From NCBI GenBank assembly GCA_021108375.1, contig JAIORA010000034.1, positions 248,001 through 312,000 on the forward strand: a stretch of DNA of 64,000 nucleotides, in the 5' to 3' direction. The stretch comes from Anaerohalosphaeraceae bacterium. GTDB lineage: Bacteria; Planctomycetota; Phycisphaerae; Sedimentisphaerales; UBA12454. Below are positions 1-64,000 of the stretch, in pieces. Below the pieces are notes generated by a model. That model searched no databases. It saw only the letters and a program-made list of their open reading frames with translations, and had not been told where the DNA came from. Both the position numbers and the translations under genes were made by a program. How positions within the stretch are numbered: the stretch's first letter is position 1; every line of letters starts with the position of its first letter.

Positions 1-599
1 AGTTGGCTAAAAAACACGATGCACTTGTCATTGTCGATGATTCTCACGCTCACGGCGTGGTCGGTAAGACAGGCAGGGGAACGCCGGAACATTTTGGCGT
101 TTCGGTGGATGTAATAACAGGGACACTTGGCAAAGCATTAGGTGGTGCTGCTGGAGGTTTTGTCGCTGCCTCGAAACCGATAATAGAACTTTTGGTACAG
201 CGAAGCCGTCCCCAATTGTTCAGCAATGCTCTGCCGCCGGCGGTTGCAGGCGGGGCCTTAGCTTCCATAAGATTATTAAAGAACAATCCGCAGCTTGTTG
301 AACAATTGCGGGAAAATGTAAGATATTTTCGCGATGAACTGAAGAAAGCAGGCATTGAAGCTTTAGAATCACCCACCGCCATCGTACCTGTGATTGTCGG
401 CGATACCGCTAAAGCAATTAGTTTGGCCAAAAAAATGCTGAAAAACGACGTTTTGATAACTGGCTTCGGCTATCCCGTAGTTCCGGAGGGTACAGCACGT
501 CTGCGTGCCCAAATCAGCTTGGCGCACACACAGGTTCATTTGGACAAAGTTTTGGATGTGTTCCGAAAACTAAAATTTGATGGAGAGATAGATGGTTAG
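1..599 (+). CDS. kbl: Glycine C-acetyltransferase (2-amino-3-ketobutyrate CoA ligase), 5'-truncated
   Basis: PLP-dependent alpha-oxoamine synthase fold. It is expected to cleave 2-amino-3-ketobutyrate with CoA to glycine and acetyl-CoA in the cytoplasm (threonine catabolism). Only the C-terminal half (about 198 residues) lies in the window; the reading frame is open to the left edge, so the TTG at position 3 is internal. Visible motifs are DDSHAHG and the PLP-lysine motif TGTLGKALGG (Lys about 44 of the fragment), followed by RSRPQLFSNALPP. These match Kbl better than the paralogues BioF or HemA. No tdh partner is visible. The next gene starts 30 bp downstream on the same strand but is functionally unrelated. 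BioF is the main alternative. Confidence 0.85.
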   Translation, partial: LAKKHDALVIVDDSHAHGVVGKTGRGTPEHFGVSVDVITGTLGKALGGAAGGFVAASKPIIELLVQRSRPQLFSNALPPAVAGGALASIRLLKNNPQLVEQLRENVRYFRDELKKAGIEALESPTAIVPVIVGDTAKAISLAKKMLKNDVLITGFGYPVVPEGTARLRAQISLAHTQVHLDKVLDVFRKLKFDGEIDG

Positions 600-629
600 C
601 GTCTCTTATATTTATACTAAACTGTACTG

Positions 630-3600
630 ATGGAAAATAATGCTCTAAAATCCAGGACAAAAAAATCATATTATCCCAAAAAAGGAATTTTTGTTTATGT
701 GTGCTTTTTGTTGTACTTATTTGCCGGTTATTCTGCCCGGGCTGAGTTAGTCGGGCATTGGGAATTTGACGATAATCTGTTGGACTCCGTCGGCGGCAAT
801 AACGGCACAGTTATTGGCGATTCCGTTGCCGGAACCGATAATGGAATATCAGGCGGAGCTGTTAGTTTTGACGGCTCTGGCGATGCCGTTTATATGTCCG
901 TCAGTTCGCAAATTGATGACGATTGGTCTATCCTCTTTTGGGCATTCGACCCTGAAGAAGCCGACAATACCGGCTATATGGTAAGCTCCGGCTATCCTCA
1001 CGGCTGGGAAGTCCTGTTTTTGCGTCGATATTACAATGACAAGTTTGCAGGCGGCGTTACACAGGATTTGCATTCAAATCCTAAGAGAACTTTTGGTGAA
1101 CTAGGCCCTAAGGAGCGTGGACATTGGTATCACCATACGGTTACTCATAACGGTACTACAAATCAAGCCATCTGGTATATCAATGGTGAGCAAGTCGCTG
1201 AAAGCCCCGCTGACTTTGATGAGTTTGATTCTCGGCTGTATGTAGGGAACCGAAGAGAAGGAGGACGGGACTTCAAGGGACTCATCGATGACCTTCGTTT
1301 ATACAATCATACTTTAGACCAGCAGGAAATAGACGAGGTAATTTTTGACCCGAAAATAGCTATTGCTCCCTATCCAATCAACGGTAGTACAGGCGTTGCT
1401 ACAGATATAATTTTGAGCTGGCTGCCCAGTAAAAATGCTATAACTCATAACGTTTATTTCGGTATCAATCCAGATAATCTGCCATTAGTCTCCGCAGAAC
1501 AAGCCGAAACATTCTACGACCCCTGCGGCCTATTAGATTTGGGGACATATTATTGGCGTATAGATGAAATTGACCCTAATAACAATGTGTGGACAGGCAA
1601 TGTCTGGGTCTTTACTGTGGATGAATTGAATCTTACGGTTTTATCAGGAGATTCTTCAAACCTGCTGTACACATATCTGGAAGACAGGGCTAACGAACAA
1701 TTCGATGCTCGTGATGCAACGGTACAACAGGCACTGCAGAGCCTGGAAGGTGTGCAGCAGCGTCAACAACAGCTTAATGCCGATTACCGAAAAATAGTCG
1801 GGTATTTTCCTGAAAAAGTGCCTTTAAATCCGGTCGTAACAGGTACTATCGAAATGGATGACTACCGAATTGAAAAAGTGGCATATCAAAGCCGTCCCGG
1901 TTTCTACGTTACAGCAAATCTCTATGTTCCAACAACCGGCTCAGGACCTTGGCCGGGCGTGTTGGTTGTATGCGGACATTCAAGTAATGGGAAAGCTTAT
2001 ACCGCATACCAAAATGCCTGCATCTTATTGGCAAAAAATGGTTTCGTAGTTCTTATTGTGGACCCTTTAGGTGCGGCTGAACGATACCAGATATTCGATG
2101 ATGAAGGCAATCCAATTTACGATGGCAGTGGAGGCACCACAGAGCACACAATTGTACACTGGGGTGCTGTTCTGGTTGGCAGTTGTACTGCTGGATATGA
2201 AATTTGGGACAATTTTTGCGGTATCGATTACCTGCTCAGCCGTCCTGAAGTGGACACATCCAAATCTGTCGGATTTACAGGTAATTCCGGCGGCGGGAAC
2301 CAAACAATGTTTGCTATGCCATTGGATGACCGCATAGGACCGATGGCACCAAGCTGTTTTATTTCTTCTCGAAAGAGCCATCTCTTTGACAACGGGCCTC
2401 AGGATGGTTGCCAGCATATTCCGGGAGAAGGAGCTTTTGGAATTGAAGAAGTAGATTACATTACGATGCGGGCTCCAAAGCCTACTATAATTCTGGCAGC
2501 GGAATATGATTTTTTCAGAATAGAGCCTGCCCGTGAAACTTATTCTGAAGCCCAGCAGATTTACAGTGTACTGGGAGAAGTGAATAGTGTTGATATGTTT
2601 GAATATCCCGATGGACACGGCTTCCACAAGCCTCGTCGGCAGGCGATGGTTCGCTTTATGCGGCAATGGCTGTGGAATGATAGTAATGAAGTAATCGAAT
2701 CAGACGACCAAATAGTACAATCAGATTCGGCTTTACAAGTTACCGTTACCGGCCAAGTAGGCACAAACTGGTGCGATGCAACAAATGTAATCGACCTTAA
2801 CCTGGAAAGAGCATGTGGACTTTTCGCCCAGCGGAAAGATTTTTGGGAAAATAACAGCAAAGCTGTCTGTATAGATGAAGTAAAAACACTCATTGGACTT
2901 AGAGAAAATCTTCCAAACGCCACCGTAGAAGCCGTGGAAACAATTGATATGGATACTTATTCAATCGAAAAATTAATTATCAAAAGTCCTGATGAAGTTC
3001 CAATACCGGGACTGTTGTTTTTGCCCAACGGTACTCCGGGGCAACTGCCGGCGACAATATATGTTGACAGCCGTGGAAAAGATACCGATGTCTATCCGCT
3101 CGACCCGGGCGGCCCCATCATAAATCTGGTTCAACAAAACCATATAGTACTTAGCATTGATGTACGCGGTTTTGGAGAGACAGTAGATAATTCAAGCAGA
3201 AACGACGGCCATGATAATGAGGAATATACAAATGGTATGCTGGCGCAGCACCTCGGCAGACCGCTTCTGGGGCAGCGGACAAAAGATGTTTTAACTGCTT
3301 TGGATGTATTGCTGGAGCGAGAAAATGTTGACCCTAATTCCATCAGTATAACAGGTATTGAAAAAGCTGGCCCGGTAGTACTTCACGCCGCAGCGATTGA
3401 TGTTCGTTTTACTGCCGGAGTTACTGCCGAACGCTCTCTCATTACCTGGTTGGACCTGCTCGATACACCATTGGCCCATAACCAAATTACCCATATCGTA
3501 CCTTTTGCCCTAACCAGTTATGATTTGCAGGATATTATACGGAGCATCGCGCCCCGTCCAGTCCAAATCATAGACCCGGTTGATGCTTATGGTAATCCCA

Positions 3601-3818
3601 GAATTTTAGCTGAACCTATTTGTATATTAAAAAGTGATACCAATGAAGATGGTATCGTTGATACGGAAGACCTTCTTGCTATGAGTCAGCAGTGGGTATC
3701 GACTTTTCCCATCTCGGCAGATATTAACGGCGATGGTATTGTTGATTTCTTAGATTTTGTATATATGGCTAACGAGTGGTTTGACTGTACCTTGATTCCC
3801 GAATCGCTTTGTCCATAG
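630..3818 (+). CDS. Secreted LamG / tandem alpha-beta hydrolase (acetyl-xylan-esterase-like) protein with dockerin-like C-terminus
   Basis: 1062 residues. Residues 1-38 form a signal peptide (KKGIFVYVCFLLYLFAGYSARA). Residues 39-235 form a LamG/concanavalin-type jelly roll (LVGHWEFDD...). Residues about 240-335 form a beta-sandwich linker of Fn3/Ig type. Residues 380-680 form an alpha/beta hydrolase with nucleophile motif GNSGG (Ser553), likely acid Asp627 (AAEYDFF) and a His in DGHGF (His663). Residues 700-990 repeat the fold, but the nucleophile elbow reads GIEKAG (909-914), with no serine. Residues 1000-1052 hold two Ca-binding dockerin-like repeats (DTNEDGIVDTEDL, DINGDGIVDFLDF). The likely role is deacylation of a polysaccharide outside the cell; the substrate is unknown. 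No Shine-Dalgarno is evident before ATG 630. Confidence 0.8.
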   Translation: MENNALKSRTKKSYYPKKGIFVYVCFLLYLFAGYSARAELVGHWEFDDNLLDSVGGNNGTVIGDSVAGTDNGISGGAVSFDGSGDAVYMSVSSQIDDDWSILFWAFDPEEADNTGYMVSSGYPHGWEVLFLRRYYNDKFAGGVTQDLHSNPKRTFGELGPKERGHWYHHTVTHNGTTNQAIWYINGEQVAESPADFDEFDSRLYVGNRREGGRDFKGLIDDLRLYNHTLDQQEIDEVIFDPKIAIAPYPINGSTGVATDIILSWLPSKNAITHNVYFGINPDNLPLVSAEQAETFYDPCGLLDLGTYYWRIDEIDPNNNVWTGNVWVFTVDELNLTVLSGDSSNLLYTYLEDRANEQFDARDATVQQALQSLEGVQQRQQQLNADYRKIVGYFPEKVPLNPVVTGTIEMDDYRIEKVAYQSRPGFYVTANLYVPTTGSGPWPGVLVVCGHSSNGKAYTAYQNACILLAKNGFVVLIVDPLGAAERYQIFDDEGNPIYDGSGGTTEHTIVHWGAVLVGSCTAGYEIWDNFCGIDYLLSRPEVDTSKSVGFTGNSGGGNQTMFAMPLDDRIGPMAPSCFISSRKSHLFDNGPQDGCQHIPGEGAFGIEEVDYITMRAPKPTIILAAEYDFFRIEPARETYSEAQQIYSVLGEVNSVDMFEYPDGHGFHKPRRQAMVRFMRQWLWNDSNEVIESDDQIVQSDSALQVTVTGQVGTNWCDATNVIDLNLERACGLFAQRKDFWENNSKAVCIDEVKTLIGLRENLPNATVEAVETIDMDTYSIEKLIIKSPDEVPIPGLLFLPNGTPGQLPATIYVDSRGKDTDVYPLDPGGPIINLVQQNHIVLSIDVRGFGETVDNSSRNDGHDNEEYTNGMLAQHLGRPLLGQRTKDVLTALDVLLERENVDPNSISITGIEKAGPVVLHAAAIDVRFTAGVTAERSLITWLDLLDTPLAHNQITHIVPFALTSYDLQDIIRSIAPRPVQIIDPVDAYGNPRILAEPICILKSDTNEDGIVDTEDLLAMSQQWVSTFPISADINGDGIVDFLDFVYMANEWFDCTLIPESLCP

Positions 3819-3970
3819 CTCATTCACAAAATCTGTCTCGACTGCTGCGATGGCAGAGATGGTAAAAGCAAGTCTGTTAAATTCAAAAAATGTTCTGGAA
3901 ATAAAGTTATCTTTAATGTATGTTCTTGTCATAATAACATATTATACTGTTGTATTAGGAGAGCTAAATA

Positions 3971-5842
3971 ATGGCTTCAACATTCAAAATTAATGTAATA
4001 CTTCGTTCCGGTCGGAAAACTTTGTTTGATGATATTGAGTACGGCAAAGTCTGTTCGATGGAGAAAGATGGTGTGAAAATTTCTATTGGAGCAGAGTTTC
4101 CTTCTCCGGTAACAGTAACGCCGCCTAATCCCGATGACCCTGTCAAGAGCATTGAATACAACCTGTACACCGACATACGCAATTATCACAATGTTATTAC
4201 CCCTGACAGTGGCAGGTGGTACATCAACAAGACACAGATGGTTACCTTCTGGGATTTTAAGGAAGAGTCGGCTATTAATGATTTCAAGATGCCTCTCTAT
4301 ATTTTTACTGGCCAGAACCTTAATGCAAAAATGGCGTTTGGGATTATTGGCCCAAATTACGAAACTTCTTTTAAAACTTTGGAGCCTAAGAAAGACAGGG
4401 CATTGGTTGTTTATATGCGTCGGCTTTCAATACAAATTAAACGAGGGACGGACTTGTATCCTATCCCAGGCGATATTGCCCGAAAAAATTCGGATGGCTC
4501 AATTACTGAATATCTGTATTTCAGTACTCACAGCGAAGCCGACAGTCAGCCGTGGCTGCTGACATTGCGGGACTTTGGAGAGCACCAGAAGCGAATTTAC
4601 AGCATTCCAGACATTACCACCGAAGCTTCGATGGCACCTTTGTGGTGCAGCTGGACAGACTGGCGCAGTGATGATGTAACAGATGAGGTTATATTGAGAA
4701 ATGTTCAGGAAGGCATCAAGCTGGGCATTAAGAACTACATTATTGACGATGGCTGGTTTGGTCCCGGCCTTGACAGTGATTTTGATGTTCAGCTCAACAT
4801 AGGCGATTGGCGTGCTGACCCTGCTAAAATCAAAGATATGTGCAAACTTGTGCAGGATGTCAAAAAGGCAGGTGCCGTTCCGATGGTATGGTGCGCTCCC
4901 CACGCAGTTGCCGAAGGTGCTGACTGCTTTGAAGAGCGGAAAAAGTACCTGATTAAAGACGATAAGGGCGCTCTTCTGCTTACCAGCAATCAATTTCACT
5001 CGCTCTGTTTTATGTGTCCTCAATCTCGCGCCGTTATGGCCGATATTTGTACCTCGTTTATCAAAGAATGGGATTTCGACGGCGCAAAGTACGACCTGTT
5101 TAACTGCGTTCCGAATGTTCCCTGTTGTAATCACGCTCACGAGCACGATGTCTCATCAATGATGGAGGGGCTACATCTGACGCTGAAACTGATTGACGAG
5201 AAAAGCCGCCAATTAAAAAAGGATTATATTGTTGAACTCAAGCAGAATTACGGCACGCCGTTTTTGTCACAATATGGCACAATGACTCGTGCAGGCGATA
5301 CGCCTTATAGTACCGAAGGTAATTTTCTGCGTGCACTGTATGTTCAGGGATATTCGCCATATTCACTTAATGACTATCAGACTATTACCAGTGAGGATTC
5401 GTTTGAGGCAACGGCCTGCATTGTTCTCAAAATGATGGCTGTTGGTATTCCGTCATACAGTATAGATTTTGACAGGCTTTGCGAGGATAACAAGGCTGTA
5501 ATCAGGCACTACAACAATTGGTACAATGATAATATCGAGACTTTTATGAAGTATCGAAAGCCGCTCGATGGCCAGAGCAATATACTTAAAATCGAAAATA
5601 GCGATACCGATTTTTATTTTTTGGTGAATAATGGCGGCAATTTTGATTTGCAAAAATCTTCAATTATCCTCAACGCAACTTTCAACAAAGACCTTTTTGT
5701 TAATTACGATGGGTCGAAAACCGGAACGGTTACTGTCTTTGACTGTTTTGGCCATAAAACCGATGAGAAAGAAATTGAGTTTAATGGTTGGACGCATCTC
5801 GATACGCTGCCCGGTTGTATGCTCCGGATTGACATAAATTAG
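3971..5842 (+). CDS. Alpha-galactosidase-like glycoside hydrolase, family GH36 (melibiase)
   Basis: 623 residues with no signal peptide, so probably cytoplasmic. Residues 1-210 form the N-terminal beta-supersandwich. The (beta/alpha)8 barrel follows with WCSWTDW (225-231), DDGWF (259-263), the nucleophile motif FDGAKYDLFN (Asp375, equivalent to the K-x-D of GH36) and TRAGD (439-443), whose Asp is a candidate acid/base residue. Residues about 540-623 form the C-terminal beta domain. The enzyme would release alpha-galactosyl or related residues from imported oligosaccharides. The start ATG follows a good ribosome site (AGGAGAG, 3957-3963). It lies in a same-strand run with the secreted esterase upstream and the GH67/GH20-like gene 61 bp downstream. 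The subfamily and exact sugar cannot be fixed from sequence. Confidence 0.8.
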   Translation: MASTFKINVILRSGRKTLFDDIEYGKVCSMEKDGVKISIGAEFPSPVTVTPPNPDDPVKSIEYNLYTDIRNYHNVITPDSGRWYINKTQMVTFWDFKEESAINDFKMPLYIFTGQNLNAKMAFGIIGPNYETSFKTLEPKKDRALVVYMRRLSIQIKRGTDLYPIPGDIARKNSDGSITEYLYFSTHSEADSQPWLLTLRDFGEHQKRIYSIPDITTEASMAPLWCSWTDWRSDDVTDEVILRNVQEGIKLGIKNYIIDDGWFGPGLDSDFDVQLNIGDWRADPAKIKDMCKLVQDVKKAGAVPMVWCAPHAVAEGADCFEERKKYLIKDDKGALLLTSNQFHSLCFMCPQSRAVMADICTSFIKEWDFDGAKYDLFNCVPNVPCCNHAHEHDVSSMMEGLHLTLKLIDEKSRQLKKDYIVELKQNYGTPFLSQYGTMTRAGDTPYSTEGNFLRALYVQGYSPYSLNDYQTITSEDSFEATACIVLKMMAVGIPSYSIDFDRLCEDNKAVIRHYNNWYNDNIETFMKYRKPLDGQSNILKIENSDTDFYFLVNNGGNFDLQKSSIILNATFNKDLFVNYDGSKTGTVTVFDCFGHKTDEKEIEFNGWTHLDTLPGCMLRIDIN

Positions 5843-5903
5843 TTATTTATGAGGTACAGGTAAAATTTTTAAGAAAACAGGAATTTTTGTTTATATTTTT
5901 TCT

Positions 5904-8900
5904 TTGACGTATTTGTTATCCACTGCCCAGGGGGGGGCAGGGGTGTTCTTACAGGATGGTTTGCTTGAAGGCGTTAAGATTGAAGCGGCAAAGTTGGGTG
6001 ATATTATGCCGATTGCAGAATTTGAGCAGCAGGCTGAAAAACAATCCTGTTTGCTGATTGTCGGCAAAAGCAGCGAATCTCATATTGCCGCCTTACTTAA
6101 AGAGAACCAGATTGCCATCGACAATGATTGGCTTGGCCGGCAGGGCTATCAAGTGGTTGCCTTTGCCAAAGAGGGCAGCAAACGTATCCTGATGACAGCG
6201 GCAACTGACATCGGTGTACTCTATGGCGTAATAGGGCTGCGATTGAAGATGGACAAACTGGGTATCGAAGAGCTTGACGACTGGAACACATCTTATCGTG
6301 ATAGGCCGGTGTTCAGATATCGCTATGGCAAAGGAGAACTCCGAGGCAACTGGCAGACAAGCCATTCCACTCGTGAACCGATGCACGATATTTTTCTTTA
6401 CGAAGATTACCCGGAAATCTTTCCGGACGAGGAATTCAAAAAACAATATCTTAAACGAGTAGCGAAAACCGAAAAAAAACTGCGAAAACAATTAACAGAA
6501 GCAGAAAAATACGGCATAAAAGTCTTTTTCTTCACATATCAGCCGACTATTGCAAGCTGGGGCAGAAAGAGTTTTTTTAAAGTTCATCCCGAAGCGAAAG
6601 CGGTTTTCGATGGACAGCACAAAGTGTTTTTGTGTCCTTCGACCCAAATCAGTAAAAAGTTCACCTATTCCAAATGGCAATCGCTATTCAAACGGTTTCC
6701 AACTGCTTCCGGCGTACTCCTTTGTATGTGTTCTGGCGATGGAGCGGGGCCTTACTGCGGCTGCGAAAAGTGTAAAAATTATCCGATGCATCAACGGGTG
6801 ATTGATTATGTTATGATTGTTCGCAGTGCCATAAAATCTGTGAATCCTGAAGCGGTTGTTGTAGTTCGCTCCTGGGGTTTGCCGACAGATATGGTGAAGT
6901 TGGCAAAGGACCTGCCCGATGATGTCTGTTATTATTCAAAGCTGACCTGTCCGCCCGGCAACGACTATTTGTGGCTTGACCATTTCTGCCGATACCTTGA
7001 AGCAGATGTGCCGCGTCTCGTTACCGGCGGCACCTGTGTATGGAATACAGATTCTCCATCCGACAATGTTCCGTTTTTGTGTTATACCGGGCCGAAGCAA
7101 AAAGCCCGTGCCGTAAAAATTGCCGACAGGGGCGTCATCGGCGCCTGGGCTCCACCTGAACATCCTCGTAGTACACCAACAAATGTAGAGGACATACTGA
7201 GACTTCCTTCTCGTGCTGCACGGCTGGAGTGCGCGTGGGACCCTTATACATTTGACCCGAACGAATTTCTGCAGTGCTGGACAGCTCGAAGATTTGGCAA
7301 AGATGCCGGACTATGTGTTTATAACGCTTTCGAATATACCCATCTCATTGCGGATGCTTTCACAGCCATCGCACCGAAGCGAACAAATATATTTCATATG
7401 TTCACTTATCCAGACTGCCGAGGAGCTGGTTATGGCGGTGCTGTGGCACTATCTGAAAAATATCCTCCAGCTAAAAAACTTCTGCTGGCCAGACCGGCAG
7501 ATGTTGAGCAGCTAAAAAAACAATTTGAAATTGCAGCCCCAATTAAAATTGCCATTCGCACTCAGAACGAATTGAACAAAGCAGCTAAACTGTTGCCGGA
7601 GAACAAGGAAATTCAGACCTATCTGACAATGGCGAATGTAACGGTTTATCTGACTCAAATGTGGCGAGACTATCATCTTTCGCTGCTGTACAGGTGTGTG
7701 GAAAAAAACTCTGTCAATTCCACCGAGGCCGAGCAGTATGCAGCACTTGCTAAAAAATATGCTGAAATGGCGCATAGCCAGCTTGACGGGTATTTGAAAA
7801 ATTATCTCAAAATATATCCCGGCCTTTTGAACAAACCCTATTACCTCAAACATCCCGGACTTTACAACGCTTTTATCGTTCAGCAGGTCAACAATGCATA
7901 TCATCAGGCTGTTCTAAAGCCGCAATGCGAAAAACTGTTTCCCGTAATTCGTTCGCGTATCGCCGTCAAAACAAAACCAACGGAAACCAATGTTGCCTCT
8001 GAAGTCGTGGATATTACTCAGCCGAATGCTGCTATTGTAAAGAGGTTGCATCGTAACGGTCCGCAATCAACAACGTTAGAATTTGATGCTGACTTGTCTG
8101 CAGGCGGGGCGATATATCTTGTTTACCAGCTTTATGTCAAGGGGATGTGGTGCCATATATTTAGCCCGTATGACGAGGAGTCAGAAAACAGATACAACGG
8201 AGCCTATGCAAATCTGGAAATAACTCTTGATGGCAAAAAAATAGCAACGCTCAAAGAATTTATGACCCGAAATTGTCGATGTAATCTTTTACGCTATGTT
8301 AAACTACCAGCAAGTTCTGAGTTGTCACATAAACTTAAAATTTCTCTGATTGACGGAAATGCAGTTCAGTTTCAAAGATTATATATCTATGGCCCGTCAG
8401 GTTCGAGGCCGATAACTCCTTCGGTTGCGGCGGTTCCATTTGCTGAAGATTTTTCCCTACCGAGAAAATGGAAAACGGTTGCCGATAAAGGTCTTTGCTG
8501 CAGGGCTGAATATAAACCCAAATTACAGGCGATGGAAACTACTGTTTACCGGCAGCCATCTGCCGGCGTGATTTATATGGATTTGCCGAATTCCTATGGA
8601 ACAGATTTTGTTTTTGAATGTGATATGCAATGGAGCAAAGTTGCCGTTGACTCTGCCGGCTATTTCAAATTATTCGGCGGAAGCGATAAAAAACAGTGGA
8701 GACTTTGCCCTGTTTTTAGAAATTCTCGCGACCGGCTTTATGGCCCGACACGGGAGGGGCATTATGGCCTTACTATGATTGGCAGTGGACAAAAATTAAC
8801 GGTGAAACCATTTGTTATGGATGCCGAACGCAATATGGTTACCAGAAACGGCTTGGCGAAAAAGCTGACGGAATTAAAGATTGGGGAAAAATACCACTTA

Positions 8901-9092
8901 AAGATAAGCCGATTCGCAGAAACAGCCCACTTTACTATTACTGATTCTCGGGGCGAAATTGTTATGGACGAGGTTTTAATTCTCACCTCAACACAGGATT
9001 TTACAATCAATAAATTGGGCCTGCAAAATTATACCAGCAAAAAAGAAGGGTTGCCGGTAATTGTCAATATAGACAATGTACAATTCAGGTAA
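5904..9092 (+). CDS. GH67/GH20-type N-terminal domain protein with TIM-barrel-like core and C-terminal jelly roll; putative exported glycosidase
   Basis: At least 1062 residues. Residues 50-115 resemble the non-catalytic N-terminal domain of alpha-glucuronidases and hexosaminidases (KRILMTAATDIGVLYGV). Residues about 130-480 look like a (beta/alpha)8 barrel with a Cys-rich loop GDGAGPYCGCEKC (278-290), as in DUF4838-type proteins. Residues about 840-1062 form a concanavalin-like sandwich. No catalytic pair can be assigned. The only in-frame start is TTG 5904, which falls inside an obvious signal peptide: the open frame runs upstream to the stop at 5850 and encodes KIFKKTGIFVYIFSL, close to the signal peptide of the esterase gene at 630. 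The true N-terminus is therefore probably at about 5849-5865 (see findings). A run of eight G lies at 5930-5937. Confidence 0.6.
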   Translation: MTYLLSTAQGGAGVFLQDGLLEGVKIEAAKLGDIMPIAEFEQQAEKQSCLLIVGKSSESHIAALLKENQIAIDNDWLGRQGYQVVAFAKEGSKRILMTAATDIGVLYGVIGLRLKMDKLGIEELDDWNTSYRDRPVFRYRYGKGELRGNWQTSHSTREPMHDIFLYEDYPEIFPDEEFKKQYLKRVAKTEKKLRKQLTEAEKYGIKVFFFTYQPTIASWGRKSFFKVHPEAKAVFDGQHKVFLCPSTQISKKFTYSKWQSLFKRFPTASGVLLCMCSGDGAGPYCGCEKCKNYPMHQRVIDYVMIVRSAIKSVNPEAVVVVRSWGLPTDMVKLAKDLPDDVCYYSKLTCPPGNDYLWLDHFCRYLEADVPRLVTGGTCVWNTDSPSDNVPFLCYTGPKQKARAVKIADRGVIGAWAPPEHPRSTPTNVEDILRLPSRAARLECAWDPYTFDPNEFLQCWTARRFGKDAGLCVYNAFEYTHLIADAFTAIAPKRTNIFHMFTYPDCRGAGYGGAVALSEKYPPAKKLLLARPADVEQLKKQFEIAAPIKIAIRTQNELNKAAKLLPENKEIQTYLTMANVTVYLTQMWRDYHLSLLYRCVEKNSVNSTEAEQYAALAKKYAEMAHSQLDGYLKNYLKIYPGLLNKPYYLKHPGLYNAFIVQQVNNAYHQAVLKPQCEKLFPVIRSRIAVKTKPTETNVASEVVDITQPNAAIVKRLHRNGPQSTTLEFDADLSAGGAIYLVYQLYVKGMWCHIFSPYDEESENRYNGAYANLEITLDGKKIATLKEFMTRNCRCNLLRYVKLPASSELSHKLKISLIDGNAVQFQRLYIYGPSGSRPITPSVAAVPFAEDFSLPRKWKTVADKGLCCRAEYKPKLQAMETTVYRQPSAGVIYMDLPNSYGTDFVFECDMQWSKVAVDSAGYFKLFGGSDKKQWRLCPVFRNSRDRLYGPTREGHYGLTMIGSGQKLTVKPFVMDAERNMVTRNGLAKKLTELKIGEKYHLKISRFAETAHFTITDSRGEIVMDEVLILTSTQDFTINKLGLQNYTSKKEGLPVIVNIDNVQFR

Positions 9093-9124
9093 TACCTCAA
9101 ACCGATTAAAAAGGGGTTTCATAA

Positions 9125-10144
9125 ATGGATAAAAATAAAAAAAGACAATTGCTTTTGACCACTGTTCTGGATTTGTACAAAGAGCGGATGGGTGAGCGTT
9201 TGCGGCAGAGCCGTCAGTTATTTAACAGCGATATAGTTATAGGTGATATACACACTCACAGTTATTACAGTGATGGTACAGGCGAAGTTGCGGAATTGAA
9301 AAAGTATGCTGATTTAGGTGATTTGGATTTCCTATTTGTTACCGACCACGATACGCTTGACCACAAAGCTGACTGCAACGCTCTTGAAAATGTCTGGCTG
9401 GGTCAGGAACCCCGTTGCGGGCCGCACCATATTGGAATGCTTTCTCCCTCTTCCCTTTTTACTCCTAAGTTGGATGGCTTCTTGGCCGATTGGCAGGCTG
9501 CTAAAAACTTGGCACCATTTATATGGATAGCCCATCCGACTGGCTGGCATCCTGATATTTACTATCCCAGGGAACATATTGATTTATTATTTGGTATTGG
9601 AGAATCGCTCGCTATCGAAGTGCTTAACGGGTATTGTAAAATCAGCGATACTTATGACAAATGGCAGGCAGGGAGTGTCGAACTCTGGGACAAATTGCTT
9701 CTGTCAGGCAAAAAGGTAACAGCAGTCGCTGGCAGTGATGCCCATTTTTCTGGCGGTGTCGGATGTGTTTGGACAGGAGTTTTTGGAGCGAACTGTACCA
9801 GCGAATCTGTGATAAAGGCTCTCAACGCGGGAAAGACGCTCGCCTCAGAGGCCCCGATTTTACTTCTAACCAGTGGTGAAACTTATCCAGGCGAAACCAT
9901 AAAGATTAAAACAAATGAGAATATAAACTTCAAACTCCGCGCTGCGGATTCCCTTGGCTTAAGCGAGGTTCGACTGATAAAGAACGGCAAAACCATAAAA
10001 TTATTTGAGGTTAAAGGGCGGAAACTCTTTGAAGAAGAGTTTGTCGATAAAGCGATTTCGGGCAATTCGTATTACCGTCTTGAATGCGTATCAATTGATT
10101 ACAAACACGGCTTTACCAGCCCAATTTATGTAGAAGCAGAATAG
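9125..10144 (+). CDS. PHP-domain metal-dependent phosphoesterase-like protein
   Basis: 339 residues, no signal peptide. The PHP metal-binding set is intact: HTHSYYSDG (His43, His45, Asp50), TDHD (73-76), IAHP (His137) and GSDAH (203-207). Residues about 250-339 form an added beta-rich domain. PHP proteins bind two or three divalent metals and hydrolyse phosphoesters; some act on sugar phosphates or nucleotides. The position between the GH67-like gene (32 bp) and the URO-D-like gene (12 bp) indicates co-transcription and suggests a role in the same glycan pathway, but no substrate can be read from the sequence. Confidence is high for the fold, low for the reaction. Confidence 0.75.
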   Translation: MDKNKKRQLLLTTVLDLYKERMGERLRQSRQLFNSDIVIGDIHTHSYYSDGTGEVAELKKYADLGDLDFLFVTDHDTLDHKADCNALENVWLGQEPRCGPHHIGMLSPSSLFTPKLDGFLADWQAAKNLAPFIWIAHPTGWHPDIYYPREHIDLLFGIGESLAIEVLNGYCKISDTYDKWQAGSVELWDKLLLSGKKVTAVAGSDAHFSGGVGCVWTGVFGANCTSESVIKALNAGKTLASEAPILLLTSGETYPGETIKIKTNENINFKLRAADSLGLSEVRLIKNGKTIKLFEVKGRKLFEEEFVDKAISGNSYYRLECVSIDYKHGFTSPIYVEAE

Positions 10145-10156
10145 GAGTAAATTCAG

Positions 10157-11248
10157 ATGAGCAATTCAAAGCAAAGAGTATTGAATGCTGTAAACCATAA
10201 AAAGTATGACAAAATACCGATTGATTTTTGGTCAACAAAGGAAACTGATGACAAGCTGCTCAGGCATTTTGGTTTAAACAACAGAACCCAATTGCTGGAC
10301 AAATTTGATGTTGACATCGTTTTCATTGAGGGTCCTGAATATATCGGCCCTGCTTTGAAGCAATATCCCGACCGAAGCAGCAATGACATCTGGGGTGTCA
10401 GGAGAAAAACTTGCTATACTGGAGAGGCTGAGAAAAAACAGAGCTATAAAACCGTTGTTAACTCGCCGTTAAGAGATGCAAAAACGGTAGATGAGGTTCT
10501 AAGTTATGCTAATTGGCCAAGTCCTGAGGATTATGATTACAGCGTTATCAGGCAGCAGTGTGCTGATGTCGGAGATAGAGCGGTTTTCTTTATGGGCGAT
10601 AGGCTTAATCGCATTGCCCAGCTAAAGCCTGCTATGTACCTGCGTAGTATGGAGCAAATCTTAATGGATTCAGCACTGAACCCTGATATTTTCAAAGCAA
10701 TCATTGATAAAGTATCGAGTTTTTATAATGAGTATTTAACGAAAATTTTAACCGCTGCCGAGGGTATGATTGATGTTGTGGTAACAGGCGATGATTTTGG
10801 TACTCAAAACGGCTTGATTATTTCAAAGCAGATGTGGCGAGAGTATCTGTATCCTGGTTTTAAGAAATTTATAGACATTAGCCATTCTTTTGACATTCCG
10901 GTAATGCATCATACCTGCGGCGGAATTTACGAAATAATTGACGATATGATTGAAGCCGGTCTGGATGTGCTTAATCCATTACAGCCCAATACCTTTGGAA
11001 TGGATTTTGAGAAGATCAAATCGGAATTTGGTGATAGAATCTGTTTCCACGGCGGAATCAGTCTTCAGACGAATTTGCCGTTCGGCTCGCCGGAAGATGT
11101 TAAAGCTGAAGTCAAAGAAACCCTTGCCGCTCTTGGCAAGGATACCGGCTATATTGCCTGCACTGCTCATAATCTTCAGGCTGATGTCCCGGTTGAGAAC
11201 ATACTGGCGCTTTTCGAAGCATACAGGCAGTATTGTTGTGATATTTAG
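10157..11248 (+). CDS. Uroporphyrinogen decarboxylase-superfamily protein (MtaA/CmuA-type methyltransferase-like)
   Basis: 363 residues with the URO-D barrel: an N-terminal SNSKQRVLNAVNHKKYDKIP segment, then DVVVTGDDFGTQ, MHHTCGGI (a His-x-Cys type metal-site motif typical of the corrinoid methyltransferase branch), LNPLQPN and FHGGISLQ near the C-terminus. Genuine HemE is not expected here: the HemE N-terminal substrate-binding arginines are not apparent and no other haem gene is nearby. Members of this branch transfer methyl groups to or from corrinoid or thiol acceptors, and many are encoded beside glycosidases. It lies 12 bp after the PHP gene and before a phosphate-transport pair. A role in removing O-methyl groups from sugars is inference only. 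Confidence 0.7.
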   Translation: MSNSKQRVLNAVNHKKYDKIPIDFWSTKETDDKLLRHFGLNNRTQLLDKFDVDIVFIEGPEYIGPALKQYPDRSSNDIWGVRRKTCYTGEAEKKQSYKTVVNSPLRDAKTVDEVLSYANWPSPEDYDYSVIRQQCADVGDRAVFFMGDRLNRIAQLKPAMYLRSMEQILMDSALNPDIFKAIIDKVSSFYNEYLTKILTAAEGMIDVVVTGDDFGTQNGLIISKQMWREYLYPGFKKFIDISHSFDIPVMHHTCGGIYEIIDDMIEAGLDVLNPLQPNTFGMDFEKIKSEFGDRICFHGGISLQTNLPFGSPEDVKAEVKETLAALGKDTGYIACTAHNLQADVPVENILALFEAYRQYCCDI

Positions 11249-11276
11249 AATAAAAAATTCTTTGGAAGGATAAAAA

Positions 11277-11921
11277 ATGTTTTTTGTAAATAAGCAAAAA
11301 AAGATTGAAACACAAATAGCTCAATACAATCGACAGGTTGCCAATTGTATGGATGTTTTCAGGCAAGCCCTGCAACAATACTGCGACAATTTTGACAGAG
11401 AAGCAATAAAGGCCAGTTTTGAAAAAGTACACAAAGCCGAGAGTTTGGCCGACGATATTCGGCAGGACATCGAAGTTGTTATGTATTCCAAGGCATTATT
11501 TCCAGAGTCTCGCGGAGACATTCTCAATTTACTCGAAACGATGGATAAAGTGCCAAACCAGGCCGAGGCCGTTGTGCATATGATATGGAATCAGTATATA
11601 TCTATTCCGAAAGAGTTTCATTCCGAAATAATACAACTTGTTGATATATGTTGTCGATGTATTGACGCAATGCTGGAAGCTGCTGGCAAATTATTCACAA
11701 ACTTTACTAATGCCACCGTTGCTGTGGGCAAAATCGATGAGCTTGAAAGCGAGGCGGACCGCATAGAGGCCAGTCTTATCGAGAAGATATTTTCTACCCA
11801 GCCGGACTCAATAGACAAACTGCTTTTGCGTGATTTAGTAAAGAATATTGCCGGTATTAGTGACAGAGCAGAAAACGCGGGCGATAGAATTCGTATTATA
11901 ATCGCAAAGAGGAGCGTTTAA
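11277..11921 (+). CDS. DUF47 / PhoU-like phosphate transport regulator
   Basis: 214 residues, nearly all alpha-helical, with the PhoU/DUF47 (TIGR00153) pattern: two three-helix bundles with acidic metal-binding motifs such as HKAESLADDIRQDIE (about 46-60) and DELESEADRIEASL (about 150-163). The family is regularly encoded directly upstream of PiT-type transporters and is thought to modulate phosphate uptake. Here the PiT gene begins 1 bp after this stop codon, so the two are translationally coupled. An AAGGA ribosome site precedes the start. Confidence 0.85.
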   Translation: MFFVNKQKKIETQIAQYNRQVANCMDVFRQALQQYCDNFDREAIKASFEKVHKAESLADDIRQDIEVVMYSKALFPESRGDILNLLETMDKVPNQAEAVVHMIWNQYISIPKEFHSEIIQLVDICCRCIDAMLEAAGKLFTNFTNATVAVGKIDELESEADRIEASLIEKIFSTQPDSIDKLLLRDLVKNIAGISDRAENAGDRIRIIIAKRSV

Positions 11922-11922
11922 T

Positions 11923-12861
11923 ATGTTACCTTTGACTGGTGGATTATATTTAGGCTGGGCTCTTGGTGCAAATGATGCCGCGAATGTTTTCGGCACAGCG
12001 GTTGCCTCTCGCATAATTACTTTCCGAAAGGCCTGTATCCTCTGTTCAGTTTCGATAATTCTCGGAGCGATGCTGCAGGGCGGGGCTGGAATACACACTC
12101 TTAGCGGCCTTACAGAACAAACGACGATGACTCTGCTTATCATATCTATATCGGCGGCTTTTACTGTAACACTTATGACAACAATGTCTTTGCCAATCAG
12201 TACATCACAGGCTGTCGTGGGCGCGATAGCCGGCATAGGATTAGCGACCAACACGATGAACTGGAGTGGACTGACAAAAATTATTACCTGTTGGGTAGTT
12301 ACGCCCGTTGGCGCAATGTTTTTTTCCTGTATTATTTATAGGCTGCTCGCTGCGCTTATCAAATATGTGCCTATGAGCATATTGACCCGTGACAAAATCC
12401 TTTGGAGCGGCCTGCTTATTGTTGGAACGTATGGCTCATACGCTCTTGGTGCGAATAATGTTGCCAACGCCACGGGCATATTTTCCGGCCAGTTAGCGGG
12501 CATATCTGACAGCCAGTTAGCTCTTTTTGGGGGTGTAGCTATTGCCGTCGGAGTTTTAACTTATAGCAAACGGGTTATGATGGCAGTCGGGTCTGGTATA
12601 ATGCCGCTTGATGCGTTCACCGCTTTTACGGCTGTTGCCTCGATGGCAGTTACGGTGCATATTTTCGCAGTAATTGGCGTGCCGGTCAGTACCAGTCAGG
12701 CGATTGTTGGTTCAATAATCGGCATAGGTATGATAAGAGGCACACACGCGATTAAATTTGGTGTTTTGCGCAATATCGCTATGGGCTGGTTTCTTACGCC
12801 GGTAATTTCATTGATATTATCAGCTGCCAGTTACGCTGTTTTGGTAAATGCGAAATTTTAA
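11923..12861 (+). CDS. PiT-family inorganic phosphate transporter
   Basis: 312 residues with about nine to ten hydrophobic helices. It carries the duplicated PiT signature: GANDAANVFG at residues 15-24 and LGANNVANATG about 155 residues later. The matching half-repeat ends PISTSQAVVGAIAGIG and PVSTSQAIVGSIIGIG are both present. It is expected to import phosphate by cation symport across the cytoplasmic membrane and is paired with the DUF47 gene before it. It is at the short end of the family, lacking the large central cytoplasmic loop of PitA. A partial copy of a dispersed palindrome follows directly after the stop. Confidence 0.9.
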   Translation: MLPLTGGLYLGWALGANDAANVFGTAVASRIITFRKACILCSVSIILGAMLQGGAGIHTLSGLTEQTTMTLLIISISAAFTVTLMTTMSLPISTSQAVVGAIAGIGLATNTMNWSGLTKIITCWVVTPVGAMFFSCIIYRLLAALIKYVPMSILTRDKILWSGLLIVGTYGSYALGANNVANATGIFSGQLAGISDSQLALFGGVAIAVGVLTYSKRVMMAVGSGIMPLDAFTAFTAVASMAVTVHIFAVIGVPVSTSQAIVGSIIGIGMIRGTHAIKFGVLRNIAMGWFLTPVISLILSAASYAVLVNAKF

Positions 12862-12862
12862 A

Positions 12863-12890
12863 AGCCGAGCCGGGTAACCGGCCGGAACGG
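12863..12890. repeat. Dispersed palindrome, GCCGAGCCG family (variant copy)
   Basis: The short stem GCCGG/CCGGC around GTAA lies immediately after the PiT stop. The flanks GCCGAGCCG and GGCCGGAA match the elements at 34225-34252 and 61471-61497, which carry GCGGAAGCG in the middle. The stem or loop has changed while the flanks are kept. Confidence 0.55.
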
Positions 12891-12913
12891 ATACTTTCGC
12901 AAAACGATTGTAG

Positions 12914-12949
12914 AAAACAAAAGCCTGCAACTCTATGTGAATTGCAGGC
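12914..12949 (-). terminator. Rho-independent terminator of tRNA-Tyr
   Basis: On the minus strand an 8-bp perfect stem (12942-12949 pairs with 12923-12930, TTGCAGGC/GCCTGCAA) starts 3 bp after the tRNA 3' end and is followed by the T-rich tract TTTTGTTTT (12914-12922). Confidence 0.8.
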
Positions 12950-12952
12950 AAA

Positions 12953-13035
12953 TGGGCCGGGCTGGATTTGAACCAGCGTAAGCTCACGCTAACGGGTTTA
13001 CAGCCCGTTCCCTTTAGCCACTCGGGCACCGACCC
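12953..13035 (-). tRNA. tRNA-Tyr (anticodon GTA)
   Basis: An 83-nt class II tRNA on the minus strand. The acceptor stem GGGTCGG (13029-13035) pairs with CCGGCCC, with one G-U pair; the discriminator is A. The anticodon stem ACGGG/CCCGT encloses the loop CTGTAAA, with anticodon GTA. A long variable arm is present (stem AGCGTGAG/CTTACGCT type), and the T-arm contains GGTTCAAATCC. The CCA end is not encoded. It lies just downstream of trpB with a terminator on each side, so it is probably an independent transcript. Confidence 0.95.
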
Positions 13036-13048
13036 AATCAATAAAACA

Positions 13049-13080
13049 TTGAAAACCCTGAATTTTACTCAAAATTCGGG
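13049..13080 (-). terminator. Terminator of the metK-uxaC-trpB unit
   Basis: On the minus strand, CCCGAATTTT and AAAATTCAGGG form a stem around GAGT (13056-13080), followed by TTTTCAATGTTTT. It is about 55 bp beyond the trpB stop. Confidence 0.7.
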
Positions 13081-13135
13081 ACAATTCAAGTTAAAAACCT
13101 GTTTTTTGGCAATTTCGGTCAAAAATCGATTATTC

Positions 13136-14524
13136 CTACCACTTGCCGCTTTTCTCAGTCGAAGGCTTTGGCAGGCCGTCTAGAACAGAGGTGGACTTTT
13201 TAAGGGCCTCTTCCGGCAGCTCGTAGTCGTGCAGTTTGCCGTTAATGTACGCGTCGTAACCGGTTAAGTCCATCAGGCCGTGTCCGCTGTAATTGAAAAT
13301 TATGACCTTTTCCTTGCCTTCTTCTCTGGCTTTTATGGCTTCTTCGATTGTCGCAGCTATTGCGTGGCTTGTTTCCGGAGCACAAATAAACCCTTCGGTT
13401 TTTGCCCATATCATAGCTGATTCGTAGCATTTGAGCTGGTGGTAGGATTTAGGATTCATCAGTCCTTCAACGACAGCCTGGCAGACGAGTGGTGCCATGC
13501 CGTGGTATCGCAGGCCGCCTGCGTGAATCGGCTCCGGCACGAAAGCGTGGCCGAGAGTGTGCATTGCAAGCAGTGGGGTCATACAAGCTGTATCGCCGTG
13601 GTCGTAGGCAAATTCGCCCCGTGTTATTGTCGGGCAGGCTTTTGGTTCGACTGGAATGATTTCAATGTTCTCTCCGTTAATTTTGTCCTGAACAAATGGA
13701 AACGCCAGTCCTGCGAAATTGCTTCCGCCGCCAGCACAGCCGATAACGATGTCAGGCTTTTTAACGCCCACCATCTCAAGTTGCTTCTTAGCTTCAAGGC
13801 CTATAATTGATTGATGGAGCATAACGTGGTTTAGTACGCTGCCCAGTGAATAACGCGTTTTGCCTGTCGTATCCCTGACGGTCTCTTCGATAGCCTCTGA
13901 AATAGCGATGCCAAGAGCGCCGGGAGTGTCGGGCATTTCTTTGAGTATCTTCCTGCCGATTTCGGTTTCGTTGCTGGGACTGGCTACGCACTTAGCACCC
14001 CAGGTTTCCATCATAATTTTTCGGAACGGCTTCTGGTCGAAGCTGATTCTTACCATATATACTTTGCATTTGAGGTCGAACAACTGGCACGCAAATGCCA
14101 GCGCGCTGCCCCATTGGCCTGCACCGGTTTCGGTTGTGATTTTCTTTATGCCGAATTCCTTATTATAGTAGGCCTGGGCGACAGCGGTGTTTGGCTTATG
14201 GCTGCCGGGAGGGCTGGTGCTTTCGTCCTTATAGTATATTTTTGCGGGAGTTTTGAGGAATCGCTCAAGGTAAACGGCTCTTCGCAGTGGGGCCGGCCGC
14301 CAGCGATAAAGTATATCGAGGATTGGCTCCGGAATATCTATCCATCGTTCGGTGCTAACTTCCTGCTCGATAATGTTCATCGGGAATACCGGTGCGAGCA
14401 TATCAGGCGTAATGGGTTTTCCGTCCGGGCCTAATGGCGGCTGCAGGGGGGTTGGCAGGTCTGCGGCCAGATTGTACCACCGTTTTGGGATGTCCTTTTC
14501 ATTGAGCAGTATTTTTCTATCCAT
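13136..14524 (-). CDS. trpB: Tryptophan synthase beta chain, TrpB2 type
   Basis: 462 residues. It is longer than canonical TrpB1 (about 390-400), with the N-terminal extension typical of TrpB2. The PLP lysine lies in GSHKPN (Lys110), the catalytic glutamate in TETGAGQWG (131-139), and the phosphate-binding glycines in GCAGGGSNF. It condenses indole with serine. TrpB2 enzymes are often encoded away from trpA, as here, and may salvage free indole or work with serine or threonine. The start is supported by AAAGGAG 8 nt upstream. It is the last gene of a minus-strand run metK-uxaC-trpB (37 bp after uxaC), an assortment with no shared pathway. Confidence 0.92.
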
Positions 14525-14561
14525 TTTTTTACTCCTTTAAATTATTATCGTCGTCATTTCC

Positions 14562-15971
14562 CTAATCAATGTCCATATCGAAATAATTCACAGCGTTATT
14601 GTAGGATATATCTTCGACCATCTGCCCCAGCAACGGCATATCTGCCGGAATTTCGCCATTTTCGACATCTTCGCCGAGTATGTTGCATAATATTCTGCGG
14701 AAATACTCGTGTCTTGGATACGACAGAAAGCTTCGTGAATCTGTGAGCATTCCGACGAATCTGCTAAGCAGTCCGAGATTGCTAAGGGCGTTCATCTGCT
14801 TTTTCATACCATCTTTCTGGTCGAGGAACCACCAGCCTGAGCCGTACTGTATTTTGCCCGGAACTGAGCCGTCCTGAAAATTTCCAGCCATCGTTGCCAG
14901 CACTTCGTTGTCGCGTGGGTTGAGATTGTATAGTATGGTTTTCGGCAGCTTGTTCTGCGAATCGAGTCTGTCGAGGAATTTCGACAGTGATTCGGCGATT
15001 TGTAAATCGTGTATAGAATCGAAGCCCGTGTCCGGGCCGAGTGCTTTGAAGAGTCTTGAGTTATTGTTTCTCAAAGCACCCATATGGAGTTGCATAATCC
15101 AGTCCTTCTCAGCGTCCATAATACCAAATTCAACCATCATTGCCGATTTGAATTTCAGGACATCGGAATTGTCGGGCTGATGACCCTTTCTCATTTTGGC
15201 AAATATCTTTTCTATCTCGCCGGCGGTATAGTCCTCTGCACAAACATCGGTTACTCCGCGGTCGCTTAGCCGACATCCGTGCTGATGGAAAAAGTCGTGT
15301 CTTTTCCGCAGAGCCTGAAGATAACTTTCAAAGTTTTTAATATCAATATCCGCAACTTCTGCCAGTTTGTCGAGCCATTGGTTCAGGCTTGCTGCGTCCT
15401 CAGCGGCCATTCCCTTATCAGGCCGCCACGTTGGATATACCTTTACTTCGAAACCATCGTCAGCAATTTTTTTATGATGCGACAAATCGTCAACAGGGTC
15501 ATCGGTAGTGCAGACAACCTTGACGTTCATCTGTTTCATAATTCCCCGGGGACTGAAATTCGGCTCTGCGAGTTTTTCGTTGCACTGAGCGTAAATTTCA
15601 CTTGCAGTATCGCCATTTAGAACCTTGCCAGTAATGCCGAAAGGCCTTTTCAGTTCCAGGTGCGTCCAGTGGTAGAGTGGGTTGCGAAGACAGCAGGGTA
15701 CTGTTTGCGCCCACTTTTCAAACTTTTCCCAATCGGAGGCATCGCCGGTACAATACTTTTCATTGACACCGTTGGTCCTCATTGCCCGCCATTTATAATG
15801 GTCGCCATAGAGCCAGATTTGAGTCATATTCTCAAAATTCTTATCCTCGGCAATCTGTTCAGGCGGAAGATGGCAGTGATAATCATACACCGGCATCTTT
15901 GCCGCGTGTTCGTGATATAGTTTTTTTGCGGTCTTGCTTTGCAGTAAAAAATCTTCGTTCATAAAATGCAT
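14562..15971 (-). CDS. uxaC: Glucuronate/galacturonate isomerase
   Basis: 469 residues, the usual UxaC length. It interconverts D-glucuronate with fructuronate and D-galacturonate with tagaturonate, the first cytoplasmic step of uronic acid catabolism. Amidohydrolase-type features are [14 protein letters not shown] near residue 30, [15 protein letters not shown] near 155, and a C-terminal [19 protein letters not shown] second ATG nine nt downstream (15962) is an alternative start. It lies between metK (25 bp upstream) and trpB. It fits the pectate lyase at 31.7 kb, which would yield unsaturated galacturonides. Confidence 0.93.
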
Positions 15972-15996
15972 ATTTTGTTATTTTCCGTTTTCTAAA

Positions 15997-17220
15997 TTAT
16001 CGTTTTTTTCTGATTTGGCCCAGCCCAACTGCTTTGCGGAGCTTGTTGACCATATCGGTTTTTTCCCATACGAAATCTTCGCCGCCTCTACCGAAATGAC
16101 CATCCGAAGATGTCTGGGTATAGATGGGCCTTTTGAGTTTAAGGTGCTTTATGATTCCCTTGGGTGTCAGCGGGAATACTTTTCTGACGGCCTCTGCGAT
16201 GAGTTTTTCGCTCACTTTCGCGGTACCTTCTGTGTCAACAAGTACCGAAATTGGCTCGGCTACGCCGATAGCATACGAGAGCTGAATTTCGCAGGCATCG
16301 GCTAAGTCCGCGGCAACGATGTTCTTGGCGACATATCTTGCCATATAGCTTGCAGAACGGTCAACTTTTGAGGGGTCCTTGCCGCTGAAAGCTCCGCCGC
16401 CGTGACAGCCGCGTCCGCCGTAAGTATCGACGATGATTTTTCTGCCAGTCAGGCCGCAATCGCCCTTAGGGCCGCCGACAACGAATCTGCCCGTTGGGTT
16501 GACGTGGTAAATGGTATTTTTGTCCACCAGCCTTTTCGGCAGGCAGGGCATTATTACTTTTTTAATGATTTCGTTCTGGAGTTTTTTGTAGGATATATCG
16601 TCTGAGTGCTGAGTCGATATAACCACAGTGTGAATTCTTACCGGCTTGCCATTTTTGTATTCGACGGTAACCTGGCTTTTGCCGTCCGGTCTGAGCCAAG
16701 GCAGTTGTTTGTTTTGTCTTAGTTTTGTCAGTCTTCGTGTTAAGAGGTGTGCCAGGTGGATAGGCATCGGCATAAGAACTTTTGTTTCTTTGCAGGCAAA
16801 GCCGAACATAATGCCCTGGTCGCCGGCACCTTGTTCTTTGTGCAGTCCTGAACCTTCGGTTACGCCCTGCGAGATGTCCGGGCTTTGCTTATCCAGTGCG
16901 GATATTACCGAGCAATTATCACAATCGAATCCGATTGTCGGGTCGGTGTAGCCGATTTCCCTTATCGCTTTGCGAACCGTTTCCGGGATGTCAACGATTG
17001 CGTTGGAAGTGATTTCTCCGGCCACGATTGCCATACCGGTCGTAACCATTGTTTCACAGGCGACTCGGCTGTTTGGGTCCTGAGCGAGCATCGCATCGAG
17101 AATAGAATCCGAAATTCTGTCGGCAACCTTGTCGGGATGCCCCATTGTTACAGATTCGCTGGTGAACAGGGTGTTGTTATTGTCGCAATTTGTATTGCCT
17201 TGTTTGTACTTCTTTGCCAT
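15997..17220 (-). CDS. metK: S-adenosylmethionine synthetase
   Basis: 407 residues. It makes SAM from methionine and ATP. Family motifs are present: [19 protein letters not shown] (N-terminal ATP site), [12 protein letters not shown], and the P-loop-like [18 protein letters not shown] good GAGG ribosome site lies 8 nt before the ATG. The 60-bp leader contains the terminator of the upstream DUF547 gene and no room for a SAM riboswitch. It is first in the metK-uxaC-trpB run. Confidence 0.97.
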
Positions 17221-17245
17221 TGGTAATACCTCTGAAATTATGTTA

Positions 17246-17282
17246 GAAAAAGTTAGAAAAGCATAAGGAAATCCTTATGCTT
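17246..17282 (-). terminator. Terminator between the DUF547 gene and metK
   Basis: On the minus strand an 11-bp perfect stem (AAGCATAAGGA/TCCTTATGCTT, 17259-17269 and 17272-17282) reaches into the DUF547 stop codon and is followed by TTTTCTAACTTTTT. A direct repeat GTTAGAAAA lies in the tail on the plus strand. Confidence 0.75.
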
Positions 17283-18214
17283 TATTTGTCCGGTGCTTCG
17301 TTAAGAGCCCAGTTATATTTTATATATTCGATAGAATATACTTTCCGTTTGAGCAGGTCGGCATTAGCAGCGGAAATATATTTGGTAACAAAATTCAAAA
17401 ATGCTCTGGACGGCCGGTCATACTCACGGAACATTTTTTTTGAGCCGTAGAGCTTTACGAAAGATTCCTCCCGCCATTTATACATTTTGAGTATAGCAGT
17501 CAGTTTTACTGTACTGTTCGTCGTGTCTATCTCAAAAGCCTTTTCTTTCGCGAAGAAAGCCTTAGTCTGGCTGTTGAGTTGTTTTTCGATTAGCTTGCCG
17601 ACATAAGGCTCGTTTCTCAGAGTCGCTCCACTGATGGTTCCATTGCTGATAGCAAAGCAGCTTCCGGCTTCTTCAAATCTGCCGAGCAGAATGTCCCTTT
17701 CGATTTCATTGAGCGTATATTGCAGGCCCATTATATCAAAATAAGTTTTATCCCTGAGGCCGCTAATGTGCATTATGCTGTTGGCTGGATAGAACAGCAA
17801 TTTGAACCTTGATGGTTTTATGGGATAATGTTCCACAATGCCGCTGAGCGTGCAGATGTTGTAGGCATTTATCCAGAAAGCAATTTTATCATTTTTGGAC
17901 CAGGTCATATATATCTCTGGTTTCAAATCACGCAGCTTGTTGGCGGCACTGTTAAGTTCCAGCCGCATTCTGCGAAGTTTGGGGTAGTTGACAAGCCCAT
18001 TGTCGTTAACGTAGGTCTTAAGCAGTTCGGCAAAGCCAAGGTTGAAAGCGTCGCCGGAAATATAGTTGCTATACGGCACATTGGGGCCTTCCACGATACT
18101 GATTAAATCTTCGTTTGCGAGCCTATTCGGTTCCTTCCGGCCGGGACCGCTGCCTGCCAGCGCAGTCAATGAAACTGCCGTAACGATAACGAATACATAT
18201 AAGGTACGTTTCAT
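17282..18214 (-). CDS. DUF547-domain exported protein
   Basis: 310 residues with a signal peptide (MKRTLYVFVIVTAVSLTALAG). The DUF547 core is recognisable from NDKIAFWINAYNICTLSGIVEHYP-type sequence (about 110-133), FDIMGLQYTLNEIE and TLRNEPY. The segment that in most DUF547 proteins reads like HFAL-x-C-x-x-x-SCPPL here reads CFAISNGTISGATLR, so the usual His and Cys positions are changed. The molecular function of the family is unknown. A terminator at its 3' end and a good promoter (18299-18327) make it a single-gene transcript. Confidence 0.75.
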   Translation of the reverse strand: MKRTLYVFVIVTAVSLTALAGSGPGRKEPNRLANEDLISIVEGPNVPYSNYISGDAFNLGFAELLKTYVNDNGLVNYPKLRRMRLELNSAANKLRDLKPEIYMTWSKNDKIAFWINAYNICTLSGIVEHYPIKPSRFKLLFYPANSIMHISGLRDKTYFDIMGLQYTLNEIERDILLGRFEEAGSCFAISNGTISGATLRNEPYVGKLIEKQLNSQTKAFFAKEKAFEIDTTNSTVKLTAILKMYKWREESFVKLYGSKKMFREYDRPSRAFLNFVTKYISAANADLLKRKVYSIEYIKYNWALNEAPDK

Positions 18215-18298
18215 ATTGCCGTAATCCTGAAGATGTTATTGCTGTTTTGTTAAGAAACATTTTAGTTTACCGATTTTGCATATAATTACCAGCCCAAA

Positions 18299-18327
18299 AT
18301 TATATCAAATTACACAGTTGTGTACAA
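18299..18327 (-). promoter_or_regulatory. Sigma70-type promoter for the DUF547 gene
   Basis: On the minus strand TTGTAC (18322-18327), a 17-bp spacer and a perfect TATAAT (18299-18304). It lies about 85 bp upstream of the ATG in the divergent intergenic region 18215-18518. Confidence 0.6.
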
Positions 18328-18426
18328 CAATAAGAATGGTTCGCATCAGGATTTTGATAGCAAGTGCAAAACGGTCGAATCTTATTTCGACAATAGTGGT
18401 AAAATAGGAAAGGTTCTCGTTTTGGC

Positions 18427-18455
18427 TTGACATAAAGGTCTTGTTGGTTTAACGT
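18427..18455 (+). promoter_or_regulatory. Possible promoter for the 18.5-27.5 kb operon
   Basis: A perfect TTGACA (18427-18432), then a 17-bp spacer and a weak TAACGT -10. Apart from the two divergent promoters I see nothing else in the intergenic region 18215-18518. Confidence 0.35.
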
Positions 18456-18518
18456 TACCGTAGTTGCCAAACCCGTTGGTATTTACGATATTTTGTTATG
18501 TATTTCAGGCAGAGAGCT

Positions 18519-19634
18519 ATGGATGAAAAATATAAGTCGAAATCGCTGGCTATCGCCGTTTTGTTCGTTCTGATAATGTCGCCATTGGTTTTTGCAGCCA
18601 ATACTGCCCGAATTGACGTTGTGAGAGCTAAACAGATTCTCAGCGACCAGGACACAGAGGTTATTGAGGATTTTGTTTTCGACGCGTTTACCGAGTTTCT
18701 GGCAGTTGAGGATTTTTCCACAATCGCCTCGGTTCGTATTCAGATAGTCAGCCGAAGCGTCTCAGAGCAGGAAGCGGGGCAGATTCAGTACGGCCCGCGT
18801 TTCTTCTTTGCTGTCCAAAAACAGATATCTGAAATTTCCGGCAAAATCAAAGCGATGCCGGTATCTGTCCGCAAGAGTATGTTGAGTATGAACCTGATGA
18901 TTATTATCAGCGATTTAGCTAACGTGGAAATTGCGATGATGGCACTTGATTATGTTGACAGCGAAGATTTGATGACCCGCTACTGGGCCGTGAATACTTT
19001 TGCCAATCCCAGCTTAATCGCTCAGCTTAATTTAGATTATTCTTCAAATACCAAAATTACCCAGAAACTTAAGAGTCGCAGTTTGCAGGAAGAGTCTCTG
19101 GACGTAATGAAAAAACTTGCTGCCTTTGCCGCTGCTGTAATGCACCCCGAAGCAGTGCAGATTCTTACCACCATAGCTGATAAACGGATAGCTTCTTATA
19201 ATAGCTGGCTTGTCTCCAGGGAGATGGCAGATTCTGAAATTCTTGATTCGCTGGCTGATAAGATAGAAGCTGACCCGGACAGTAAGGCTGCCGCGGGCAG
19301 GAGCTTTGCGCTGCTGTATTCAGCGATTATTCAGCGATATATATTTGGCAATGAGGTGCTTTCAGATGCCCGGAAGAAGGATTTGAAATCTGTTATCGCA
19401 CAAAGTGAGAAGTATTTGCCTAAGCTGCTTGGCAGTTGGCAGGCGAAATTGAAAAGGGCGGTCGAAAAGGGGGCGATGGACACACTGTTGGCTGAGCACA
19501 ATTCGCTTTTTGGAACACCTACAACTCTTGGAAAGTTGCCGGAAGCTCTTGGTTTCGATTACGGTAAGGCACCTGATGGCTCGCCAAAAACAGCTCCGCC
19601 GGCACTGCCAAAGCCACCAAAATCGATTAAATAA
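18519..19634 (+). CDS. Exported helical protein of unknown function
   Basis: 371 residues from ATG 18519, which has AGAGAG just upstream; an in-frame ATG at 18498 has no ribosome site. A signal peptide (SLAIAVLFVLIMSPLVFAA) is followed by a predominantly alpha-helical, HEAT-like body and a Pro/Lys-rich tail ending PALPKPPKSIK. I recognise no family. It lies 43 bp upstream of the first binding protein of the ABC operon and may be co-transcribed with it. No catalytic motif is visible. Confidence 0.6.
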   Translation: MDEKYKSKSLAIAVLFVLIMSPLVFAANTARIDVVRAKQILSDQDTEVIEDFVFDAFTEFLAVEDFSTIASVRIQIVSRSVSEQEAGQIQYGPRFFFAVQKQISEISGKIKAMPVSVRKSMLSMNLMIIISDLANVEIAMMALDYVDSEDLMTRYWAVNTFANPSLIAQLNLDYSSNTKITQKLKSRSLQEESLDVMKKLAAFAAAVMHPEAVQILTTIADKRIASYNSWLVSREMADSEILDSLADKIEADPDSKAAAGRSFALLYSAIIQRYIFGNEVLSDARKKDLKSVIAQSEKYLPKLLGSWQAKLKRAVEKGAMDTLLAEHNSLFGTPTTLGKLPEALGFDYGKAPDGSPKTAPPALPKPPKSIK

Positions 19635-19677
19635 TTAGAACCGTATATTCCCAGACAAACATGGAGGTTTGACGAAA

Positions 19678-21423
19678 TTGAAATTACGTTTTGGCGCTGC
19701 GATGTTTTTCGTGTTCGTATTTGTTGCGGTTGTCACCCTTTTACAGCTTCTTTCGATGATTCAGGCTCAGCGATTCGAACAAAGGCTCGTCACGGCTGAG
19801 AAAAGCATATCAGAAATTTCGACCTTGCCCACGTTCCGGCGAGACAACAATAACGCAGCATCTTCGGGATTTGAGCAATATCCCGGCAATCCCGGCGACT
19901 GGCTGGTGTGGGCCTTTGCAGTTGAACCCAAAACGTTGAACCAGATAGCCGTTGACAGTGATATTTACTCACGATGGATGACATTTGGGCCGGTATTTGA
20001 GTCCTTGCTTACATATAATTATGATACGGTCAAACTTGAACCTATGCTGGCTAAAAGCTATGAGGTCTCCGACAATGGTCTCGAAATAACGTTTGTTCTC
20101 AGAGACCACATACATTTTTCCGATGGCGTTGCTGTAACTGCTGATGATGTAGTCTTCACATATGAAACTATAATGAATATCAAAGTCGATGCAACTAACA
20201 TTGCAAGTCTGTTTGTAAATGTCGATAGAGTCGAAAAAATTGACAAGTTTACAGTTAAATTTCATCTGAAACAAGTTGACTACACCGCCCTTGAAAACGT
20301 TGCATTTTATGCTATCGGTGTGTACCCAAAACACATATACGAGTTTGAAGATGCCGAAGATTTTAATAAACGTGTGTCGAACCCGGTTGGCAGCGGGCCT
20401 TATGTGTTTGAAAAATGGGATGTCGGCAGCAGCATATCGTTTCGGCGGAACGAAAATTACTGGGGCCCAAAGCCGAAAATCGACAGGGTTGTCTATAAGT
20501 TCATAAAAAATGACAAGGCCAGGCTTCAGGCATTTATGGCAGGGGACGTTGATTTTGTTATCCCTGCGCCGGACCAGTATGCCGAACTGGTAAAGGATGC
20601 CGAGTTCACCAGGAAATATAAATGCCTTGAATACTGGAATCCCGGCGTGCCGTTCTATTACATAGGTTGGAATCAGGACACGGTATTCTTCGCTGACAAG
20701 ATGGTCAGGCGGGCGATGACGCATTTGGTAGATATGGACAAGCTGATTAAATATCTGCTTAAAGGGGCAGGCAGGGCGACAACAGGGCCGTTTTATTTCG
20801 ATGGGCCATACACCAACCCTCAAATTACTCCCTGGGGCTATGACTCGGACAAGGCGGCGAAATTACTGGCCGAGGCTGGCTGGATTGATACTGATGGCGA
20901 TGGAATTCGCGATAAAGATGGAAAAGCTTTCGAGTTTAAATTTTCGTACTCGGCGGATTCTACTCTTTATCAGGGACTGGTAAAACTGTTAAAGGACGAA
21001 ATGGCAAAGGTTGGTGTACTGCTTGTGCCTGAACCTTACGAATGGTCGATTCTTTTGCCGAGACTTTCCGAGAGAAAATTTGACGCGATGATAATGGGCT
21101 GGGGCGGAGATATACAGGAAGATTTTTACCAGATTTTTCATTCTTCGCAAATCGGCAATCGGGGTGCAAATTATGTCGGCTTTGATAACGCCAAAGCTGA
21201 TGGACTAATGGAAACAATACGTAGGACACTTGACGAACAACAGAGATATAAACTCTCACATCAGTTGCATAGCATCCTATACGATGAACAGCCCTATACG
21301 TTTTTATTCACTCGGCCGACATTTCGGCTGCTTGACAGGCGGTTTGAAAACGTGCTCATACACAAAATGGGCGTTAAAGAAGAAGAATGGTTTGTGCCGA
21401 GAGCAAAACAAAAATATAAGTAA
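19678..21423 (+). CDS. ABC transporter substrate-binding protein, family 5 (peptide/oligopeptide type), first of two paralogues
   Basis: About 581 residues from TTG 19678, chosen because GGAGG (19663-19667) is about 10 nt upstream; the TTG at 19669 is too close. The N-terminus is a hydrophobic helix (FGAAMFFVFVFVAVVTLLQLL) with no lipobox or clear cleavage site, then a short coiled segment, so the protein is probably membrane-tethered. Family 5 features follow: LAKSYEVSDNGLEITFVLRD, HFSDGVAVTADDVVFTYE, NPVGSGPYVFEKW, and a Ca-type loop DTDGDGIRDKDGK. It would capture peptides, or possibly oligosaccharides, for the OppBCDF-like machinery encoded downstream. Confidence 0.85.
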   Translation: MKLRFGAAMFFVFVFVAVVTLLQLLSMIQAQRFEQRLVTAEKSISEISTLPTFRRDNNNAASSGFEQYPGNPGDWLVWAFAVEPKTLNQIAVDSDIYSRWMTFGPVFESLLTYNYDTVKLEPMLAKSYEVSDNGLEITFVLRDHIHFSDGVAVTADDVVFTYETIMNIKVDATNIASLFVNVDRVEKIDKFTVKFHLKQVDYTALENVAFYAIGVYPKHIYEFEDAEDFNKRVSNPVGSGPYVFEKWDVGSSISFRRNENYWGPKPKIDRVVYKFIKNDKARLQAFMAGDVDFVIPAPDQYAELVKDAEFTRKYKCLEYWNPGVPFYYIGWNQDTVFFADKMVRRAMTHLVDMDKLIKYLLKGAGRATTGPFYFDGPYTNPQITPWGYDSDKAAKLLAEAGWIDTDGDGIRDKDGKAFEFKFSYSADSTLYQGLVKLLKDEMAKVGVLLVPEPYEWSILLPRLSERKFDAMIMGWGGDIQEDFYQIFHSSQIGNRGANYVGFDNAKADGLMETIRRTLDEQQRYKLSHQLHSILYDEQPYTFLFTRPTFRLLDRRFENVLIHKMGVKEEEWFVPRAKQKYK

Positions 21424-21427
21424 ATTT

Positions 21428-21496
21428 GTCATTCCTGCGAAAGCAGGAATCTACATATTCTAAATTCTGGATTCCGGCTCAAGGCCGGAATGACAC
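21428..21496. repeat. Two dispersed palindromes between the paralogous binding-protein genes
   Basis: 21428-21454 has arms ATTCCTGC and GCAGGAAT around GAAA behind GTC. 21469-21496 has arms ATTCCGGC and GCCGGAAT around TCAAG, followed by GAC. They are variants of the GTCAT..GCGAAAGC..AT family seen at 42459, 46432, 61655 and 61929, with arms that change together. Such hairpins within an operon could affect mRNA stability or attenuation. Confidence 0.7.
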
Positions 21497-21520
21497 AGTA
21501 TGAGATAGAATGGAGTTATT

Positions 21521-23254
21521 ATGAATAATCGTTCAGGATGGATGATGTTTTTGCTGTTTATTTTTCTTACAGCAATGCTCGCAATGCAGTTCCTTGGAAT
21601 GCTTCAGTCCGACAGACTTTATGTAAGATTGAATACACTTATAGACAATGTCTCTGACATTTCTTCCGGCTCGTTCTCACAACCAACATCGAACGATGAT
21701 GTTGACAGTTATCCCGGCGATGACGGCGATTGGCTGGTAGAGGCTTTTCCGGCAGAAGTCAGAACGCTGAATTTGCTTTCGGTCAATTCTGATATGAACA
21801 CAAGAGATATTGTCAGTGGATTAGTTATTGAGACCCTTTTTGAGCAGGACCCAGATAGTGACAAGACAAAACTGAGACCCAAACTGGCTGAGTCGATGGA
21901 CATTTCCGATGATGGTCTTGAAATTACAGTAACTTTAAAAGAGAACACTCATTTTTCTGATGGAGTTGCTGTTACGGCTGAAGATGTAATTTTTACATAC
22001 AAAACGATAATGAATCAGGGCATAGATTGTGCGGATTTGAGGGGCTATTACGAAAATTTTACCGGCATAGAAAAAATCGACAATCGAACGGTAAAGTTTA
22101 CAGTCTCAGAGCGGTACTGGAAAACAATACCAATGATTGGCAGTATGTATGTGTTTCCAAAACATATCTACGATTTCAATGACCCGAAAGAATTTAATGA
22201 CAGAAATTCCAATCCCATCGGCAGCGGCCCTTATGTGTTTGAAAAATGGAGCATAGGCCAAAGTGTTGTCTTGAAACGCAATGAAAGTTACTGGGGGAAA
22301 AAACCTAAAATCAAAAAACGTGTTTTCAAATTTATAAAAAACGCTGTTGCAACTTTACAGGCACTGCGCAGCGGCGAGGTAGATATTTTTGAGCCAGGTT
22401 CTGACCAGGTAACTGACTTGCCAAAGGACCCCGATTTTGCTAAAAACTTCCGCACAATAATAATATGGGAACCTACATTTGGCTACTGGTATATCGGCTG
22501 GAATCAACAAAGAGAATTTTTCAAAGACAAACGATGCCGACAGGCAATGACGTGTATAATGGACAGAGAAGTAATCGTAGAGAAATCTACTCGCGGCAAC
22601 GGCAGGGTGATTAGTGGCCCGTTTTACATCAACGGTGCTCAGAATAATCCGACTATAAAACCCTGGCCCTACGATTTGAACAAAGCCGCCGAATTGTTGG
22701 ATGCTGTCGGCTGGATTGATACCGATGACGATGGTATTCGAGACAAAAACGGTATCCCGTTTAGTTTCAAATTCTCGTATCTTGCAGGTAATACTTCGGC
22801 GGAGGAAATGGCAAGGCTGCTCAAAGATAACGCTGCCAAGGTCGGTGTTGATGTGATTGCAGACCCTGCCGAGTGGTCAGTCTTTATTGAGAGGCTCAAC
22901 GCAGGCAAATTTGATGCGATGGAACTAATGTGGGGCGGTGTGATAGAGGCAGACCCACACCAGATTTTTCACTCTTCGCAAATCGCTGGCCGTGGAAATA
23001 ACCGTGTGCATTACCGTTCGGATATAGCAGATGAATTAATCGAAAAGGCTCGGCGTGAGCTTGATGAAGAAAAAAGATACGCGTTATATCATAAACTCCA
23101 TAGCGTACTGCACGATGACCAGCCTTATACATTTTTGATGACTCGGCCGAGATATTATTTTATCGACAGGCGGTTTGAAAATGTAATAGTTCATAAACTT
23201 GGTGTTGACCAGTTGGAGTGGTATGTGCCGAAAAATAAACAGCGGTATAAATAG
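21521..23254 (+). CDS. ABC transporter substrate-binding protein, family 5, second paralogue
   Basis: 577 residues. It has the same architecture as the preceding gene: an N-terminal uncleaved-looking helix (MMFLLFIFLTAMLAMQFLGML), a spacer, then the family 5 domain (HFSDGVAVTAEDVIFTYK, NPIGSGPYVFEKW, DTDDDGIRDKNG). The two proteins are clearly related along their whole length but diverged in the ligand lobes, so they probably differ in specificity and share one permease. A strong GGAG site lies 5 nt before the ATG. The oppB-like gene starts 21 bp downstream. Confidence 0.85.
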   Translation: MNNRSGWMMFLLFIFLTAMLAMQFLGMLQSDRLYVRLNTLIDNVSDISSGSFSQPTSNDDVDSYPGDDGDWLVEAFPAEVRTLNLLSVNSDMNTRDIVSGLVIETLFEQDPDSDKTKLRPKLAESMDISDDGLEITVTLKENTHFSDGVAVTAEDVIFTYKTIMNQGIDCADLRGYYENFTGIEKIDNRTVKFTVSERYWKTIPMIGSMYVFPKHIYDFNDPKEFNDRNSNPIGSGPYVFEKWSIGQSVVLKRNESYWGKKPKIKKRVFKFIKNAVATLQALRSGEVDIFEPGSDQVTDLPKDPDFAKNFRTIIIWEPTFGYWYIGWNQQREFFKDKRCRQAMTCIMDREVIVEKSTRGNGRVISGPFYINGAQNNPTIKPWPYDLNKAAELLDAVGWIDTDDDGIRDKNGIPFSFKFSYLAGNTSAEEMARLLKDNAAKVGVDVIADPAEWSVFIERLNAGKFDAMELMWGGVIEADPHQIFHSSQIAGRGNNRVHYRSDIADELIEKARRELDEEKRYALYHKLHSVLHDDQPYTFLMTRPRYYFIDRRFENVIVHKLGVDQLEWYVPKNKQRYK

Positions 23255-23275
23255 CAGTAGACAGAATATAGAATT

Positions 23276-24274
23276 ATGACGACATATTTAATAAGACGAT
23301 TGCTGTTGATGATTCCGACGATACTGGGCATAACCATAATGGTTTTTGCTATCAGTCGATTCGCTCCGGGCGACCCGGTAAGTTTGTCTATGGGGCCCGG
23401 CGGCCAGATGAATGCTGAACGCGCCGCCGACATTCGCAAAGCAAGGATGGCTCTTTACGGACTCGACAAGCCTGTGCATATTCAGTACATCACATGGCTG
23501 GGACGGGTGGTGAGGCTTGATTTTGGCGATTCTTTGAAACATCATCGGCCAGTGTGGGATTTAATAAAGGAACGTCTGCCGATAACTTTGACGCTGAATC
23601 TGATAGCGGTGTTTATTATCTATGCGATTTCGATTCCGCTGGGAGTCCTGACGGCGGTAAGGCGGGGCAGGTTTTTTGACCGTGCAAGTTCGGTAGTGCT
23701 TTTTATGCTATGGTCGCTGCCGAGTATGTGGGTCGGGCAGATGATGATTGGCTATCTTTGCGGGCCGACTTTTTTGAATTGGTTTCCGCCGGCAGGCCTG
23801 AGTAGTAATAATGTTGACTCGCTGCCGTTTTTTGCATGGCTTGCTGACAGGTTGTGGCATTTGGTTTTGCCCGTAATTTGCCTGAGTTACGGCGGATTTG
23901 CGTATCTGACAAAGCAGGTACGGGCAGGGATGCTGGACAATCTCAACGCTGATTATGTCAGAACCGCTCGTGCAAAAGGGCTTGGCCCGGCAGCGGTGAT
24001 TTTCCATCACGCCTTTCGCAACAGCATCATTCCGGTAATAACAATAATGGCGACACTGCTGCCGGCAATGATAGGCGGCTCGGTTATTATCGAGAGCATT
24101 TTCAGTATTCCGGGTATGGGTCTGCTGGCATTTGAGGCGATTACGACAAGAGATTATAACGTTGTGATGGCAGTGGCGACAATTGCAGGTGTACTCAATC
24201 TGACAGGGCTGCTGCTTGCCGATATTTCTTATGCGATTGCCGACCCAAGGATTAGTTTTGAAAGTCTTGAGTAA
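23276..24274 (+). CDS. ABC transporter permease, OppB/DppB family
   Basis: 332 residues with six predicted TM helices. The N-terminus (TTYLIRRLLLMIPTILGIT) and FAPGDPV are typical of OppB/DppB. The EAA loop lies near DYVRTARAKGLGPAAVIFHH (about 222-241). It forms the transmembrane pore with the OppC-like partner that starts 2 bp downstream. Confidence 0.9.
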   Translation: MTTYLIRRLLLMIPTILGITIMVFAISRFAPGDPVSLSMGPGGQMNAERAADIRKARMALYGLDKPVHIQYITWLGRVVRLDFGDSLKHHRPVWDLIKERLPITLTLNLIAVFIIYAISIPLGVLTAVRRGRFFDRASSVVLFMLWSLPSMWVGQMMIGYLCGPTFLNWFPPAGLSSNNVDSLPFFAWLADRLWHLVLPVICLSYGGFAYLTKQVRAGMLDNLNADYVRTARAKGLGPAAVIFHHAFRNSIIPVITIMATLLPAMIGGSVIIESIFSIPGMGLLAFEAITTRDYNVVMAVATIAGVLNLTGLLLADISYAIADPRISFESLE

Positions 24275-24276
24275 TT

Positions 24277-25476
24277 ATGAAAAAAATAACGAAGCAAAAA
24301 GACTGGGGCGTATCTTACGGGCAATTGGTCAAACAGCAATTTTTCAAGGGTCTGTTTAACCGTATAAGTCTGAGCTTTGTTATGCTGCTGTTTGTCTTTG
24401 CCATTGCTGCTCCGCTTGTAGCCAATGACAAGCCTTATGCAATACAAATTGATGGGCAGTGGGAGTTCCCGCTTTTCGCTGCTTTGACAGCTAATGATTA
24501 TTCGGTTTTTCTCGCTGCTATTGTTGCGGTTGTTTTATTTTTCCTTTTCAGACGAAACTCAAAAAAAGTTGACCCGTTTTTGCGACCCTCTATTATGTGG
24601 CGACAGGCTGTTATATGTTCGGTTGTTTTGTTCGCAGGGATTGTTACGTTTCAGATTTTGATACCAAAAAAACTTAATGCCACCGATTACAAATTTATGC
24701 TCGAAACAGGTAGGGCGACAAATGCGGTTTTTGCACCTGTGCCTTATGGTTACGCAAGGACTGATATTAAATTGCGTCATTTGCCGCCCTCTGCACAGCA
24801 CTGGATGGGTACTGACGATGTCGGCTCGGATGTGTTTTGCAGGTTGCTGCACGGCAGCAGGGTCTCGCTTTCGGTAGGGTTTGTCGCTGTCGGAATATCG
24901 TCAGTTATAGGGATATTCGTTGGGGCAATGATGGGATATTTCGGGGGCAAGGTTGATTTTATAGGTATGCGATTAGTAGAAATTATGATGGCGGTGCCGA
25001 CATTTTTTTTGATTATTACGATAGTTGCGTTTTTCCCGCGAAGTCTTTTAAACATAATGATAATAATCGGTATTACCGGCTGGACGGGCAATGCCAGATT
25101 TATAAGAGCAGAATTTTTTAAGCTGCGTGGACAGGATTTTGTCCAAGCCGCTATTTCTCTATCTCTGCCGTTGCGGAGCATTCTGTTTCGGCACATGCTG
25201 CCTAACGGCATCGCTCCGGTTCTGGTCAATATCACTTTCGGTGTGGCAGGGGCAATTTTTATCGAGGCGGCTTTGAGCTTTCTCGGATTTGGAGTCGCAC
25301 CGCCGACGCCAAGTTGGGGTCAGATGCTCAGTCTCAGTCTTAGCACGACAGGACGGTTTTTCTGGTGGCTGACGCTGTTTCCGGGAATGGCGATATTTTT
25401 AACTGTAACGGCATATAATCTCGTTGGTGAGGGACTTCGCGATGCAATCGACCCGAAATTGAGGAAGGCAGTATGA
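24277..25476 (+). CDS. ABC transporter permease, OppC/DppC family, with extended N-terminal region
   Basis: 399 residues, about 100 longer than usual. Between the first TM helix and the conserved HWMGTDDVGSDVFCRLLHG motif (about 170-190) there is an insertion with two additional hydrophobic helices. The C-terminal half has the EAA loop (GQDFVQAAISLSLPLRSILF) and SFLGFGVAPPTPSWG. Its last codons overlap the ATPase gene by 4 bp (ATGA), indicating coupled translation. Confidence 0.9.
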   Translation: MKKITKQKDWGVSYGQLVKQQFFKGLFNRISLSFVMLLFVFAIAAPLVANDKPYAIQIDGQWEFPLFAALTANDYSVFLAAIVAVVLFFLFRRNSKKVDPFLRPSIMWRQAVICSVVLFAGIVTFQILIPKKLNATDYKFMLETGRATNAVFAPVPYGYARTDIKLRHLPPSAQHWMGTDDVGSDVFCRLLHGSRVSLSVGFVAVGISSVIGIFVGAMMGYFGGKVDFIGMRLVEIMMAVPTFFLIITIVAFFPRSLLNIMIIIGITGWTGNARFIRAEFFKLRGQDFVQAAISLSLPLRSILFRHMLPNGIAPVLVNITFGVAGAIFIEAALSFLGFGVAPPTPSWGQMLSLSLSTTGRFFWWLTLFPGMAIFLTVTAYNLVGEGLRDAIDPKLRKAV

Positions 25477-26480
25477 GCCAAAACGATATACTTCTAAGCG
25501 TTGAAAATCTTTCGACTTATTTCGATACCGATGACGGTACAGCCAAAGCTGTCCAGGACGTTTCTTTCGATATAGCTCACGGCAAAACCTTTGCTATCGT
25601 AGGCGAAAGCGGCTGCGGCAAAAGCGTTACCGCAATGTCGATTATGCAGCTTATACCAAGCCCGCCAGGTGAAATTGTTTCAGGAAAGATTAGCTTTATC
25701 GGCGAAGACCTGCTCGCGCTTGGCGAAAAAAAGATGCGAAAAATTCGCGGAAACAAAATCACGATGATTTTTCAGGAGCCGATGACCAGTCTCAATCCGG
25801 TTCATACCATAGGCGAGCAGATAACTGAGGCTATCTGCCTGCATCAGAAAAAAGCAATTACTCATGCCCGGCAGATTGCTTCTGAAATGCTCGAAAAAGT
25901 TGGCATTGCAGACCCCGCTCAACGGCTCAACGAATATCCACATCAGCTTTCGGGCGGAATGCGGCAGAGAGTAATGATTGCTATGGCCATTTCGTGCAAG
26001 CCTACACTGCTGATTGCCGATGAGCCTACGACGGCGCTTGATGTTACGATACAGGCACAGATTCTCGATTTGCTCGACGAATTGCAGAAAACCGAGGATA
26101 TGAGTATTCTGCTGATTACTCACGACCTTGGCGTTGTCGCGGAACGCGCTGATGATGTTGCGGTGATGTATGCTTCGCAAATAGTTGAAAAAACTGATTG
26201 CAAATCGCTTTTTAGTGAGACGTTACACCCGTACACTAAGGGTCTTTTGCAGTCGCTGCCGCAACTTGGTACAGATGAAAAACGGCTCTATACTATCGGC
26301 GGCAATGTGCCGGAACCGCTTAATTTTCCGCTCGGCTGTAAGTTTCACCCTCGCTGTTCGCTTGGAAGTAAAAGCCAAATCTGCCAAACTCGCGAACCAT
26401 CACTCAAAGAGGTAAAGCCCGGCCACCACGTTGCGTGCTGGTTTGCCGAGGGGTATAAGGACGAAAGGGCAAAAAAATAA
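25473..26480 (+). CDS. ABC transporter ATPase, OppD/DppD family
   Basis: 335 residues. Walker [10 protein letters not shown]-loop in [13 protein letters not shown], signature LSGGMRQR, Walker [14 protein letters not shown] and the H-loop (ITHDLG). The C-terminal oligopeptide-type extension includes [13 protein letters not shown], the Cys-containing region associated with an Fe-S cluster or metal in Opp/Dpp ATPases. It pairs with the following ATPase as a heterodimer. Confidence 0.93.
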
Positions 26481-26481
26481 A

Positions 26482-27474
26482 ATGCAGACTAACCAGCAAA
26501 AACTGTTAAATGTCGAAAATCTGAAGGTCTGGTTTCCTGTCAGGAGAGGGCTGTTTAGAAAAACCGTTGGCCATATTCGTGCTGTTGACGGGGTTTCTTT
26601 CGACATCGCACAGGGTAAGACGCTTGGTCTCGTTGGCGAAAGCGGCTGTGGCAAAACTACTGCGGCCAGATCGATTATCAACCTCATTCCTGCTACCAGC
26701 GGCAGGGTGCGTTTTGACGGCAGAAACATTGCGAAAGCCGGCAGAAAAGAGTTGCACAAAATTCGCCGGGAAATTTCCATCATTTTCCAGGACCCGTACA
26801 GTTCGCTGAATCCTCGAATGACTGTTGGCTCAATAATTGGTGAGCCTTTAAAAGTGCATAATATCGCAAGCGGTTCAGAGCTTACCGATAGAGTTGAATC
26901 GCTGTTGAAGAGGGTCGGGCTTTCGCCGGCGCATATCAATCGTTATCCGCACGAATTTTCCGGCGGCCAGCGGCAGCGGATTGGCATCGCCCGCGCACTT
27001 TGCCTTGAACCCAAACTCGTGATATGTGATGAGCCTGTTAGTGCATTGGATGTTTCGATTCAGTCGCAAATTATGAATCTGCTAAAAGATTTGCAGGACG
27101 AATTTGGCCTGACCTATCTTTTCATTGCTCACGATTTAGCGGTTGTCGAATTTGTCAGCGATTTTGTGGCAGTAATGTACTTGGGCAAAATTGTCGAATC
27201 TGCCTCTGCAGAGGAAATCTATAAAAATCCGCTCCATCCATATACTAAAATGCTGCTTTCAGCCATTCCTTCTCCGCAGCCTGAGAGACGGACAAAATCT
27301 GGTTTCGTTGCGGGCGAAATTCCAAGCCCATCAAATCCGCCATCGGGCTGTCCATTTCATCCGAGATGTCCGTTGGCCGATGCCCATTGTGCCGCCCAAA
27401 TACCGTCTCTTGAGCCTAAAGCAGATGGAAACAACCATTTCGTTGCCTGTTGGAAAAGCTCCGCGGCAAAATAA
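26482..27474 (+). CDS. ABC transporter ATPase, OppF/DppF family
   Basis: 330 residues from ATG 26482, one base after the OppD stop; the longer open frame beginning at 26431 overlaps OppD and is unlikely. Walker [10 protein letters not shown]-loop [11 protein letters not shown] (characteristic of OppF), signature FSGGQRQR, Walker [14 protein letters not shown], and the C-terminal [14 protein letters not shown]. It is the last gene of the transporter operon. Confidence 0.93.
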
Positions 27475-27481
27475 AACATTC

Positions 27482-27510
27482 TCGACTTTAACAGCGTATA
27501 ACACTATAAT
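27482..27510 (+). promoter_or_regulatory. Promoter for the STAS-ACT gene pair
   Basis: TCGACT (27482-27487), a 17-bp spacer and a perfect TATAAT (27505-27510), 48 bp upstream of the STAS gene. It suggests the pair is transcribed apart from the ABC operon. Confidence 0.5.
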
Positions 27511-27558
27511 GCGCGCGGTAAATGGTAAAAAGAGTGTTTTTGTGGAGTTTGACATCAA

Positions 27559-27930
27559 ATGACGGATGGTTCGGTCGCCAATATCGTTCTTGAGGACAGA
27601 TTGGCCGTAATTACATTTAATTTTGCGACAATGCCCGCCGGGGTTGGTATTGAAGCTCTCGCGGGTCAGTTGTCTGAGCTTATTATTGAACGCAGGCCTT
27701 ATGGGATGGTTGTGGATTTTACAGGTGTGAAATTTTTCTCTTCACAAACGCTTGGCGTAATACTTGATGCTCGCAAAAAAATATCGGCTTACGACGGCAA
27801 AATTGTGATAAGCGGGATAGACCCTCAGTTGTATCGCGTGTTTAAAATTACGAATCTCGACAAGATATTCGAATTCTTTCCTGTTGTTGGTGAGGCAATC
27901 GATTTTCTTAAAACGACGAAAAAAAAATGA
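27559..27930 (+). CDS. STAS-domain protein (anti-sigma-factor antagonist-like)
   Basis: 123 residues, a single STAS domain: LAVITFNF strand, MVVDFTGVKFFSSQTLGVIL (the conserved phosphorylatable serine corresponds to Ser61 or Ser62), and YRVFKITNLDKIFEFF at the C-terminus. Family members bind anti-sigma kinases in partner-switching circuits. No RsbW/SpoIIAB-type kinase or sigma factor is encoded nearby, so its partner must lie elsewhere. Weak GGAG upstream. Confidence 0.8.
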   Translation: MTDGSVANIVLEDRLAVITFNFATMPAGVGIEALAGQLSELIIERRPYGMVVDFTGVKFFSSQTLGVILDARKKISAYDGKIVISGIDPQLYRVFKITNLDKIFEFFPVVGEAIDFLKTTKKK

Positions 27931-27940
27931 AAGGCGCAGT

Positions 27941-28396
27941 ATGTACGTTCAAAAACAGTTTTCAGTTTTTATGGTAAACAAACCCGGAATACTTGCTCAG
28001 ATACTTTCTGCTTTTGCAACTGACAAGATAAATATAACAGCATTGACGGTAATGGATTCTGTTGAGCATGGCGTTATGCGAATCGTTGCGGCAAACGAAA
28101 AAAAAATGAGAGTCGTATTGAAACGTATCAATCTGCAATTTAACGAAACTGATGTTCTTTGTGTTAATTTGCCGAACACCTCAGGTGCCTTTGCCGCGAT
28201 AACCGAAAAACTGGCCAAAGCGCATATAAACATCGCCTATGCCTACTGTACCTCCGGCGCAAGAGGCGGCAAGACCACTGCCGTTCTGAAATTGGCAGAT
28301 GTCGATAAGGCCATAAAAGTTCTCAACAAGGCTGGCGGCAAAACTTCCAAACCCGGCAAGCCTTCGACAAAGCGTTCACCAGCTTCAAGACGATAG
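27941..28396 (+). CDS. Tandem ACT-domain protein
   Basis: 151 residues from ATG 27941, supported by AAGGCG 5 nt upstream; the frame open from 27884 overlaps the STAS gene. Two ACT modules: residues 1-66 (FSVFMVNKPGILAQILSAFA) and 67-130 (VNLPNTSGAFAAITEKLAK). The tail is Lys/Arg/Pro/Ser-rich (about 131-151). ACT domains bind amino acids and regulate enzymes allosterically. Stand-alone double ACT proteins of this kind are common but their targets are mostly unknown. It is convergent with glmS, 16 bp apart. Confidence 0.75.
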   Translation: MYVQKQFSVFMVNKPGILAQILSAFATDKINITALTVMDSVEHGVMRIVAANEKKMRVVLKRINLQFNETDVLCVNLPNTSGAFAAITEKLAKAHINIAYAYCTSGARGGKTTAVLKLADVDKAIKVLNKAGGKTSKPGKPSTKRSPASRR

Positions 28397-28412
28397 ATTG
28401 AAGTACTTTAAA

Positions 28413-30266
28413 CTACTCTACGGTAACGCTCTTGGCCAGGTTACGAGGCTTATCGACGTCGTGGCCTCTCAATACTGCCGCGTGATATGCCAGCAGTTGC
28501 AGGGGAATGACGGTTACCAGCGGCTGCAGGGCTTCGGGTACTTCCGGGACAGTTATAAGATGGTCGGCAATCTTTTTGATTTCCTCGTCTCCTTCGGTGG
28601 CGACTACTATGGTCCTTCCGCCTCGAGCTTTGACTTCCTCTATATTGCCGAGAATTTTTTCGTACTGGCTGCATTTTGTCGCTATGAAAACGGTTGGCAT
28701 ATTATCATTGATTAGCGCGATAGGCCCGTGTTTCATTTCTGCTGCCGGCAGGCCCTCTGCGTGTATATAGCTGATTTCCTTAAGTTTCAAAGCACCTTCA
28801 AGTGCGACAGGGTAGTTAAAGCCTCTGCCCAAAAACAGCCAGTTGTCCTTGGTGATATTCGCGGCTGCAATTTCTTTTATGTGTTCAGATTGTTTAAGAA
28901 TTGTTTTAATCTTTTCCGGTATTGCCGCCAATTCTTCAATATAATACTTGGCTGTTTCGTCGCTGATGTGTTTTCTGCGTCCCATCTCAATCGCCAGCAT
29001 TGTCAAAACAGCTACCTGTGCGGTAAATGCCTTTGTGCTTGCTACGCCGATTTCCGGCCCGACTCTCAGATAAATTCCCGCATCGGTTGTCCTTGCGATA
29101 GTGGAGCCGACAACATTGACAATCCCTAAAACCGTAGCACCTCTTTCTTTTGCCTGCTCGATTGCCGCCAGCGTATCTGCGGTTTCTCCGGACTGGCTCA
29201 CCGCGATGACTATTGTCCCATCATCTATAATCGGATTGCGGTATCTGAATTCGCTTGCATATTCGGTTTCTGTGCTTATTCTGACGAACTGTTCGAGCAA
29301 AAACTCTCCCACCAGTCCAGCGTGCCAGGCTGTTCCGCAGGCATTGATGATTACCCGTTTTGCTCTGGTCAGTTCCCGCCAGTGGTTGTCAAGTCCGCCC
29401 AGCACGACTTTGCCGTTACGGGCATCTATTCTGCCGCCCAGACACGTGCTTAAAGCGGAGGGCTGCTCGCATATTTCTTTGAGCATATAGTGCTCAAAGC
29501 CGTCGAGTTCTATCGCGTCGAGTGAGAATTCGATTTCCTTGAGGTCTTTGCGAATTTCGATGTTGTCGATAGTTTTGGTTCTAAAGCTGTCAGGCCCCAT
29601 TGTAGCCATTTCATTGTCGGCAAGATATATTGCCTGGGTGGTATGTTCGACAATGGCCGAGGCATCCGAAGCTATGACATATTCATTTTTTCCGATACCG
29701 AGAATCAGCGGACTTCCCTTTTTTGCGCAGATGAGCATCTCAGGCCAATCAGAACAGATTATTGCCAGTCCGTATGTGCCAACCAGTTCGTTAAGGGCGG
29801 TTTGTACTGCCCATTCAAATTTGTTTTGGCTATCGCCGGGGCCATCGTTGCTGGCGTAGAAATAACCTATCAAATTGGAGATAACCTCTGTATCGGTATC
29901 GCTTACAAATTCGCACCCATTGTTTTGTAGCCAGGTTTTAAGGGTATTGTAATTTTCGATAATGCCGTTATGAACAACTGCGATTTTGCCGGTATAGTCA
30001 AGATGCGGGTGTGCGTTTGTTGTGTTTGGCTGGCCGTGTGTGGCCCAGCGAGTGTGTGCTATTCCGAGGAGATTGGTTTTATCCGGGGTTTCGAGCTGTT
30101 CTTCGAGGGCGTTTATTCTGCCGCTGGATTTGGTTATATTGATTTCACCATCGTTTATAAAGCCGACCCCTGCTGAATCGTAGCCTCTGTACTCAAGGCG
30201 TTTTAGCCCTTCGACTAAGATGGGCTGGGCTGGTTTTTTTCCGATATAAGCAATTATTCCGCACAT
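28413..30266 (-). CDS. glmS: Glutamine-fructose-6-phosphate aminotransferase (isomerizing)
   Basis: 617 residues. It makes glucosamine-6-phosphate for peptidoglycan, lipopolysaccharide and EPS. The N-terminal nucleophile Cys2 lies in MCGIIAYIG, with the glutaminase domain to about 240, then two SIS domains (VSQSGETADTLAAIEQAKERG; the second with GRGFNYPVALEGALKLKE). The C-terminus ends DKPRNLAKSVTVE, as in canonical GlmS. GAGG is 5 nt before the ATG. I looked for a glmS ribozyme in the 330-bp leader and found none. Confidence 0.97.
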   Translation of the reverse strand: MCGIIAYIGKKPAQPILVEGLKRLEYRGYDSAGVGFINDGEINITKSSGRINALEEQLETPDKTNLLGIAHTRWATHGQPNTTNAHPHLDYTGKIAVVHNGIIENYNTLKTWLQNNGCEFVSDTDTEVISNLIGYFYASNDGPGDSQNKFEWAVQTALNELVGTYGLAIICSDWPEMLICAKKGSPLILGIGKNEYVIASDASAIVEHTTQAIYLADNEMATMGPDSFRTKTIDNIEIRKDLKEIEFSLDAIELDGFEHYMLKEICEQPSALSTCLGGRIDARNGKVVLGGLDNHWRELTRAKRVIINACGTAWHAGLVGEFLLEQFVRISTETEYASEFRYRNPIIDDGTIVIAVSQSGETADTLAAIEQAKERGATVLGIVNVVGSTIARTTDAGIYLRVGPEIGVASTKAFTAQVAVLTMLAIEMGRRKHISDETAKYYIEELAAIPEKIKTILKQSEHIKEIAAANITKDNWLFLGRGFNYPVALEGALKLKEISYIHAEGLPAAEMKHGPIALINDNMPTVFIATKCSQYEKILGNIEEVKARGGRTIVVATEGDEEIKKIADHLITVPEVPEALQPLVTVIPLQLLAYHAAVLRGHDVDKPRNLAKSVTVE

Positions 30267-30400
30267 AAAAACCTCATTTAATAAAATTCACAACATATTG
30301 CAGACAAAGATGTTAACGAAAAAACAGAAATTACTGCCAGCCAAAAACTGCCAAAATTATGCCTAAAGGATACCAAAAACGCTGTTATCAATCCAGTAGA

Positions 30401-30429
30401 AAACCCCGACTTTAAGTGGGACGGTTTTT
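30401..30429 (+). other. Hairpin with T5 tail in the glmS-lacI divergent region
   Basis: Outer stem AAACC/GGTTT (30401-30405, 30423-30427) encloses an inner CCC.ACT/AGTGGG stem, followed by TTT. It lacks an obvious gene to terminate on the plus strand, and could end a short RNA or structure the glmS leader. The rest of 30267-30477 shows nothing recognisable. Confidence 0.3.
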
Positions 30430-30477
30430 GGGGAGTACGCTGCCATTGAAATTTTTTTCAATAAATCCTTTTTTTTC

Positions 30478-30506
30478 TTGTATTACAGGAAATGAGGGTT
30501 TATACT
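30478..30506 (+). promoter_or_regulatory. Promoter of the LacI-family regulator gene
   Basis: TTGTAT (30478-30483), an exact 17-bp spacer, and TATACT (30501-30506). The first operator copy starts 8 bp after the -10 box, where it would overlap the transcription start. Confidence 0.6.
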
Positions 30507-30513
30507 ATAAAGT

Positions 30514-30525
30514 TGAAACGATTCA
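30514..30525. promoter_or_regulatory. LacI-type operator, copy 1
   Basis: TGAAACGATTCA, an imperfect palindrome with the central CG typical of LacI-family sites (5 of 6 half-site positions match). It lies at the expected transcription start. Confidence 0.65.
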
Positions 30526-30566
30526 AATATAAGATGGGTTCTATTGTATTAAACCGGTATAGTTCT

Positions 30567-30578
30567 TGAAACGATTCA
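30567..30578. promoter_or_regulatory. LacI-type operator, copy 2
   Basis: An identical 12-bp site, 53 bp centre to centre from copy 1 (about five helical turns) and just before the ribosome site of the regulator. The spacing suits looping or tetramer binding and points to autoregulation. Confidence 0.65.
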
Positions 30579-30596
30579 TTTATTTGGAGTTTTGTT

Positions 30597-31631
30597 ATGG
30601 CTGTAACAATAGCGGATATAGCAAACAAAGCGAAAGTTGCTAATGGAGCTGTCAGCGCTGCTCTGCGAGATAAGCCCGGCCCAAGTAAGCAGACAAGGCA
30701 GCATATCCTCGCTGTAGCGAAACAAATGGGCTATAGACCTAATTTGGCGGCAAGGTCGTTGAGATTGGGCAAAACAAATCTTATTGGCGTAATCGCGCCC
30801 GAGCAGATTAGTGGTTCTGCCTATTATCAAAACGAGTTCCATATAATCGAAACAACCCTGAAAAGAGCGGGTTTCAGCACATTGCTGACAACGCATAACT
30901 GTCTTGAAGAAGAAAAAAAATGTATTCTTTCCCTCGAAGAGCGAAGAGTCGATGCAATTCTTTGCATTGGTGCCTGGAGTAAAGAACTAAATCCAATCTA
31001 TAAAAACGTAAAAATCCCCATAGTTACTATGGACGGCAGCGATAATCATATCAGTACCCACTCAATTACAACAGACAGAAGTTGGGGCATCCTTGCGGCT
31101 ACCGAGCACCTGATAGACCTTGGCCACGAGGATATTGTTTTATTTCTACAAGTAAAACAGCCGCCCTCAATGCCTATTCCTATCCTTGAACGCATTATGG
31201 GTTTTAGAATGGCCTTTTGTCGCAGAAGCATCGAATTGGCTCCCTGGCAGATAACCGAGTGCGATATAAAGGGTTCAAATATGATGGAGTCGTTCTATTT
31301 GAGCACGAAAAAGCTGCTCGCTGAACGCAGGCCCACAGCGATTATCGGTATAAACGATATGGCCTGCCTTGCCATAAAAAAAGCGATTGACGAGGCTGGC
31401 TTGTCTGTGCCGGATGATATTTCACTGATAGGGCACGATGACCTTGATTTTGCGGCTTATTTCTCACCGCCCCTTACAACGATTGCCCAGCCGGTAGAAG
31501 AACTGCTGGACAAGTGCGTTTCTCTGGTAATTGAATTGGCCCAAAACAGCCGGAAAAAATTATATGCCAATGAAGTTCTTAGAACCAAATTAATAGTTCG
31601 TCAGACAACTGCGAGGTGTCCCAATGCTTAG
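30597..31631 (+). CDS. LacI-family transcriptional regulator
   Basis: 344 residues. The N-terminal helix-turn-helix TIADIANKAKVANGAVSAAL is followed by the hinge YRPNLAARSLRLGKTNLIGV, then a periplasmic-binding-protein-like sensor domain (LAATEHLIDLGHEDIVLF, TAIIGINDMACLAIKKAIDE, DISLIGHDDLDFAAYFSPPLTTI). GGAG is 8 nt before the ATG. Two identical operators precede it. The pectate lyase gene 107 bp downstream on the same strand suggests control of pectin or uronate use, with a sugar effector; this is inference. Confidence 0.92.
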   Translation: MAVTIADIANKAKVANGAVSAALRDKPGPSKQTRQHILAVAKQMGYRPNLAARSLRLGKTNLIGVIAPEQISGSAYYQNEFHIIETTLKRAGFSTLLTTHNCLEEEKKCILSLEERRVDAILCIGAWSKELNPIYKNVKIPIVTMDGSDNHISTHSITTDRSWGILAATEHLIDLGHEDIVLFLQVKQPPSMPIPILERIMGFRMAFCRRSIELAPWQITECDIKGSNMMESFYLSTKKLLAERRPTAIIGINDMACLAIKKAIDEAGLSVPDDISLIGHDDLDFAAYFSPPLTTIAQPVEELLDKCVSLVIELAQNSRKKLYANEVLRTKLIVRQTTARCPNA

Positions 31632-31738
31632 CTTGAAATTGTCTGAATTACTTTTGTTAATGTGGAGGAAGCATCGATAGAGGAGACCACCATGAGCCTC
31701 GTGAATAGTCATTGTTGTTTTTTTGAAAGGGAAGTAAG

Positions 31739-33799
31739 ATGAGAAAAGTAATGACAATATTGATGTTGGTGGTTATGGTTGGCGTGTTGCCTGCCACGGC
31801 GAGTGCAGGCCAGGTTCTGGTTGACACAAGTTTCGAGGAAAATAGCGCTGGAATTGGAGAGTGGGAGGTCGACTCAGGCTGGCAACAGACTCTGGTTGGC
31901 GAAGTTGACCCCGGATCCAATGTGGCCTGGAAGAAAGCTGGCGATACTCCCAATTTCGCGGATGTTAGCGAAGCAGTGGAAGGCGAGCAGGTTGGCTTCA
32001 TAAACGCTGACGATGTCGGTAGACTTATATTCGCTGACAGCGGCAACACTTCCGGCGTATTTACCACAACGGCTATGATGTTTCTACACTCAAGTGCTCT
32101 TTCGGGTCAACACGCGTGCCTGATTGGTAGAAACGGGCCGGATGGAACTTCTTATGCCTGGAAACTATCCTGGGCAGTACGCCTGTACAGTGTTGGCAGC
32201 AGCGGTGCAACACTGAAAGCCTGGAATGGCAGCTCTCTGACAACAATAAAGACGGGGCTTTCCGAGAGTGTATGGTACGACATCAAGGTAGTTGCTGATT
32301 ATGGCTCAAAAAAATATAATGTGTATTATCGCACACATGGTTCGGGTTCATACGTTCGTATTGCTAACCAGTTTAGTTTCGTACCAAATGGTTATGGCCG
32401 CGATGGCTGGGGCGGTGGTAATGCGCTTCAGACATTGGAATTTGGTTCTGGTGGTACTCTTGGTGGTGCGATGTACGATAACATCAAGGTTGAGGTCGAT
32501 AGGCCCAAAGCATTCCCTACTGCCGAAGGGTATGGTGCTTACGCCAAAGGTGGCAGAGGTGGCGATGTGTATCACGTAACTTCACTTTCCGGCCAATACA
32601 CTTCCGGGACACTCCCTTATGGAATTCATAATGCCTCCGGCCCGCGAACCATTGTTTTCGATGTCAGCGGAACCATAACACTAATAGGTTACCTGGACAT
32701 AACACACGATAACCTTACCATTGCCGGGCAAACGGCACCAGGTGATGGAATTTGCCTAAAGAAGTATGCCCTCAGGATTAATGCTGATGACGTTATAGTG
32801 CGTCATATGCGATTTAGACCAGGTAGTGGTGCTATGCCGTCTAAAAACACCGATGGAGTATCTATACTAAACGGGGACAATATCATTCTCGACCACTGCT
32901 CTATATCCTGGGCGGTTGACGAGAACTTTAGTATGGGCAACAGTAGTACTAACTGTGATGCGACGATACAGTGGTGCATACTGTCAGAGGGTCTATGTGA
33001 TCCTGGCGATAGTGGGACGAATCATTCGTGTGGAGCGCTTTTTGGCCCTGACAGTAGTAAAATTATTCGTGTATCTATGCACCATAATCTTATGGCACAC
33101 AATTGGAAACGTAACCCTGTCTGTGCCCCTTATAACAATGCTGATGTTATACTGGACCTTCGCAACAACGTTATTTACAACTGGGGGATAAGGTCAATAA
33201 ATGCCGCTCAGTACAATAATTCCTCAAGAGACAATGTACAGATGAACCTTGAGAAGAATTACTTAATTGCTGGGCCAGATACTACCAGCTATTATGCCGT
33301 GCGAGTGGAAAACACATCGATACAAGGCGATGTCGCGTTTTATCGCAGTGGAAACTATATTGATACCGACAAAGACGGCAATGTTGATGGTCATACCTGG
33401 TACAGCAGTAACATCTACGGCAATTACACAGCCTTGGGAAGTATGCTTCCTACCATCCCTTCGACCTCTACACAGAGTGCTGTTGCGGCTTATTCACTTG
33501 TTTTGGATGATGCCGGTGCTGGCGTAACATATGGGGAAAGGGATTCTGTTGATGCCCGGATTGTCGATGAGGTGGATGACCAGGATGGCGGATTTATTGA
33601 CCAGCCAAGTGAAGTAGGCGGTTGGCCTACCCTTTATTCTTCCTCAGCTCCTACTGACAGCGACCAGGATGGTATGCCGAATTCATGGGAAAATAGCCAC
33701 GGCCTGAACCCCAATAACGCAGCCGACAGGAATTATGACGCTGATGGAGATGGCTATACCAACCTCGAAGAATACCTCAACTGGAAGGCCGGTGATTAA
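31739..33799 (+). CDS. Secreted pectate lyase-like polysaccharide lyase (PL1 superfamily) with N-terminal jelly roll and C-terminal Ca-binding repeats
   Basis: 686 residues. The signal peptide is 1-23 (ATASAG). Residues 25-255 form a concanavalin-like sandwich (YDIKVVADYGSKKYNVYYRT). Residues 258-600 form the right-handed beta-helix: FPTAEGYGAYAKGGRGG, TIVFDVSGTI, LTIAGQTAPGDGI, VIVRHMRFRPG, ILDHCSISWAVDE and HNWKRNP with the candidate catalytic Arg458. Residues 638-680 hold thrombospondin-type-3/EF-hand-like repeats (DSDQDGMPNSWE, DADGDGYTNLEEY). It would cleave pectate by Ca-dependent beta-elimination outside the cytoplasm. Ribosome site AAAGGGAAG. It follows the LacI regulator and is functionally linked to uxaC. 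Confidence 0.85.
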   Translation: MRKVMTILMLVVMVGVLPATASAGQVLVDTSFEENSAGIGEWEVDSGWQQTLVGEVDPGSNVAWKKAGDTPNFADVSEAVEGEQVGFINADDVGRLIFADSGNTSGVFTTTAMMFLHSSALSGQHACLIGRNGPDGTSYAWKLSWAVRLYSVGSSGATLKAWNGSSLTTIKTGLSESVWYDIKVVADYGSKKYNVYYRTHGSGSYVRIANQFSFVPNGYGRDGWGGGNALQTLEFGSGGTLGGAMYDNIKVEVDRPKAFPTAEGYGAYAKGGRGGDVYHVTSLSGQYTSGTLPYGIHNASGPRTIVFDVSGTITLIGYLDITHDNLTIAGQTAPGDGICLKKYALRINADDVIVRHMRFRPGSGAMPSKNTDGVSILNGDNIILDHCSISWAVDENFSMGNSSTNCDATIQWCILSEGLCDPGDSGTNHSCGALFGPDSSKIIRVSMHHNLMAHNWKRNPVCAPYNNADVILDLRNNVIYNWGIRSINAAQYNNSSRDNVQMNLEKNYLIAGPDTTSYYAVRVENTSIQGDVAFYRSGNYIDTDKDGNVDGHTWYSSNIYGNYTALGSMLPTIPSTSTQSAVAAYSLVLDDAGAGVTYGERDSVDARIVDEVDDQDGGFIDQPSEVGGWPTLYSSSAPTDSDQDGMPNSWENSHGLNPNNAADRNYDADGDGYTNLEEYLNWKAGD

Positions 33800-33839
33800 G
33801 GCTGATGTATATTTAACACCGTAATTTAGAATGTTGCAA

Positions 33840-33890
33840 GGCTGGGAACGCAGGTGAGTATGGCTGGCGTTCCCAGCCTGTTTGTGCTTG
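33840..33890 (+). terminator. Terminator of the pectate lyase gene
   Basis: A perfect 12-bp stem GGCTGGGAACGC/GCGTTCCCAGCC (33840-33851 and 33867-33878) with a 15-nt loop, followed by TGTTTGTGCTTG. It is 40 bp after the stop codon. Confidence 0.75.
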
Positions 33891-33930
33891 CGAATACACT
33901 CTTGTCGGTGGTTGTGGGGGTAATAAAAAA

Positions 33931-34005
33931 TCGGGGCGACAGGACTTGAACCTGCGACCTCATGACCCCCAGTCATGCGCGCTAGCCAAACTGCGCCACG
34001 CCCCG
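33931..34005 (-). tRNA. tRNA-Pro (anticodon GGG)
   Basis: 75 nt on the minus strand. The acceptor CGGGGCG pairs with CGCCCCG, discriminator A. D-stem GCGC/GCGC. Anticodon stem CATGA/TCATG encloses CTGGGGG (anticodon GGG). T-arm GCAGG-TTCAAGT-CCTGT. CCA is not encoded. Confidence 0.95.
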
Positions 34006-34100
34006 AATACGCGGATTTTACGGTTTTTCCGCAGAAGATACAAGATAAAAGAAATATGGGGGTTCATGCTTACGAATGGATTATCGCTTCCCCATCGCCA

Positions 34101-34321
34101 TTAGCCCCTGGGTCTTGTCCCAGGGGTACCTACACATTGTTTATTCCACTTCTATCGCTGTTTAGCCCCGCCATCACTATGGCGGGGCTCGTGCTTACGA
34201 AAACACCAACCTTTCCCCACCGTATAGTAGCCGAGCCGCGGAAGCGGCCGGACAATGTCGTTCTCATTTCGACCAATGTGGAGAAATCTTAGTTAGCCCC
34301 ACATTTACAAATGTGGGGTTT
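34101..34321. repeat. Block A of dispersed stem-loop repeats
   Basis: Five elements in order. 34101-34130: TTAGCCCC stem, loop TCTTGT. 34161-34190: TTTAGCCCCGCC / GGCGGGGCT around ATCACTAT. 34225-34252: TAGTAGCCGAGCCG family. 34261-34290: ATTTCGACCAATGTGGAG family. 34291-34321: AGCCCCACATTT / AAATGTGGGG. No gene is supported in 34006-34368; 34021-34100 holds nothing recognisable. The relatives of each element are at 42.1-42.6 and 61.4-62.0 kb. Confidence 0.75.
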
Positions 34322-34368
34322 CTCCTTTTCGGCCTAAAGGTTGAATGGTTAGATTTTTTTGAACGGCT

Positions 34369-36582
34369 CTAACTCCTGGTCTCGGCCGTTTGAGGCTTTT
34401 GGTAATCGTGGTAGGAGCTTATCATTTCGCGGAAATAACCGCCCTTGAGTATTTTAACACCGATAAGCACTGCACCGAGGAGGTTTGCATTCATTTCGTT
34501 TAGTTCACGCGCAATTCTCTTGGCGGCTCCCCGTTTGGTTATGGCGGTATTGAATACGAGAATAGTCCCGTCGGCTATAGCTGCCAGCGTTTTGGCATCG
34601 CTGACAATCATCGGCGGGCCATCGAGTATGATTCTATCGTAGTTTTCCTTTGCATATTTTATCAAAGCGTCCATTCTTTCGCCTGAGAGTATTTCCGCAG
34701 GGTTCTCCGGCAGTTTGCCGCTGTCGATAACGTCTATACCGGTAATCCCTGATGGCCTTACAAGTTGCGGTAGTTCACATCTGTTATTGAGATAACCGCT
34801 TAGGCCGTAGCCAATATCTTCAGCGGTGCTATGGAAAATCTTCTCTGCTGTTGGTCTTCTGAAATTAGTATCTATAAACAGTACCCGCTGGCCCTCGGCA
34901 GCAAAAACATACGCACTGTTAACAGCTACCGTAGTTCTGCCTTCCTCTGCGCTGCCGCTGGTTATGAAGAGAACCTGCTGAGAATACGTATCGGTCGAAA
35001 GTTTCAAATTTGTCCTGAACTGTCTATAACATTCGCTCATTATCGAGAACGGGCTTTCGGAAACAACACGCCACATATCTGCTTTTTTGGTAATGCCTTC
35101 GAGGCTGTTGTGTGTAATCATTCCAAGCAGAGGAACATTGGTGTGCTTAATGACATCGCTTGGTGATTTCAGCAGATTGTTCATCAGCTCAATCAAAAAC
35201 GCAAGGCCTGTCCCAAGCATAAATCCGAGCATAAATCCGCCAGGACCAAATATCTTTATGCTTGGAGAACTCATTTCCAATGGCACTTGCGCAAGCCCCA
35301 TAGATCGGACTTTTGACGATTCTGCCGCATCTTTGATTTGGTTATATTTGCTGATTTGTTCCTGAACAGCAAAGAGATTATTTTGTGTCTCTTCTCTGTC
35401 AGCAATGAGTTGGTCATATGTAGCTCTGGTTCTGTCGAGCTCCCTTTGTTCCAGTTCAGTCCTGGCTCGCAGTTCTTCGAGTTTTGCCATACGATTGGTA
35501 AGAATTGATAGCTGGTCCTTAGCCAAAGTAACATCCGACTGCCTTAGTTGCCGGGTCTTTGCACTGCTCCTGGCTTCCTTATCGGCAGCTGTCTGCCTGA
35601 GAAGTTCCTTGAGTTTCTGCACTTCCCTGTGGTTTTCGCCGAGGTTTGTTTGTTTCTGCGCAAGCTCGGCCTCAATATTGCTCATTCTCTGAATTAAAGA
35701 ACGGATAATCATGTCGTTTTCGGTATTGCGTTCAAGTACGTCATCGGATAGCTCTCTTTTTTCATAGTTTTCCACAGTGGTACGTATTTGTTCCATATCT
35801 GCTTCTAATTTAACCTTTTCAATTTCAAGGCTTGAAAGTTTTGCTGTTGTAGTATGGATTTTGCTACGGCCGTCTCCGCTGTCGAGTTGGGTAATGCCGG
35901 AAGTTTCTCTGAGTTCTGCGAGAGAGCTGTTAAGACTTCTGGTTTTTTCACGAAAAGCACTCTCTTGGTTTCTAAGCAGTTTAAGTTTTTCTGCGGTACC
36001 TGCCGCTGCGGTGTTCTGCTGTGCTCTTAAAAATAAATCCACCATTTCATTGACGATAAGTGCCGACTCGACAGGGCTTTTGCATGTCATATTTACTATG
36101 ATATAGCTGCTGTTCCTATCGGCAGTAACGCCGAAATGTTTCTTCAGCGAATCAATCGCCTTGGTAATGTCATTATCAAACTTTTTGAACCAGTCTGTAT
36201 CTCTGATAGCATCCCTCTTCAGCAATTCCTGCATATTACCCTGCTGTTTGATAAGGGTTGCTTTTGAAGAACGAAATTCAAAAGCAATATCTTTGTTCGG
36301 CATAGCAGTCCCGATGACGGAGGGGTCGCTCTGTACCGGCGATAAAACTTCTATATATGTCTTAGCGGTAAATTTAGGAGCGTATTTCTTAAGTACTACC
36401 CATCCGGAAATACCCGCACAACTGCCAAGGAATGTAAAAATCGTTATGAGTATCAAATGACGCCTGAGAATGTCAACTATTTCCTTTGGTGTCATAGACA
36501 TTCCGCCAGCCATTTCGGTTGTCTTGCGAACATTGGCCCTGGCAGTTTGTGTCGAATTTATTGGGTTTTTATTTTCTGGCAT
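34369..36582 (-). CDS. Wzc/CpsD-like polysaccharide co-polymerase and tyrosine-kinase homologue with altered Walker motifs
   Basis: 737 residues from ATG 36582 (AAGG just upstream); TTG 36603 is a weaker alternative. Numbered from the TTG, TM1 is 51-71, a Wzz-like periplasmic region with long coiled coils spans about 80-440, TM2 is 452-472, and a BY-kinase/ParA-like domain spans 500-720. Walker A reads GSAEEGRTT (Lys replaced by Arg556), Walker A' reads FIDTNFRRP (the second Asp replaced by Asn580), and Walker B is IILDGPP (Asp661). The C-terminus has a loose tyrosine cluster (GGYFREMISSYHDY). It should control EPS chain length with the Wza-like exporter of the same cluster; kinase activity is doubtful. 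It is the last gene of the exosortase/EPS run. Confidence 0.85.
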   Translation of the reverse strand: MPENKNPINSTQTARANVRKTTEMAGGMSMTPKEIVDILRRHLILITIFTFLGSCAGISGWVVLKKYAPKFTAKTYIEVLSPVQSDPSVIGTAMPNKDIAFEFRSSKATLIKQQGNMQELLKRDAIRDTDWFKKFDNDITKAIDSLKKHFGVTADRNSSYIIVNMTCKSPVESALIVNEMVDLFLRAQQNTAAAGTAEKLKLLRNQESAFREKTRSLNSSLAELRETSGITQLDSGDGRSKIHTTTAKLSSLEIEKVKLEADMEQIRTTVENYEKRELSDDVLERNTENDMIIRSLIQRMSNIEAELAQKQTNLGENHREVQKLKELLRQTAADKEARSSAKTRQLRQSDVTLAKDQLSILTNRMAKLEELRARTELEQRELDRTRATYDQLIADREETQNNLFAVQEQISKYNQIKDAAESSKVRSMGLAQVPLEMSSPSIKIFGPGGFMLGFMLGTGLAFLIELMNNLLKSPSDVIKHTNVPLLGMITHNSLEGITKKADMWRVVSESPFSIMSECYRQFRTNLKLSTDTYSQQVLFITSGSAEEGRTTVAVNSAYVFAAEGQRVLFIDTNFRRPTAEKIFHSTAEDIGYGLSGYLNNRCELPQLVRPSGITGIDVIDSGKLPENPAEILSGERMDALIKYAKENYDRIILDGPPMIVSDAKTLAAIADGTILVFNTAITKRGAAKRIARELNEMNANLLGAVLIGVKILKGGYFREMISSYHDYQKPQTAETRS

Positions 36583-36622
36583 TTCTCGCCTTTTTTTCGT
36601 CAAGTCCTATAAGAATTGCAGT

Positions 36623-39600
36623 TTACCGGGACATCCTTTCGATAGCATTCTTCAGGTTCTGCTGCTTTTCCTCTGACAGGTTTTCCCCGCCAATTTCCAG
36701 CGCTCGCTGGTAAGCCTTCAAGGATTCATCTTTCTGATTAAGTTTTTCTTTTACCATTCCAATATGCTCATACACATCAGACGGGGCGGATATAAGGCCT
36801 CTACGGTCAAATTGTTGTATGGATGTCTGAAAAAGTTCATCAGCCTTTTCGTAGTCCTTGTTCATAAGTAGTGCATACCCGTAAGTGTCAAGAATGCTGG
36901 GGTCGTTGGGCACAGCTTCGTAGGCCTGTTTTGCGTATTTGACCGCGTTTTTCAAATCCATCCCACTTTCAGCAAGAATATAAGCAACATTATTTAGCAC
37001 CGTAATATTGTTCGGCTGTTTTACGAGCAGACTTTGGTATAGCTTGACTGCCTGGGCCAAATACTTCTTATCGGACGTTTTTGCATAGGCTAACTGAAGC
37101 ACACCCGCCTTATTCATCAGGGAACCGAGTTCAGCCCGTTCATTATCACCAGCGAGTTCGATGCATTTGTCAATATATGTTATAGCCTTGTTGTATTGGC
37201 CCTGCATTTTGTGAAGATTGAAAAGCGAAAGATTAATCGCCAGAGAATCAGGCTCTTTCTGAAGCCTTTCGTCGCAGTATTTAACGGTTTCTTCATAACC
37301 CACAATGCGGTCCATTTCCTGAAGTATCTTGATAATGGTGTTTTCATTTGAATCTATTTTTTCCAATGCTCTGCGGAAATACTGTATCGACGTATCTTTA
37401 TCACCGGTCTGGAATTTAGCGTTTGCCATTCTTGCATAGGCGATTGAGGCATAAGGGCTTTCGAGATATTTCGCTGCTTCGGTCAGTAGCTGTTCATACT
37501 TTTTATCTGCCAGCAGTGCCTGCATTTTGCCGTCAACGGCTGTATAGCTTGGCGAGTCGCTGTTGATTTTGAGGCTGTTTTGCAGTGCTTTATCAAATAG
37601 CTGAAATGCTTTATTGTTATCTTCCTGGCTCAGTGCGAAGTTTGCCGCGCGAACGTACCAGAGGACATCATCAGGGAACTGCTGCAATGTTTCTTTATAG
37701 AAGTTTTCAAGTTGACGCGTCCTTTGAGTCCTTTGATAAAGCTGTTCTAACAGGACTCTGGCCGGTTGTGAGTTATAATTAGTAATTGTTGTTTTCAGTT
37801 CAGAGATGGCTTCTTCTATTCTGCCCAGTGCGAAATATGTCTTGGCAATATCCATTCTTATATCAGCGGATTCCGACAGAGCTTTGCTTTTCTGAAAATT
37901 TTCGAGAGCCTGGTCAAAATTATTCATTGACGAATATAACTGACCTCTCAGTTGCCAGGTACGGGGATTGTTGCTTACTATTTCGATATTCTTGTTGGTT
38001 AATTCAAGGGCTTGCTCGGTTTTACCCTGTCGAGCCAGCAACCACGACTGGAAAAACATCGTCCTGGGTTCGTCCGGGTTCTTCTCTCTGAAGCTTTCGA
38101 GTTTGAGCTGGCCTTCCTCTGTCAGTCCGGCATCGAGAAGCGATTCAATTTGGAGAACTATATTATCTGTGGAATTATTAATTTTGACGAGTTGGCTTGA
38201 GTATTTTAAAATACCTTCGTTATCTTTAGTGCTTCTTGAAACTAACAGCAAACCGCGAACGGTGTTTACGTCTTTGGGAGTCTTTTCGTAAAGGCTGAGC
38301 AATTTTTCTTTTGCTAAATCCGTTTGCCCGCTTTCTAAGTAAAAAATCCAAAGCATCTGGTCATTGCCGGCGAGAAGTGCCTCTGCTTCCGCGGCCCTGT
38401 TCAGGCTGATAAGCAATCTGGAGTACATCGCCAGCAATTCCTGGTGACTGGGGTCTTTTGCAAGGGCTTTTTTGCATGCATCTTCAGCTATTCCGAGCAG
38501 AAGGTCTTTCTTTTTACTGTTTCGTTCCCCACGCGCCAGTTTTGTTGCCAGATGGGCCAGTCGCATGGAATTTTCGACAGTTGGAGCAACTTGCTGTATC
38601 TGCTGAGCGATGGATATAGCCATCTCAGGTTTTGTCGAGCTGATATAATCGGCATAAAAGCTTTTGAGTTCAAGGTCTCTCGGGTTAGTTGCCATTGCCA
38701 TCTGTAATATCCGGCGAGTGTCTGAAATTTGTTCCGGCGTAACGTTTTTGCCGAGGCTTTGGTTTCTCTGGTGCATTACGAAGGCCAGATTTTTTGCGAT
38801 AGTACCGTTTGTCGGATTGAGTTCCATCGCTTTTCTGGCATCTTCGACGGCATCAAAGTATTTACTTGTGGCGGTGTTTATCTGACTACGGAGAAGGTAT
38901 CCATAGGAAAAGACAGGTTTAATTTCAAGGCACGAATCTATTTTTTCTAATGCTGTTTCATAGTCTTCCTTTTGCATAGCCATACGAGCTTTAAACATCT
39001 CGCCATTTAGAGTATCGACGTTGTATTTTTGAGCTTTAGCTATGATATCTTCGGCTTTCTTAAAATCTTTTTGTGAGCTGTATATTTCGAACAACCCGCT
39101 TATCGCCATCAAATTATCAGGCTCTTGTTTCAGTATGGCCTTATAACTTGCGACAGCGTTTTTAATATCTTTGTTTCGTGTATAGTATCCTGCGAGGTTA
39201 AGCTCCCTTGAAATGGGTTCTGTAATTTGTTCAATTGCCTGTAAAGTAATTTCCGACAGCCTTTCCGGGGGGATATTAACAGGGTCCGGCTCATCCAACA
39301 TCAGTTTATACGCTCTTGTGTTAAGGCTTTTATTTTCGGGAGCGTTTTTCAGATACTTTTCGCACAGCGACTTTGCTTTTGCCAGGTCATTTTGCGATAC
39401 ATATTCTCTGCACTGGTTCAGCACAATGTTCTGCTCTAACGGCACCGAGTTTTTCATTGCCTTTTCGATTAGTTCTGTCAATTGTTTTTTATAATTATCC
39501 AATTCAGATTCAATACGCTGTTTTTGCTGCGGGTCGGCTTCTGCGGTGAGTTTCTGCATCTGGCGGTGAGTTTCCATTGCCTTGCGGTTGGCAAGTGCGA

Positions 39601-41302
39601 TTTGGAAATTTATCGTTTCGGCATCGTTTGCATCTCTTTCCGCGAGGAGCTTTTCAGCTTCATCGAGCATATTTGAGCCGAGGTAAACTCCAAGGCGAAT
39701 ATCTTCATATCTCTGATTTAGGGGGTAAGTTTTTTCATAAAAGTCCAGCACCTGAATTGCGTTTTCCCATCTTCGAAGTTTGATTACCGCCTCGGCGAAA
39801 TCAAGCAGAATTTCCGGCCTGCTGTAATAAGCAAGATTTGAGATAGCGCCCTGAAAAAATTTATTAACCGCGCCTATTTCGTTGGTGTTTTCAAGTGCTT
39901 TTGCCATATCATAGCAAAGTTTGCCTAATTGCAAATCTCCCTGAGTGGTACCCGAGGCCGTCATCAGTTCGTACGCGGTATTGAGGAGCTTGATTGCAGG
40001 GTCTCTGTCGCCGCGGGCCAATGTGAGTCTGCCTTTCCACATTATCGAATAGGAGTGTTCGGCACTGCCGAGCAGTTGATTTATTTCGTGTATATGCACT
40101 GCGGCTTTGTCTGCCCAGACAGCGTTATTTTCCTTATCGTCATAGTCAGAAACCTGCCAAAGATAGCTGTTGGCAAGGAATGTATGAAGTGCGAACCTGT
40201 TCATAAACCCAATTCTGGCACGCGGCCCCGAATCAATAACACTATCCGGGTATGTCAATGCCTGGCTCGCAATATCAACAGCTTTGTCAAAGTCTTCGAC
40301 GTTTTTGTTTATCGCGTAATTCTGGTAATAGATGTTAGCGGCACTGAGAGCATAAGAGGTGTTTTTGTCATCAAGTTGCTGAGCCTTTGATATAGCTTCC
40401 ATAGATTTATCTATATCTTTCGGATTTGTCATAAAGAGGTTGGATATCGCGTTATAGGGAAGCGGACTTGATGGGAATTTATTTTTCAGTTCCACTAACT
40501 TAGCTTCGACTTCCGGCAAAATTTCCGGATTGCCTCTTGCGCTATTGATGTCTGATTGATAAAAATTCAGATAGGCTTGTGGCTGGTCGGGGCAATTTTT
40601 GATACCGGTTTCGAGAATTTTCTGTCCTTGCTCTTTGGCATTTTCCATTGCTCCGAGAATGCCTTTTCCAGAAAGTATTTCTCCTTTAAGTGCTGTCGCC
40701 GCTGCGAGATATTTATATACTTCCACGTTTGTCGGCTCCAGTTGTTGTGCCTCTTGGAGCGTTTCTATGGCAGTTGTAATATCGACTTCCTCATCGGTTT
40801 TCTGGCCGGAGTTTACCTGCTCAAAAATCGCCCGTCCTTTAATCCGATACATACGTCCGCTCGTGTCGGTTCCTTTTTCGATAAGTTCAGATGCATCCGA
40901 TTCTACGTCTTTCCATCTGTTCCAGATACCCGAATTTGCTACTTCATAACTGTAGTTAAGCAGAGCCAGTCTCGCTTCGGTATTTTTGGTATCGAACGTT
41001 GTTATTTTTCTCCAGCAGCCCGCCGCTTTATTCCATTCACCCATTTCGATATACATATCTGAGAGCATAAACAGAATGTCTATTTTGAGATTGACATCCT
41101 TTGCATAGGCAAACGCGCGACCATAGGCCTTACGAGCCACTTCATAATCCGGCTCGCTCATCGCCATTTCTGTTTCAGCATCTTGTAGGAATTTTTGTGG
41201 GTCTTTGCTCATTTTCAATATGACCAGTATTCCGCTGGCTATCAGCATAGCCAGCACCAATGAACCGATTATAGCGATTTTTTTGTTTATCCGTTTTGCC
41301 AT
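36623..41302 (-). CDS. Giant TPR-repeat protein of the exosortase/EPS locus (PrsT-like)
   Basis: 1559 residues. An N-terminal TM anchor (KIAIIGSLVLAMLIASGILVILK, about 8-30) is followed by tetratricopeptide repeats along essentially the whole chain, for example ARKAYGRAFAYAKD near 58, AVASYKAILKQEPDN and NAVKYAKQAYEAVPNDPSILDTYGYAL near the C-terminus. No enzymatic domain is visible. TPR proteins of this kind are a standard component of exosortase-linked EPS loci and are thought to scaffold assembly or export in the periplasm. AAAGGA precedes the ATG. EpsI is 13 bp upstream and the Wzc-like gene 40 bp downstream, so this is one operon. Confidence 0.85.
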   Translation of the reverse strand: MAKRINKKIAIIGSLVLAMLIASGILVILKMSKDPQKFLQDAETEMAMSEPDYEVARKAYGRAFAYAKDVNLKIDILFMLSDMYIEMGEWNKAAGCWRKITTFDTKNTEARLALLNYSYEVANSGIWNRWKDVESDASELIEKGTDTSGRMYRIKGRAIFEQVNSGQKTDEEVDITTAIETLQEAQQLEPTNVEVYKYLAAATALKGEILSGKGILGAMENAKEQGQKILETGIKNCPDQPQAYLNFYQSDINSARGNPEILPEVEAKLVELKNKFPSSPLPYNAISNLFMTNPKDIDKSMEAISKAQQLDDKNTSYALSAANIYYQNYAINKNVEDFDKAVDIASQALTYPDSVIDSGPRARIGFMNRFALHTFLANSYLWQVSDYDDKENNAVWADKAAVHIHEINQLLGSAEHSYSIMWKGRLTLARGDRDPAIKLLNTAYELMTASGTTQGDLQLGKLCYDMAKALENTNEIGAVNKFFQGAISNLAYYSRPEILLDFAEAVIKLRRWENAIQVLDFYEKTYPLNQRYEDIRLGVYLGSNMLDEAEKLLAERDANDAETINFQIALANRKAMETHRQMQKLTAEADPQQKQRIESELDNYKKQLTELIEKAMKNSVPLEQNIVLNQCREYVSQNDLAKAKSLCEKYLKNAPENKSLNTRAYKLMLDEPDPVNIPPERLSEITLQAIEQITEPISRELNLAGYYTRNKDIKNAVASYKAILKQEPDNLMAISGLFEIYSSQKDFKKAEDIIAKAQKYNVDTLNGEMFKARMAMQKEDYETALEKIDSCLEIKPVFSYGYLLRSQINTATSKYFDAVEDARKAMELNPTNGTIAKNLAFVMHQRNQSLGKNVTPEQISDTRRILQMAMATNPRDLELKSFYADYISSTKPEMAISIAQQIQQVAPTVENSMRLAHLATKLARGERNSKKKDLLLGIAEDACKKALAKDPSHQELLAMYSRLLISLNRAAEAEALLAGNDQMLWIFYLESGQTDLAKEKLLSLYEKTPKDVNTVRGLLLVSRSTKDNEGILKYSSQLVKINNSTDNIVLQIESLLDAGLTEEGQLKLESFREKNPDEPRTMFFQSWLLARQGKTEQALELTNKNIEIVSNNPRTWQLRGQLYSSMNNFDQALENFQKSKALSESADIRMDIAKTYFALGRIEEAISELKTTITNYNSQPARVLLEQLYQRTQRTRQLENFYKETLQQFPDDVLWYVRAANFALSQEDNNKAFQLFDKALQNSLKINSDSPSYTAVDGKMQALLADKKYEQLLTEAAKYLESPYASIAYARMANAKFQTGDKDTSIQYFRRALEKIDSNENTIIKILQEMDRIVGYEETVKYCDERLQKEPDSLAINLSLFNLHKMQGQYNKAITYIDKCIELAGDNERAELGSLMNKAGVLQLAYAKTSDKKYLAQAVKLYQSLLVKQPNNITVLNNVAYILAESGMDLKNAVKYAKQAYEAVPNDPSILDTYGYALLMNKDYEKADELFQTSIQQFDRRGLISAPSDVYEHIGMVKEKLNQKDESLKAYQRALEIGGENLSEEKQQNLKNAIERMSR

Positions 41303-41315
41303 TTTAAAATTTCCT

Positions 41316-42077
41316 TTATTTGTTTGGGGTAGAGGTTGTATTCCAGTCTGGCCAATGATATTTTTCCAGGGCTGGCAATAATTTACTCAGGACTTTTTCC
41401 GTTGCTGCGATGGTCTCATCTCTTTCGGGGTAGAGTCCATTTTTGTTAAAAAACTTTACTTCGACTTTGGAAAAATATGAGTATTCGTTTGTCAAATCGC
41501 CAAGTGCAAATCTTGTCGATGTGCGATTGCCTTTGTAGAGGTTGTTTACTTTAAAAAAGTATATCACGGTAAATTTACTCTCAGCCTGCCAAATTTCTGC
41601 AGGGCTTGTTTTAAATGTCAAACTGGTTGCCGGTACATCCGCGATGTTCGCGTCTGCGATATGCAGTTTTATTGAGGCCTTGTCAGCTATCTGATGTCCG
41701 CCGCCGGTATAACAGGCTTCCGGCACGTGCGGCACCTGGTCGGGGTTGCCGGTATAATAAGTTACAAAGAGCGAGCAGTGTCGGACAGGACTCATTTCAC
41801 ATACCGTCTCGTCTTCGAGCGTCCACTGCAGATAGCTTTCGGTACCCAGTGATTCAAGTATATCTTTATTGGTGATTTTCCGTTTGTGGATAAGTTTATA
41901 GGGGGCAAGTGCTGTTTCGTCCATCAAATCGAAGGGTTTTTTAAGAGGCAGTGCTTTTTTTATCAGTGTAATTCCGTAATGGTCTTTTCGGTATGATATA
42001 TAGATACTGCACAGAACTATTGCTGCTACGCAGATTAGGAAGGGCACTTGAAGATAATTTTTGATTATATCTTTCAT
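41316..42077 (-). CDS. Exosortase-associated EpsI-family protein (DUF3485)
   Basis: 253 residues. One N-terminal TM helix (VPFLICVAAIVLCSIYISY, 11-29), then an extracytoplasmic domain. The EpsI hallmark, a Cys-containing motif following a short stretch of aromatic strands, is seen as VTYYTGNPDQVPHVPEACYTGGG (Cys122). EpsI is encoded next to, or fused to, exosortases and is required for EPS production in some systems, with unknown biochemistry. It is separated from exosortase by 480 bp of repeats, yet is followed closely by the TPR gene. Confidence 0.85.
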   Translation of the reverse strand: MKDIIKNYLQVPFLICVAAIVLCSIYISYRKDHYGITLIKKALPLKKPFDLMDETALAPYKLIHKRKITNKDILESLGTESYLQWTLEDETVCEMSPVRHCSLFVTYYTGNPDQVPHVPEACYTGGGHQIADKASIKLHIADANIADVPATSLTFKTSPAEIWQAESKFTVIYFFKVNNLYKGNRTSTRFALGDLTNEYSYFSKVEVKFFNKNGLYPERDETIAATEKVLSKLLPALEKYHWPDWNTTSTPNK

Positions 42078-42140
42078 AATTGTTTCTTAGTATCAAACTC
42101 AATTTTTGTTGTCATTGCCTTTTTCAGCCGAAGGCCGAAT

Positions 42141-42549
42141 GTTTAGCCCCCAAGCAGACTTGGGGGGGGTATTTCTGACACTTTCATTGCTTTCTATTTT
42201 TTACTTGCCATTTCGCCATTAGCCCGTAGGTCTTGCCCTGCGGGTATCTGCATATTTCCTATTCCGCTCTCATTGCCATTTAGCCCCCTCATTACTATGA
42301 AGGGGTTCGTACTTCCGTATTTTCTATCCCTTCCGCACACGACTTTGCTTGTCCCGCACCAAATAGGCAACTGCCGTAATTTGGTGCGCGGGTCATTTCG
42401 ACCAACGCGGAGAAATCTTGTTTTTCATTTAGCCCTCTGATTTATCAGGGGGTTGTTTGTCATACCCGCGAAAGCGGGTATCCAGTTTTTTGTATCTTGT
42501 TTTTTAATCTGCGTAATCCGTGAAATCCGCGGTTAAAACAATCTGTGTC
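42141..42549. repeat. Block B of dispersed stem-loop repeats inside the exosortase locus
   Basis: Elements in order. 42141-42170: TTTAGCCCCCAAG / CTTGGGGG. 42219-42250: TTAGCCCGTAGG, loop TCTTG. 42280-42308: TTAGCCCCCTC, loop ATTACTAT, GAAGGGG. 42353-42392: a long stem CCCGCACCAAAT / ATTTGGTGCGCGGG with a nested GGCA/TGCC hairpin. 42391-42420: ATTTCGACCAACGCGGAG. 42427-42455: TTTAGCCCTCTGAT / ATCAGGGGG. 42459-42485: arms ATACCCGC / GCGGGTAT. 42508-42549: GCGTAATCCGTGAAATCCGCGG. No coding sequence is supported in 42078-42557. Confidence 0.75.
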
Positions 42550-42557
42550 TGATTCTT

Positions 42558-43526
42558 TTACCTTTGCGAACTATCCTGTCTCGTTATTATCAATTCTTCT
42601 TCAACCTGCTGTTTTTCTTCTTCCATAAGATTCGACATAAACCAGGCCAGCAGCCCATACAGCCCGAAAGCCAGTGGCAGCATAAGCATTCCGAGCATAT
42701 CGTGATAAATGCCCTGTGCATATTTGGGGTCCCAGAGAATATAGATAAATCCTGTTATTGTTACTCTTATTGTATTACTGAGTATAGCTATCGGTATCGT
42801 GCTGGCCAGCAGAACAAGTCTCTGCCAGAGCGGCCGGTAATGCAGATAGGCCATAGCTACTCCCAGTGCTAAGAAAGCCATCAGCAGACGCATTCCGCTA
42901 CACGCCTCAGCCACATCCAGTGCCGGCTCCATTCTAATCCCTTTATATACTACGTCAATCACAACGCCGCTTGACGTTGCTTCAAGATGATTGACCAGGC
43001 TCAAAATTTGTGCCGCTACCGTCGCCGCCAGTCTCCTCATCGGAATTGTAATATCATTATATATTCGTGCCGGCAGGGGCATTGCGAAAACCATATACGC
43101 GATTGGCAGCCACGTCTGTTTAAGCAGTTTCCACCCGCCGAGAAACAGAACAACCGAAGCTATCGTCGGTATGATTACGAGCGATTTGAAATAGCCGAAT
43201 TTATAAACGAATATCACAAGCGGAAAAAATATCAGACAGCAGATTAAAAAAAACAGACCTGCATAATTTATTTTTGGCTCAAGTTCTACAATTTCTTTTT
43301 TGTGCTGGTGCAGAAAGTAAAGACTGAAAACCGGTATCAGAAAACCGTGTGACCAACTGCTGTCGTTTACCCATCTGTGAACTATCGAATATATCTCATT
43401 ATTGTACAGCAGGTACAGAGCAATGGCAATAATCGCCATTTTTATATAGGTATGTACGCCGAGTTGTCCCCAGCTTCCCTGCTGAGTCTCACCGGTTTGT
43501 TGATTTGTGTTAATACCGAGTTCCAA
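42558..43526 (-). CDS. Exosortase (archaeosortase/exosortase family transpeptidase-like)
   Basis: 322 residues, about eight to nine TM helices. The catalytic set is intact: EACSGMRLL (Cys209), SNTIRVTITG (Arg254) and GIYHDMLGM (His275). Exosortases cleave a C-terminal sorting signal of the PEP-CTERM type and are thought to pass the protein to a surface anchor linked to EPS. A hydrophilic N-terminus (about 25 residues) and a Glu-rich tail flank the core. Start is TTG with GAGG 11 nt upstream; no better start is available. Gene order Wza-exosortase-EpsI-TPR-Wzc. No PEP-CTERM substrate is recognisable in this window. Confidence 0.9.
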   Translation of the reverse strand: MELGINTNQQTGETQQGSWGQLGVHTYIKMAIIAIALYLLYNNEIYSIVHRWVNDSSWSHGFLIPVFSLYFLHQHKKEIVELEPKINYAGLFFLICCLIFFPLVIFVYKFGYFKSLVIIPTIASVVLFLGGWKLLKQTWLPIAYMVFAMPLPARIYNDITIPMRRLAATVAAQILSLVNHLEATSSGVVIDVVYKGIRMEPALDVAEACSGMRLLMAFLALGVAMAYLHYRPLWQRLVLLASTIPIAILSNTIRVTITGFIYILWDPKYAQGIYHDMLGMLMLPLAFGLYGLLAWFMSNLMEEEKQQVEEELIITRQDSSQR

Positions 43527-43555
43527 ATTCTCTATAACCTCAACCCCTCATTATT

Positions 43556-45169
43556 TTACAAGCCTGAAAACGGTCTGCGAGTAAAGTAGTCCACATCAGC
43601 AAAATTCCGGTCGTATATAAACCCGAAACCATAGCTCGCTCGGAAGGCATTTCTGATTACCGCCATAAATCTTGTTATGCTGTGCGTTCCTACATTTATG
43701 ACATCGTTAGGCTTAATAAAGAAATCAGGCTGAGTGCCGTTAGCTATTTTTTCAAGATCTACCATAACGATTTCTTCTTTTTTCTCTCCGATTCTGCGTA
43801 TTACTTCACATTTTTTAGGCCAGGCCAACTGTCCCAGACCACCCGCGGCGGCGATAGCCATTTTCAACGTCATTGGCCTTCCAGTCAAGTTAATTATTCC
43901 CTGATTATTGACGTTTCCAAGCACATAAAATTCGCCCACGACATCGAGCTGAGCGGTAACCGTATCGCCGGGCTTGATAATTATGTTATATCGAGGGTCT
44001 CCCCCGAAGAGCTTGTCCTTGGGAACTTTAATTACTCTGGTTTGCACACCGGCAGTATCGATTTGGTCCCAGCCGAAATCCATAGGCTTTTCCGCCACAG
44101 CAGTCTGTCTTTTCGGCTGCCAGGTTGGCCGTTCCGGTATGCTTTGTTGTTGCTGCGGCTCAGATTGGGTAGCCGCTGACTCTGTTCTCACTGCCACCCA
44201 TTTGCCGTCTTTGAATACCCACTCTACACTTTCCTGCTCGGCGTTTTGCCCTGCCAGCGAAAGCATAACGTTTTCGGGCAGTTTGTGTTGCGGTGATTGT
44301 GCACCTGCGATTGTTTCCGGCATAGCAAGCATTTCCAGCTCTTTGTCGGTAACCAGTTCCGCGGTCGATATAACAAAACTCTCGGCCTTTGCCGAGCTGC
44401 TTATTGACGGTGCGATTACTTCAAAGAGTTCCTGATTCTGCGGAATTACAACAGGCTCTTGAATATGGTTATAATCTATATAGTCTTGGCCAGCCTGTTT
44501 GGGCTGAGTCTGCTGCCCCTGCACCTCTGCTGTTGCCTCTGCCAGACTTTCTTCACCGGTTATCCTGCGTGTAACGTATATGTAGCTTACGTTAAATTGT
44601 CTTGCCGAGCCGGCATCCGCGAGAGCGTCCATAAGCCTGTAATCAGACCTTGGTATAGCGTATCTGCCCGGCTGGTTAACGCCATCACCGAGTACGGTAA
44701 ATACTCTGTTTTGTGATTGCATTAGAGAAACGGTTACGGACGGGTTTTTCAGGATTCCAGGCGAAAGTGCGTTCCGTATTTCGTCTTCGAGTTGTGATTC
44801 TGTCAGCCCGCCGGCCTGAATTTGTCCGATTTCCGGAATTGAGATATTGCCGCTTTCGTTTACAGCGTAATTTTCAACATATTGAACATTTTCCTGGAGT
44901 AGTTCAAAGACTGATATTCGGATTGTATCGCCGGAAGCGAATGCGTAATCGAGGTCATAGGCCACAACGTCAGCAGGGCGGGGTTCTTGTGTGCCTTCGT
45001 ATTCCGATGCACTTTCTTCGGAAACTCCGAGAGAGTCCAGAATGATATTTACAGCTGGCACAGGCCGAAATCGGCCGATTTGCGTCGGATCTAAGTGGTC
45101 TTTACTACAGCCGTTAAGCACGGTTAGCAAAAAAAGTCCAACGCAGCAGTATTTTTTATACAACATCAT
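43556..45169 (-). CDS. Polysaccharide export outer-membrane lipoprotein, Wza family (Poly_export/SLBB)
   Basis: 537 residues. The lipoprotein signal ends VLNGC (Cys21). Poly_export domain about 75-150 (YAFASGDTIRISVFELL, SGNISIPEIGQIQAGGLT), an SLBB-like domain 155-200 (VNQPGRYAIPRSDYRLMDALADAG), a long Gln/Glu-rich low-complexity insertion about 210-375, then a second SLBB (YNIIIKPGDTVTAQLD, GLGQLAWPKKCEVIRR) and a C-terminal amphipathic segment. The insertion makes it about 150 residues longer than typical Wza. It should form the outer-membrane EPS channel and opens the EPS operon behind its own promoter. Confidence 0.88.
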   Translation of the reverse strand: MMLYKKYCCVGLFLLTVLNGCSKDHLDPTQIGRFRPVPAVNIILDSLGVSEESASEYEGTQEPRPADVVAYDLDYAFASGDTIRISVFELLQENVQYVENYAVNESGNISIPEIGQIQAGGLTESQLEDEIRNALSPGILKNPSVTVSLMQSQNRVFTVLGDGVNQPGRYAIPRSDYRLMDALADAGSARQFNVSYIYVTRRITGEESLAEATAEVQGQQTQPKQAGQDYIDYNHIQEPVVIPQNQELFEVIAPSISSSAKAESFVISTAELVTDKELEMLAMPETIAGAQSPQHKLPENVMLSLAGQNAEQESVEWVFKDGKWVAVRTESAATQSEPQQQQSIPERPTWQPKRQTAVAEKPMDFGWDQIDTAGVQTRVIKVPKDKLFGGDPRYNIIIKPGDTVTAQLDVVGEFYVLGNVNNQGIINLTGRPMTLKMAIAAAGGLGQLAWPKKCEVIRRIGEKKEEIVMVDLEKIANGTQPDFFIKPNDVINVGTHSITRFMAVIRNAFRASYGFGFIYDRNFADVDYFTRRPFSGL

Positions 45170-45186
45170 TTTGGCCTTCGATTGAA

Positions 45187-45215
45187 TTTATATTTTTCAA
45201 CTCATTTGGCGTAAA
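45187..45215 (-). promoter_or_regulatory. Promoter of the EPS/exosortase operon
   Basis: On the minus strand TTTACG (45210-45215), a 17-bp spacer and TATAAA (45187-45192). It predicts a short leader of about 11 nt before ATG 45169. Confidence 0.45.
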
Positions 45216-45439
45216 ACCGCCTGTTACATCAAGAATAATCGGTTAAATGGCTCCGCCCCTTAACGTCAAAGCAGGTATTTACGCCCGTCCAAACGCAAAA
45301 CTTAGAGACCTTATCCTTATGTATTATCGGCACTTAGCATTGAATTACTGCAAAGAATCGCATCTGAAAAACCATGGTGGTCAAACGGATTTGTTGCTAT
45401 CGGTCCTATAATCCCAATCGGCACGCTCTATGTACCCAA

Positions 45440-45640
45440 TAAGGGGGGGTGATGTTCAAAAAAAATGGGAAAAAAACGGGAAAAAATGAAAAAAAACGAG
45501 CGGAAAATGAGGGAAAAAACAGGGGAAAAAATGAGGGGGAAATGGGAAAAAATTGACAAATCAAGGCTGTTTTTGGGCTATTTCAAGCTGTTTTGGGTCA
45601 TTTCGAGTAGTTTTGGGCAATTTATCGGAGATTTTCGCGA
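45440..45640. repeat. Strand-asymmetric low-complexity tract and 20-bp degenerate repeats
   Basis: 45440-45560 is almost pure A/G on the plus strand (GGGGGGG, then AAAAAATGGGAAAAAAACGGG-like units). 45567-45630 holds three degenerate units of about 20-21 bp beginning CTGTTTTTGGGC, CTGTTTTGGGTC and TAGTTTTGGGCA. They sit between the EPS operon and the lipoprotein gene. No credible gene is seen in 45170-45718; 45216-45439 has no recognisable motif. Confidence 0.6.
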
Positions 45641-45718
45641 ATTTGAGCAATAAAATTTCTTTCGTTTTTGAAATTCTTAGCCAAAATTTGCCGGTTTTGT
45701 TGATTTTCTTAACAAAAA

Positions 45719-46396
45719 TCAAAATTTCTCGACAAAGATGCTGAATTGTGCGGCAAATTGCTTGTTTTGGCCTGCTTTTAGCACAAAAACATCTATTTTT
45801 GTTGGCAAAATTATTTCAGAATTTTCAATTTTGTGATAATTGTAACCCTGAATTATGTACGAAATTTTGCCTGTGGTTTTTGCCGTATCGATTTTTTTGC
45901 TCTGTCGATTTTGATATAACTCGATACTTTTGTCGCCGCTGACTCTGCCGTATATCTGTCCATCGATATTGATAGTCGCCTCCGGCGAGAAATCCGCTCC
46001 GGCAGTCTGAATCGAGCCGGTTGTATTGGCTAAATAAAGTTCCAAAAGGGCGGTTGATATTTCTCTGCTGAACATCAGTTCCGCTCGCGGCGGCAATTTA
46101 GCACTTTTTGGCTGGTTGTAGCTGCTGCCCGCGACAGACCATTTAAATACCGCTTCCGGCTCCTCGGCTGAAAACAGCAGGGTCTTTTGCTCAGGGTAGA
46201 GCAACTGTTTTTGCTTAGTGAAATACTTACTGCCATCAGGCTGGTCTATCGCAATGACGCAACTCAACTTTACAGGCATTTCATTTTTTAAGTCCAGCCG
46301 TGATTTCGATTGACCGCCGGGCCGGCATCCGCAAAAAGCGATTGTAACCGCCGCTATAATAACAACGGTCGCAATTTTAATGTTCTGATTGGACAT
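45719..46396 (-). CDS. Small putative lipoprotein of unknown function
   Basis: 225 residues from ATG 46396, preferred over 46426 because GGG lies about 10 nt upstream and the signal peptide then starts properly (NIKIATVVIIAAVTIAFCGC, lipid Cys about 24). The mature part is beta-rich with no recognised domain (PVKLSCVIAIDQPDGSKYF, PEATINIDGQIYGRV). It is flanked by dispersed repeats upstream and the low-complexity tract downstream. It may be surface- or outer-membrane-associated. Confidence 0.65.
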   Translation of the reverse strand: MSNQNIKIATVVIIAAVTIAFCGCRPGGQSKSRLDLKNEMPVKLSCVIAIDQPDGSKYFTKQKQLLYPEQKTLLFSAEEPEAVFKWSVAGSSYNQPKSAKLPPRAELMFSREISTALLELYLANTTGSIQTAGADFSPEATINIDGQIYGRVSGDKSIELYQNRQSKKIDTAKTTGKISYIIQGYNYHKIENSEIILPTKIDVFVLKAGQNKQFAAQFSIFVEKF

Positions 46397-46431
46397 TTTA
46401 ATTTTACCCGTAATAAATTTATTCACATTCT

Positions 46432-46455
46432 GGATTCCCGCTTTCGCGAGAATGA
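46432..46455. repeat. Dispersed palindrome, GCGAAAGC family, inverted
   Basis: Read on the minus strand: GTCATTCTCGCGAAAGCGGGAAT. The arms have one mismatch. It is a relative of the copies at 21428, 42459, 61655 and 61929. Confidence 0.65.
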
Positions 46456-46464
46456 CAACGGTTG

Positions 46465-46580
46465 CTTAAAACTTTTAAGGTTTGAGATTGCCACGGCCAA
46501 CAACAAGGCCTCGCAATGGCACAAAAACGCCCATTGTCATTGCGAGCGAAGCGAAGCAATCTCCAGTTTTTCAGAGACCT
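46465..46580 (-). mobile_element. Composite MITE-like element, copy 1
   Basis: About 115 bp made of two inverted-repeat modules: GAGATTGCC...GGCCTCGCAATG and TCATTGCGAGCGAAGCGAAG followed by CAATCTCCAGTTTTTCAGAGACC. The reverse complement of 55471-55608 has the same modules in the same order, differing mainly in the tip of one stem and a short spacer. There is no transposase. It lies just beyond the PFOR stop codon, where its stems could also end transcription. Confidence 0.65.
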
Positions 46581-46586
46581 CAAAGA

Positions 46587-49500
46587 TTATTTATCATCAG
46601 TCTTTTGGCAGTTTTCGCATTGCATATTTGCCAGTTGTTCAATCATACTATATTTTTCCTGAACGTCCTTAGTCGCCAGCTTCATAAGCTCAGCAGCGAG
46701 TTCAGGCCTGGAATTCTTTAAGCTGCGATAACGTGTTTCGCTGTAAGCGTAATCTTCGAAACTTGCAGTCGGTGCTTTGGAATCGAGCTGCAGCGGGTTT
46801 TTGCCCTGAGCTTTCAAATCCGGATTGAATCTGTATAACGGCCAGTATCCGCTTGCGACCGCCTGCTTTTGATGGTCGTAACCATCGAGCAGATTGTAGC
46901 CGTGAGCGATACAATGTGAATAAGCAATGATAAGCGATGGGCCGTTGAAACTTTCGGCTTCTGTAAATGCTTTTACCGTTTGGGCAGCACTTGCACCGAG
47001 TGCGATTTTAGCGACATAGATGCTGCCGTAAGTCATAGCGAGCATACCGAGGTCTTTTTTGGCGACCGGTTTTCCAGCCGCTGCGAACTGGGCGACCGCT
47101 GCTCTCGGCGTGGATTTTGACATTTGTCCGCCGGTATTGGAATAGACTTCCGTATCCAGTACGAGGATGTTGAGGTCTTTTCCGCTGGCCAGAACGTGGT
47201 CGAGTCCGCCGTAACCGATGTCGTATGCCCATCCGTCTCCGCCGAGTGCCCATACCGATTTGCGTACGAGGTAATCGGCAAGCGTGAGCATATTTTTGCA
47301 TTCATCGCATTTGCTTTCGGTGCAGAGTTTCTTAAGTTTTTCAACTCTTACTCTCTGCTTTTCGATTTCCACCTGGGCCGGGTCGTTTGCGATTGTCGCG
47401 GCCTTAATTTCGCCAGCGAGATTCGCATCGATACAGTTTTTGTCAGCGATTTTTTGCAGGACTTCCACCGCGTACTCTTTGAACTTATCGACAGTCAGTC
47501 TCATTCCAAACGCAAATTCCGCATTGTCTTCAAACAGGCTGTTGCTCCAGGCCGGGCCTTTGCCATCGGGACGAACGCTGTAAGGGGTTGTTGGCAAATT
47601 GCCGCCATAAATCGATGAGCAGCCCGTCGCGTTTCCAATCAAAGCTCTGTCGCCGAACAGTTGGGTCAGTAGTTTGACGTAAGGTGTTTCGCCGCAACCT
47701 GCACAAGCGCCTGAGTACTCAAACAGCGGCTGGGAAAGCTGGCTGCCCTTGATGGTATTGAGTTTGTAAAGGGCGGGGTCGGTGTTTGGAATGTTTAAGA
47801 AGTAATTGTAATTTTCGCGTTCGTCTGCTCTGAGTGGTTCCTGCGGGGTCATATTGATAGCTTTTTTGCCGGTAGGTTCTTTGTTCTCATCTTTCTGTTT
47901 TGCCGGGCAAACCATAACGCAGATACCGCATCCGGTGCAGTCTTCCGGTGCTACCTGAACGGTAAATTTCATATCGTCAAAGCCTTTGCCCTTTGCCTGA
48001 GCGCACTTGAAAGTTTTCGGTGCGCCGGTGGCAGCGTCTTTGGTGTATGCCTTTATTCTGATTGCCGCGTGCGGACAAACCAGTGAACACTGGCCGCACT
48101 GGATACAAACATCCGGGTCCCAGGCGGGTATGTTGACAGCGATATTTCTTTTTTCGTATTGTGTGGTTGCTGTCGGGAATTTTCCGTCGGCGGGCATTTT
48201 GCTTACCGGTATTTTATCACCGTGGTCGGCAATTATCTGGCCGGTAACTTCCTTTACAAACGTTGGCGCATCGCTGGGAACGGTTGCGGGCATTGTCAGT
48301 TTGCTCGTTACTTTATCGGGAATCGTTACTTCGCAGATTTTGCTCAGAGCGGCATCAACGGCGGCGTTGTTCATATTAACGATTTTCTCGCCTTTTGAGC
48401 CGTAAGATTTTTTGATAGCGCCTTTGATGGCATCAACCGCTTTTTCGATTGGGATAATATCGCTGATTTTGAAAAACGCAGTCTGCATAATGACGTTGAT
48501 TCTTGCGCCAAGTCCAAGCTCGCCGGCGATGGAAATCGCATCGATACAATAGAATTTAAGCTGTTTGTCGATAATTTGTTTCTGTACTTTCTGCGGCAGG
48601 GTGTCCCATACTTCGTCTTTGGAGTACATACTTGTCAGCAGGAAGGTCGCGCCTTTTTTAGCGGCGTTGAGCATATCGTATTTTTCGAGGAAGCTGGGGT
48701 TGTGGCAGGCAACAAAATCTGCCTGACTGATAAGGTATGGACTTCTGATGGCTCTGTTGCCGAACCGCAGATGCGATACTGTTTTTGCTCCCGCTTTTTT
48801 GGAGTCGTAAACGAAATAGCCTTGTGCGAAATTGTCGGTAAGCTCGCCGATAATTTTGATGGAGTTTTTATTTGCGCCGACCGTTCCGTCGGAACCGAGT
48901 CCGAAGAACATCGCAGAGTAAATGCCTTCGTGTGAAACATCAAATGATTCATCAACATCAAGGCTTGTGCCGGTTACATCATCGTTGATACCTACGGTGA
49001 AGTGGTTCTTCGGTTTGGCGGAGTCGAGGTTGTCGTAAACAGCTTTGACCATAGCAGGTGTGAACTCTTTCGAGCCGAGTCCGTAACGTCCGCCGACTAT
49101 CAGCGGGTATTTTTTGAACTTGCTCTTGCCATCGCTCATCGCCTCGCCGATGGCAGTTCTGATGTCGAGATATAAAGGTTCGCCAAGTGAGCCGGGTTCT
49201 TTTGTTCTGTCAAGAACAGCAATTTTGGTTACGGTTTCGGGCAGGGCACTGATAAAGTGAGCTGTACTGAAAGGGCGGAAGAGTCTGACCTTTAGCACGC
49301 CGACCTTCTCGCCGTTTTTGGCCATAAATTCAGCGGTTTCGTCTGCTGTCTCTGCGCCTGAACCCATAATGATTATAATTTTTTCGGCATCCTTTGGCCC
49401 AACGTAATCGAAAAGGTTGTATGCTCTGCCAACGATTTTTTCAAATTGTTTCATCGCATCTTCAACGATTTTCGGCGTGGCATCGTGATATTTGTTGACG

Positions 49501-50192
49501 GTTTCGCGTCCCTGGAAATACACATCCGGGTTCTGGCTCGTTCCGCTCATCATCGGATGGTCAGGAGAAAGTGCTCTTTGTCTGTGAGAGGCGATAAGTT
49601 CGTCGTCAATCATCGCACGCATATCGTCAAACGTCAGCTCTTCAACTTTTTGTACTTCGTGGCTGGTTCTGAAACCATCGAAAAAGTTCAGGAAAGGAAT
49701 TCGTGATTTGAGAGTTGACTGCTGTGCGATTAACGCCATATCCATTGCTTCCTGCACGCTTCCGCCGCAGAGCATCGCAAAGCCGGTTTGTCGGCAGGCC
49801 ATTACGTCAGAATGGTCTCCGAAAATCGAAAGTGCCTGGCAGGCAAGCGACCTTGCCGAAACGTGAAATACGGTAGGGGTAAGCTCGCCGGCAATTTTGT
49901 ACATATTCGGAATCATCAGCAGCAAACCCTGCGAAGCTGTGAACGTTGTTGTCAGTGCTCCGGTGGCGAGTGCGCCGTGAACGGCTCCGCTGGCTCCGCC
50001 TTCAGACTGCATCTCCGTAACGCTCGGAATAGTCCCCCAGATATTTGTTTCGCCCCTGGCTGATTTGGCATCAGAAATTTCGCCCATATTAGAGCTTGGG
50101 GTGATAGGGTAAATCGCGATTACTTCGTTCGTTGCGTGTCCGACGTGTGCGACAGCGGTGTTGCCATCAATTGTTACCATTTTACGCTTCAT
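46587..50192 (-). CDS. nifJ: Pyruvate:ferredoxin (flavodoxin) oxidoreductase
   Basis: 1201 residues from ATG 50192 with GGGAG 8 nt upstream; the frame is open further but the additional N-terminus is unsupported. A single-chain PFOR: N-terminal pyrimidine-binding domain (IAIYPITPSSNMGEISD), two [4Fe-4S] motifs at about 696-709 (CIQCGQCSLVCPHA) and 752-764 (CTGCGICVMVCPA), a further Cys cluster (CAGCGETPYVKLLTQLFGD), and the thiamine diphosphate site (GDGWAYDIGYGGLDHV, DTEVYSNTGGQMSKSTPRAA). It oxidises pyruvate to acetyl-CoA and CO2, reducing ferredoxin. This is an oxygen-sensitive enzyme, pointing to anaerobic life. Confidence 0.96.
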   Translation of the reverse strand: MKRKMVTIDGNTAVAHVGHATNEVIAIYPITPSSNMGEISDAKSARGETNIWGTIPSVTEMQSEGGASGAVHGALATGALTTTFTASQGLLLMIPNMYKIAGELTPTVFHVSARSLACQALSIFGDHSDVMACRQTGFAMLCGGSVQEAMDMALIAQQSTLKSRIPFLNFFDGFRTSHEVQKVEELTFDDMRAMIDDELIASHRQRALSPDHPMMSGTSQNPDVYFQGRETVNKYHDATPKIVEDAMKQFEKIVGRAYNLFDYVGPKDAEKIIIIMGSGAETADETAEFMAKNGEKVGVLKVRLFRPFSTAHFISALPETVTKIAVLDRTKEPGSLGEPLYLDIRTAIGEAMSDGKSKFKKYPLIVGGRYGLGSKEFTPAMVKAVYDNLDSAKPKNHFTVGINDDVTGTSLDVDESFDVSHEGIYSAMFFGLGSDGTVGANKNSIKIIGELTDNFAQGYFVYDSKKAGAKTVSHLRFGNRAIRSPYLISQADFVACHNPSFLEKYDMLNAAKKGATFLLTSMYSKDEVWDTLPQKVQKQIIDKQLKFYCIDAISIAGELGLGARINVIMQTAFFKISDIIPIEKAVDAIKGAIKKSYGSKGEKIVNMNNAAVDAALSKICEVTIPDKVTSKLTMPATVPSDAPTFVKEVTGQIIADHGDKIPVSKMPADGKFPTATTQYEKRNIAVNIPAWDPDVCIQCGQCSLVCPHAAIRIKAYTKDAATGAPKTFKCAQAKGKGFDDMKFTVQVAPEDCTGCGICVMVCPAKQKDENKEPTGKKAINMTPQEPLRADERENYNYFLNIPNTDPALYKLNTIKGSQLSQPLFEYSGACAGCGETPYVKLLTQLFGDRALIGNATGCSSIYGGNLPTTPYSVRPDGKGPAWSNSLFEDNAEFAFGMRLTVDKFKEYAVEVLQKIADKNCIDANLAGEIKAATIANDPAQVEIEKQRVRVEKLKKLCTESKCDECKNMLTLADYLVRKSVWALGGDGWAYDIGYGGLDHVLASGKDLNILVLDTEVYSNTGGQMSKSTPRAAVAQFAAAGKPVAKKDLGMLAMTYGSIYVAKIALGASAAQTVKAFTEAESFNGPSLIIAYSHCIAHGYNLLDGYDHQKQAVASGYWPLYRFNPDLKAQGKNPLQLDSKAPTASFEDYAYSETRYRSLKNSRPELAAELMKLATKDVQEKYSMIEQLANMQCENCQKTDDK

Positions 50193-50356
50193 TAAAAAAC
50201 TCCCGTCAATATATAGAACTATCAAAAAAACCGATATGTTTATCTCCTGAAATGCTGAAATTCAGGAAAATGAACTGGAAAGGCCAATCTACTACGTTCA
50301 GGCTGAATAAGCAATTATTTTTTTGCGTTATGCGGGCAAATACGTGGGCTTTTTTG

Positions 50357-51205
50357 CTAAAAATTTTGGCAATGTTGCGTTACGAGGTTCGCGAACTCGG
50401 CTATCAATAATTTCGTATTTTTGCCCGGCGTGCCGTTACCTATTTTAACACTATCAAAGCGCACTATCGGCACAATGTTCTTGCTCGACATCGCGATGAA
50501 CATTTCATCGGCCTTTGGGACCTCACTAAGGGCGACCGATTTTTCTTCAACGCAAATTCCGAGGTTTTGACAGGCTTTCAGTACGAATTCCCGTGTTACT
50601 GAAGACAGGATGTTGGCTGAAAGAGGGGTGGTTCTGAGTATGTCGGTGAAAAACGCGAAAAACGCTGATGAAGTACCCTCTGTCAGCAGGTCGTCGTCAT
50701 TTACGAAAATCGCCTCCTCGCAGCCGTTTTTCTCTGCCTTAGATTTGGCCAGCACATTCGGCAGAAGATTAAGGGTTTTTATATCGCATCGCTTCCATCT
50801 CGTATCCGGCGTTGATATTACCGATATGCCGTTGGTTTTGGCCTCGCGACCATCAGGCGCATCGGTAATGGTCAGGAAAAATCTTGGTGTGAGTTCCCGC
50901 GAAAAATGCTCTCTCGGCCCTGTACCTCGCGTGATATGAAAATATATTTTGGCATTGCTGATGCCGGAGAGTTCGTAGACTTTGATGACTTTTCGGCGAA
51001 TATCCTCAATGTCCACGCCACCGATTTCTATTTCGCTCAGACTCCGCTCAAAACGGACGAGATGCTCGTCCAAAGCAAACAATTTGCCGTTATAGCTCCT
51101 TAGGGCCTCATATACGCCATCCCCGAAAAACGTACCCCTGTCGAGGCAGGCCGGGTCGAGTTGGTCAAGTTCCACAATTTTGTTGTCAATCATCGCCAGA
51201 GGCAT
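50357..51205 (-). CDS. Class IV PLP aminotransferase (D-amino-acid / branched-chain transaminase type)
   Basis: 282 residues. DRGTFFGDGVYEALRSYNGK (N-terminal), RGTGPREH (about 93-100), the catalytic-lysine motif CDIKTLNLLPNVLAKSKA (Lys near 143) and DLLTEGTSSAFFAF (PLP phosphate region). The RGTGPREH and DIKTLNLL signatures are closest to D-alanine aminotransferase, but IlvE- or PabC-like specificity cannot be excluded. Ribosome site AAAGGAA. It follows the four-Cys small gene by 15 bp; the stop of that gene merges with this ribosome site, so they form one operon. Confidence 0.85.
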   Translation of the reverse strand: MPLAMIDNKIVELDQLDPACLDRGTFFGDGVYEALRSYNGKLFALDEHLVRFERSLSEIEIGGVDIEDIRRKVIKVYELSGISNAKIYFHITRGTGPREHFSRELTPRFFLTITDAPDGREAKTNGISVISTPDTRWKRCDIKTLNLLPNVLAKSKAEKNGCEEAIFVNDDDLLTEGTSSAFFAFFTDILRTTPLSANILSSVTREFVLKACQNLGICVEEKSVALSEVPKADEMFIAMSSKNIVPIVRFDSVKIGNGTPGKNTKLLIAEFANLVTQHCQNF

Positions 51206-51220
51206 ATTTTAAATTCCTTT

Positions 51221-51511
51221 TTATAAAATAGGTTCATCTTCCTGTTCGTCGTCATCGGTTTTCCATTTGTCGCTCTCATCGATTTCGCCCATCTCCCGCT
51301 CCATATATTTGAATATCTTATCCTGAAGCGGAGCCACCTTTTGTTGCCATCCCTGCATCTGGCGATATGTCGCCAGTAGCATATCAAGCCTTATAAGTTG
51401 CCATTTCTGGATGCATTCAGGCTCTTTGATGTTCAAAAACGGGTCGCACATAAACGTTCTAACGCCGGCGGGGGTGATTTTGCACAATTCGCAATCTTTG
51501 CACTGTATCAT
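51221..51511 (-). CDS. Small conserved-looking protein with Cys-rich N-terminus
   Basis: 96 residues from ATG 51511 (GAGGTGA upstream); the open frame continues to 51583 without support. CKDCELCKI with two further Cys about 20-30 residues on (MCDPF, PEC) could bind a metal such as zinc. The body is helical (QLIRLDMLLATYRQMQGW) and the tail acidic (SDKWKTDDDEQEDEP). No family is recognised. It is in an operon with the class IV aminotransferase and divergent from the 25-residue basic gene. Confidence 0.65.
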   Translation of the reverse strand: MIQCKDCELCKITPAGVRTFMCDPFLNIKEPECIQKWQLIRLDMLLATYRQMQGWQQKVAPLQDKIFKYMEREMGEIDESDKWKTDDDEQEDEPIL

Positions 51512-51607
51512 AATTTTCACCTCAAAATACGTAGAAACCTGCTTGTTTTTATAGGATTTACTTGCATTGTTTGATAATAACATATATCCTCAGGGTTTGG
51601 AAGTTTT

Positions 51608-51636
51608 TTGACTGCCGATGGTGGCAGTGCTAAAGA
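51608..51636 (+). promoter_or_regulatory. Possible promoter of the 25-residue basic protein gene
   Basis: TTGACT (51608-51613), a 17-bp spacer and TAAAGA (-10, weak). The spacer contains a CTGCC/GGCAG inverted repeat. Confidence 0.35.
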
Positions 51637-51668
51637 TATTTATTACGCTTTTGTTTTTGGAGATTTTT

Positions 51669-51746
51669 ATGGCTAAACCCAGACGCAGACGAAAAGTCGG
51701 CAGCAAGAAGAGACGTGCTCGCTGGAAGGTTCGTCACGGCAAATAA
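51669..51746 (+). CDS. Very small, extremely basic protein (25 residues), ribosomal-protein-like
   Basis: ATG 51669 to TAA 51744-51746. GGAG (51659-51662) is 6 nt before the ATG, and a hairpin terminator follows 44 bp after the stop, so it is a stand-alone unit. The peptide starts MAKPRRRRKVGSKKRR and ends with a Trp/Arg/His-containing stretch; 14 of 25 residues are Lys or Arg. The composition and the spacing of basic residues resemble tiny ribosomal or ribosome-associated proteins such as bTHX or the bS22/AURKAIP1-COX24-like family, but I cannot assign it to one. It is too short for most gene callers. Confidence 0.65.
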   Translation: MAKPRRRRKVGSKKRRARWKVRHGK

Positions 51747-51789
51747 TATTATGCCGAATATCGAGTTTTATTGTATGTGCCTGTAACGC

Positions 51790-51820
51790 AAGCCCGGATT
51801 CTATTCGGGCTTTGCTCTTG
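51790..51820 (+). terminator. Terminator of the 25-residue basic protein gene
   Basis: Stem AAGCCCG/CGGGCTT (51790-51796 and 51806-51812) with a 9-nt loop, followed by TGCTCTTGG. The U-tract is moderate. Confidence 0.55.
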
Positions 51821-51857
51821 GTTGAATCCTGTGGGAAATAGTGGTTGGCGATAGACG

Positions 51858-52799
51858 ATGATTTTAGACTCAGTATTACTGATAGTGAGCTTTGTTTTTC
51901 TGTACTGCGGAGCCAGATGGCTCATCAGCGGGGCGACAACCATTGCCAATTGCCTTAACATATCCAAGGTAGTTGTCGGCGTTGTGCTGGTGGCCTTCGG
52001 CACGAGCGCGCCGGAGCTTTTTGTCAACATTATCGCGGCCTGCAAAGGCCATTCCGGTTTGGCAATGTCAAACGTTGCCGGAAGCAATCTCGCCAATATA
52101 TGTCTTGGCTATGGCCTGTGCGCGATTTTCGGATGTCTGGCCATTAACAGGAAAAAGTTCGGGACAGACCTGCTCTATTTTTGTCTTACGCCGGCGGTAG
52201 TATTATTTTTCCTGACAATTTTTCCCGGCAGCAAAGTTCCTCTCTGGGGCGGGGCGGTTTTACTATTGCTTTTTGTCCTGTATTTCACATCAATAAAGGC
52301 AAGGCTGTACGACCAGCAGGGCGAGACTCGCCCATCGAGAACAGGACTTGCTAAAGGAGTGTTCGTGTTTCTGCTCGGCGTATCGGCCCTCTATATCAGC
52401 GGCGAATTTATTGTCCGCAGCGCAACGAATATCAGCACTCATTTCGGTATATCCGAGGCGATTATAGGCCTGACCGTTGTCGCTGTCGGAACGTCTCTGC
52501 CGGACATTACAGCAAGTTTGGTGGCGATAAGAAAGGGCGAAACATCCATCGCGGTAGGCAACATACTCGGCAGTAACATTTTTAACATTCTTCTGGTTCT
52601 CAGTGCTACGCTTATCGCTTCGTGGAAATCGCTTCCAGCCGCCAGAGCCGTTACTTTAGATTACCTGATGGTTGTAATACTTTCGGTGTTTGTTGTAGTT
52701 ATTACGTTTAAACGTCAAAGGTTCAGCCCGATTTGGGCAGGGTTCTTAATAGGCTTTTACGCAGTGTACATCGCATCGCGTATCTTGTTTCTCAATTAG
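51858..52799 (+). CDS. Calcium/sodium antiporter, CaCA family (YrbG-like)
   Basis: 313 residues, about ten TM helices in two inverted halves. The two alpha-repeats carry the family signatures VAFGTSAPELFVNIIAA (about 45-61) with SNVAGSNLANICLG, and VAVGTSLPDITASLVAI (about 211-227) with GNILGSNIFNILLV. It exchanges Ca2+ or another cation against Na+ or H+ across the cytoplasmic membrane. It lies between the basic-protein terminator and the fab operon, which is convergent. Confidence 0.92.
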   Translation: MILDSVLLIVSFVFLYCGARWLISGATTIANCLNISKVVVGVVLVAFGTSAPELFVNIIAACKGHSGLAMSNVAGSNLANICLGYGLCAIFGCLAINRKKFGTDLLYFCLTPAVVLFFLTIFPGSKVPLWGGAVLLLLFVLYFTSIKARLYDQQGETRPSRTGLAKGVFVFLLGVSALYISGEFIVRSATNISTHFGISEAIIGLTVVAVGTSLPDITASLVAIRKGETSIAVGNILGSNIFNILLVLSATLIASWKSLPAARAVTLDYLMVVILSVFVVVITFKRQRFSPIWAGFLIGFYAVYIASRILFLN

Positions 52800-52807
52800 A
52801 ACGGGCA

Positions 52808-53038
52808 AACTCCACATTTGTAAATGTGGGGTTGATTTGAAAAATAGAGGGTAGCTCTAATAATTGCTTTTGAGCGACAAGTAGAAAATTTTTACTGCCC
52901 GGCAAGAAAGACAAATCAGCTTTATCTACGGATAAAGCGGCTTTTGTCTGACGCAGTCCGGCGATAAAAAGGTTCGCTTGTTCGCCAAAATGAATTCTTA
53001 GAGATTTCCTATATTCCTCGATTCCGCTCGGAATGACA
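52808..53038. repeat. Repeat-derived spacer between the antiporter and fabF
   Basis: 52808-52834: ACTCCACATTTG / AAATGTGGGG palindrome, a variant of 34291 and 61500. 53006-53038: a GTCATTCCGAGCGGAATC-type element read on the minus strand. Between them lies the UNCG hairpin listed separately. A minus-strand frame of about 92 codons spans the area but is made of repeat sequence. Confidence 0.6.
52919..52938. terminator. UNCG-capped hairpin in the fabF/antiporter convergent region
   Basis: GCTTTATC / GATAAAGC (8-bp perfect stem) closes the exceptionally stable C-UACG-G tetraloop on the plus strand. T-rich stretches exist on both sides (GGCTTTTG plus; TGATTTGTCTTTCTT minus). It could end transcription of either convergent unit; the U-tracts are imperfect. 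Confidence 0.4.
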
Positions 53039-53042
53039 GTGT

Positions 53043-54287
53043 CTATATCTTGCCGATGACGAGTGAACAATTATGTCCGCCGAAACCAAGCGAATTACTC
53101 ATAGCGTAATTTATTTTTGCATCTCTTGCCACGTTCGGCACAAAATCGAGCTTGTCATCGCAGGCAGGGTCAACGTTATCGAGATTTATCGTCGGGTGCA
53201 GTATCGATTTTTCGATACTCTTGCAGGCGGCGATGAGTTCGATTCCGCCGCTTGCTCCAAGCGAATGGCCGATACAGCTCTTAGTTGAGTTTATCGCCAG
53301 CTTGTATGCGTGGTCTCCCATAACCGCTTTGATAGCGGTCGTCTCAGCAACGTCGTTAAGCTGAGTACTGGTGCCGTGAGCGTTCACATAGTCAATTTTT
53401 TCTACGCTCAGGCCAGACTGTTTAAGTGCTACTTCCATCGCTCTTTTAGCACCGTTGCCATCGGGCAGCGGGGCGGTGATATGATGGCCATCGCCTGTCG
53501 CCCCGTATCCGAGCAGTTCGGCATAAATTTTTGCGCCGCGTTTTTTAGCGTGTTCGTATTCTTCAATAACGACAATACCGGCACCTTCTGCCATAACGAA
53601 TCCGTCTCTGTCAATATCGAACGGGCGTGAAGCAATTTGCGGCGTATCGTTTTTTGTACTCAGTGAACGAAGGGCACAAAACGAAGCCAGCCCAATCGGT
53701 GTGAGAGCGGCTTCTGAGCCGCCGGTAATAACAATATCACTCCTGTCGCTGAGGATATTATAAAACGCCTCACCCACCGCGTGCGAAGCCGATGCGCAAG
53801 CCGTAACAATGCAGATGTTAGGCCCTTTTAGTCCATAAAGAATTGAGATGGTTCCGCTTGCGGCATTTGCCATAAGTTTTGGAACGCAGAACGGCGAGAC
53901 TTTATTTGGGCTCTTTTCCAGCAGTCTTATGTGCTGTTCTTCGATTTCCTTGATACCGCCGATACCGGTTCCTATTATGGAGCCGCATTTGTCGAGGTCT
54001 TCTTTGGAAAAATCGATACCGCTATCGCTGACAGCCTGTACCGCCGCTGCCGTTGCCAGTTGAGTGAATCTGTCCATTCTTTTGCCAACACGGTGGTCAA
54101 CATAATCGCTTATGTTGAAGTTTTTGACCTCGCCGCCAAAACGTACCGGATACTGCGATGTATCGAAATTTTTGATTGTATCAATACCGGTTTTTCCCTG
54201 GCAAACGCCGTCGAAAAACCCATCCACAGTATTAGCCAGAGGCGTTGTGCAGCCAAGGCCTGTTATAACTACTCGCCGTTTATTCAT
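53043..54287 (-). CDS. fabF: 3-oxoacyl-ACP synthase II
   Basis: 414 residues from ATG 54287; the TTG just before it is an alternative. KAS II condenses malonyl-ACP with acyl-ACP in fatty acid elongation. The Cys-His-His triad is present in TACASASHAV, NAHGTSTQLND and KSCIGHSLGASGG. GLGCTTPLANT at the N-terminus and SNSLGFGGHN at the C-terminus are typical. It is the last gene of the fab block, 18 bp after acpP. Confidence 0.96.
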   Translation of the reverse strand: MNKRRVVITGLGCTTPLANTVDGFFDGVCQGKTGIDTIKNFDTSQYPVRFGGEVKNFNISDYVDHRVGKRMDRFTQLATAAAVQAVSDSGIDFSKEDLDKCGSIIGTGIGGIKEIEEQHIRLLEKSPNKVSPFCVPKLMANAASGTISILYGLKGPNICIVTACASASHAVGEAFYNILSDRSDIVITGGSEAALTPIGLASFCALRSLSTKNDTPQIASRPFDIDRDGFVMAEGAGIVVIEEYEHAKKRGAKIYAELLGYGATGDGHHITAPLPDGNGAKRAMEVALKQSGLSVEKIDYVNAHGTSTQLNDVAETTAIKAVMGDHAYKLAINSTKSCIGHSLGASGGIELIAACKSIEKSILHPTINLDNVDPACDDKLDFVPNVARDAKINYAMSNSLGFGGHNCSLVIGKI

Positions 54288-54305
54288 CAAAATAGCCTGT
54301 TTGCC

Positions 54306-54566
54306 TTAAGCGTCGTTTGCTTTCATTACGCTGGCAATATAGTCTATCGCAGCACCGACTGTCTGAATCTTCTCAGCTTCCTCATCAGGAATGCTTGTGT
54401 CGAATTCGTCTTCAAATTCCATAACAAGCTCTACCGTGTCCAGAGAGTCGGCGTTGAGGTCGTTGATGAAAGAAGTCTCGCGTGAGATTTCAGCCTTATC
54501 TGTACCCATTTGCTCTGCGACGATGTCGATAACCTTTTTTTCTACTGCCTGAATGTCTATGCTCAC
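54306..54566 (-). CDS. acpP: Acyl carrier protein
   Basis: 86 residues, starting with GTG (AAGGAG 8 nt upstream). The 4'-phosphopantetheine serine lies in [14 protein letters not shown] (Ser41). Strongly acidic, as expected. It carries the growing acyl chain for FabD/H/F/G encoded around it. It has its own promoter in the 124-bp gap after fabG, probably allowing the high expression ACP needs. Confidence 0.97.
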
Positions 54567-54636
54567 TTCTTGTCTCCTTAAATTAAAAAAGAGTTTCCAT
54601 ACATTTTAGTTTTATTAACGTTTTTTACAGGGCGGT

Positions 54637-54665
54637 AATATACCCATCAAATCTGATATATGCAA
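54637..54665 (-). promoter_or_regulatory. Internal promoter of acpP-fabF
   Basis: On the minus strand TTGCAT (54660-54665), a 17-bp spacer and TATATT (54637-54642). The direct repeat TTTTACAGGGC (plus strand, at about 54622 and 54680) flanks it and could be a regulator site. Confidence 0.5.
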
Positions 54666-54690
54666 TAGTTTTTTTGCCTTTTACAGGGCA

Positions 54691-55431
54691 TTACATTGCC
54701 ATTCCGCCATCGACGCAGAGAACCTGGCCGTTTATGTAGCCTGAATCATCGCTGGCTAAGAAAGCAACCGCTTTTGCGACATCTTCCGGCGAGCCAAAAG
54801 AGCGAGCAGGAATCACCTGTTTAGCGGCATCTTTGACCATATCGGGCAAAACCTTGGTCATTTCCGTCAAAATAAAGCCCGGTGCGATGCAATTTGCGGT
54901 GATATTCTTTTTCGCCACTTCCCGAACGATAGATTTTGTCATTCCGATAAGCCCTGCCTTGCTGGCTGCGTAGTTTGTCGAGCCTGCCTGGCCCATAACG
55001 CCCGCTACCGAGCTGATATTGACGATTCTGCCGAACTTATTGCGTATCATACTGCGGATAACCGTTTTTGTCGCCATAAATGCGGCCTTTAAGTTGACAG
55101 CCATAAGGAGGTCATAATCGTCCTCCTCCATCTGCATCATCAGCTTGTCTCTGGTAATTCCGGCATTGTTTACCAGAATGCCTATTCCGCCGTGTTCCTT
55201 AGCGAGGGCGTTGAGAATTTCGCAAAGCTCACTGGTTTTGGTTATGTCAACGCATTTGGTTATAACGCTGTAACCGGCCTCAGATGCACATTTTTCCAGC
55301 TCTTTGAGCTGCTTGGCGTTAAGGTCGAGTCCCGCAACTTCTCTGCCTTGGGCGAGCAATTCGAGGGTAATCGCTTTGCCGATACCTCTGGCTGCGCCCG
55401 TTACGACAGCAAGTCTTTTCTGCTGTGCCAT
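54691..55431 (-). CDS. fabG: 3-oxoacyl-ACP reductase
   Basis: 246 residues. SDR fold: NADP-binding GAARGIGKAI (12-21), NNAGITRD, catalytic Ser in VNISSVAG, and YAASKAG (Tyr/Lys), ending GYINGQVLCVDGGMAM. It reduces 3-oxoacyl-ACP in elongation. GGAG lies 7 nt before the ATG. It is separated from fabD upstream by 193 bp occupied by a composite repeat. Confidence 0.95.
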   Translation of the reverse strand: MAQQKRLAVVTGAARGIGKAITLELLAQGREVAGLDLNAKQLKELEKCASEAGYSVITKCVDITKTSELCEILNALAKEHGGIGILVNNAGITRDKLMMQMEEDDYDLLMAVNLKAAFMATKTVIRSMIRNKFGRIVNISSVAGVMGQAGSTNYAASKAGLIGMTKSIVREVAKKNITANCIAPGFILTEMTKVLPDMVKDAAKQVIPARSFGSPEDVAKAVAFLASDDSGYINGQVLCVDGGMAM

Positions 55432-55470
55432 TTTTAATCTCCAAAAAATTCTATCTTCTATATTCTACAT

Positions 55471-55608
55471 AGGTCTTTGAAAAACTGGAGATTGCTTCGC
55501 CGCGTTGCTTCTCGCAATGACGGATTATGCGTTTTTATGTCATTGCGAGGCCTTGTTGTCAGGCCGCGGCAATCTCAAATCTTAAAAGTTTTAGTTTTTC
55601 AGAAGTCC
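55471..55608 (+). mobile_element. Composite MITE-like element, copy 2, inside the fab operon
   Basis: Reads AGGTCTTTGAAAAACTGGAG, then ATTGCTTCGCC...TCGCAATGAC, a spacer, then TCATTGCGAGGCCTTGTTGT...GCGGCAATCTC and CTTAAAAGTTTTAG. It is the reverse-oriented partner of 46465-46580. There is no ORF in it. It separates fabD from fabG in an otherwise tightly packed operon. A further partial copy (TCATTGCGAGGCCTTGTT) is at 61831-61850. Confidence 0.65.
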
Positions 55609-55624
55609 CTACCTTCTATCTGTT

Positions 55625-56554
55625 TTACACCTTTGCCATAGCCGTTGTGCTGCTTACGTTGGCGATGGCGGTTTTTCGGTTTATTCTTCGCATAAGGCCT
55701 GTGAGGACTTTGCCGGGGCCGATTTCATAAAATTGCTCTACGCCGTCAGCCAGAAGTTTTTCCACACATTTTTGCCATAATACAGGGTTAGTAAGCTGCT
55801 TAACAAGTCCGGCCTGAACCTGCTCAGGGCTTTGATAGTACTCGGCATCGACGTTGGCGATAATTTTAATTTCGTCAGGCTCAATGATTTTCCGCTGCGC
55901 GATAGCTTTTTTTAAGGCTTCCGCTGCCGGAGCCATCATTGCTGAGTGAAACGCGCCAGCTACTTTAAGCTCAATAGCCTTTATTGCCCCGAACTCTTCG
56001 GCTAATTCGACCACTCTTTTGCAGGCTTCTACTTCGCCTGTCATCACGATTTGGCCGGGACAGTTAAAGTTAGCACAGCTTAGCAGTTGGTTTTCTCTGG
56101 CTTTGTCGCAGAGTTTTTCGGCTTGTTCGGCGTCAAGGCCAATAACAGAAACCATCGAGCCTTTAGAGGTATCGGCGGCGGCCTGCATTGCCTGTCCGCG
56201 GAGCTGCACCAGTCCTAAGGCATCTTCAAAACTGATTACCCCTGCTGCGTAAATAGCGGTGTACTCGCCCAGGCTGAGGCCTGCTGTAACTGCCGGCTGG
56301 CTCAGAGCGGTTTTTTCTTTCAGCACTTCAAGTATTGCCGCTGAAACCGTAAAAATTGCCGGCTGAGAAATAACTGTAGAATTGAGCTTGTCTTCCGGTC
56401 CGTTAAAACAAATATCCGCCAGGTCGTAACCTACTATTTCGTTTGCCCAATCGAATATCTGTTTTGCGGCGGGTTCGGCATCGTAAAAATCCTTGCCCAT
56501 TCCGATGACCTGAGCTCCCTGTCCGGGAAATATAAATGCAGTTTTTGCGTCCAT
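55625..56554 (-). CDS. fabD: Malonyl-CoA:ACP transacylase
   Basis: 309 residues. FIFPGQGAQVIGMGKD at the N-terminus, the nucleophile in GLSLGEYTAIYAAG (Ser about 94), and a catalytic His in VAGAFHSAMM. It loads malonyl groups on ACP. No strong ribosome site is visible, and it lies 36 bp after fabH. Confidence 0.95.
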   Translation of the reverse strand: MDAKTAFIFPGQGAQVIGMGKDFYDAEPAAKQIFDWANEIVGYDLADICFNGPEDKLNSTVISQPAIFTVSAAILEVLKEKTALSQPAVTAGLSLGEYTAIYAAGVISFEDALGLVQLRGQAMQAAADTSKGSMVSVIGLDAEQAEKLCDKARENQLLSCANFNCPGQIVMTGEVEACKRVVELAEEFGAIKAIELKVAGAFHSAMMAPAAEALKKAIAQRKIIEPDEIKIIANVDAEYYQSPEQVQAGLVKQLTNPVLWQKCVEKLLADGVEQFYEIGPGKVLTGLMRRINRKTAIANVSSTTAMAKV

Positions 56555-56590
56555 TGCTATTACCGTAATTATTTTAAGTTGATTCTGAGT

Positions 56591-57607
56591 TTAGTACTCT
56601 ATGACGTTTGCGCCCCAGGTCAGGCCTCCGCCAAACGCTACCAGAAGGGCGATGTCGCCCCGTTTGAGCCTGTTTGTTCTAACCGCCTCATCCAATGCAA
56701 TCGGGATAGAAGCTGCCGAGGTGTTGCCGAATTTTTCTATATTCATAAAGACCTGCTCATCGGCGAACTTGAGCCTTTTGGCCACCGATTCAATTATCCG
56801 TGCGTTCATCTGATGAGGAATAAACAGACTTACATCTTCTATTGATAAGCTGCATTTTTCAAGGCATTCGTTTACCATTTCCACAATCCGTCTTACAGCG
56901 AGCTGATAAATTTCTCTGCCGTTTATCTGCATATATATCCCGTTGGCATCCTCCAGCGGCTTATCAGCGGGGTACCTGCTGCCGTAAGCAGGGCAGTTAA
57001 GCGATTCCCATCCACTGCCATCCGAGACTGAGGTGCTGTAAATTATCCCCTTGGCCTTTTTAGCATCCGCTTTTTGTATTATCGCGGCACCGGCACCATC
57101 GCCAAAGAGGATGCAACTGCCCCTGTCCTTATAGTCGGTTATCTTACTGAGTGTCTCAGCACCGATAACGAGTATGTTATTATATTTTCCGCTCTGGATG
57201 AACTGCTGTGCGATACTTACGGCATATACAAATCCGCTACACGCTGCTGATATATCAAACGCCCAGGCGTTTTTAGCACCTATAATGTCCTGCACAAAAC
57301 AGGCCGTTGAAGGGAATACCATTTCCGGTGTAATAGTTGCCAGCACAATCATATCAATATCTTCAGCGCTGATACCGGCAGAGGCGATAGCCCTCTTTGC
57401 TGCCTCCGCTGCTAAGGTTGCGGTCGTCTCCTGAGGCGATGCTATATGACGGGTCTTGATGCCGGTCCTGGTCACTATCCACTCGTCCGAGGTGTCCACG
57501 ATTTTCGTCAGTTCCTCGTTAGTCAGCAGCTTTTCGGGAAGACACGAACCTGTGCCTGCTACCACGGCACTATATGGCGAGTTACTGTCCATTTCGTTAT
57601 TGCTCAT
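56591..57607 (-). CDS. fabH: 3-oxoacyl-ACP synthase III
   Basis: 338 residues. KAS III starts fatty acid synthesis from acetyl-CoA or another short acyl-CoA and malonyl-ACP. The catalytic triad is in DISAACSGFVYAV (Cys), FIPHQMNARI (His) and FGNTSAASIPIAL (Asn). GAGG is 5 nt before the ATG. The start overlaps the end of plsX by 11 bp. The N-terminus has about 12 additional residues compared with E. coli FabH. Confidence 0.96.
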   Translation of the reverse strand: MSNNEMDSNSPYSAVVAGTGSCLPEKLLTNEELTKIVDTSDEWIVTRTGIKTRHIASPQETTATLAAEAAKRAIASAGISAEDIDMIVLATITPEMVFPSTACFVQDIIGAKNAWAFDISAACSGFVYAVSIAQQFIQSGKYNNILVIGAETLSKITDYKDRGSCILFGDGAGAAIIQKADAKKAKGIIYSTSVSDGSGWESLNCPAYGSRYPADKPLEDANGIYMQINGREIYQLAVRRIVEMVNECLEKCSLSIEDVSLFIPHQMNARIIESVAKRLKFADEQVFMNIEKFGNTSAASIPIALDEAVRTNRLKRGDIALLVAFGGGLTWGANVIEY

Positions 57608-58619
57608 CTGTGCCTCTTACATTTGTTTTAGCGAGATGCTCAATTATATGCTCGTTTATTTTGTGTGTATAGAATTTTTTAGCGGCGATGACAGCGTTTT
57701 TTATCGTCCTGCTTTTGCTTGAGCCGTGACAGATGTAGGCCGTACCGTTAACTCCCAGCAGCGGTGCGCCGCCGTATTCGTGGTGGTCGTATTTCTGGTA
57801 CATTCGCATCATTACAGGCTTGAATTTCATAACCAGCCGCAACGATTCTTTCAGCAGCTCGTGCTTGATAGCCTTAAACAGCCCGTCAACCAACCCCTCG
57901 GTCAGTTTCAGAACTACGTTGCCTACAAAGCCTTCGCAAACAGCGACATCGCATTTACCCTTGAAAATATCACAGCCTTCAATGTTGCCGATAAAGTTTA
58001 TGTCGGCATCACTCTTGAGAAGCTCTCTGGCTTTTTTGACAGATTCGTTGCCCTTGGCATCTTCCTCGCCGATACTCATCAGGCCGACTCTTGGGTTTTC
58101 TATCCCCAGAACGTGTCTTGAGTACATACTCGCCATAACAGCGTATTGGTAGTAGTTGATGGGCTTGCAGGAGATATTCGCGCCGACATCGCACATCGTT
58201 ACCGGGCCGTCAAAGGTCGGAAAGACCACCGCGATACCGGGGCGGTTAACACCTTCTATGTTCCTCATTCTCATTTGGCAGGCAGCAACGCAGGCACCGG
58301 TATTACCCGCTGATATAACCGCGTCAGCTTTGCCGCGAGAGGCGAGCTTGGTCATTATTGAAATGGAGTTGCCTCGTTTTTTGCGGAGGGCATCGATGGG
58401 CGATTCGTCCATCCCGATTGCTTCCGGTGCGTGTACGATACTGATGATACCGCTATATTTGCGCACTTTCTTAGCTGTCATCCTGGAAGCGATTATTTCT
58501 TCGTCTCCGACGAGGATTATCTCATCGCCTTGCTCAAGATGCTTTACGGCTTCGATTGCACCGGCGATTATCTCGTCGGGTGCGTGGTCGCCTCCCATGG
58601 CGTCAATTGCGATACGCAT
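57597..58619 (-). CDS. plsX: Phosphate acyltransferase
   Basis: 340 residues. It converts acyl-ACP to acyl-phosphate for phospholipid synthesis. AIDAMGGDHAPDEII at the N-terminus, SAGNTGACVAACQMRM, and CDVGANISCKP are typical. It sits between rpmF and fabH, the classic rpmF-plsX-fabH arrangement. Confidence 0.96.
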   Translation of the reverse strand: MRIAIDAMGGDHAPDEIIAGAIEAVKHLEQGDEIILVGDEEIIASRMTAKKVRKYSGIISIVHAPEAIGMDESPIDALRKKRGNSISIMTKLASRGKADAVISAGNTGACVAACQMRMRNIEGVNRPGIAVVFPTFDGPVTMCDVGANISCKPINYYQYAVMASMYSRHVLGIENPRVGLMSIGEEDAKGNESVKKARELLKSDADINFIGNIEGCDIFKGKCDVAVCEGFVGNVVLKLTEGLVDGLFKAIKHELLKESLRLVMKFKPVMMRMYQKYDHHEYGGAPLLGVNGTAYICHGSSKSRTIKNAVIAAKKFYTHKINEHIIEHLAKTNVRGTDEQ

Positions 58620-58621
58620 TT

Positions 58622-58810
58622 TTAGCTGTCATCCTCTTTGGCCAGGTCAAGTGTGATTTTTGGGTTTACATACCCGCAATTATCACAGGCTGCGTGAGGC
58701 AGCTTAGCGCTGCTGCACTTTTTGCAGACGGAATAATTAACATCACTGAGTCTGTGATGGCTTCGTCTGGTGCGTGTTCTGCTTTTGCTCATTTTTTTTA
58801 CTGGAAGCAT
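58622..58810 (-). CDS. rpmF: 50S ribosomal protein L32
   Basis: 62 residues from ATG 58810. The body SKSRTRTRRSHHRL is the L32 core. A zinc ribbon is formed by Cys29-x2-Cys32 and Cys42-x2-Cys45 (CKKC, CDNC), so this is the zinc-binding (C+) form. The N-terminus MLPVKKM replaces the usual AVPKRK. It opens the fatty acid operon 2 bp before plsX. Confidence 0.93.
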   Translation of the reverse strand: MLPVKKMSKSRTRTRRSHHRLSDVNYSVCKKCSSAKLPHAACDNCGYVNPKITLDLAKEDDS

Positions 58811-58815
58811 CTTAT

Positions 58816-58931
58816 ATACCAATCCTAATTAACAACTGCGTTTGATTTTTCAGTAATCTTCGTTTTTGGGGATTTCTGCGTTCCCAACGCGTATTTTAAA
58901 TACCAATCCTAATTAACAACTGCGTTCGATT
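58816..58931 (-). repeat. 32-bp direct repeat upstream of rpmF
   Basis: ATACCAATCCTAATTAACAA plus CTGCGTT(T/C)GATT occurs at 58816-58847 and 58900-58931, 84 bp apart with one mismatch. The first copy ends 6 bp before the rpmF start and contributes its ribosome-site region (AGGA on the minus strand). A GCGTT/AACGC hairpin lies between them (about 58878-58890). The rest of 58932-59186 shows nothing recognisable apart from scattered AT-rich sequence. Confidence 0.75.
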
Positions 58932-59186
58932 CTGACAAAATAAACAAAAACAACCCCTCCGATAGCTCGTTTCTGCTGTTAAAAACGGCTCCAGGCGAAT
59001 CGTTTCTTTGTATATACGACTGTTTCAGGGCTAATAACAGCGTTTAAAGCTATAAAATCACTCGCTTAGCCCACATTTGAAAGCCCTTAAATAGTTTAAC
59101 GCCCCTGTTATGTCAAGGGAATTTTGATATATTGGTATTGCCGGTTCAAAAATAATAATTTTTAGAGGCTCCCTGATGTTTTCCTG

Positions 59187-59215
59187 TTGAAATTATTTCA
59201 CAAATAATGTATCCT
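59187..59215 (+). promoter_or_regulatory. Promoter of the 59.3-60.3 kb genes
   Basis: TTGAAA (59187-59192), a 17-bp spacer and TATCCT (59210-59215), about 70 bp before ATG 59285. Confidence 0.5.
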
Positions 59216-59284
59216 GCGCCGTTTGTACCCGATTTAAGGGTAGAGTTCTTTGCTATGTAGCGGCTTTTTTCGGAGTTTTTGCCG

Positions 59285-59992
59285 ATGGGACGTCATTCAA
59301 AACGAATTGCGATGTACGAAGTAATCGGCAAGGCAAACCTTAAGTCCGCTCAGGGCAAGGTGTTAGACAAAGATTCTGCCGGAGGCGAGCAGGAAGCTCC
59401 TGGTAAACCGGTTACTAAATGCAGGACGACAGGTAATTGGCCGTCCAAGCCGGGGCCGGTAAGGTTTTACAAGGACAGGGTTGAGTTTTGTTTTTCGTGG
59501 CAGGTAGCTATGATTGGCATTTTAGCTCTTTTGGCGATGTTCCTTGTCTTTTTCAGGCTTGGCCAGTGGCAAAGCTCATCTGCTCTTGTCGAGCGGACGA
59601 CCATAAAACAGGATATAACGCCGCTCAAGCCGCCTTTGCCGGAAAGAAGTGTAAAACGTTCGTTACAGCCGACCACTTCGCCAAGATTGGTTGAGCCGAT
59701 GGGCGATAATGTGATAGTGATTTCGAGCTATCATATTAAGTCTCACTTAGAGCCGGTGAAGGAGTATTTCAGACGGTACAGCATAGAAACAGAGATTATA
59801 GCTGCGGGCAATCGCTATTTGCTTGTTACGCAGAGCCGTTTTGACAACCCGGAAAAGGTTGGCACTGACGGTTTTGACATTAAAAAGAGAATAATTGCAA
59901 TAGGTGCAAACTATAAGCCGCCAGTCGGTTCCGGGTTCGAGAGTTTTGGCTCCAGGCCTTTCAGCGATGCTTATGGTATGAAAATAGATTAG
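59285..59992 (+). CDS. Single-TM protein of unknown function with possible SPOR-like C-terminal domain
   Basis: 235 residues from ATG 59285 with CGGAG 9 nt upstream. A basic N-terminal region (GRHSKRIAMYEVIGKANLKS), one TM helix (WQVAMIGILALLAMFLVFF, about 73-91), a Pro-rich linker, and a C-terminal alpha/beta domain (NVIVISSYHIKSHLEPVKEYF, GNRYLLVTQSRF) resembling ligand-binding SPOR folds in outline. No close family is recognised. It precedes the small basic protein by 37 bp. Confidence 0.65.
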   Translation: MGRHSKRIAMYEVIGKANLKSAQGKVLDKDSAGGEQEAPGKPVTKCRTTGNWPSKPGPVRFYKDRVEFCFSWQVAMIGILALLAMFLVFFRLGQWQSSSALVERTTIKQDITPLKPPLPERSVKRSLQPTTSPRLVEPMGDNVIVISSYHIKSHLEPVKEYFRRYSIETEIIAAGNRYLLVTQSRFDNPEKVGTDGFDIKKRIIAIGANYKPPVGSGFESFGSRPFSDAYGMKID

Positions 59993-60029
59993 TTTTTTAT
60001 GTTTTTAGAGATAACAGGAGTTTAAGTTT

Positions 60030-60269
60030 ATGTCAATTGACCCGTCATTGAAGGTGAAAGGCGCTTTAGCCAGACATCGTAATGTTCTGACTCGTGCAGA
60101 GAGAATAGAGAAACTTCAGGAAGAGGAACGCTGGGCTGAGGGTGACCCCCTTATGGGCCTGCCCAAGGTTGGTAATCGCAAGACGACCGTTGGCAAAAAG
60201 AGCGATAAAGTGGAAACCACTGCCGAAGGCGATGAGACTGCTGAAACTACCGAAGTTGCCAGCCAGTAG
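60030..60269 (+). CDS. Small basic protein of the planctomycete-verrucomicrobia-chlamydia family (TIGR04137-like)
   Basis: 79 residues. The family core is plain: SIDPSLKVKGALARHRNVLT followed by RAERIEKLQEE and PLMGLPKV (residues 2-46). The acidic tail (about 58-79, VETTAEGDETAETTEV) goes beyond the usual length. The family is restricted to PVC bacteria and is often found near translation genes; its function is unknown. GGAG precedes the ATG. It supports the planctomycete assignment. Confidence 0.85.
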   Translation: MSIDPSLKVKGALARHRNVLTRAERIEKLQEEERWAEGDPLMGLPKVGNRKTTVGKKSDKVETTAEGDETAETTEVASQ

Positions 60270-60315
60270 CATAGCGGCCTTAGTTTTGGGATGGATAATA
60301 CCTAGGAACGAATAA

Positions 60316-61425
60316 TTGAAAAATTATATTGCTGACAGAACATCCCTTGTTGATGCCAGCGGCATCAGGAGGATTTTCAATCTTGCCGCTTCGATGAAAG
60401 ACCCGGTAAACCTTTCAATAGGTCTGCCCGATTTCGATGTCCCCGATGCGCTCAAGCAGGTCGCTATTGGTGCAATCGAGCAGGGTCAGAACCGCTATTC
60501 TGTTACTTCCGGCAGCCCTGAGCTTGGCCGGAAGATTTCCGAAAAAATCCGCAGCGACATCGGCTGGTCCGACCCATCCGTATTAGTAACTTCCGGCGTA
60601 AGCGGCGGGCTTGTTCTGGCGTTTATGGCTCTTATCAATCCCGGCGATGAGGTCATAATACCCGACCCTTATTTTGTAATGTACAAACATCTGGTAAACC
60701 TTTTCGGCGGCAAGTGTGTTTTCGTTGACAGCTATCCGGATTTCGCTTTGCCGGTTGAAAAAATCGCAAACGCCATTACCGATAAGACCAAGCTCATCAT
60801 TTTGAACTCACCATCGAATCCTACCGGCGTTGTTTATTCGTCAGAGCAGATAGAGGCGGTGGTAAAAATTGCCGCTGAGAAAGAAATCCTCATCATCTCC
60901 GACGAAATTTATGACAAGTTCTGCTACGACGGCCCTTGTCCAAGCGTTGCAAAGCAGTACGACAAGACGCTTTTGCTGTCGGGTTTCAGCAAGAGCCACG
61001 CAATGACCGGTTGGCGATTAGGCTACGCCGCTGCCGGCGAAAGTTTGAAACCGGTTATTGAAGAGATGACAAAATTGCAGCAGTACACCTTTGTCTGCGC
61101 ACCGACACCATTGCAGCAGGCGGCAATTACAGCAGTTGACTACGATGTCAGCAGTCATATTGCCGACTACAAGGTCAAACGCGATATGGTCTATAATGGC
61201 CTGAAAGACAAATTCGAGATAGCCAAACCCGGCGGAGCGTTTTATATGTTCATCAAAGCTCCCGGCGGCAGCGGCACCGAGTTTGTCGAGCGAGCTATCA
61301 GGAAGAACCTGCTCATAATTCCCGGCGGAGTATTCAGCGAAAAGGATACGCATTTTAGAATCTGCTATACCACCGGCAACGACAAGCTCGCTGAGGCAAT
61401 CGAAATTTTGCGAAGCCTTGCATAA
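60316..61425 (+). CDS. Class I/II PLP aminotransferase (aspartate aminotransferase-like)
   Basis: 369 residues with a TTG start and AGGAA 7 nt upstream. Fold-type I features: NLSIGLPDFDVP (substrate loop), NRYSVTSGSPELG, LNSPSNPTGVVYS (Asn), SDEIYDKFCYDG (Asp/Tyr), SGFSKSHAMTGWRLGY (PLP Lys), and the C-terminal FRICYTTG with the carboxylate-binding Arg. It transfers an amino group from an L-amino acid to a 2-oxoacid; the exact substrate (aspartate, alanine or aromatic) is not fixed. No pathway partners are adjacent. Confidence 0.88.
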   Translation: MKNYIADRTSLVDASGIRRIFNLAASMKDPVNLSIGLPDFDVPDALKQVAIGAIEQGQNRYSVTSGSPELGRKISEKIRSDIGWSDPSVLVTSGVSGGLVLAFMALINPGDEVIIPDPYFVMYKHLVNLFGGKCVFVDSYPDFALPVEKIANAITDKTKLIILNSPSNPTGVVYSSEQIEAVVKIAAEKEILIISDEIYDKFCYDGPCPSVAKQYDKTLLLSGFSKSHAMTGWRLGYAAAGESLKPVIEEMTKLQQYTFVCAPTPLQQAAITAVDYDVSSHIADYKVKRDMVYNGLKDKFEIAKPGGAFYMFIKAPGGSGTEFVERAIRKNLLIIPGGVFSEKDTHFRICYTTGNDKLAEAIEILRSLA

Positions 61426-61468
61426 AGGCTGCCCTTTAATCACGAATTTCTTATCCCGTTCCCACTAT

Positions 61469-61955
61469 TAGTAGCCGAGCCGCGGAAGCGGCCGGAATAG
61501 TTAGCCCCACATTTACAAATGTGGGGTTGCAATTTACTTTATCTTTTTACTTTTTTAAAATCCGCGTAATCCGTGAAATCCGCGGTTAAAATAATCTGTG
61601 TTAATCTGTGTCTAAAAAACTTCGTGTCTTTGTGCCTTAGTGGCTAATTTTTTTGTCATACCCGCGAAAGCGGGTATCTACGGTTTTGAATTTGTCATTT
61701 CGACCAACGTGGAGAAATTTCTTTGTTTTTAAAAGTTAGCCCCACATTTACAAATGTGGGGTTGCCCTTTTCGTATGGTTTATCATTTACATATCGCTGA
61801 TTAGCCCTGCCATCACTATGGCAGGGTTATCGTCATTGCGAGGCCTTGTTTTTTATTAAAAATCCATCCCGATTTATCGGGATTCCTTAACTCAAAACTA
61901 AAGACTCAAAACTCATAACTATTTTTCTGTCATACCCGCGAAAGCGGGTATCTAC
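61469..61955. repeat. Block C of dispersed stem-loop repeats
   Basis: In order. 61471-61497: TAGCCGAGCCG family. 61500-61530: AGCCCCACATTT/AAATGTGGGG. 61560-61590: GCGTAATCCGTGAAATCCGCGG. 61655-61680: ATACCCGC/GCGGGTAT. 61694-61722: ATTTCGACCAACGTGGAG. 61735-61764: second AGCCCCACATTT copy. 61800-61830: TTAGCCCTGCC / GGCAGGG around ATCACTAT. 61831-61850: partial composite element. 61866-61884: ATCCCGATTTATCGGGAT. 61929-61955: second ATACCCGC copy. The 660-bp spacer 61426-62085 carries no gene. Confidence 0.75.
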
Positions 61956-62022
61956 GGTTTTGAATTTGTTTTTTTGATATTTGAGTTTGTTTAGGATTTA
62001 GGTATTTGGATTTAGTATTTTA

Positions 62023-62046
62023 AAAATTCGTGTTAACACGAATTTT
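62023..62046. promoter_or_regulatory. Perfect 24-bp palindrome upstream of the NfeD promoter
   Basis: Twelve-base half-sites centred on CGTGTTAACACG with AAAATT/AATTTT arms. It ends 2 bp before the -35 box. It is a candidate operator for a dimeric regulator; as RNA it would be a hairpin, but it is not in the predicted transcript. Confidence 0.55.
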
Positions 62047-62048
62047 AC

Positions 62049-62077
62049 TTGTTTCATTGGATATTACGGTATAGAAT
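62049..62077 (+). promoter_or_regulatory. Promoter of the NfeD genes, predicted leaderless
   Basis: TTGTTT (62049-62054), an exact 17-bp spacer and TAGAAT (62072-62077). The expected transcription start, about 62084, is practically at ATG 62086, and there is no Shine-Dalgarno, so translation may be leaderless. Confidence 0.5.
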
Positions 62078-62085
62078 CTGCATTT

Positions 62086-63636
62086 ATGAGAGCGATAATA
62101 CTCAAATTGTGCGTGTTGGCGTTTTTCCTTACCGCCTGTTTTCCTGTTCTTGCAATTGAACCGGCCGATAGCAACGCTGTTACCCTGCCAAACGCAAAAG
62201 CTGCTGTCATAACCTGTAACGGGATGATTGATGACGGCCTGTATTCTTCGATTAAACGCAGGGCCGATATAGCTATTGCTGATGGTGCCACTTACCTGAT
62301 TTTCGAAATCAGCACTTACGGCGGACTCGTCAAAAGCGCCGACGACATTTCCAAATATCTCATTTTAGAACTATCCCAAAAGGCTCACACCGTAGCTTTC
62401 GTTACAACCGAGGCAATTTCAGCAGGCGCTATGATAAGTGTATCCTGCCAGGACATTATAATGAAGCCCAATACCACTATCGGCGATTGCGCACCGATTC
62501 AGATGGGCGAAAAACTTGAAGGCGTTGAGCGTGAAAAGGTCGAGAGTTTTATAAGAGCAACTTTTCAGCGCGCAGCCGAAGCTAATAACTATCCTCCCGC
62601 ACTGCTTGAGTCGATGGTCAGCAGGCACAAGAAGATTTACAGAATCAAAAATACAGTATCGGGCGAGTTCGAGTTTTTTGAAGAAGAAAAAATGCCCTCT
62701 GATACCAATAGTTTTTCGCTTGAATCAAAAGAGCTTATTATAAGTGAAAACGAAATTTTAACACTAACCGCCGCAAAGGCTAAAGAGTATGGTATTGCCA
62801 GAGCGGTCGCTGCGGATGTCGATGAAGGACTTGCGTTTTTTGAGACCAGAGACAATGTTGATTTCGGCACAGACATTTTGCGTCTTGAGCCTAACTGGTC
62901 GGAGCAGCTCGTAAGAAAGCTCAACCATCCATCGGTTACCAGCATCCTTTTTATGATTGGCCTGCTCGGTGTTTATATCGAATTTAAAACTCCCGGTCTT
63001 GGCCTGCCGGGCCTGGTTGCGGTGATTTGTTTTACAATTCTCTTCGGCAGCAGGTTCCTTGTCGGCCTCGCGACCTGGTGGGAGATGGCGGTCTTTTTCC
63101 TGGGCATTGTTTTACTGCTGGTCGAGATTTTCGTAATACCCGGCTTTGGAGTTGCCGGTATAGCCGGTATATTCTGCATATTGGTTGGTATGTTTGCGAT
63201 TCTCGTTCCTAACAGGCCTGACGAGTTGCCCTGGCCGCGATACGATTTTGGTGATGTGCAGTGGCAGATACTCGAAAGGGGGGTCTGGGCGTTTTGTTTC
63301 GGATTCGCGGGGTTTGTTGTTCTTGCGTACATACTGGCAAAATATCTGCCGAACACAGGTCCTTTCAGAGGACTGCTTCTTTCTCCGGCGCAGCGGAGGC
63401 CCAAAATGGACATTTCAATAACATCGCCGCCAGCAAGCCAGAGGAAAACCGTTAATGTCGGCGATTCCGGAACAGCAGTTACAGAACTCAGGCCGGCAGG
63501 CGAAGCTAAATTTGCTGATTGCGTAGTTGACGTAGTTGCTGAAGGCGTGTTCATAGAAAAAAATCAAAAAGTTATTATAACTGAAATTCACGGCAACAGA
63601 GTTGTTGTGAAAGTTGCGGGAAATCCAAAGGAATAA
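62086..63636 (+). CDS. NfeD-family membrane-bound ClpP-class serine protease (NfeD1b type)
   Basis: 516 residues. Signal peptide 1-23. A ClpP/SppA-like domain spans about 38-270 (AAVITCNGMIDDGLYSSIKRR; FEISTYGG oxyanion strand; nucleophile in TTEAISAGAMIS, Ser112), four to five TM helices about 285-430 (SILFMIGLLGVYIEFKTPG, LGLPGLVAVICF, EIFVIPGFGVAGIAG), and a C-terminal OB-fold NfeD domain about 450-516. The family is paired with SPFH/stomatin proteins and is thought to trim them or organise membrane microdomains. The next NfeD gene starts 1 bp after the stop. No ribosome site, see promoter. Confidence 0.85.
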   Translation: MRAIILKLCVLAFFLTACFPVLAIEPADSNAVTLPNAKAAVITCNGMIDDGLYSSIKRRADIAIADGATYLIFEISTYGGLVKSADDISKYLILELSQKAHTVAFVTTEAISAGAMISVSCQDIIMKPNTTIGDCAPIQMGEKLEGVEREKVESFIRATFQRAAEANNYPPALLESMVSRHKKIYRIKNTVSGEFEFFEEEKMPSDTNSFSLESKELIISENEILTLTAAKAKEYGIARAVAADVDEGLAFFETRDNVDFGTDILRLEPNWSEQLVRKLNHPSVTSILFMIGLLGVYIEFKTPGLGLPGLVAVICFTILFGSRFLVGLATWWEMAVFFLGIVLLLVEIFVIPGFGVAGIAGIFCILVGMFAILVPNRPDELPWPRYDFGDVQWQILERGVWAFCFGFAGFVVLAYILAKYLPNTGPFRGLLLSPAQRRPKMDISITSPPASQRKTVNVGDSGTAVTELRPAGEAKFADCVVDVVAEGVFIEKNQKVIITEIHGNRVVVKVAGNPKE

Positions 63637-63637
63637 A

Positions 63638-64000
63638 ATGTTCTGGATGGTTGTATTTGCTATATTTTTATATTTTCTCTGTGCCGCGTTACTGGTAGCT
63701 GAGATTTTTGTTCCGAGTTTTGGCCTCATCAGTGTTTGTGCATTAGGTGCTTTGGCTGGCGGAGTAATTATTTTTTTCAATATCAGTCCCACCGCCGGCT
63801 GGCTTGGCGTTGCGATAGCTGTCGTTATGATTCCGGCGGTTCTGATTGCCGCCTATAAAATTCTTCCGAAAACCCGGTTCGGAAAGAGCGTAATCCTCTC
63901 TAAGCCGGAAATACAACCCGGCCAGGCCGTGCCGGATACTTCGGTATTGAAGGAAATGCTTGGGACAAGCGGAATTGCGATAACGGATTTAAGGCCGATA
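63638..64000 (+). CDS. NfeD-like membrane protein, 3'-truncated by the window edge
   Basis: ATG 63638, open to the end of the window (121 codons). Three TM segments (MVVFAIFLYFLCAALLVAEI, LISVCALGALAGGVIIFF, WLGVAIAVVMIPAVLIAAYK) then the start of a soluble domain, LGTSGIAITDLRPI, which is the opening strand of the NfeD OB-fold. No protease domain, so it resembles the short NfeD form. It is translationally coupled to the preceding gene; an SPFH (floT-like) gene is expected next, beyond the window. Confidence 0.75.
   Translation, partial: MFWMVVFAIFLYFLCAALLVAEIFVPSFGLISVCALGALAGGVIIFFNISPTAGWLGVAIAVVMIPAVLIAAYKILPKTRFGKSVILSKPEIQPGQAVPDTSVLKEMLGTSGIAITDLRPI

Follow-up and report, generated by a model that had tools for sequence, protein, structure and literature searches.

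A 25-codon open reading frame in the window (the whole stretch of 64,000 nucleotides that we analysed) is a real protein-coding gene under strong purifying selection, and it belongs to a family that is phylum-wide but not universal in Planctomycetota and new to the family libraries searched. The gene probably makes a small ribosomal or ribosome-associated protein, a role to which we assign an overall probability of about 0.75. Its product, MAKPRRRRKVGSKKRRARWKVRHGK, is followed by a TAA stop and has lysine or arginine at 14 of 25 positions (56%), with a calculated pI of ~12. A preliminary description of this DNA had reported a 25-residue, 56% Lys/Arg reading frame here, and the coordinates, length and composition are all exact. 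None of the 308 ATG-started ORFs of 20–60 amino acids in the window reaches at least 50% lysine plus arginine, a count in which the frame of the 25-residue gene was entered in a 42-residue form that also falls below 50%. Features of the locus are collected in Table 1.

Table 1. Features of the 25-codon gene and its surroundings, in window positions
Feature	Position	Strand	Remarks
CDS of the 25-aa protein MAKPRRRRKVGSKKRRARWKVRHGK	51669..51746	+	Frame kept; purifying selection; relatives in order and phylum
Shine-Dalgarno core GGAG	51659..51662	+	6 nt before ATG; from sequence and relatives
Candidate promoter block TTGCATTGTTTGATAATAACATATATCC	51562..51589	+	Recurring upstream block in relatives
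G+C hairpin AAGCCCGGATTCTATTCGGGCTT after the stop, possible weak terminator	51790..51812	+	Without T tract
Divergent neighbour, 96-aa Cys-containing protein (MIQCKDCELCK...)	51221..51511	-	Shares the intergenic region

Conservation and selection

When the peptide was compared with related genomes by tBLASTn, a check put forward in the preliminary description, 54 of 59 gave a match at 76–100% identity, nearly always with one strong match per genome. Among the 41 Sedimentisphaerales genomes with a completeness of 90% or more, 38 carry a near-identical ORF. Alignment of the 30 best relatives needs hardly any gaps, and M1, K3, R5–R8, K9, G11–R15, W19, K20 and R22 are invariant among them; conservation of the frame in close relatives, set beforehand as the refutation test, was thus observed. 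The comparison of synonymous with non-synonymous change, made on 104 aligned copies, gave the same answer. In the true frame, all pairs together give a pN/pS of 0.148 and pairs more than 80% identical a dN/dS of 0.041, compared with 1.37 and 2.61 in the two shifted frames. Differences between copies fall mainly at third codon positions, with column identities of 0.84, 0.95 and 0.59 at codon positions 1, 2 and 3 and of 0.40 upstream and 0.33 downstream.

Outside the ORF, conservation drops and rises again only at the Shine-Dalgarno sequence, where column identity among aligned copies is 80–88% at GGAG compared with ~40% farther upstream. A Shine-Dalgarno-like core lies 3–11 nt upstream in 111 of 113 distinct gene copies, in agreement with the well-spaced site of its own that had been described for the gene. 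The length of only 25 codons, and the existence of a 42-residue in-frame extension from 51618, might be taken as signs of a chance ORF or spurious translation. However, the extension was rejected because its upstream part is not conserved in relatives, and selection together with conservation across the phylum refutes a chance origin, the probability of which we regard as negligible.

Distribution and apparent loss in Planctomycetota

An order-level profile gave weak matches, which on inspection were small ORFs with starts, many of them with a Shine-Dalgarno sequence. Phylum-wide counts were made with a second profile, which located the family in 124 of 394 Planctomycetota genomes and in 90 of 149 genomes of the class Phycisphaerae. 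No recognisable copy was found by profile in about two-thirds of the 394 Planctomycetota sampled, nor in several families of Phycisphaerae. One wider profile scan of contigs comprises the best 80 loci; the counts given here apply to Planctomycetota, and the family may extend beyond the phylum. Forms across the phylum are 24–31 residues long and include MAFKPRRRRKIGSKKRRMRKLRSKKK, MGTKKTGKGRRKIGRKKRRARAKIRHRKD, MGRRRGNGRRKVGRKKRRMRSKIRHRK and MPRKSRRRRKIGSKKRAQRRKQRKH. The core RRK[IVL]G[SR]KKR, in its wider form RRK[IVL]G[SRQ]K[KI]R, is nearly invariant, and some relatives start with GTG or TTG and have a good Shine-Dalgarno sequence. Most genomes with the family have one copy. Two copies, either paralogues or assembly duplicates, were seen in G578, G529, G598 and CP070728.1 (L164, L192).

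Two single-contig genomes of the order, G033 and G023, are without an intact copy. In G033 (L271, ~1888–1960), a promoter-like TTGCAT, a Shine-Dalgarno-like AGAG and ATGGCT remain beyond the conserved divergent neighbour, and ATGGCT is followed by AAATGGTGTCGGCAC, a stretch similar to the KWKVRH end and lying in a different frame from that of the ATG. This copy is apparently degraded and reads like an internal deletion of the coding core, or possibly a sequencing error. In G023, both the 25-residue gene and the divergent neighbour are missing. Since the gene looks broken in one genome and is missing in the other, it is probably not strictly essential and, sequencing error aside, seems dispensable in some lineages. 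Apparent losses of this kind would be expected if the ribosomal protein were accessory and not part of the core set.

Gene neighbourhood and expression signals

The divergent arrangement with the 96-residue protein is present in 62 of 110 testable relatives. The conserved start of this neighbour is at 51511 and not at the longer ORF start at 51583; it has no Pfam family match and is not part of the ribosomal-type gene. Downstream of the 25-codon gene lies a Na/Ca exchanger in the window and, in many relatives, a putative ferredoxin-type protein, named from its sequence; in the other planctomycete lineages examined the downstream genes are unrelated. We found no downstream partner common to all lineages, so it is the product itself that has been conserved. 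The changing downstream genes likewise argue for a stand-alone gene, as originally proposed, and against a leader peptide. An Arg/Lys leader peptide attenuating the downstream gene would account for the four consecutive Arg codons and for the position of a short ORF upstream of other genes, but its codons vary freely and its residues do not. On the grounds of synonymous variation and changing neighbours we rejected this explanation, which is highly improbable.

The preliminary description fared less well in ascribing a plausible promoter and a terminator to the gene. A strict sigma-70 consensus scan found no promoter upstream, and weak support comes from a recurring upstream block. In the window this block (TTGCAT...ATAACATATA) lies 79 nt upstream of the gene in the comparative analysis, and its counterpart CTTGCA...ATA(A/C)CATATA was seen in 23 of 113 relatives, mostly ending 54–61 nt before the ATG. 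It is possible that the recurring CTTGCA...TATAATACCATATA block is an order-specific promoter candidate missed by the standard sigma-70 scan, and the block could serve the divergent gene too. No terminator was found by a strict consensus scan, and the fold of the hairpin region (z = −1.46) is not exceptional.

Relation to known small ribosomal proteins

Neither the peptide nor the profiles and members of the family matched anything in Pfam, NCBIfam or PDB. The family profile found no PDB chain at E ≤ 10 and did not find mS38, and no eL41 chain was matched in the PDB search. The likeness to the smallest ribosomal proteins in general that had been suggested is borne out as the closest resemblance, and the proteins concerned were compared individually. 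bTHX (PF17070) is a 27-residue basic 30S protein comparable in size and charge, but its motif differs (GKGDxRTxRGKxWRGTYGKxR). It scores below the mean of its own shuffles against the family profile, and scanning the peptide and family members with Pfam brought up no Thx match. In G021 and G025 a true bTHX is a separate gene alongside the 25-residue family gene. The likeness to bTHX singled out in the preliminary description is thus no more than composition gives, and identity with bTHX was rejected. True bTHX genes were seen in two Sedimentisphaerales genomes (L273, L274) and were not recognised in most relatives.

bS22, which has the AURKAIP1/COX24 domain (PF08213/DUF1713), occurs in Mycobacterium, Cutibacterium, Flavobacterium and Borrelia, that is, in Actinobacteria, Bacteroidota and Borrelia. 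The motif order of the family, RRRRK-V-GS-KKRR...RH, resembles the RKRHK-V-AT-HKRKK...NRH of bS22, the order common to both being RRxK-[IVM]-small-x-[HK]K[RH]...RH. The family differs in its invariant glycine and in a spacing from [HK]K[RH] to RH that is one residue shorter. bS22 proteins have 28–33 residues compared with 24–31 in the family, and both are helical, by prediction in the case of the family. Members of both are often unannotated, and a GTG start is known in Borrelia bS22. Positively charged residues make up 55–65% of bS22/eL41 proteins (PMC10085706, PMC10618245), and lysine and arginine 61% of Borrelia bS22 (PMC10618245), compared with 56% in the window copy. The authors of the Borrelia study expected bS22 in further bacteria, on account of its short length and the possible use of a non-canonical start (PMC10618245).

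Tests for membership did not connect the two. PF08213 (COX24_C) matched none of 42 family members at E ≤ 10 and nothing over its cut-off in 40 genomes of relatives; the model is patchy, recognising four of six known bS22 proteins. Alignment of the family with bS22 by hhalign gave probabilities of 5–6%, with E values of 0.006–0.007 for one comparison. Against same-composition shuffles, bS22 scores with the family profile had p values of 0.01–0.56, mostly above 0.1, the best (0.012) being that of one planctomycete bS22. As judged from these comparisons, composition alone accounts for most of the similarity to bS22, and we do not claim bS22 membership. The comparison with bS22/COX24 made at the outset therefore stands as a good functional lead rather than as an assignment to that family. 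Canonical bS22 genes are present in ~7 of 394 Planctomycetota, the estimated contamination of those genomes being 2–6%, and none of the seven has the 25-residue family, a mutual exclusion that is not significant (P 0.07–0.10). Canonical bS22-like genes (MPCGRKKRRPKINKHKRKKRSRQNRHKKR and similar) were located at L227, L228, L229, L230, L231 and L233, some of them possibly contamination.

eL41/aL41 (also called eS32) is, like the window protein, 25 residues long, very basic and helical, but it is eukaryotic and archaeal, and against the family profile it scores no better than its shuffles (p 0.32). mS38 (COX24/AURKAIP1), unlike the family, is long, nuclear-encoded and mitoribosomal. Its C-terminal basic region, with a helix, runs along h44; when mS38 is lost from yeast mitochondria, h44 is affected and some mRNAs are initiated less well (PMC6582356). 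AlphaFold2 predicted for a 31-residue relative an extended basic arm followed by one helix at 14–30 (mean pLDDT 75.6), an arrangement broadly like the end of mS38 along h44. A lone predicted helix is not discriminating between folds.

Proposed role

bS22, mS38 and eL41 share a small-subunit pocket at h27/h44/h45 and touch 23S rRNA (PMC10085706, PMC10618245, PMC7005279). By analogy, we tentatively suggest, at a little under even odds, that the gene belongs to a hitherto undescribed family of accessory ribosomal proteins, acting in this pocket in the manner of bS22/eL41. We favour this reading because the ORF is selected as a protein and is widespread, mostly single-copy and stand-alone, and because its size, 56% lysine and arginine, motif order, predicted helix and scattered distribution match. 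Canonical bS22 is absent where the family occurs, though the lack of overlap is not significant, and the GTG and TTG starts match one reason why Borrelia bS22 was missed. In such a model, the basic N-terminal arm and the following helix would bind ribosomal RNA, most likely in the 16S h27/h44/h45 pocket, and the protein would add a further bridge to 23S rRNA as bS22, mS38 and eL41 do. Once bound, it might stiffen upper h44 and the subunit interface near the decoding centre, and its role would be in tuning initiation or translocation, not one required for every peptide bond.

The same conservation and composition would fit a planctomycete-specific ribosomal or assembly protein at another rRNA site, comparable to bTHX, bL37 and bL38. 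bTHX shows that basic peptides of ~25 residues fit other pockets, and the family has no specific sequence link to bS22; its motif order and helix are, however, nearer to bS22 than to the other tiny proteins tested, though not significantly, and we consider another site possible but rather unlikely. Planctomycete nucleoids are often condensed, and the protamine-like composition could point to a non-ribosomal nucleic-acid binder, either an RNA chaperone or a nucleoid protein of the protamine type. A bulk charge neutraliser, however, needs no invariant glycine, fixed length or residue order; here the core shows no variation between deep families and dN/dS is ~0.04, which makes such a function quite improbable. 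Finally, bS22 itself has antimicrobial activity in vitro (PMC10085706), and a single small gene might encode a secreted or regulatory peptide, whether antimicrobial, the toxin of a toxin–antitoxin pair or a signal. The peptide has no hydrophobic segment or signal, and the gene occurs across the whole order, usually as a single copy, and lacks a partner that all lineages share; we regard this as very unlikely.

We found no planctomycete 70S structure in the literature searched, nor any proteomic data placing the protein in purified ribosomes, and a tiny, conserved protein absent from Pfam and NCBIfam would be a clear target for unexplained ribosome density. Genes of this size were expected to be missed, and the family illustrates how widespread genes of ~25 codons escape annotation, GTG and TTG starts contributing in some lineages. 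The bS22/eL41-like reading matters for the history of the bS22/mS38/eL41 site, which could be an ancient common feature or could have been filled repeatedly. It is conceivable, though on balance unlikely, that an unrelated new family independently fills this pocket by convergence; if so, unrelated basic helices of ~25 residues would have come to occupy this site at the decoding centre on more than one occasion.
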